DNA of 27,875 nt from a virus. Positions 1-27,875 of this stretch are shown piece after piece. Location: the IMG/VR virus record IMGVR_UViG_3300030390_000452, positions 1-27,875 of that record; one strand, given 5' to 3'. A model generated the notes under the pieces. It was not told where the DNA came from, ran no database searches, and saw nothing but the letters and a program-made list of their open reading frames with translations. Made by a program: the position numbers and the translations under genes. Within the stretch, counting starts at the first letter, position 1; the number at the start of each line of letters is the position of its first letter.

Positions 1-51
1 TTAGAGATCCCCTTTCTTGGTTACAGGAACTTTTGGGTATGGTACGCCCAT
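1..51 (-). CDS. possible 16-aa micro-ORF
   Basis: A complete ATG-to-TAA frame encodes MGVPYPKVPVTKKGDL. The start is preceded by AGGAACAAATTAAAAATG; AGGA is a weak Shine-Dalgarno-like element, unusual in this window, but 10 bases from the ATG. It follows the 95-aa basic gene by 13 bases. The same frame stays open upstream to about position 180 inside that gene, so a non-ATG start is possible. The stop codon is the first three bases of the window. I recognise no family. It could be a real short gene or chance. Confidence 0.25.
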   Translation of the reverse strand: MGVPYPKVPVTKKGDL

Positions 52-64
52 TTTTAATTTGTTC

Positions 65-352
65 CTAACATTTCCATCTTTTTCTAGCAGCCTTACCTCT
101 TTCACCAGTCCAACCTTTTGATCTTGCACAAAATGATTTTCTTCTTTTAGCAGCTTTACTACCTGCTTTAACTTTACCTGTTACTGCTGTTTTTAATTTA
201 CTGCCTGGGTTTTCAGCTCTATATTTTTTAACACCTTTAGCAGTCATGCCAGCACCTTCTTTTGTGCTTCTAAAGTTTCTTCCTTTACCTTTAGTAGTTT
301 TTCTTACTTTTAATAATGGAGAACTAAATGGATTATTTTCTTGTGTAAACAT
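65..352 (-). CDS. small basic protein, DUF6321-like
   Basis: This 95-aa protein is extremely Lys/Arg-rich. The central block KYRAENPGSKLKTAVTGKVK (about residues 43-62) is followed by GSKAAKRRKSFCARSKGW and a C-terminal ARKRWKC. From memory this pattern matches a small family common in marine phage genomes, which I believe is DUF6321, of unknown function. Two Cys residues (about 74 and 95) sit in the basic tail and could bind a metal or form a disulfide, but two alone do not define a zinc finger. It lies at the end of the late operon, 4 bases after the 76-aa basic gene, and ends in TAG. A role in binding nucleic acid or as a minor virion protein fits the charge but is inference. Confidence 0.7.
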   Translation of the reverse strand: MFTQENNPFSSPLLKVRKTTKGKGRNFRSTKEGAGMTAKGVKKYRAENPGSKLKTAVTGKVKAGSKAAKRRKSFCARSKGWTGERGKAARKRWKC

Positions 353-356
353 ATTG

Positions 357-587
357 TTATATTTTAACGCAGTTATTTACCATTTTAGTTTTACCACCTT
401 TAGTTTTTTTACCGCTAGGTGATTTCTTTTTACCTTTAGCTTTGTAACCTTTCCAACAACTAGCTTTTGCTTTAGCCGGACTATCCATATCATTTATATG
501 ACTTGCAATTTCTTTAGATTGTTTTAAGTGCATTTTAGATGCTCCTTGTAGTTCTTTAACTATTTCTTTTAATCTACCTTGTTTCAT
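357..587 (-). CDS. small basic protein with CWKGY...NNC motif
   Basis: This 76-aa protein has two parts. Residues 1-32 form an amphipathic helix-like segment with ELQGASKMHLKQSKEI. Residues 44-73 are a Lys/Gly-rich segment bounded by cysteines: C44-W-K-G-Y and V-N-N-C73. Both parts recur in small proteins of marine phages, alone or joined to structural proteins; this is from memory and no function is established. The start is preceded by TAAAATAACAAAAAAAATG, an A-rich leader without Shine-Dalgarno that is nearly the same as the one before the 37-aa ORF. It lies between the thioredoxin-like gene and the 95-aa basic gene and is probably co-transcribed with both. Confidence 0.7.
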   Translation of the reverse strand: MKQGRLKEIVKELQGASKMHLKQSKEIASHINDMDSPAKAKASCWKGYKAKGKKKSPSGKKTKGGKTKMVNNCVKI

Positions 588-600
588 TTTTTTTGTTATT

Positions 601-912
601 TTATTGATTTTCTTTTATAGCTTTTTTTATTTGACTTTCAGTAATTATAAGTTTAAAACTTATATCAGCTTCCCATCGAGCTATAGCATTGTTATCTTTG
701 TATAGTATAGCAAGCGGAACAGATTTAATTTTTTTCTTAAAAGCTGGTGTTTGGTCTTCTAAGTAAGTTTTTCTATATTCTACGTTTTTAACCTTATCAA
801 TTTTAGCAGAATTTTTTAAATTCCACTCAGAGTTAATTTCTACTAAAACATATTTTTGTGAATATAACATGGTAGTAAGTAACAACATTGTTAAAGTTAA
901 AATATTTTTCAT
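601..912 (-). CDS. exported thioredoxin-like protein without CxxC
   Basis: This 103-aa protein begins with a signal peptide: Lys3, a hydrophobic core to about residue 16, and a likely cut near Y-S-Q-K (residues 17-20). Signal peptides ending in S-Q are common in Flavobacteriia. The mature part reads like a thioredoxin fold. A first strand, YVLVEINSEWN, occupies residues 21-31. SVPLAILYKDNNAIARWEAD (64-83) has a cis-Pro-like Pro66 and the paired strands that follow it. ISFKLIITESQIKKAI makes the last strand and helix. Where thioredoxins have W-C-x-x-C this protein has E-W-N-L-K-N, and there is no Cys anywhere, so redox catalysis is not expected. It sits four bases after the membrane coiled-coil gene in the lysis cluster. 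An export-dependent periplasmic or envelope role is inferred. Confidence 0.65.
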   Translation of the reverse strand: MKNILTLTMLLLTTMLYSQKYVLVEINSEWNLKNSAKIDKVKNVEYRKTYLEDQTPAFKKKIKSVPLAILYKDNNAIARWEADISFKLIITESQIKKAIKENQ

Positions 913-916
913 AGTT

Positions 917-1198
917 TTATTTTTTAATTATTTGATAAAGCTTTTCGTCAATTTTATCTAACTTATCGCTATTTTGTTCTACTTTATCTTGTGTGTTCAT
1001 TATTGTTTCTCTAATTAGCTGATCTTTTAGGTCATACTCAGTTCTGCTAACCTCTGGTTTAGGTAGTTCTTTAGCAAGATCTATATCTTTTTGAAGAGCA
1101 AACCACATACCAACAACGGTTACAACAAAAGCTACAATGATAAGAAGTGTTTTTAAATCTAAAGTTAATTCAGTATTTTCCGAAATTTTATTGCTCAT
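917..1198 (-). CDS. membrane-anchored coiled-coil protein, candidate holin or spanin-like
   Basis: This 93-aa protein has a short polar N-terminus, one strong transmembrane segment (about residues 16-36, LKTLLIIVAFVVTVVGMWFA) and a charged, heptad-like tail (about 52-93: TEYDLKDQLIRETIMNTQDK through DKIDEKLYQIIKK). It lies downstream of the endolysin and overlaps the end of the 37-aa ORF by ATGA, which suggests translational coupling. One TM plus a coiled coil beside an endolysin suits a pinholin, holin regulator or inner-membrane spanin. No sequence motif proves any of these, and a virion or membrane tether is possible. Confidence 0.6.
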   Translation of the reverse strand: MSNKISENTELTLDLKTLLIIVAFVVTVVGMWFALQKDIDLAKELPKPEVSRTEYDLKDQLIRETIMNTQDKVEQNSDKLDKIDEKLYQIIKK

Positions 1199-1308
1199 TT
1201 TTTCTTTTTCTTTTTAGTTTTTAGAATTTCTTTTTCACATTCTCTATAATTTTTAAACATTAACTTATAAAGAAATTTGTTCCAATACTCTTGCAATTTG
1301 TCAATCAT
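1195..1308 (-). CDS. 37-aa Lys-rich small ORF coupled to the membrane protein
   Basis: The otherwise empty interval between the endolysin and the membrane coiled-coil gene holds a complete ORF: MIDKLQEYWNKFLYKLMFKN followed by YRECEKEILKTKKKKKK and TGA. The TGA overlaps the next ATG (ATGA), a common sign of translational coupling. The ATG is preceded by TAACAAAAAAATG, the same leader type as in the 76-aa gene. The first 20 residues could form an amphipathic helix with aromatic residues and the tail is polylysine, which would suit a membrane-surface peptide. I recognise no family. The overlap and leader are the main evidence that it is real. Confidence 0.5.
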   Translation of the reverse strand: MIDKLQEYWNKFLYKLMFKNYRECEKEILKTKKKKKK

Positions 1309-1315
1309 TTTTTTG

Positions 1316-1780
1316 TTATTTTATTATTTTATATACTGTTTTACCAAACTCTTTTTCAGCGAGTAATTTTCTGTTTCTATTTTTATCTACACTTATATAA
1401 CTAACATGTATCCACGATGGATTTTTATCATTACCAAATTCCCATATAATTTGATCAAAATTACAATGATTACATATCCATTCGTACATCTCTGCATTAG
1501 TTTTATGTCCATAGACATCGTCTAAGTCCATTGCCAGACCTTTACAATGCTGTGAACTAGATGATCCTCCTATGGCCTTGTTTAATTCTTCAGAACGAAA
1601 CATGCTATTGATCTTTATTGGTCCACCAACCCATAATCTTAGTGGTTCAAAGATCTTTTCAGCTAACATCTTCATGTTATTAGTTTGCTCTTCATTAGGT
1701 ATATTTTTTATACTATATCTTTTTGCCGTATTTGAGTGAGTTGCTTCTGCAAAAGTAATATGTTCGCTTATTTTTTTCAT
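1316..1780 (-). CDS. M15-family peptidase endolysin
   Basis: This 154-aa protein carries the peptidase M15 (M15_3-type) pattern. NSMFRSEELNKAIGG (58-72) is followed by SSQHCKGLAMDLD (75-87), with zinc ligands His78 and Asp85, and WIHVSY (123-128) gives the third ligand, His125. QIIWEFG (110-116) holds Glu114, a candidate catalytic residue. Such enzymes cut peptide bonds in peptidoglycan stems or cross-links, as D-Ala-D-Ala carboxypeptidases or L-Ala-D-Glu endopeptidases. It has no signal peptide or TM segment, so release would depend on a holin; a candidate lies two genes downstream. Its start is 3 bases after the stop of the 2441-aa gene's neighbour region, at the head of the lysis cluster. 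Which bond it cuts cannot be told from sequence. Confidence 0.9.
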   Translation of the reverse strand: MKKISEHITFAEATHSNTAKRYSIKNIPNEEQTNNMKMLAEKIFEPLRLWVGGPIKINSMFRSEELNKAIGGSSSSQHCKGLAMDLDDVYGHKTNAEMYEWICNHCNFDQIIWEFGNDKNPSWIHVSYISVDKNRNRKLLAEKEFGKTVYKIIK

Positions 1781-1783
1781 AAA

Positions 1784-4700
1784 TTAATTAATTTTTGGAA
1801 ACTTTAGCTTTGGTGATTTAAGTTTAGGTAATTTAAGTAAAGACGGAGGTGACGTACTTTTTTGTTGACTTTCTTCTAAACCTAAATTATATTTATTAAA
1901 CCCTGAAAACAACATTATTCTTTGATAATTTTCATAATCTTTATTCATTGCTCCTTGAAGATTTAAAATCTTTTGATACATTCTATCTAAAGGAAGATTT
2001 ATAAGCCCAGAAGTAAGAGTAGTTCCAGCTTGTATATAGTATTTATTATCTAAACTCCAACCTAACCATTCTGCTTCTGCTTTGTTATACTGTAAGGTAT
2101 TCCAAGCTTTTGTAAATTTTCTAGCTTTTATACCTATTGGAGGTGAGATATCCGCTGCTGTTAAAAATACTTTTAATAGTTTATTTTGTTCTGTGTTTTC
2201 TTCATCAGTTATATTATTAATTTTGAGTCCAATTTTTATTATTCCATTAATAATAGCCATTTTTAAACCAGAACCTTTTAATAAAGTACCAACCCATCCT
2301 TCATAAAATCTTGTGCTTTGAGTTTCCCAATCTTCATCATCTTCATCACCCCACATTTTAGCCATTAAACCTTGTTGTAAATAATTAAATAATACGTTTT
2401 GTATAACAGCATAATACATTATTTTAGAAAAATTATTAGCTGCGTTACCTCTACCTTTATATATATCTTCTGCTGCTTTTTTTATTATTCTACCATATTG
2501 TAATGGTGTGTTCATAAAACTTAATATTAATCTTCCTTCAATAGACGCTTGATTCATAGATATTTTAGAAGGATCTGCAGACTGTTGACTTACTTCTGCT
2601 GTTGTATAAAAATCTTTATATGCTTGAGCCTCAGCTTCTTTTTCAGACATACCACTTTTAACTAATGACTTTATTCTATTTCTATAAAAAACAGCTCCAC
2701 CTGATGCTATTGCAAATGCATCTGCAGCTCTAGTTAAAGTATAACCTTGTTTTAATAAATAAAATATGCCTGCTTTACCTTTGTCTAAAAAACTAGTATA
2801 TTTTGGATTTCTAAGAACATCTAATATTTCAGCTTCTTGTATATCACTCATTAAACCTGCTCTTCTATCTTTTAAATAATCACTGTTCCATAGTGTTAAA
2901 AAATCTTTACTTACTTGAGGAACATTTGCTAAAGCTGCTCCAGCTAAAAAAATATTATTATCACTTGTGTTGATAAAGTTACTAGCAGATATAGTTTGTA
3001 AAAGAGCTGATCGCATATTAAAAAACATTGTAACTCCAATAGAACCATTTACCCAATCAATAAAAGCATTATTTTTTGTAGGTTTATTACTACCTGTTTT
3101 CATTCTATATAATATATCATTTAAAGCTTTAACATATCTACTTCCATAAGCATATTCTAATTTAGCAAGGTTGTCTTTTGTAAAAATTAAATCTACATTT
3201 TCTTGCCATTGTACTAAGTATTTTTTTCTATTTACTTTAGATAAATTATTTTGTACGTCATTTAATATACTTGTGTCTGCCCAGTTTTCTGTTGGCATTA
3301 AATAACCGTTTGGTTGTTTAGATAATAACTTTACTTTTTGCGCAAAAGCTTTTAGTTTTTCATCTTTTCTAACAATAGTACTTAATTTAAAAACATCTTT
3401 TGGTGTTAAACCTGTTATTTCATTTAATTCTCCAGAGTTTAATTCAGGACTAAATGCGTACATGTTATTCCATAAATAAACTCTAATAGCTTCATCATTA
3501 GTAAAATTTTCATATCCAGAGTTTTCTTTAAGTATTTTTTTAATTCCTTTAAAATCTTTTTTTATTAAGTTTTTCCAGTCTCTAAAAGCAGCTTGTCTTG
3601 ATTGCATTAGATTTAACATACCATCACTGTATGGATCTATTAAAGCTTTTCTTAAATAATCTAATTGTTTTTCTCCTTTAGCACCTTTAGCACCTGCTAT
3701 CATATACATTAGTCCTAAAAAGTCTTGATCAGCAGCAGGTAACCATATATCGTATTTACCTTTGTTTTTTCCTGCTCGCTCTGCTATTACTCTACCAATA
3801 ACATCTGCTTCATCTAAACCTTTATTATCTTGTATTATTTGATTTAAACCTTGAGATAAGTTATCAGCATATTTGTTTCTTTCATTATTTAAAGAAAATT
3901 TAATATCAGCAGTTTCTAAAATGTTACTAACTTCTTTGCTTTTACTATTGTCATTGTTTCTAAAATAGAAATCATTATAACCTTGGTTTATTTTATCTAA
4001 TAAATAATAAGCAATTGTTTTATTATTTAAATTACCTAAATTAGGAACTTTAAATTTAATAGCTTTTTTGTTATATTTTATACTTTCAATTTTAGCACCA
4101 TCTAAAACTCTAGCCATATAAAATTGTTGATCTATGTCATTTGCAAAATCTAAAAAATTAGAAATTTTACCATTCATTTTTTCAGCTAAACTAAACTTAA
4201 CAACATCTGACTTTCCTCCTGCTAAATTATTTATAACTTCTGCTCTAGTATTTTCATCTTTTAATATATTATAAAGATCTACATTTTTATTAGCTATTTT
4301 CTTTAAAAATACTTTGTCTCTTAAAGCATTTCTAGCTTCTTGTAAAATTACAACATCACCAAATCTTTCCATTAAAGAAGTTCTTCTATCAAACAAAGCT
4401 GTAGCCCATAAAGGAGTACCTTTTTTAGGGTTTACTTCAATTTCTTCTAACTGAGATAATTCTGATTTTGTATTTTTACCACCATATTTTCTTATTAATC
4501 TAGTTGTTTCTTCTAAACCATAAAAACTTTGTAAAAACTTAACCCTTGTCATTGGTTTCATTTTTATTGGTTTACCTATATCATCATAAGCTTTTAGTCT
4601 AGGTGGTGTTTTTTTAGAATCGTATGTTGATTGTCCAGTTACAGGGTCTATAGGATTGTTTATTACATTCCATATTAATTCCCAGTTATTATACATAAAA

Positions 4701-7700
4701 ACATCTAAATCTGCTCTGTTTTTAAAAGTAATTCTTCTAGCCAATGTTTTAGATAAAACAGCTAATTTTTCTTTAAAGTTTTTAAAATCTAAAGTTTCTA
4801 TATTTGGAGCATTTAGTATTTGTTTTTTTACTTGTGATATTATTACTTTAGCTGGACTTGTTAATTCAGATAAAGCTTTATATGTTTTTACAGGTAAACC
4901 AAACATTAAATCATAAGTTTTAAAAGATTTTAATTCTTTTAATTCATCAATTTCGTTTTCAGTTAAATTTTCTTTAGCTTCTAACTCAATACCACGCTCT
5001 AAATCTTTTAATTCTTTTTTAAGTTCTTTTCTTATTTTAGGATCTTGCTCTGTTTTAAGTTTTTTATTTGCAGGTATACTAGGATCATTGATATCAAAAA
5101 CAACAGAACCTCCTAATGGTATAGCTTCTATTTCTACGTCTTTACCATCTTCATTAGTAAAACCAAAAATAGGATCTTTTAATAATTCTACTAACTTGTT
5201 TTGATTATTTTCAAACTCTAAAGCTTCTTCTTGTAACTCTTCTTCATTGCTTAATTGATTTTCATCTGAAATTTTATTAGCATCAAATTCTTCTGTAAAT
5301 TTTTGAGTAGTAACAGTACCTGTTTTAAGGGCAGTTTTCATTTTATTTCTTAACTGAGCATTTATCCAACCGTTTAAGTTGTTGTTTTCAGTAATAAAAT
5401 TACCTTTACTATTTTTATAACCTTTAACGTCTAATTTGTTTAGTTCATTATTTATTTCGTTAGAACTTAAACCTTGGTCTGTTAATTCTTTTCTTTTATT
5501 TTCTCTTAACTTTAAAAATTCTTTATTAAAATTTCTTATATGAGGTATTAATGCTACCTGAGTTTCAGCTAACATGTTTTCAGCGCTGTAATCTGGTAAG
5601 TTTCCGTATAAAACATCTGCTTTATAAGCTATAACATCTTCATATTGTTGCAAAACTTCATAAAGAACATTGTCTACTTGACGAGTGTTACCCCACTTGT
5701 TTTTGTTGTAAAGTGAGTTTACTTTTGATTTAAATTCATTACCTTGCGTAGCACCACGCATAGAAAATTTTTCATCAAAATCATAAATATCTTCTTCAGG
5801 TTTTATTTCTTTTTTAGGTTTAACAGGTTTTTTTGTTTCAGCAACAACAGTACTTATTTCTTTTTTTAATGCTTCTTTGTCTACTTCAGCACCTTGTTTA
5901 GTTAGTTTTTTAAACGCTTTGTTTTTGTTAAAATTACCTGAATCTAAAGTTGCATTAAAATCTTTTATAAAATTATAAACAGATCTACCTGAATCAAATT
6001 TAATATCACTTCTTCCAAAGTATTGTAATACTTGTCTTAATATATCGCCTAGCTTTGTAAAAATATCTTCATCATATGTAACCGCACCATTACTTATTGC
6101 TTCTGAATACAAAGGTAAAGCTTCTTCCCATTGATTACCTAAAGCTTTATCAACTTTTCTCTTATGTTCTTCTTTAGTTATACTACCAGCCTTTAACTCT
6201 GCGTCATAACCTGCAATTTTTTCAGAATATTTTTTAATATATTGACCAAATCTACGTAGCCATTGATCTGGCATCGCTGTTAGTTTAGAATCTTTCAAAA
6301 CTAGCTTTTCTTGTAGTTTTAGTAATTCTGCAGTAAAAGCTCTACCTATTAAAATTTGAGATTCTGGATCTCCTTTTATAGTTTTATATATTATACCATG
6401 TATAAACTCATGTTGTTTAGTTGTTATAGCTCCATCTTTGGAAGCTAAAGCATTATTAATACCTATGAATTGTCTACCATCTTTCATTTGAATATCCATT
6501 CCATATTGGCCTGCAGTTTTTTCTGCTTTTTTTCTGGTAAAACCAAATTCCTTCATTAAATAATCAACAGCTTCTTCGTTGCTTTCAAATTCTTTGTATA
6601 CAGTGTTTTCTAATGTATTATCTTTTATTGCCTTAACTAATTGTTCAGTTGTTTTTTTAGACATACTATCATAATATGTTCTAGATATTTTTTCTTCTAA
6701 AAGTTTTATTTTTTCTTCAGTAGCAGGTTTAAAAGATTTGTCTTCTGTTTTTAAGTTTTGTCTTAATATGCCAACGGTTTGTAAGTCACCTAATATTTGT
6801 TCAGCAACAGACGCAGAAGTATTAGTTGGCATTCTATTTATATTATTATTAAAAGCATCCATTTCTTCAATAAGCTGATCTGCTTCTTGTTGAGTATATA
6901 TTTCTTGATCTACTTGTTTGGCTAATAGTTTTTTAGCTTTTTTCTTATTATAAGCCATGTAGCTTAAAGCATTAAATCTGTCTATAGCATCCATGCCTAA
7001 AAGTTGTCTTCCAGTTTTCGCTGCTAAATTAAGAGTAACACCAGCACCAGGTATTAAAGCTCCTGCAACAAATGATAAAAGAACAGTGTCAAGAAAATCT
7101 TGACCAGATATAGTATCTTTTAAAAAATTCTTACCAGCCATTTCATTAACATCTCTATTAACGCCATAAACTTCTCCAAACTGTTGTACATTTTCTTGAA
7201 AAACTTCTTTCAAACCTTCGCCAGTAATGTTTAAACCAGTTCTAGCAGCTGATAAAGCTTTTTTAAATCCTGACAAGCCTTCTTTTTTATATATTTTAAA
7301 AGCATTTTCAAGCGTACTTGGTTTAAGTAATTTACCAAATAAAGCATCTGTTGCTTTTGTTTGTGGAGAAATAGGCGCTGTTAACGCATATAATAATCCT
7401 GTTTCTATAGAAGACACAGTTGCTAAATTAGATGCTTCTTCGTCACTAAATCCAGCTTGTCTTGCTTGCTTTAATGTTTCTTCGTAACCTCTAGAAAAAC
7501 CTAAAGTACTTTGACCTATTATAGCATCGGCCATACCTCTTTTAATAGGAATAGTTTTAAGATATTTTCTAGTTTTACCTAGTACTCCTAAACCTTTAGT
7601 AAAACCTCCTACAGCTTGTCTAGTAATTCCCATACCTCTAGTCAATGCTAGTTGAAATATTAAATCTCCAATAACATTAGAACCTGCGTCAAAAGCTCCT

Positions 7701-9109
7701 AACACACTAAAAGCAGTTCCTTTTCTATTACCTTGTCTGGCTTGCGTTCTTATTCTGTCTGCTTCTTCTTGAGTTAAAAAAGGAGTTGCATCAAGAGATC
7801 TTGTTGCGTCTATTATTTTGTTATTAGCGTCTACAACATATCTAGTTTCAGAACTAGGATCTGTATATTCATAACCTTTAGCAAATACAAATCTACCAAA
7901 AGTATGATATTTAGTATCAACAACGCCTAAATCTTCTAAAGCTAATTCTTGTCTTATACTTTCTGAAACTCCTTCAAAGTAGTCACCAGGTAAAATACCA
8001 TAAGCACTAGCACTAAAATTAATCATAGCTTCAGATAAACCATTCCACCCTGACCCAAGATTATCTAATAAAAATTGACCAGTTGTAATGTTTCCCCCAG
8101 TTTGAAGTAGTTTTTGATATTCTATATTATTTTTTTCGTCTTGCTCTTCTAGTTTTTGAGATATTAAAGGAAATTGTTTTTTAATAAATTTTTCATAATT
8201 ATAAACCTTTATGTTTTCAGAAGAAATATTAAACTTAACACCTTTTAAGTCTGGATCAACACCATTTTGTTTTTCATACATAAGCTTTTGCTGCTTAATG
8301 TCTCTTGTTAATTGATCGTTAATATACATGTTTAGATACTGAAGTTTTTTAGCTTCAAAAGCTAAGGCTGGATCATAGTTTTGACCGTAGTTTCTTGTAT
8401 CCATGTCTAATTCTAAAAATCTTTTAAGATCTTTATCAAAACCTCTTTCTTGTAAAAAACCACCAAAATCAAGTACGTTTGTGTTTGTTTCACCTAAAGC
8501 TTCACTATCATATACTTCTTCTACTAAACTAGAATCTTCTAAACTTCCTTGATATATGTAAGGTTGATTTAATTTTTGTATATCTATGTAACTAGCTACT
8601 TCATCAGGAGTTTTTACTTGATAAGTTTTTATTTTTCTTTTAGCATTATCTATTGCTGTTTGTGACGTAGGATTAATTACAGAAATTCTTTCATTTTGAG
8701 TATAACCTGCTAATTCTAATTCTTCTGCAGTTATAAAATTTTGATCTACAGCTAACTGTACATTTACATCGTCAAATAACCCAAATTTATTTTTTTCTAA
8801 ATTTTTTGGATCTCCTAATTTACCCATGCTTGTAGCCATATTGTCATAATAAGACTGTGGCTTTACTGGTAAACCATATTTATCTACTTCAGCTGGAGAT
8901 TCCGATAAAGTATCTTCCGATATTAATTCCCCATTGTCTTGCGATGCGAACATGTTTGGTAGAGGCGCTACATTTGCATCCGTTGCAACACCCTCCACTT
9001 TTTTTAGTTCTGCACCAGGATTTTCTGACAACCATATTATTCTATCTGTTTGAGAATAATTAGTTAAATCTATCTCCTCTCCGTTTATAATATATATTTT
9101 TTGTTCCAT
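1784..9109 (-). CDS. 2441-aa internal/ejected polyvalent-type protein with zincin motif
   Basis: This protein covers about a quarter of the window and sits where T7 has gene 16. From the N-terminus it has an acidic leader (INGEEIDL at 8-15) and hydrophobic Gly/Ala-rich stretches near 466-490 and 668-700. A zincin motif, H900-E-F-I-H904, follows T-T-K-Q; the acidic EEALPLYSEAI (995-1005) may hold a third zinc ligand. Three KFS[ML] junctions lie at 1114-1117, 1638-1641 and 1737-1740, followed by helical charged regions. The C-terminus (about 2020-2330) is hydrophobic, with MFFNMRSALLQTISASN, FMNTPLQYGRIIKKAAEDIY and IMYYAVIQNVLFNYLQQG. From memory the C-terminus resembles large polyvalent-protein-associated domains such as LPD38. 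Ejection with the DNA is inferred from synteny. I see no lytic transglycosylase signature. The start is one base after the upstream stop (TAAAATG). Confidence 0.75.
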   Translation of the reverse strand: MEQKIYIINGEEIDLTNYSQTDRIIWLSENPGAELKKVEGVATDANVAPLPNMFASQDNGELISEDTLSESPAEVDKYGLPVKPQSYYDNMATSMGKLGDPKNLEKNKFGLFDDVNVQLAVDQNFITAEELELAGYTQNERISVINPTSQTAIDNAKRKIKTYQVKTPDEVASYIDIQKLNQPYIYQGSLEDSSLVEEVYDSEALGETNTNVLDFGGFLQERGFDKDLKRFLELDMDTRNYGQNYDPALAFEAKKLQYLNMYINDQLTRDIKQQKLMYEKQNGVDPDLKGVKFNISSENIKVYNYEKFIKKQFPLISQKLEEQDEKNNIEYQKLLQTGGNITTGQFLLDNLGSGWNGLSEAMINFSASAYGILPGDYFEGVSESIRQELALEDLGVVDTKYHTFGRFVFAKGYEYTDPSSETRYVVDANNKIIDATRSLDATPFLTQEEADRIRTQARQGNRKGTAFSVLGAFDAGSNVIGDLIFQLALTRGMGITRQAVGGFTKGLGVLGKTRKYLKTIPIKRGMADAIIGQSTLGFSRGYEETLKQARQAGFSDEEASNLATVSSIETGLLYALTAPISPQTKATDALFGKLLKPSTLENAFKIYKKEGLSGFKKALSAARTGLNITGEGLKEVFQENVQQFGEVYGVNRDVNEMAGKNFLKDTISGQDFLDTVLLSFVAGALIPGAGVTLNLAAKTGRQLLGMDAIDRFNALSYMAYNKKKAKKLLAKQVDQEIYTQQEADQLIEEMDAFNNNINRMPTNTSASVAEQILGDLQTVGILRQNLKTEDKSFKPATEEKIKLLEEKISRTYYDSMSKKTTEQLVKAIKDNTLENTVYKEFESNEEAVDYLMKEFGFTRKKAEKTAGQYGMDIQMKDGRQFIGINNALASKDGAITTKQHEFIHGIIYKTIKGDPESQILIGRAFTAELLKLQEKLVLKDSKLTAMPDQWLRRFGQYIKKYSEKIAGYDAELKAGSITKEEHKRKVDKALGNQWEEALPLYSEAISNGAVTYDEDIFTKLGDILRQVLQYFGRSDIKFDSGRSVYNFIKDFNATLDSGNFNKNKAFKKLTKQGAEVDKEALKKEISTVVAETKKPVKPKKEIKPEEDIYDFDEKFSMRGATQGNEFKSKVNSLYNKNKWGNTRQVDNVLYEVLQQYEDVIAYKADVLYGNLPDYSAENMLAETQVALIPHIRNFNKEFLKLRENKRKELTDQGLSSNEINNELNKLDVKGYKNSKGNFITENNNLNGWINAQLRNKMKTALKTGTVTTQKFTEEFDANKISDENQLSNEEELQEEALEFENNQNKLVELLKDPIFGFTNEDGKDVEIEAIPLGGSVVFDINDPSIPANKKLKTEQDPKIRKELKKELKDLERGIELEAKENLTENEIDELKELKSFKTYDLMFGLPVKTYKALSELTSPAKVIISQVKKQILNAPNIETLDFKNFKEKLAVLSKTLARRITFKNRADLDVFMYNNWELIWNVINNPIDPVTGQSTYDSKKTPPRLKAYDDIGKPIKMKPMTRVKFLQSFYGLEETTRLIRKYGGKNTKSELSQLEEIEVNPKKGTPLWATALFDRRTSLMERFGDVVILQEARNALRDKVFLKKIANKNVDLYNILKDENTRAEVINNLAGGKSDVVKFSLAEKMNGKISNFLDFANDIDQQFYMARVLDGAKIESIKYNKKAIKFKVPNLGNLNNKTIAYYLLDKINQGYNDFYFRNNDNSKSKEVSNILETADIKFSLNNERNKYADNLSQGLNQIIQDNKGLDEADVIGRVIAERAGKNKGKYDIWLPAADQDFLGLMYMIAGAKGAKGEKQLDYLRKALIDPYSDGMLNLMQSRQAAFRDWKNLIKKDFKGIKKILKENSGYENFTNDEAIRVYLWNNMYAFSPELNSGELNEITGLTPKDVFKLSTIVRKDEKLKAFAQKVKLLSKQPNGYLMPTENWADTSILNDVQNNLSKVNRKKYLVQWQENVDLIFTKDNLAKLEYAYGSRYVKALNDILYRMKTGSNKPTKNNAFIDWVNGSIGVTMFFNMRSALLQTISASNFINTSDNNIFLAGAALANVPQVSKDFLTLWNSDYLKDRRAGLMSDIQEAEILDVLRNPKYTSFLDKGKAGIFYLLKQGYTLTRAADAFAIASGGAVFYRNRIKSLVKSGMSEKEAEAQAYKDFYTTAEVSQQSADPSKISMNQASIEGRLILSFMNTPLQYGRIIKKAAEDIYKGRGNAANNFSKIMYYAVIQNVLFNYLQQGLMAKMWGDEDDEDWETQSTRFYEGWVGTLLKGSGLKMAIINGIIKIGLKINNITDEENTEQNKLLKVFLTAADISPPIGIKARKFTKAWNTLQYNKAEAEWLGWSLDNKYYIQAGTTLTSGLINLPLDRMYQKILNLQGAMNKDYENYQRIMLFSGFNKYNLGLEESQQKSTSPPSLLKLPKLKSPKLKFPKIN

Positions 9110-9110
9110 T

Positions 9111-10856
9111 TTATTTAATATTAAGAGCTTTGTTCATTCTTATTATATATTCTTCTTCAGTTTCTTCTGCGTTATCAGCACCCATAGGATTAGCTTTCAT
9201 CCAATCGGTTTTTTTAGCCCTTTGCATTAATATAGTTTTATTTGAAATATTTTTTCTTTCGCTAGCAGTACTATTATCTAAAGCAAATTTAAGTCTATCA
9301 ACAGCAGATTCTAAATTATAATTACCTGCAAAAGAAATACTATTACCTTTTACTTTATAAAATCCTTCTTTACCATAAAGACCTTCTGCAATTGCTCGTG
9401 CTCCTTTACCATTGTTTGCTTTTTTAGTTTTGCTTCTATCGTAGTACTCTTTATTAGTTACGCTTGAAAGTTGATCGTTTGGTTGAGTTAACCAAAGGTC
9501 TATTATTTCGTCTTTATCCATAAGAGTAGTTCCAGGAGAAATTCTATTTAAGTTTTCAGAAATTATTTCTATGTTTGTTTTCTGTGAGTTTTCATCAGCT
9601 CCCATCATTATATTATTATAATACTCAGCTCTATAGCCTACTGGCTCCACAGGATCTTGTGCTTTTACTATAGCTTTATTACGTGATTTATACCATCTTC
9701 CGTCAGCATCTTGTTTTAAATTAGATGTGTTTGCTTTTACTATTTGCTCAAACAAAGCTTCTTTAAATTGATCATCAGTAGGGTTTATTGTTTGATAATC
9801 ATTTTCAAAACCTTGATTTAATTTTTGTAAATCAATGTTCCAAGCATTTGCAGCTGTTTGTACATTAGTATTTACACCTGCTACTTTTTGCGTAAGTATA
9901 CCTTCCATTTCAGTTCTTAGAGCATCCATGTTTAGATAATTTCTAATTTCTGTTGTTCTTTGTGAGTTTTCTTCGTTACCTTCTATTTTTATTGTATCGT
10001 AAACAATAGTATCTTCAGTCCAAAATCTTGGGTCAATTTGACCGTTATTTGCTATAACACCTATTCCATTACCAGCTTTGCTTTTTTCTTTAGTTTTCAT
10101 CATATCTAAAGATTCATTTACTATTTGAGGCACGTTAGATACAAAGTCAAAATTACTTCCTTCATTAACTTGAGCATTCCATTTTCTAGCACTTATTATT
10201 TTTTCTCTATATTCTCCTTGTACTGTTTTTCCATCTTCAACCCCTGTTTCATAACCTGAAACTTTTACCATTATATCATTTGACTCAGGATCATAAACCA
10301 TTTCAAATTGACCATCAACAACGTCGCCTATTGAATTAAGAAAAAATTGATTATTAGCTATTTCGTTTTCGTCTTTACCTAGTATAGTTATTTTTTTACC
10401 TATAGTAGCCGCGTTTTGTTTCCAGTATTCTCCTGTAGCTGCAAAACTAGTAACTGTTTTTTTAGTTAAATCTAATAAATCATAGTAGTCTCTTATAGCT
10501 TTTTGTGCAGATAATCTTTTTTCATTATCTCCAAACTGAGTTTTTAAATAAATTTGAGCTTGTGTAGCAATATCAATTCTACCGTTTAAAGTTCTTTGTA
10601 ATTCAGTGTCTATTGCAGAGGTTTTTGGAGCAGAAGAAAGATTGCTCATCTGTTCTAAATTCCAAACATCTGCAGCGCCTTGAACGTTTTGCATGCGTTG
10701 TATAACCGCTTGATTTTTTCTTTCTTCAGCTTGCTCTCTTTTTAAACGTTGAGATTCATCAGCCTGTCTACTTCTATCGCCTGTCATTAATACTTGTAAC
10801 GCAGCCATAGTAGGATTCATGCCAGTTAAAGGTTTTGGATTATCGTATGCTCCCAT
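9111..10856 (-). CDS. internal virion protein, T7 gp15 position
   Basis: This 581-aa soluble protein has no TM or signal segment. The N-terminal ~60 residues (RQADESQRLKREQAEERKNQ) look like a coiled coil and the middle is mixed alpha/beta (DGQFEMVYDPESNDIMVKVS). The C-terminus is charged. I recognise no catalytic motif. The assignment rests on order: a small Gly/Ala-rich coiled-coil protein upstream and a giant protein immediately downstream, the same order as T7 gp14-gp15-gp16, whose products form the internal core and DNA-ejection conduit. T7 gp15 is larger (about 750 aa). The gene is 16 bases from its upstream neighbour and one base from its downstream neighbour. Confidence 0.6.
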   Translation of the reverse strand: MGAYDNPKPLTGMNPTMAALQVLMTGDRSRQADESQRLKREQAEERKNQAVIQRMQNVQGAADVWNLEQMSNLSSAPKTSAIDTELQRTLNGRIDIATQAQIYLKTQFGDNEKRLSAQKAIRDYYDLLDLTKKTVTSFAATGEYWKQNAATIGKKITILGKDENEIANNQFFLNSIGDVVDGQFEMVYDPESNDIMVKVSGYETGVEDGKTVQGEYREKIISARKWNAQVNEGSNFDFVSNVPQIVNESLDMMKTKEKSKAGNGIGVIANNGQIDPRFWTEDTIVYDTIKIEGNEENSQRTTEIRNYLNMDALRTEMEGILTQKVAGVNTNVQTAANAWNIDLQKLNQGFENDYQTINPTDDQFKEALFEQIVKANTSNLKQDADGRWYKSRNKAIVKAQDPVEPVGYRAEYYNNIMMGADENSQKTNIEIISENLNRISPGTTLMDKDEIIDLWLTQPNDQLSSVTNKEYYDRSKTKKANNGKGARAIAEGLYGKEGFYKVKGNSISFAGNYNLESAVDRLKFALDNSTASERKNISNKTILMQRAKKTDWMKANPMGADNAEETEEEYIIRMNKALNIK

Positions 10857-10872
10857 ATTTTTGTTTTAAATT

Positions 10873-11541
10873 TTAACCACCTATTACACTACCGATACTA
10901 CCTAAAAGGTTACTAGCCGCATTGTATTGATTTGCTTCTGCAGCTGCCGCTGCTGTTTGATTACTATAATGTTGTTGTTGTGCGTTGTCTAATAAACCAG
11001 CCGCTCTATTCATTTCAGAAACTTGTCTATTTTCTCTAGTGCTAAACTCAAATGTTTGACCCATAACATCAGCGTTTTGCAAACGTTGTTGTTCAGCCAT
11101 TTTTTGTTCTTGTAATTTTTGAGCTCCTTTAGCAACTAACTTATCATTAGCAGCTTCTTGTAATTGTATACTAGCACTAATTCCTTTTTTACTTTGTAGC
11201 GCTGCTTGAGCTAAAGCTGTTGCTCCACCGGCTCCCGCACCAGTAGCCCTTAATGTATCTAGAGTATTCGCTAAAGCTATATCTGATTGTTCTGCTTGAA
11301 ATTCAGCCGCTTGAGTAGCAACTCCAAGGTTTTCATAAGGATTACTTAATTCACCACTAGTATCAGTAACATTAGCATAAGGATTTATGATAGGTTGTCT
11401 GCCATCTTCTAAAGTTTGTAGTTCTCTTGCTAGTCTATCTCTTTCGTTTTTAGAGTCTCTAGCTCTAGCCCTAGCACTTGATGCCGCTTTTCCTGCTCCG
11501 ACCATACCTATTATACCTTGGCCTATTGTTGCTGCTCCCAT
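10873..11541 (-). CDS. internal virion protein, T7 gp14-like
   Basis: This 222-aa protein starts with a Gly/Ala-rich hydrophobic segment (MGAATIGQGIIGMVGAGKAA, 1-20), followed by a basic stretch (RARARDSKNERDRLAREL), a long Ala/Gln-rich coiled-coil region (AAEFQAEQSDIALANTLDTL through KLQEQKMAEQQRLQ) and a Gly-rich end (NLLGSIGSVIGG). Length, composition and a membrane-active N-terminus match the T7 gp14 class (196 aa), which is thought to insert in the outer membrane during DNA ejection. The genes before and after it fit the T7 13-14-15-16 order. The family match is by architecture, not by a diagnostic motif. Confidence 0.65.
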   Translation of the reverse strand: MGAATIGQGIIGMVGAGKAASSARARARDSKNERDRLARELQTLEDGRQPIINPYANVTDTSGELSNPYENLGVATQAAEFQAEQSDIALANTLDTLRATGAGAGGATALAQAALQSKKGISASIQLQEAANDKLVAKGAQKLQEQKMAEQQRLQNADVMGQTFEFSTRENRQVSEMNRAAGLLDNAQQQHYSNQTAAAAAEANQYNAASNLLGSIGSVIGG

Positions 11542-11547
11542 ATTAAT

Positions 11548-11958
11548 TTATTTTGTTTTGTATATTATATTATGTTTTTCTTTACTAATAATATAATTAA
11601 GTTCTTTTAATTTATTTAAAACTTTATCATAAGGTGTTGTACACCATACTCCTTCAGCGCCTTGTTTAAAACATTTTTCAACAGTTTTATCTATTAACAA
11701 TGTTATAATTTCTGATCTGTTTTCTTTTTTATAATCTGGATCTGCAATTAAATAATCACAATACCAAACTGGTGAGTTTGTTTTAAAAATAAAAACACCT
11801 GCTATTATTTTTTTGTTAACAACGGCAACTAAACCTTGTTTGTCAAACGGTAAAAGCAATGTGTTTAAAGGTTTACCACTATAATGTTGCCACCACAAAC
11901 TTAATAAAGGTATATCTTTTTGTTCGTTTAATTCTCTTATAGAGATTAAGTTTTTCAT
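11548..11958 (-). CDS. GNAT-fold-like protein, T7 gp13 position
   Basis: This 136-aa protein has the order of elements expected of a GCN5-related acetyltransferase fold: an N-terminal helix with LLSLWWQHY, paired strands GLVAVVNKKIIAGVFIF (about 42-58), a strand WYCDYLIADPDY ending in a bulge, a helix SEIITLLIDKTVEKCFKQG and a final GVWCTTPYDK...LKELNYI. The acetyl-CoA loop (R/Q-x-x-G-x-G/A) is degenerate here (KKENRSE), so activity is doubtful. The size equals T7 gp13 (138 aa) and it directly precedes the gp14-like gene as in T7. T7-group gp13 proteins have been linked to the same fold. It is probably a virion-assembly protein rather than a metabolic enzyme. Confidence 0.55.
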   Translation of the reverse strand: MKNLISIRELNEQKDIPLLSLWWQHYSGKPLNTLLLPFDKQGLVAVVNKKIIAGVFIFKTNSPVWYCDYLIADPDYKKENRSEIITLLIDKTVEKCFKQGAEGVWCTTPYDKVLNKLKELNYIISKEKHNIIYKTK

Positions 11959-11968
11959 TTAATTTTAT

Positions 11969-13297
11969 TTAATAAGATGATTCGGTATATTTTGTAGTTA
12001 TTGCAAATAACTCGTTAGTTCCTGTTGCTCCGCCTCCAACTAAGTTTGTAGCGGATAATCTTATAGTTGCATAAAAACCTTTAACTCCAGATATTTCTTT
12101 ACCAAAAATAACTTCACCTTGATTTACTTGACTTGTATTTATTAAATTAGCAAAGTATTTATCTTCTTTTGCTTTAAATTGATTTTTTAATAAAGAATTT
12201 TCCATTTCAGCTAAAGTTGTAGGCATTTTAAAAACATTAATTTCATTTGCTATGTCAGTGTTTGTTTCAAACAAATCCATTGCCCAGTTGTTATCTCCCT
12301 CATAATTTACAGTTTGAAAAGTTTTAACTACAGAAGGTTTAGCGTTAAACACGCTTACAACACTAGAAGCATTGTTTACTCCATAAAAATTAGCTCTATT
12401 AGAAACAGTTGAATAATGTTTGTATAAGTCACCATTTAAATTAAAGCTAAAAAAGTTATTATCTAAACTTAACATAAAAGATGGTACATAACTATAAAAG
12501 CTTGTCCAACCCTGAACCTGTTCGTCAAAAGACAGAGTTAATGCTGACTCACCTGTTGATTGATTATTTGTTGGTTGTATAGATAGCGTGTAGCATTTAT
12601 TATGTATATCCCAGCCACCTATTAATTTACCTGAAGTACCTAAATTGCTTAAACTTAATTGATCTCTAAAAAAATCATACATACCATAATTAGATATTTC
12701 AGTTAAACCATCTTGAGATAATCTCATTACAGAACCTTTGTTAGCATCTGTAAAATATTTTCTATATCCATATACCGCAAATGATTCTGGATTTGTAGCA
12801 ATACCAAACTCACCAGCGTAAGGCTGTATTTGTCCAATAACAACATTAGATGTAGTAGTGACAGGTTGACCTTCTGCAGAATAAATAGCGTCTTTATCTA
12901 TTAAAGCTCTATTTACTTTTCTTTCTTGAAATATTGTTAAATTAGTATCTTCAGCATATAATTTTTGTATTGTTCCTTTTGCAGGATCAACAGTTCTAGT
13001 TATATCGTTTGCTATAGAAAATTGATTTGTTTCGTTTATATCTGTTCTTGAATTAAAAACACCTGAAAATATAATACTATTACCAAGAGATTCTTGGTTT
13101 TTAGCATCAGTAACTAAAAATGCTCTAGGTGAAATGCCAGCAAACTTGCCATTAAAATCACCTTTTATTCTTGATTCTTCTACATACCAATCATATTGTG
13201 CGTTTGATCTATCGTATTGACCAGACGAACTCCAAGTTTGATTTATCTTTTTTAATATAAAAGTGTTGTAATACTGTATTTTTAATGTAGTAGCCAT
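11969..13297 (-). CDS. tail muzzle/stabilisation protein, C-terminal part on a separate gene
   Basis: This 442-aa beta-rich protein has FSGVFNSRTDINETNQFS (77-94), DITRTVDPAKGTIQKLYAED (98-117), FQERKVNRALIDKDAIYSAE (123-142) and FAVYGYRKYFTD (173-184). From memory these match the C-terminal part of the long stabilisation/muzzle proteins of crAss-like and related marine Bacteroidetes phages (P22 gp10-like group). Here they form an independent gene 32 bases after the 1594-aa protein, which has the N-terminal motifs of that family. It has its own ATG behind an AT-rich leader (TAATTATAATATATG). It should sit at the distal tail end with the 1594-aa protein. The split is discussed as a finding. 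Confidence 0.7.
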   Translation of the reverse strand: MATTLKIQYYNTFILKKINQTWSSSGQYDRSNAQYDWYVEESRIKGDFNGKFAGISPRAFLVTDAKNQESLGNSIIFSGVFNSRTDINETNQFSIANDITRTVDPAKGTIQKLYAEDTNLTIFQERKVNRALIDKDAIYSAEGQPVTTTSNVVIGQIQPYAGEFGIATNPESFAVYGYRKYFTDANKGSVMRLSQDGLTEISNYGMYDFFRDQLSLSNLGTSGKLIGGWDIHNKCYTLSIQPTNNQSTGESALTLSFDEQVQGWTSFYSYVPSFMLSLDNNFFSFNLNGDLYKHYSTVSNRANFYGVNNASSVVSVFNAKPSVVKTFQTVNYEGDNNWAMDLFETNTDIANEINVFKMPTTLAEMENSLLKNQFKAKEDKYFANLINTSQVNQGEVIFGKEISGVKGFYATIRLSATNLVGGGATGTNELFAITTKYTESSY

Positions 13298-13329
13298 ATA
13301 TTATAATTACTTATTTGTTTAATTTTTTA

Positions 13330-16300
13330 CTAACTAGGCCAACCAATAGTTTTGAACCATGTACTAGATACAAAAGGTGGTGATCCACTAGCTGGTGACA
13401 CTAGTTGCGGGTTTGGCGGAGGTGATTGCAATACAGTGTCGTAAGCTAAAGTAAGACTTACAGGGCTACTGCATGTGGTTACTGTTGTAAAATCAATTCT
13501 ACAGTTAACAAGAACGCATTTACTCCAGTCATAAGAAGCTCCTGTTGCTGGATCATTACCTGAATCACCAGGTCTAACATTAGCGTTTTGTTGTGCTTGA
13601 CTAGGATTAAAAGGTTCTAATTCTGCTATTATAGAAAAAGAATCACTACTAATAGAATTAGCTACAGTTATAGGAAAACTTCCACTTACCGCTGTGCCAT
13701 CTCCATACGCAGGGCCGTTAAAATTAGTAACGGTATTATAACCACTAAAGCTAGCTACAAATTGTTGGTTTGAACCATTTTTAACAACTTTAGCATATAT
13801 ATACTGTGTGCTACTTGTCCAGTTTGCAACTTCTCCAACCCATGTAGGTAATGCAGCGGTTGATGAACTTGTTGGACAACCGGGAGTTATACCAACGGCT
13901 CCAGTTGGAGGAGCTTGCCATTGTAAAGCTGGATCAACATAACCAGGGTTTCCAGATGTTATATTAGATGTATACCAATTAGAGACTACTCCAGTATAAG
14001 CAGTAGCTATTGGAGTATATTGTATTGCTAACTCACTAGATGCTGAAGTTCCATTTTGATCTATTAATTGCACTGTTATTTCGTGAAGAGTTGCTGATTG
14101 AAAATCCCCATTTAAAGTTCCATTAGGTCCATTTGTACCAGTTCTTTCAACCCATATACCATAAAAATTTTCATTAGTAGCAGTTGTACATGTGTTTTGA
14201 TTAAATTGACCTTGTCCTTTTAGAAAATAATAATTTCTAATATCTGTATCACTAAATGGTGATGATTGATTTTGACCTGTTACGGCTCCATAAAAATTAC
14301 CATTTGCATCTTGCCATCTACAAGATGAAATTACCCATTGTAAGTCTACTGTTCTGTCACAAGGAGCGCAACTACCGTTATAACCTCTAACAACACCAGG
14401 ACCACTATTAGCAAAAAAACCATAACCAGTTTCTTTCAGTATTGTAGTGTCAGTTAGTAAAGGTTGAGGAGCTTGTGTTAGTTCTATTACAGGATTATCA
14501 TTTATTAATGTTCTAGTAAATTGTTGTGTTGAAAGTGTTCCGTCGGCTTGTGTGAACTGAATAGTAAATTGATATTTTTGATTATACTCAAAATTAGTTA
14601 AAGCAGCGTGTGGTACACCTGCAATGTTATCTTGTGCTAAATCTATTCTAAAAGATCCACCACCAGCAGCGCTTATTATAAACTCTGTATTTCTATTTAC
14701 ACCAGTTAAAACACCATGTGGAAAGCTTGGATCAAAAGAGAACACAGACAATAAAACAGCTGTTGAAGTAACATCGTTACCGCCTGGAGTTAGTGGAAAA
14801 AACGGTGTAGTTAGTTGTGCGCCACCGCAATCTCCTTCATTATGTAGCCACGTAAACGAAGATAGTCCTGTTATACGAGTACCTGAAGTTGATATTGCAA
14901 GATTTAAATCAGATATTAAACCTGTAGTTGAACTTTCATAAAACAAGTCTAAGTTAGAAACAAATGGAGCGGTTTCATATACAGATAAATCCATAAAATC
15001 AGGATATTCCTCACCAGCAGATTGAGTGTTATATAAACTTTGAATAATACCAATACTTTTTTGCGTATTTACTTTACCTATAAAAGGTTTTTGATCTACA
15101 TCAAATATAGCATTATTGTTTATTTTATCGGTTGCAGGAGCTGTTCCAGCTTCTCCATCATAATCTATGTCTGGAAAAACTTTTTGTATACTACCTATTA
15201 ATTCTACAATATCAGGAGTTGAACCAGAAGGCGTAAATTGTTCATTACTTACTGTTGTAGCAATATTTGTAACTCTACCATACATGCTTAGGTTACTATT
15301 AAATTGAGTGTCTTGAGCTCCAACGTCGTTAAGTTCTCTTGGAACTTTATTAATATTATCGTGAGTCAAAACTATAAAAGCTGTACTTCCTATTTCAGTT
15401 GTATTACCTTGTATTGGATAACCATCTATAATTCCAGGTAAATAAACATTATAATATTCTTGTTCTTGTTGTTTAATTACTATTCTATATGAATAAAACC
15501 CTGTTACATTTATATCGTATACAAAATTAGTAACAGTTAAATCTGTTTTTGGTTCTAGTCTATCTGTGGGGTTAGACGCTGGAATACTATCACCTATAAA
15601 CAAATAATTGTCTGCTATTTCATAGCTTGTTCTTATGTCTCTAGTTGTAGTTCCGCTTGCTTGTTCTATTTCAACATAATCTTGGTATTTTCCTCTTAAT
15701 TTACTAGGTACTAAAAATGTAGTACTTGCGCTAGTTACATTCTTTATTTGGTATCTATATTTAGAACTATATAACAGTTGAGCTTTTAATTCATGATTTG
15801 AAGCAGCAGGTTGTCCACTTGTAAAAGTTACCAAAACTTGATCATCTCCATTGTCTGTAATTCCATATGTGGCAGAATCAACTAATACCCAACCACCACC
15901 TTGATTTAAATATAAGGTAAAAATATTATTACTATCAATATCTTGCACTGCAATATTTACAAAAGTATAAGCAACTTGCGCTGCTACAGTATTTAAAACT
16001 TGAACACTTAAGTCGGTAAATGACGGGAAAGGTGAAGAAAAACCATTTGCAGTAGATGCTATAGCCTGGTAAGTATCGGGTACAGCATATAAAGGTGTTA
16101 AATCTCCATTAACACTAATTATTTCGTCAAATCTTAAAGTTAAAGTATCACCTAACCAACCTAAGGTTTGGCCAGCATTTTCAGATGGTCTATATTTACT
16201 AAAAAAATTAGACCCTTCAGTTGGCTCGCCACCAGCAACTAAAACATTATCTTTAGATGATAATATAACGTCTGTTTGTCTACCCCATTTATCTGCTAGT

Positions 16301-18114
16301 ATAACACCAACTTGATAGTTTCTGTTTTGTTTAAGAGAATGTTGAGGATATTCTTCAAATTCTTGAGCATTTTTATCAGAACTTCCAGCAGCATAATTTA
16401 ATGACAATGGAGCATCATATCCTTGAGTAAAATTACCATACATAACTCTATTACCTGATATTTCCTGTGCTCTAGCCCTTACAGGCACTTTGTCAAAAAC
16501 TCTAGTAGTTTCGTCTGTTGGTAAAGTTTTAAAAGGAACAGTAGACTCATAAGTATACTGATATATGTTTGTGTTGTTTAAATTAGATATAAACGTAGAA
16601 TTTACTGGAACGTTTTGTAATATTTTATAAGCTAAAGCATCAGATTCTTTATATATAATATCTATTTCTTCTACTTTATAATCATTAATAATGTTTAATG
16701 AAGGAAGTTCAATGTTTAGTATTACATTGTTAATACTGTTTTGCATAAAATCAATTATTGTTGATCTCATAGCGTCATCTTCGTCTTCATTAACAAATCT
16801 ACCTTCTTGTAAAGGTATATAACAGTCTTGAGAAAATGGAGCTATTAAAGAATATTCTCCATCATCAAATTTAAATCTATAGCTAAACCTAACAAATTTA
16901 TCTTTAATAAATTCTGGATCACCTGACCAACCTTTAAAACCTGGTGTTTTAGTAATTCTAACAGCAAAACCTAATATTGATTCAGCAGCTGTTGCTGTTT
17001 CTATTGTTGGTACAGCGTTACTGTCTAAAATAGAATAATATTTTAAGCCACCTTTTATCCAGTACTTTGCGTTAGTATATATATTTTCAAAATCATTAGC
17101 ATTAGTTGCAGCTGTTCTTTGTCCAGAAGGTTGTGAATCCCAACCAGTAGAGTTGTTGCTAGCGCTAGACGTCGCGGTCCAATTGTCTGTAGATTTTATT
17201 GAAGCAACCCCACTAACGCCAACCTGTGTATTTAAATTTTGATACTCTTGTTCATCTGCAATGTCATAACCAAATGGCGCTAAGTTTCGTGTGTCTTTTA
17301 TAGCCCAGCTATTATATAGTTTTTGATAAACAACTCCATTATCTAAGTCATTGTTATAATAACACCAACAACCTACTTCTTCAGTATTGTATTGAACCCA
17401 GTCCGCTCTAGTTACAGCTTCTGGTATAGGATCACCGTTTCTATATCTTTTTGTATTTAAATTTATTGTAGCCCAAGTATCACCACCTATTAATAAAGAA
17501 GGCGCATCTTGTGCGTCGCTCATTGTGCTTGGTTTCAATGCAGAAACACTTCTTAAGTCTATTAATTGTGGTGCTTCATATGGAAAAAATTTACATACAG
17601 TTACACTTTCTTCATCTTTATAATAAGTGTTGTTTACATCTGATGCCGCCGTAGCTACATTTATATTTCTAGGTTGGTTTCTATTGTCAGTAAAAAACAA
17701 TAAACTTTCTAACAAGTTTACTCCATATATAGGTGCTGTAGTAGCAAAGTTTAAAAAATAACCAGTTACTAATAGAATAGGAATATTACTTCCAGAAGTT
17801 GGTTGCCATCTATATATACTACATGTATTAGAGCTTTTTGCATTAGGCACAGCCTCAGTAGGTGTAAAATCTGTAATAAAATAATACACAAAACCATTTT
17901 TTTCATCAACAAAAGTACCTATTGTTTCTATAGATCCTTTGTTGTCAAAAACTAATTCGTTTCCTAAAATAGACTCTAAAGCTCCTACGTCATCGTTCTC
18001 TGATCTTGACACTGCTATATTTTGCCCATCTCTATATTCATTGTTAGGAATTATTCTATCATCTAAGTCTTTATTCATTTTAGACTTGATAAAACTATTT
18101 TTATTTTCTGCCAT
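13330..18114 (-). CDS. giant tail muzzle/stabilisation protein
   Basis: This 1594-aa beta-rich protein starts with SKMNKDLDDRIIPNNEYRDG (11-30) and DDVGALESILGNELV, the usual N-terminus of beta-propeller tail stabilisation (P22 gp10/crAss-like muzzle) proteins. FFTDNRNQPRNINV lies near 138, RFSYRFKFDDGEYSLIAPFS near 405, IDIIYKESDALAYKI near 480, NRNYQVGVILADKWGRQTDV near 595 and DLFYESSTTGLISDLN near 1055. The rest, to 1594, is Thr/Ser/Gly/Asn-rich and probably Ig- or cadherin-like beta domains, with several Cys (CGG, CAPC) and a Pro-rich end (LQSPPPNPQLVSPASGSPPF). It should form the tail nozzle and perhaps carry host contacts, as no fibre gene is seen here. It ends in TAG followed directly by TAA, so readthrough into the next gene is excluded. 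Confidence 0.8.
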   Translation of the reverse strand: MAENKNSFIKSKMNKDLDDRIIPNNEYRDGQNIAVSRSENDDVGALESILGNELVFDNKGSIETIGTFVDEKNGFVYYFITDFTPTEAVPNAKSSNTCSIYRWQPTSGSNIPILLVTGYFLNFATTAPIYGVNLLESLLFFTDNRNQPRNINVATAASDVNNTYYKDEESVTVCKFFPYEAPQLIDLRSVSALKPSTMSDAQDAPSLLIGGDTWATINLNTKRYRNGDPIPEAVTRADWVQYNTEEVGCWCYYNNDLDNGVVYQKLYNSWAIKDTRNLAPFGYDIADEQEYQNLNTQVGVSGVASIKSTDNWTATSSASNNSTGWDSQPSGQRTAATNANDFENIYTNAKYWIKGGLKYYSILDSNAVPTIETATAAESILGFAVRITKTPGFKGWSGDPEFIKDKFVRFSYRFKFDDGEYSLIAPFSQDCYIPLQEGRFVNEDEDDAMRSTIIDFMQNSINNVILNIELPSLNIINDYKVEEIDIIYKESDALAYKILQNVPVNSTFISNLNNTNIYQYTYESTVPFKTLPTDETTRVFDKVPVRARAQEISGNRVMYGNFTQGYDAPLSLNYAAGSSDKNAQEFEEYPQHSLKQNRNYQVGVILADKWGRQTDVILSSKDNVLVAGGEPTEGSNFFSKYRPSENAGQTLGWLGDTLTLRFDEIISVNGDLTPLYAVPDTYQAIASTANGFSSPFPSFTDLSVQVLNTVAAQVAYTFVNIAVQDIDSNNIFTLYLNQGGGWVLVDSATYGITDNGDDQVLVTFTSGQPAASNHELKAQLLYSSKYRYQIKNVTSASTTFLVPSKLRGKYQDYVEIEQASGTTTRDIRTSYEIADNYLFIGDSIPASNPTDRLEPKTDLTVTNFVYDINVTGFYSYRIVIKQQEQEYYNVYLPGIIDGYPIQGNTTEIGSTAFIVLTHDNINKVPRELNDVGAQDTQFNSNLSMYGRVTNIATTVSNEQFTPSGSTPDIVELIGSIQKVFPDIDYDGEAGTAPATDKINNNAIFDVDQKPFIGKVNTQKSIGIIQSLYNTQSAGEEYPDFMDLSVYETAPFVSNLDLFYESSTTGLISDLNLAISTSGTRITGLSSFTWLHNEGDCGGAQLTTPFFPLTPGGNDVTSTAVLLSVFSFDPSFPHGVLTGVNRNTEFIISAAGGGSFRIDLAQDNIAGVPHAALTNFEYNQKYQFTIQFTQADGTLSTQQFTRTLINDNPVIELTQAPQPLLTDTTILKETGYGFFANSGPGVVRGYNGSCAPCDRTVDLQWVISSCRWQDANGNFYGAVTGQNQSSPFSDTDIRNYYFLKGQGQFNQNTCTTATNENFYGIWVERTGTNGPNGTLNGDFQSATLHEITVQLIDQNGTSASSELAIQYTPIATAYTGVVSNWYTSNITSGNPGYVDPALQWQAPPTGAVGITPGCPTSSSTAALPTWVGEVANWTSSTQYIYAKVVKNGSNQQFVASFSGYNTVTNFNGPAYGDGTAVSGSFPITVANSISSDSFSIIAELEPFNPSQAQQNANVRPGDSGNDPATGASYDWSKCVLVNCRIDFTTVTTCSSPVSLTLAYDTVLQSPPPNPQLVSPASGSPPFVSSTWFKTIGWPS

Positions 18115-18119
18115 TTGTG

Positions 18120-19370
18120 TTATTTAATCCATTTAGATTTATTACGCATAACCTGACATATTTCGTCAAGTTTAATATTAGATAATCTAATCTTAGCGTT
18201 TCTTAACTTAGCCGCTTTTTCTTTTTTTAATCTTTGAACAACATACTCAGGTTGGTTTATTCTACCTGAAATAATATAATAAAGTATATTAGCATACATT
18301 GCTTCCTCTGCCATTTTAGGAACTCTAGTATCTAAATCATAAGCAAGTCCATCTGATATATATTCAAAAACTATTAATTGATTAGCTAAGTTACCTGAAA
18401 AAGATAATTTATTCTCTCTTTCATTAAGATTAAACCAACCGTTTGCTTGTGAGGTTGATGGTTCTAAACCATATCTTTGGCCATAACCATTTAACACACC
18501 GTAACCAAAATCATATGGGTTTATACCACTGTTTAAATCAAGATTATCAAACCTGCCGTTTATTAAACTATCATTAGCAGTGTGCCATCTTTCTTGAGTT
18601 ATAGATGTACCTTCAGTGTCATTGCCAAAGTTATCTTGAGTAGGTATTCCTTGATCATCTTGAAGTTGCGTATAATAAGGACTTGTTGTGAGATTATTTG
18701 TAGGGTATATTATATGTTGTACACCTAGTTGATCTATCCAAGAAGTTCTAACATAATTAACATAATCTTGAGGTAGTGGTAGTGTTAAGTTTGGAGGTAT
18801 ATTTAATTCAGATGATTTAATACTTTTTAAAGTATCATAGCTAAACTCTTGCAAAGATCTTTTAGCAAAAAATATTATATCAGTTCTTTTTACATTAGGT
18901 ATTAATTTACCTTTACCAACATAACCAACTAAAAAATTAGCAACAATATCACTAAGTTTAACGTATTGATAACCACCGTAATTATCTTCTACAGCTTGGC
19001 CAAAAGCTTTGTCTGCTTGTGTGTTTCCATATTTACCACCGTCTAATATTTTCAATTGAACAACAATAAACAAACCGTTAGCAGGAGCACCTGTGTTTGC
19101 AAAATCAATAACATTACGTGTTACTGTAAAATCTGTTATATACTCACTCCATGATCCAGCTAAACCTGTTGTGCTAGTGTATATTTTAAAGTTATTTAAT
19201 GCGTAATTTTCTAATTGAGGATTCCAATCACCTAAATATAAATCAGTATCAAAAGTTGCTGTAAACTTTGTCTCAGCTCCATCCCCTCTAAAATTTTGTG
19301 ATCCAGAATAATATTGCTGTCCTGTTTCATTTATTAGTCCATTGCTTGGTGGTGTTATTATGCTAGCCAT
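18120..19370 (-). CDS. tail ring/tubular adaptor protein, crAss-like
   Basis: This 416-aa protein has YVKLSDIVANFLVGYVGKGK (136-155), KRTDIIFFAKRSLQEFSYDT (about 160-179), LPLPQDYVNYVRTSW (197-211) and a basic helical C-terminus, KKEKAAKLRNAKIRLSNIKL (382-401), ending CQVMRNKSKWIK. From memory these are hallmark motifs of a ring/tail-hub protein conserved in crAss-like phages and related marine Bacteroidetes phages. The first ~110 residues form a separate beta-rich domain (FTATFDTDLYLGDWN). It follows the smaller ring protein by 6 bases and precedes the muzzle by 5, as expected for a stacked neck and tail. It is structural; I see no enzyme motif. Confidence 0.75.
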   Translation of the reverse strand: MASIITPPSNGLINETGQQYYSGSQNFRGDGAETKFTATFDTDLYLGDWNPQLENYALNNFKIYTSTTGLAGSWSEYITDFTVTRNVIDFANTGAPANGLFIVVQLKILDGGKYGNTQADKAFGQAVEDNYGGYQYVKLSDIVANFLVGYVGKGKLIPNVKRTDIIFFAKRSLQEFSYDTLKSIKSSELNIPPNLTLPLPQDYVNYVRTSWIDQLGVQHIIYPTNNLTTSPYYTQLQDDQGIPTQDNFGNDTEGTSITQERWHTANDSLINGRFDNLDLNSGINPYDFGYGVLNGYGQRYGLEPSTSQANGWFNLNERENKLSFSGNLANQLIVFEYISDGLAYDLDTRVPKMAEEAMYANILYYIISGRINQPEYVVQRLKKEKAAKLRNAKIRLSNIKLDEICQVMRNKSKWIK

Positions 19371-19376
19371 AGTTTA

Positions 19377-20306
19377 TTAATTTCTTTCGTTTATTTCATT
19401 AGCAGCTAATTCTTGAGAAGCAGCTTGTACTATCATAGGATCTTTTATAGTTATTCCAGAGTATTTTAATATTTCTAAAATAACAGTTGTTGTTTCAGAC
19501 ACATCTAAATCAAAATCAACAGAAGTAGTTGGATCATATACATAATAACCTGTAGCAGAGCTAAAGTTCCACTTAACGTTATTAGGCGTTCTAAGGTATG
19601 TTACGTTTACATTTCGTGTAATAGTTTGTGGAAAAATTATTAACTTATAATCTTCGTATAAATATACTGGAAAAACTTCTGAAGGTTTAGTTAATGTAGA
19701 CATGTTCATTTGAGCTAACTCATTTCTTTGAACAGATTGTATTTCTTTTTCGTCATTAAACAAAACTGTACCTAGTTTGTAAAAATTTTGTGGATATAAA
19801 ATAATTTGAATATTGTTAGCTGCACCAGTAGGTAAAGCTCCAGCTGTTAAATTAAATATACCACCAGTTATATTAAAACTAGTATAGGCTACATTGTTAA
19901 CAGTAACCACTACTGAGCTTTCTTCTACGTTTGATTGTGTTATAGTTGTAAGAGGATAAGCGGTTTGCCCGTTTAAACTACTGAATAGTTGGGTTCCACT
20001 AGCAACTCCTGAAGATGTTGGAGTTGTAAAATAATCATCGCCTGTAGCTAAGTTTACATGTGTAGCAAGGCCATATTCTCTAAAGATTTCTAATTTTTCT
20101 TGTACTGTTTTATACCTGTCACCATACTCACTTTCGTTTTGTGGTACACGCATTTGTTGGTTTAACGTTTCAAAGTAAGTCTCAAATATTTCTAATTGTA
20201 CTTGTGTAGCTATTTTATTAAACTCATCAGGAGTTAAATAACCTCTTTGTTCTTTATTTGTTATTAATAAGACTGTTTTGTAAACCTTATCTACGTTTAT
20301 CGCCAT
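19377..20306 (-). CDS. head-tail adaptor/ring protein
   Basis: This 309-aa protein begins MAINVDKVYKTVLLITNKEQ, then RGYLTPDEFNKIATQVQLEI (21-40), a helical segment shared by ring/adaptor proteins of crAss-like and marine Bacteroidetes phages (from memory; functional analogue of P22 gp4 or T7 gp11). A beta-rich middle (SSVVVTVNNVAYTSFNITGG) and the C-terminus NVTYLRTPNNVKWNF with ILEILKYSGITIKDPMIVQA follow. It starts 17 bases after a GC-rich intergenic hairpin (20323-20356). It is likely the first ring docking on the portal. The order relative to the 416-aa ring protein supports this, but which is proximal cannot be shown from sequence. Confidence 0.65.
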   Translation of the reverse strand: MAINVDKVYKTVLLITNKEQRGYLTPDEFNKIATQVQLEIFETYFETLNQQMRVPQNESEYGDRYKTVQEKLEIFREYGLATHVNLATGDDYFTTPTSSGVASGTQLFSSLNGQTAYPLTTITQSNVEESSVVVTVNNVAYTSFNITGGIFNLTAGALPTGAANNIQIILYPQNFYKLGTVLFNDEKEIQSVQRNELAQMNMSTLTKPSEVFPVYLYEDYKLIIFPQTITRNVNVTYLRTPNNVKWNFSSATGYYVYDPTTSVDFDLDVSETTTVILEILKYSGITIKDPMIVQAASQELAANEINERN

Positions 20307-20322
20307 TTTGTTTTATTTATTA

Positions 20323-20356
20323 TAATATTGGGCCCGAGTAAACGAGCCCTATATTA
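20323..20356 (-). terminator. intergenic hairpin upstream of the ring-protein gene
   Basis: On the minus strand this reads UAAUAU-A-GGGCUCG-UUUACU-CGGGCCC-A-AUAUUA. There are seven GC-rich pairs including one U-G wobble, an A-A mismatch, then six A-U pairs. The plus strand would have a C-A mismatch at the wobble, so the structure is better formed in the minus-strand transcript. The sequence after the stem is A-rich (UAAUAAAUAAAACAAAAUG), not a U-tract, so a standard Rho-independent terminator is doubtful. A 3'-end stabiliser, processing site or attenuator between the 254-aa gene and the ring gene are alternatives. Confidence 0.5.
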
Positions 20357-20366
20357 GTATTACATG

Positions 20367-21131
20367 TTATTTCAACTTTTTCTCGATAGATTTAAATATT
20401 TCCACACCTTCGTCTGTTTTAAAGAAAGCAGCCATAGCTGAATAAGGGTTTTCGTCAAATGGCACATTCATTAATTTTTTGTCATTAGTTGCCCATCTAA
20501 AAGATCTTTGATCTTGTGCTAGTATTATTATACCGGCTTCGGTTGCTCTAATTGCAAAATTTCTTAATTGTACATTTGGATCAGAAGCTAAGCTAATAAA
20601 TAACTGAGGATTAGATCTTGCAAATATTAATAAATCTCTTTTGAGTTCTTTAGTACTCATTGATGTTACAGAAGATCCCATTTCAGTTCTTAATATAGCT
20701 TCTGCTAAATCAACGTCTATGTTTCTAGCTGCGTTCATCGCATCTACTTGCATATCAAGTATATCTAGTTCATCATTGGCTTTTTCTACTGGATCAAATT
20801 CAGCATATACTTTACCTAAAGACGGATGATATAGTGATAAAAGTTTTTGTAAGTTTTGTTTTTCTTTAGGAACAATTAAATTTCCTTCATCAAACACGAT
20901 ATGTCCTAATGTAACTTCTCCTTTTTGTTCATCTACAAAAGGCGAATCTTGATTAGTTGCATATCTAATTTCTCTTTGTTTCCCTTGCTCATCATCATAC
21001 CATAATAAAGCATGTTTTCTAGTGTGCTTAGATGGTATTGTTAATGTAAGAGGAGTTAAGTCATTTGTAAGATAGTATTTTCTATCTTTTCTTTCCCAAT
21101 TGCTGGGATTTTTTTTAGCATTGTTTGCCAT
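20367..21131 (-). CDS. conserved marine-phage head-module protein
   Basis: This 254-aa protein directly follows the major capsid gene. It has a conserved-looking N-terminal domain: YYLTNDLTPLTLTIPSKHTR (19-38), LLWYDDEQGKQREIRYATNQ (42-61), DSPFVDEQKGEV, then VFDEGNLIVPKEKQNLQKLL and HPSLGKVYAEFD. The second half is helical (about 115-254). From memory similar domains occur in many marine phages next to structural genes, without established function. It is the only gene bounded by GC-rich hairpins on both sides and its leader (21132-21160) nearly repeats that of the scaffold gene. This hints at separate expression control and a role in head assembly or as a minor head protein. No catalytic motif is visible. 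Confidence 0.6.
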   Translation of the reverse strand: MANNAKKNPSNWERKDRKYYLTNDLTPLTLTIPSKHTRKHALLWYDDEQGKQREIRYATNQDSPFVDEQKGEVTLGHIVFDEGNLIVPKEKQNLQKLLSLYHPSLGKVYAEFDPVEKANDELDILDMQVDAMNAARNIDVDLAEAILRTEMGSSVTSMSTKELKRDLLIFARSNPQLFISLASDPNVQLRNFAIRATEAGIIILAQDQRSFRWATNDKKLMNVPFDENPYSAMAAFFKTDEGVEIFKSIEKKLK

Positions 21132-21160
21132 AATATAATATAATTAAATAATTTATAAAA
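21132..21160 (-). promoter_or_regulatory. AT-rich leader, copy 2 of a repeated 5' element
   Basis: Read on the minus strand this is TTTTATAAATTATTTAATTATATTATATT and then the ATG of the 254-aa gene. It matches the scaffold leader (23872-23900) at all but one base, including the ATG. The copies precede unrelated genes, so coding similarity does not explain the match. It could be a late promoter or a translation enhancer; there is no Shine-Dalgarno. Confidence 0.4.
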
Positions 21161-21194
21161 GTAATAATTACCCCCGTCAATATAACGAGGGTAA
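21155..21194 (-). terminator. probable terminator after the major capsid gene
   Basis: The minus-strand transcript has UUACCCUCG-UUAUAUUGA-CGGGGGUAA, a 9-bp stem (21168-21194) with one U-G wobble, followed by UUAUUACUUUUAU. The stem is imperfect on the plus strand (C-A at the wobble). It lies 22 bases after the major capsid stop. A GC-rich stem and U-rich tail behind the most expressed structural gene suit an intrinsic, perhaps leaky, terminator or mRNA-stabilising end. Confidence 0.55.
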
Positions 21195-21216
21195 AAATTA
21201 CATTAATGTTGACCTA

Positions 21217-22662
21217 TTATAGTCCTTTGAATAATACAAAGTTGTTAGCAGCTTGAGTTACTAAACATCTTTCAGATAGGAAGTTAACTTCCATAGCATC
21301 AAGAGTTGAAGTAAATGCACCACCAACTGATCCTGTTAACCAAGATTTCATTCTTCTATCATCAGCTTGTGAAGCTCTATATCTTACGTGTAAGAAAGGG
21401 CGTCTAATGTTAGTTCCTAAAATTTGATCGTAAACCGTAGAAGTTCCAGCAGGTATTAAAACACCTTCAATAGAACTTGCACCAACGATACCACCACGAG
21501 TAGAAGCATCATTTAAGTATTTCCAATCAGTTTTGTAGAAGTCATAAGAACCTCTTCTGAAACCAGAAAAACCTAAGTTAAGAGCCATTTCTTCAGAATT
21601 TTCAAATAAACCGAAAGCAGTACCTCCAGCAAATCCACCAGAGATAGAAGCTAACATATCGTCAAAATCAAGAGATGTTTGTCTCTGTAAAAATAACATG
21701 TTTTCTTCAATAGCTCCTTGAGTATCTAAATTCTTAAGAATTGCATCAAATGAATCAAGTCCAGCAGCAGCTGTAAATCCTGTTTGTACATTACCTCTTG
21801 CTTGAATAGCAGCAAATAAACCTTGAGTACCACCAGTGATTGCTGTTAAAGCAGCAGGTCCATTAGCAGAAAGTTCACCTTCAACCATACTCATTTCTAA
21901 GTAATCTTCAAAACGTAATCTAGTTTCAGATTCAGCTTTTAAATACCATAGGTATCCAGAAGTTCCGTCTTCAGTAGCAACTTCAACCCAACCAATCTGA
22001 GCAGTGTCAGAACCAGAAACAACATACTTGCTTCTAATGATTATTGGTGCATTGCTAAACTGTGTGAAAGCAGGATCAACACTAATGTATTGATCATTGA
22101 TAACAGCTCCAGCAGCGTCAGGTGCATTTGTTACAGATTGACCTTTTGCAACGTCAGAACCATATACAAATATTTTACCAACAGCAGCCATGCCTTGTAA
22201 ATCAGCAGCAGTGTAAGGTAAAACAGTTAATACTCCAGTAGCCGTATTACTTGCAGATACGTAGCATTTTCTTTCTTGCCCGTTAGCATCAAGTATAACT
22301 ATAGTTGATTTTGGTGAAACTACATTTCTAACTGAACCAGCAACAAGTGGAATTGTAACTGTGTTTACACCAGCTCCGTTTCCAATTGCACACCCGTTGT
22401 AAGATATGTGTAATCTATTTTGTTCAGACCAAATTACTTGATCAGAAGTCATAGGCATTTCTGCCCCTACCATACGTAAGAATCCAGATAACGTTCTGTT
22501 TCCATAACGTTCTACTTCTTGTTCGTATACTTCCGGTAGGTATTGTTGAGCGAAATCAGCAAAGTTTGCACCTGCGTTATTCGTCCATTGCAAATAATTA
22601 CTGTTAAGTAATTCTTGCGATTGCGATGGGATTATTGCCCCAAATTGCGGTTGTAAAGCCAT
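21217..22662 (-). CDS. major capsid protein
   Basis: This 481-aa protein has RYGNRTLSGFLRMVGAEMPM (52-71) followed by TSDQVIWSEQNRLHISYNG, a motif that from memory is characteristic of the HK97-fold major capsid proteins of crAss-like and related Bacteroidetes phages. Position after portal and scaffold supports the call. The body has Ala/Gly-rich loops and strands (WVEVATEDGTSGYLWYLKAE, RLRFEDYLEMSMVEGELSAN), and the C-terminus (RRPFLHVRYRASQADDRRMK, then NNFVLFKGL) fits a subunit P-domain and terminal strand. Codon choice is visibly richer in C-ending Asn and Tyr codons than in the 2441-aa gene, which fits high expression. The start codon follows an A-tract without Shine-Dalgarno. Confidence 0.88.
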   Translation of the reverse strand: MALQPQFGAIIPSQSQELLNSNYLQWTNNAGANFADFAQQYLPEVYEQEVERYGNRTLSGFLRMVGAEMPMTSDQVIWSEQNRLHISYNGCAIGNGAGVNTVTIPLVAGSVRNVVSPKSTIVILDANGQERKCYVSASNTATGVLTVLPYTAADLQGMAAVGKIFVYGSDVAKGQSVTNAPDAAGAVINDQYISVDPAFTQFSNAPIIIRSKYVVSGSDTAQIGWVEVATEDGTSGYLWYLKAESETRLRFEDYLEMSMVEGELSANGPAALTAITGGTQGLFAAIQARGNVQTGFTAAAGLDSFDAILKNLDTQGAIEENMLFLQRQTSLDFDDMLASISGGFAGGTAFGLFENSEEMALNLGFSGFRRGSYDFYKTDWKYLNDASTRGGIVGASSIEGVLIPAGTSTVYDQILGTNIRRPFLHVRYRASQADDRRMKSWLTGSVGGAFTSTLDAMEVNFLSERCLVTQAANNFVLFKGL

Positions 22663-22683
22663 AATTGTTTAATTGTTTTTTTT

Positions 22684-23871
22684 TTAAAATTTTCTTGTTT
22701 TTATTTTTAACTTAGAAGAATCAACACCACTAACTGCTTTAACTTTTAATCCATTAACAAAAACATTGCCACCACCCTCTTGACGAGTTTCAGTAGTTAT
22801 GTTTTTAGATTTAGCAACTACATCTTTAACAGCATCAGCCTTGCCTTGCTCATAAAAATGTTGTGCTATAGTATCAGCGTTTCTTGCAGCATACATAGCT
22901 TTGTGATATCCCTTTGCATCAGATAAAACACCTTCTTCATTTAAGAACGTCTTAACGAAGTTTGTAATGTCTAATTGATTTTCCACAATTTCATTAGGGT
23001 TTTTAACGCCATATCTGAATTTTTTTTCTCCTAACTTAAAATCGAAACCTTCGAAATCATCATTAAAAGTATTTTCAGTTACGCGTTTAAACTCTTCTCT
23101 TTGTGTAGATAACGTATCTTGATCTTCCTTGTATCTATTAAAAAAGTCTGTAGCTTTTTTTTGATCTTCAGTTACGTTAGATTTCAACTTGATTTCATCG
23201 TAATATTTATCTTTCAGATCTGTTAAAAAGTTTTTAGCTTTTCCAATTTCTTCTTTAAAAGCGAGTTTTTTCTTTTTAATTTCTCGCTCCTCAGCAACGT
23301 CTTCATCATATTTAAAATTATCTTCTAATAAAAAGTTAACTTCGTCATATTCTAAATGTGGACGTGTTTGCTTGTAATATTCTCTAAGTAAAGATTCATT
23401 GTCTATTGTTGAGTAGTCAGCGTTTAATCTAACATAATCTTCAATGTTTCCACCTGTTTTTTCCATAAATGAAACAAGTTTTTCAATGTTTTCAGGTAAT
23501 GGTTTTCCAATAACCTCTGCATCTCTTTTAGATTCTTTGTATTCTTTTGTAGTTTGTTTTACTTCTTCTTTTACCTCGTCGTTGTCTTGTATTTCTTTAA
23601 TAACATTCTCAACGGGTTTTTCGTCTCCTTGTCCCACTGCTTGCAGTTCCACCTTGGGTCGTTCTTCGCGTAACACGCTTTCCTCTGTTTCTTGCTTTTG
23701 AATGGCATCTTTTTGATCTTTTTGAGTTAAGTCAATTTTGACTGGTTCTTCTTTTGATTTCATAGCGGCTAAATCTATTTTTACTGTAGACTCAGGAACG
23801 CTTAATTTTTTAGGGGTTTTTGATTTTACTTTAAAATTCCCCTCTTGTTTTACTTCTTGTTGTGTTGACAT
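22684..23871 (-). CDS. scaffold-like head assembly protein
   Basis: This 395-aa protein is very rich in Lys and Glu, with long predicted helices and no hydrophobic core segment. The first ~120 residues are disordered-looking with repeated VKIDL (twice near 31-50) and PKVELQAV. The middle is helical (EEREIKKKKLAFKEEIGKAK, DQDTLSTQREEFKRVTENTF) and the end is basic (GLKVKAVSGVDSSKLKIKTR). It lies between portal and major capsid, where tailed phages keep the scaffold. A basic C-terminus is typical of scaffolds that dock to the capsid protein. No protease motif is evident. A patch near 23640-23700 is GC-richer than its surroundings (about 48% over 60 bases by hand count). Confidence 0.75.
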   Translation of the reverse strand: MSTQQEVKQEGNFKVKSKTPKKLSVPESTVKIDLAAMKSKEEPVKIDLTQKDQKDAIQKQETEESVLREERPKVELQAVGQGDEKPVENVIKEIQDNDEVKEEVKQTTKEYKESKRDAEVIGKPLPENIEKLVSFMEKTGGNIEDYVRLNADYSTIDNESLLREYYKQTRPHLEYDEVNFLLEDNFKYDEDVAEEREIKKKKLAFKEEIGKAKNFLTDLKDKYYDEIKLKSNVTEDQKKATDFFNRYKEDQDTLSTQREEFKRVTENTFNDDFEGFDFKLGEKKFRYGVKNPNEIVENQLDITNFVKTFLNEEGVLSDAKGYHKAMYAARNADTIAQHFYEQGKADAVKDVVAKSKNITTETRQEGGGNVFVNGLKVKAVSGVDSSKLKIKTRKF

Positions 23872-23903
23872 AATATAATATAATTAAATAATTAATAAAA
23901 AAT
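23872..23903 (-). promoter_or_regulatory. AT-rich leader, copy 1 of a repeated 5' element
   Basis: The whole gap between the portal stop and the scaffold start reads, on the minus strand, AAA then TTTTATTAATTATTTAATTATATTATATT and ATG. It is the partner of 21132-21160, with one mismatch over 32 bases counting the ATG. A related shorter AT motif precedes the portal and the 442-aa muzzle gene. A promoter or ribosome-landing element is possible; I cannot assign -10 and -35 boxes. Confidence 0.4.
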
Positions 23904-26318
23904 TTATCTAGGCGTAAATTGTTCTAGCCCGAAACCTCCTAAACCATCAAATCCAGCAGATTCAAAGCTTTGAGGTAATGTATTGTTTTGTCTTTGATTA
24001 ATAAGTTCTGACTCTTGAGTACCTTGTAATTTTACTCTTGAATCTTTTCTGTTTTCTATTTCTTTTTCTTTTTGAGTTTCAGCACTTGCTTTTATTTGTG
24101 CCAATTGCATGTTATACCCAAATTCTTCTGCCATTAATTCTTTCTTAATTTCAGCTTCTTGAAGCATTTTTTTAGTTTCAAACTGTAGCTTTGCTTGTTC
24201 TATTTGAATAGTTGTTTCTGCTAACGCTTGTTGTTTTTGCATTTCTGCTGTTGTAGCTTGTTCAGCAGCTTGAGCATTTGCTTGTGCTTGTGCTTGAATA
24301 TTTTCTAAATTCTTAGCTTGATCTTCTGCTGCTTTTCTTTTACGACTTTGTTTTAATAAAGCATTAGCTAGTTTTATATTTTTTACTTGACGTATATCAA
24401 TAGCATCTGGTAAATCTATTCCACCGGATTGTAATGCTATTTGAATGTTTTGCTCTAATTGAGCTTTTTCTTCTTCGTCAGGTTCAAGTTCTAAAAATAT
24501 ACCAAAATCTTGTAAATTTTTATCTTGTAGTTCTTCTAGCGTACCTGTATTATAAGACGAAATAGAACTTATTAAAGCGGCTCTTGTTAAAGGATAACTT
24601 AAAGAATCAGCTATTCTTAGTGCTATGTTTTCACAACTTCTTAAAGTTAAAAACAAACCAGCCTGCATAATATGTCTTAGTGCAGTATTAGAATTAGCTG
24701 CTGCCATTTTTTGTAAGCCTACTAAAGCGTGTTGATCTGGTGTACTAGCATCGCTAGCTTCGTTAAGCCCAGTTACATCTCTTATCATTTGTAAATAATA
24801 TTGATAAGTTTGTATTAAACTTTGTATTTTAGCACTACCTGCTGAAGTTTGTAATTCTTGTATAGGCACTTTACCTCTATTTAAATCACCTTCTTGTGTC
24901 ATTGATCTACCAACAATACTACCTGTTTGGAAATACATGTTTAATGCTTCTTGTGCATTGTAATTAGTTCCATTACCTAAATCTACTTCTGCTAAACCAT
25001 CAACATCTACAAAAACTCCATCTGGCACCATACGTGCTAAAACTTGTTGTAGTTTAAGATGAGTTAATTGAATCATATCAGCAAAACCTGTTATTCTGCT
25101 TACGGTTGATTCTATGTTGCCCTTATACATTCTAGGAGCACATATAGCGTAATTCATGTTAACCTTTGTAACATTAGAATTAGGTCTTGTCATGTTTTCT
25201 GCTAATTTCCACTCTAACATCATTTCATGTCCTAGTATCTTAGCACCAGTATATAAAACCTCAATACTTCTTCCAACTCTTTCAAAGTTATCATTAACAG
25301 GTGGATTAAAGCTGTCTGGTTTTTCTAAAGCTTTTTCTAAACCTTGTTCTGTTTGTTTTATTTTAAAAACTTGATTACTATAAGTTTTATATTCAAAATA
25401 TAATACTTGAACTTGATTATAAGAATCTTGTTGTGCGTAAAAATTTCTAGTATAGTTTGAGTCACCAGGATATTTTTCTATTTCTTTTAATTCTGAATCA
25501 CTTAATCCTGGAAATTGTTTTTTAAGTTCTACTAAACTAATAGATTTAACCTCACCTGCATAATATATATCATCAAAATTTGGATCTTCTGTATAAGAAT
25601 ATACTAAATTAGCAGGGTCAACATAATTAACAGTTACTCCATTAGCTAAATTAAAATCTGTTTTTACTGCGCTTATACCTATAATTGCTAAATCTTGTAA
25701 TAGTCTTCTTTTAACTAACTCGTATTTATTTACAGCTAATACGTTTTCAATAGCTTCTTCTTCTGCTATTTCTATAGATTGCTTATAACTAAGTTGCATG
25801 TGTAAGTCTAATTCATCTTGAGACTCTGGTATATTATTTGGATCATTTGTATTAAAGAAATTCATTCCAGTAGCTTCATTAGTAGCTTGAATTATTTCTT
25901 TAGCATACATATCACGCATTATAGCGTCAGCATATTTAGTTCTTTGTTTTAAAGACTCTGGATCTTGAGCATAAGCTTTTATATCAAAAATCTTTTGTGA
26001 CATACCGTTTACAATTATATCTACAAATTTAGGTATAATAGGTACTGGTTTCCAGTCTAAATTAAGATAAGATAAATCACCATTAATAGATAATTCGTCT
26101 TTGTATTTTTGCACAGGTTGTTCCCCTCTAGCATATAATCTTAATCTATGGAAGTTTAACCAACTATTTTGGTATCTATTTCCCATGCCTCCTCTGTCTC
26201 CAGAAAACCACTCACCTTCAACAGCTCGTCCTACAGCGTAACCGTAGTCATAACTTTGCTTTTCTTCATCAGATACTACCTGACTTGGAAATGAACCAAC
26301 GTAATTATTGTAAATCAT
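23904..26318 (-). CDS. portal protein
   Basis: This 804-aa protein follows the terminase gene and matches the long crAss-like type of portal. The N-terminal region has SWLNFHRLRLYARGEQPVQK (about 52-71) and DWKPVPIIPKFVDIIVNGMS (about 88-107), with conserved wing elements (NGVTVNYVDPANLVYSYTED, EVKSISLVELKKQFPGLSD). MYKGNIESTVSRITGFADMI and YYLQMIRDVTGLNEASDAST give the clip/stem helices. Residues about 655-760 form an Ala/Gln/Glu-rich coiled coil (LENIQAQAQANAQAAEQATT, QLAQIKASAETQKEKEIENR), as expected for an extended C-terminal barrel. It forms the dodecameric DNA gate at one capsid vertex and contacts terminase and the first ring protein. The start is 3 bases after the terminase stop. Confidence 0.85.
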   Translation of the reverse strand: MIYNNYVGSFPSQVVSDEEKQSYDYGYAVGRAVEGEWFSGDRGGMGNRYQNSWLNFHRLRLYARGEQPVQKYKDELSINGDLSYLNLDWKPVPIIPKFVDIIVNGMSQKIFDIKAYAQDPESLKQRTKYADAIMRDMYAKEIIQATNEATGMNFFNTNDPNNIPESQDELDLHMQLSYKQSIEIAEEEAIENVLAVNKYELVKRRLLQDLAIIGISAVKTDFNLANGVTVNYVDPANLVYSYTEDPNFDDIYYAGEVKSISLVELKKQFPGLSDSELKEIEKYPGDSNYTRNFYAQQDSYNQVQVLYFEYKTYSNQVFKIKQTEQGLEKALEKPDSFNPPVNDNFERVGRSIEVLYTGAKILGHEMMLEWKLAENMTRPNSNVTKVNMNYAICAPRMYKGNIESTVSRITGFADMIQLTHLKLQQVLARMVPDGVFVDVDGLAEVDLGNGTNYNAQEALNMYFQTGSIVGRSMTQEGDLNRGKVPIQELQTSAGSAKIQSLIQTYQYYLQMIRDVTGLNEASDASTPDQHALVGLQKMAAANSNTALRHIMQAGLFLTLRSCENIALRIADSLSYPLTRAALISSISSYNTGTLEELQDKNLQDFGIFLELEPDEEEKAQLEQNIQIALQSGGIDLPDAIDIRQVKNIKLANALLKQSRKRKAAEDQAKNLENIQAQAQANAQAAEQATTAEMQKQQALAETTIQIEQAKLQFETKKMLQEAEIKKELMAEEFGYNMQLAQIKASAETQKEKEIENRKDSRVKLQGTQESELINQRQNNTLPQSFESAGFDGLGGFGLEQFTPR

Positions 26319-26321
26319 TTA

Positions 26322-27875
26322 TTATATTATTTTTGAACTAATTCCTTCGTTATTATATTTTTTAAACCCTAGTGGTTTTGACACTAATGGCGCTTTAAAA
26401 ATAGGTGTGTATCTATGCTTGTTACAACCCATGAGTGCTAAACCAGAACTTATAGAAGCATCATGTTTAGTTCTGTTATTTATGTCAAATTGAGACCAGT
26501 CTTCTAATGTTCTTTGAAAATAAATATTTCCATACCCTTCGTCTAAAAGACCAACGTGTGATTCAATATAAGATTCTATTGCAGCAGCGTGTGCTTGTTT
26601 TATGTCTTCACTTGAATTAGGTATTCCACCTATTTCTTTTTCTGTTATTGAAAGTTTATTCCAAACTTTATCTGGTCTATTCATTGCAAAACCTCTATAA
26701 CCTCTACGTTTAAAATGATAAAGTAGTCTTGGTTTATTATTTTCAGCCAATATAGGCATTCCATAAAATATACAAGCCATTAACACATCTTCAAAAAATA
26801 TTTCAGCAGTTTGTGGTCTTGCTATGTATTCTAAAAAAAACATACTAGGTGGTACGTCTTCCATACTAAATTTTGTTAATCCGTGTAAAGATCCATTAGA
26901 ACCTCTTTTATCAACTGTTCCTGATATATCATAACTATCACAACCAAAGCATCCGCAGTGTTCGTTTCCAGGATATTTTATACCATTTTTTATTATTACT
27001 TTATTTTGTAATTGAATCGGCGGAACCCATGAAACTTTAAACCTACCGTTATTGTTAGGTAAAAATAAAACTTTAGAGTCTTTAATTCCATCTTGCCACA
27101 TGAAAGAACCGTTTGTTATTAACACTTCATTATTAACACCTTCATTATAGTCTATTTGTTGATAAATTTTAGTTAGATTAAATAAAGACATTTTAGACTC
27201 ATCTCTAAAAGCGTGTTTAGTTGTACGTGGAAACTGTCTGTAAAACTCGTTTAATCCATCTTGATCGTCCTTAAGACCTTCTACCTCATTCTCCCAATAT
27301 TCAATAACCCCAATTTTGATTGGTGCTCCATGAGGTCCATGCACTTTTTTTGATGGGGTTTCGAAGACAGGTTGGCCATAAGAATCAATGTATCCTTCGT
27401 AATTCCATTCCATAGGTATGAACAAAGAATAGAGTCCTGAACGTGTTTGTCCATTTGCGTTTCTTTTTTTAACATCTGAGTCATCATATAATTTTTTAAA
27501 ATTTCTACCTCCTTTATCTAAAGCGTTTGATGTTGATCCCATCATACACTTACCTATAATTCTAGAACCTAATCTAAGGGTGGTTTTCGTAACACGCCAG
27601 TTGTTGAGGATGTTGTTGGGCCTTTCCCATTTACCGGACTCATCGTGGACGAGGAGTTTGAGTTTTTCACCATCATAGGCATTATCACCTGTATTTTTCC
27701 AGTCGATGGTCGTATCAAGCCCGGCAAGATCCTCGGCTTTGTCGGAAGAGGTAATACTTCTTCTGGTAAATTTACTAGCTGGGACTCTGTAGGCCAACTC
27801 GGTCTTTGGACGGTCCATTCCGTCCTGGATGGGCTTGAAAAAGAATGGATAATTAACGGATATTGGTACAACCTT
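26322..27875 (-). CDS. terL: large terminase subunit, partial (N-terminus outside window)
   Basis: The frame stays open to the right edge, giving at least 517 residues; Met at 27818 is internal, since VVPISVNYPFFFKPIQDG precedes it in frame. Numbering from that Met, Walker B is LLVHDE (55-60) and the coupling motif is CMMGSTSN (91-98). The nuclease domain has GCFGCDSYDISGT with Asp294, a candidate Glu339 or Glu343 in AEIFFEDVLMACIFYG, and Asp453 in RTKHDASISSG, together a likely RNase H-type metal triad. Walker A lies beyond the window. The enzyme cuts concatemeric DNA and drives it through the portal. Resemblance is strongest to crAss-like and marine Bacteroidetes phage terminases. Bases about 27600-27840 are GC-rich compared with the rest of the gene. 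Confidence 0.9.
   Translation of the reverse strand, partial: KVVPISVNYPFFFKPIQDGMDRPKTELAYRVPASKFTRRSITSSDKAEDLAGLDTTIDWKNTGDNAYDGEKLKLLVHDESGKWERPNNILNNWRVTKTTLRLGSRIIGKCMMGSTSNALDKGGRNFKKLYDDSDVKKRNANGQTRSGLYSLFIPMEWNYEGYIDSYGQPVFETPSKKVHGPHGAPIKIGVIEYWENEVEGLKDDQDGLNEFYRQFPRTTKHAFRDESKMSLFNLTKIYQQIDYNEGVNNEVLITNGSFMWQDGIKDSKVLFLPNNNGRFKVSWVPPIQLQNKVIIKNGIKYPGNEHCGCFGCDSYDISGTVDKRGSNGSLHGLTKFSMEDVPPSMFFLEYIARPQTAEIFFEDVLMACIFYGMPILAENNKPRLLYHFKRRGYRGFAMNRPDKVWNKLSITEKEIGGIPNSSEDIKQAHAAAIESYIESHVGLLDEGYGNIYFQRTLEDWSQFDINNRTKHDASISSGLALMGCNKHRYTPIFKAPLVSKPLGFKKYNNEGISSKII

What the first reader, a model, noticed from the sequence alone, without database searches (positions are those of the whole stretch)
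1784..9109. A 2441-aa zincin-bearing megaprotein in the T7 gp16 position
The sequence shows one uninterrupted 2441-codon gene at the end of the ejection module, with HEFIH at residues 900-904, hydrophobic stretches in both halves and a polyvalent-type C-terminus. In T7, the protein at this position carries a lytic transglycosylase and is ejected into the host. Here no transglycosylase motif is visible and a metallopeptidase motif is present. The phage may deliver a protease into the host at entry, use it for virion maturation, or process the megaprotein itself.
Basis: partly seen in the sequence, partly recalled or inferred. Interest (0 to 1): 0.65.

Follow-up and report, generated by a model that had tools for sequence, protein, structure and literature searches.

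The report
Phage megaprotein with conserved zinc-protease signature
A marine virus of flavobacteria has one giant gene, placed where related viruses encode a protein thought to be injected into the host, and nearly every relative, however diverged, keeps the four residues of a zinc-dependent protease in it, so the protein probably carries a working protease, as other giant phage proteins of this kind are thought to.

Summary
A 2441-codon gene runs on the minus strand (9109 to 1784), with HEFIH at residues 900-904. It is a real zincin-type signature. In 47 of 47 full-length relatives sharing its C-terminal module there is exactly one HExxH (chance total 0.20). In an unanchored alignment of 18 relatives, most at 20-36% identity, H, E and H are invariant and a downstream Glu (window E996, likely third zinc ligand) nearly so. 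AlphaFold2 gives the zincin order of elements at moderate confidence. Foldseek found no PDB zincin, and Pfam MPTase-PolyVal and LPD38 do not match. The gene order (portal, scaffold, capsid, tail, 222 aa, 581 aa, giant) is that of podophage ejection triplets, closest to N4 gp52-gp51-gp50; N4 gp50 has an HExxH domain followed by a large helical region. Relatives carry other effector domains (HAD phosphatase, P-loop kinase); the window clade keeps only an inactivated HAD stub. So this is a new family of the known 'polyvalent protein' class, probably ejected, with an apparently intact peptidase. Self-processing is favoured over host-target cleavage because the protease is kept while other enzymes come and go. 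Virion location and cleavage are inferred, not shown.

The parts
1784..9109 (-). Megaprotein gene, 2441 aa (P0001)
   Evidence: Open frame; full-length relatives at 35-97% identity in IMG/VR
6740..9109 (-). N-terminal region, residues 1-790, variable
   Evidence: Alignment A5, 27-56% identity to most relatives; no database match
7019..7099 (-). Hydrophobic segment, residues 671-697, possible membrane contact
   Evidence: Kyte-Doolittle maximum 1.87; most members have a hydrophobic peak upstream of HExxH, but only 10 of 47 above 1.6
5774..6742 (-). Zincin-like metallopeptidase domain, residues 790-1112
   Evidence: A3; AlphaFold2 mean pLDDT 76, helix, three strands, HExxH helix, Glu helix; four invariant columns H-E-H-E in 24 divergent members
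6398..6412 (-). HEFIH, residues 900-904: two zinc ligands and general base
6122..6127 (-). E995-E996 in WEEALPLYSEA; E996 the likely third zinc ligand
   Evidence: E996 in 39/40 and E995 in 32/40 non-redundant members; E996 invariant in A10
5300..5764 (-). Helical domain, residues 1116-1270, possibly like sigma-70 region 2 (tentative)
   Evidence: HTH_16 20.9 bits against cut-off 22; best PDB hit a sigma factor, E=0.39, not significant
4202..5764 (-). Conserved middle module, residues 1116-1636, function unknown
   Evidence: 67% mean column identity in the window clade
3815..4042 (-). Inactivated stub of a HAD phosphatase domain running into the start of the C-terminal module, residues 1690-1765
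   Evidence: hhalign to HAD-bearing relatives, probability 97.2, E=3.6e-11; catalytic DD replaced by NN
2210..3892 (-). Core C-terminal helical module, residues 1740-2300, shared by the whole family
   Evidence: A6 profile hits 16 of 43 related records, 14 of them at E<1e-140; Gundel_1 gp074 E=1e-8
9111..10856 (-). 581-aa protein, medium member of the presumed ejection triplet
   Evidence: Gene order matches N4 gp51 and phi38:1 gp100; no sequence match
10873..11541 (-). 222-aa protein, small member of the presumed ejection triplet
   Evidence: phmmer 2.3e-9 to Gundel_1 gp72, annotated virion structural protein and two genes before its giant protein

Best explanation
It is a polyvalent ejection protein of a flavobacterial podophage. 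It is probably packaged in the capsid and delivered at entry with the 222-aa and 581-aa proteins. The N-terminal part, with one hydrophobic segment, and the conserved C-terminal helical module are the delivery parts (inferred). In between lies a zincin-type peptidase using H900, H904, E996 and base E901, predicted to be active because the residues are conserved across the family. I think it most likely cuts the megaprotein itself, in the head or after delivery, to free its modules. Shown by computation: the zincin signature, family conservation, module turnover, gene position. Inferred: virion location, ejection, catalysis, self-cleavage.
For: HExxH in 47/47 relatives against 0.20 expected; H, E, H invariant and the Glu near-invariant in an unanchored alignment with 23% mean column identity; Glu in 39/40. 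AlphaFold2 order of elements matches the zincin MPTase core described in PMC5512222. Profile match to the HExxH regions of Elemovirus gp18 (E=1.8e-7) and Gundel_1 gp074 (E=5.9e-6), both annotated structural proteins. One member scores Peptidase_M78 at E=5.6e-4, just under the cut-off. Synteny with phi38:1 and Elemovirus and the same small-medium-giant order as N4 gp52-51-50; DEV gp73-72-71 are described as ejection proteins (PMC10925440). Module turnover: HAD intact in some, stub here; P-loop kinase in L185; insert of about 770-800 aa in several. The peptidase signature is the part never lost, which favours a processing role.
Against: Foldseek found no PDB zincin. Pfam MPTase-PolyVal does not match. 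No cleavage site was identified: the KFS[LM] junction motif is largely confined to the window clade, and the copy at residue 1737 looks like inherited sequence at the start of the C-terminal module. N4 vRNAP, with an MPTase domain, is packaged uncut (PMC5512222). Structural annotations of relatives are partly transfers by similarity.
Confidence: 0.55

Rival explanations
1. Same ejected protein, but the zincin is a host-directed protease that cuts a flavobacterial target (for example a defence or envelope protein) right after entry.
For: Polyvalent proteins are proposed to carry effectors acting on the host (PMC5512222); relatives carry other candidate effectors.
Against: A host-directed effector would be expected to be lost or swapped like the HAD domain, yet the HExxH is universal.
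Confidence: 0.25
2. The HExxH domain binds metal but is now a structural or regulatory part needed for packaging or ejection, without peptidase activity.
For: The region with the MPTase domain in N4 vRNAP is required for encapsidation although the protein is packaged uncut (PMC5512222); the N4 structure paper reports no proteolysis for C1 in the passages read (PMC12633501).
Against: The general base E901 is as invariant as the ligands; a purely structural site would not need it.
Confidence: 0.15
3. The HExxH domain is a different metalloenzyme, such as an alpha-ketoglutarate HExxH hydroxylase, not a peptidase.
For: The N4 paper notes HExxH also in radical-SAM-associated enzymes of that kind (PMC12633501).
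Against: The HExxH plus Glu pattern and order of elements fit zincins; the sub-threshold hits include putative zinc peptidases (DUF3267, M78).
Confidence: 0.04

Closest known systems
Phage N4 gp50 (virion RNA polymerase), C1/C2 domains
   Same: Giant third protein of a small-medium-giant triplet; HExxH (HELVH 2228) followed by a large helical region; ejected
   Different: No RNA polymerase domain was recognised here; no significant sequence similarity
Polyvalent proteins with zincin-like MPTase (Iyer et al. 2017, PMC5512222)
   Same: Large multidomain phage protein beside virion genes, zincin-like domain, variable effectors
   Different: Does not match Pfam MPTase-PolyVal or LPD38; the paper's 12 MPTase clades could not be compared one by one here
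Tenacibaculum phage Gundel_1 gp074
   Same: Same C-terminal module (E=1e-8), HEFGH at 1337, same preceding small gene
   Different: Most of the rest is not alignable; the only isolate found with this C-terminus
T7 gp16
   Same: Last and largest gene of the ejection triplet
   Different: T7 gp16 has a lytic transglycosylase domain (established knowledge); none here, a zincin-like domain instead

Membership tests
Zincin-like metallopeptidase | HExxH | tested here: met
   47/47 full-length relatives
Zincin-like metallopeptidase | Glu on a following helix as third ligand | tested here: met
   E996 in 39/40, on a predicted helix
Zincin-like metallopeptidase | Three-stranded sheet with flanking helices | tested here: inconclusive
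   AlphaFold2 order fits; Foldseek finds no PDB zincin
Zincin-like metallopeptidase | Bound zinc and peptidase activity | not testable with these tools
   Needs biochemistry
Phage polyvalent proteins | Several unrelated enzymatic domains in one virion-linked protein | tested here: met
   For the family: zincin-like domain, HAD phosphatase signature, P-loop kinase; the window copy itself has one recognisable enzyme
Phage polyvalent proteins | Encoded among virion genes | tested here: met
MPTase-PolyVal (PF18818) | Match to the Pfam model | tested here: not met
   No match at E<=10
LPD38 (PF18857) | Match to the Pfam model | tested here: not met
   No match at E<=10, though no control genome matched either; none in relatives
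Podophage ejection triplet (T7 gp14-16, N4 gp52-50) | Adjacent small, medium, giant genes after tail genes | tested here: met
Podophage ejection triplet (T7 gp14-16, N4 gp52-50) | Presence in virion and ejection | not testable with these tools
   Needs proteomics
T7 gp16 | Lytic transglycosylase domain | tested here: not met
   No Pfam match

The most novel reading that the evidence does not exclude
The giant protein is a virion-delivered package in which an obligatory built-in zincin releases host-takeover modules, including a sigma-factor-like domain that redirects host RNA polymerase, replacing the virion RNA polymerase of N4-like phages.
Probability: 0.08. Interest if true: 0.8.

Novelty: new member of a known kind. 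Interest (0 to 1): 0.42.

Why it matters
Why giant ejected phage proteins carry a metallopeptidase is open; in N4 the domain has been seen, but the passages read give it no function. This family shows the signature kept without exception over large sequence divergence, even as neighbouring enzymes are gained, inactivated or lost, which argues for an essential role. The family has a cultured member (Gundel_1), so self-processing against host cleavage can be tested directly.

Tried and rejected
KFS[LM] motif as universal cleavage site: enriched at module junctions in the window clade but absent or at chance level in most divergent members, and one copy looks like inherited sequence. LPD38 and MPTase-PolyVal: no match. 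Homology with N4 C2 or NTD: none; N4 C1 aligns on HExxH only, probability 2%. Foldseek on the zincin model in PDB and BFVD and on residues 1116-2300 in PDB: no match at E<=0.001; the second model is low confidence, pLDDT 61. Sigma-region-2 reading: suggestive by eye, no significant hit. PDB profile searches: none significant. Literature search for virion proteomics of these relatives found no direct detection of the giant protein.

Full report
Observation. The window holds an uninterrupted 2441-codon gene on the minus strand, 9109 to 1784. HEFIH lies at residues 900-904 and is the only HExxH. His makes up only 0.2% of residues, so the chance expectation is 0.0007. Pfam and PHROGs give no significant match for the protein, and tblastn finds nothing in 50,697 phage records. 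One hydrophobic segment stands out, residues 671-697.

Setting. The record is a 29,437-base IMG/VR virus fragment. The structural genes match Cellulophaga phage phi38:1 gp90-98 and Flavobacterium Elemovirus gp29-21 in the same order. The portal relatives in the phage collection are all flavobacterial phages apart from one unassigned environmental genome. A related C-terminus lies in a contig of a Flavobacteriaceae MAG; a second, weaker one lies in a contig binned as Woesearchaeota, possibly a binning error. A flavobacterial host is therefore likely. After the tail genes come a GNAT-like gene, a 222-aa gene, a 581-aa gene and the giant gene. The 222-aa protein matches Gundel_1 gp72, two genes before its own giant protein. 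N4 has the same order, gp52 (small), gp51 (medium), gp50 (3500 aa), and the DEV proteins in this order are described as ejection proteins equal to gp14-16 of podophages such as T7 (PMC10925440). Giant proteins in this position in phi38:1, Elemovirus and Gundel_1 are annotated structural proteins, partly by similarity transfer.

Family. Searches of viral contigs returned full-length relatives at 35-97% identity and more divergent ones sharing the C-terminal module. In 47 of 47 proteins longer than 2000 aa there is exactly one HExxH; the summed chance expectation is 0.20. The 47 include close relatives of one another (35 window-clade or near), so they are not 47 independent cases; the divergent ones carry the weight. 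In an alignment of 18 members (all but one at 20-36% identity to the first) made without anchoring, H, E and H are invariant and a downstream Glu nearly so; before the C-terminal region only two other columns are fully invariant. In 24 zincin windows only H, E, H and that Glu (window E996) are invariant; these windows were cut around HExxH, so the Glu is the independent evidence there. The spacing from the first His to the Glu ranges from 51 to 96 residues.

Domain. AlphaFold2 on residues 790-1112 with 14 sequences gave mean pLDDT 76 and the order helix, strand, helices, two strands, HExxH helix, then helices including the WEE helix. This fits the core described for polyvalent-protein MPTases (PMC5512222). 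Foldseek found no PDB zincin. A relative with a related zincin region (L184) reaches Peptidase_M78 at E=5.6e-4, just below cut-off, and the window segment has a weak DUF3267 putative zincin hit. Profile comparison links the domain to the HExxH regions of Elemovirus gp18 (1.8e-7) and Gundel_1 gp074 (5.9e-6); these are single-pair E-values. Two lines, ligand conservation and secondary structure, support a zincin; the fold itself is not proven.

Modules. Several divergent relatives carry a HAD-type phosphatase signature upstream of the C-terminal module; PHROG polynucleotide kinase families match five members. No PDB HAD protein was matched, so the HAD reading rests on its motifs and the PHROG hits. 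L185 also has a zeta-toxin-like P-loop kinase there. The window protein retains only the C-terminal stub of the HAD domain, with the DD pair replaced by NN (hhalign probability 97.2, E=3.6e-11). L105, L109 and L110 carry an insert of about 770-800 aa with KFSL motifs at both ends. The region after the zincin resembles sigma-70 region 2 by eye in divergent members, without statistical support.

Mechanism. The peptidase signature is never lost while other enzymes are. This favours a role in the protein's own handling (processing in the head or after delivery) over cutting a particular host target. N4 vRNAP, however, is packaged uncut although it has an MPTase domain (PMC5512222), so processing, if any, may occur after ejection. 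No cleavage site could be named.

Novelty. MPTase domains in phage polyvalent proteins and the autoprocessing idea are published (PMC5512222), and an HExxH domain in an ejected giant protein has been seen structurally in N4 (PMC12633501). What is new here is a family without close relatives among the isolates searched, showing complete retention of the site over deep divergence and decay of a neighbouring enzyme.

Noticed in passing
window 3815-4042, and L173-L175, L182, L185-L188, L190, L191: HAD-type phosphatase signature (FDFDDT..LTAR..K..DD) in divergent relatives, reduced to an inactivated stub in the window clade.
   Followed up: yes
L185 residues 2298-2483 of its giant protein: Zeta-toxin-like P-loop kinase domain (E=4.5e-12) next to HAD motifs, a possible kinase-phosphatase combination.
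   Followed up: partly
window 5300-5764; L184, L186, L190-L192: Helical domain resembling sigma-70 region 2 by eye; database support not significant.
   Followed up: partly
L105, L109, L110 (insert near window residue 1640): Optional insert of about 770-800 aa containing a WCTG..GDFYI motif, flanked by KFSL sequences.
   Followed up: partly
window 26322-27818: The terminase large subunit looks N-terminally truncated at the window's end; in the record the frame runs on to at least 734 aa and holds a short unread stretch (X in the translation).
   Followed up: yes
window 11548-11958: Small GNAT-like gene conserved in place among the tail and ejection genes of phi38:1, Elemovirus, Panino and MW202828.
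   Followed up: no
window 13330-18114: 1594-aa tail-region protein carrying a Fib_succ_major domain at residues 209-354 (E=6.6e-20), a stretch to which no part of the phi38:1, Elemovirus or MW202828 homologues aligned.
   Followed up: no
window 1316-1780: Peptidase M15 gene directly after the giant gene, likely endolysin.
   Followed up: no
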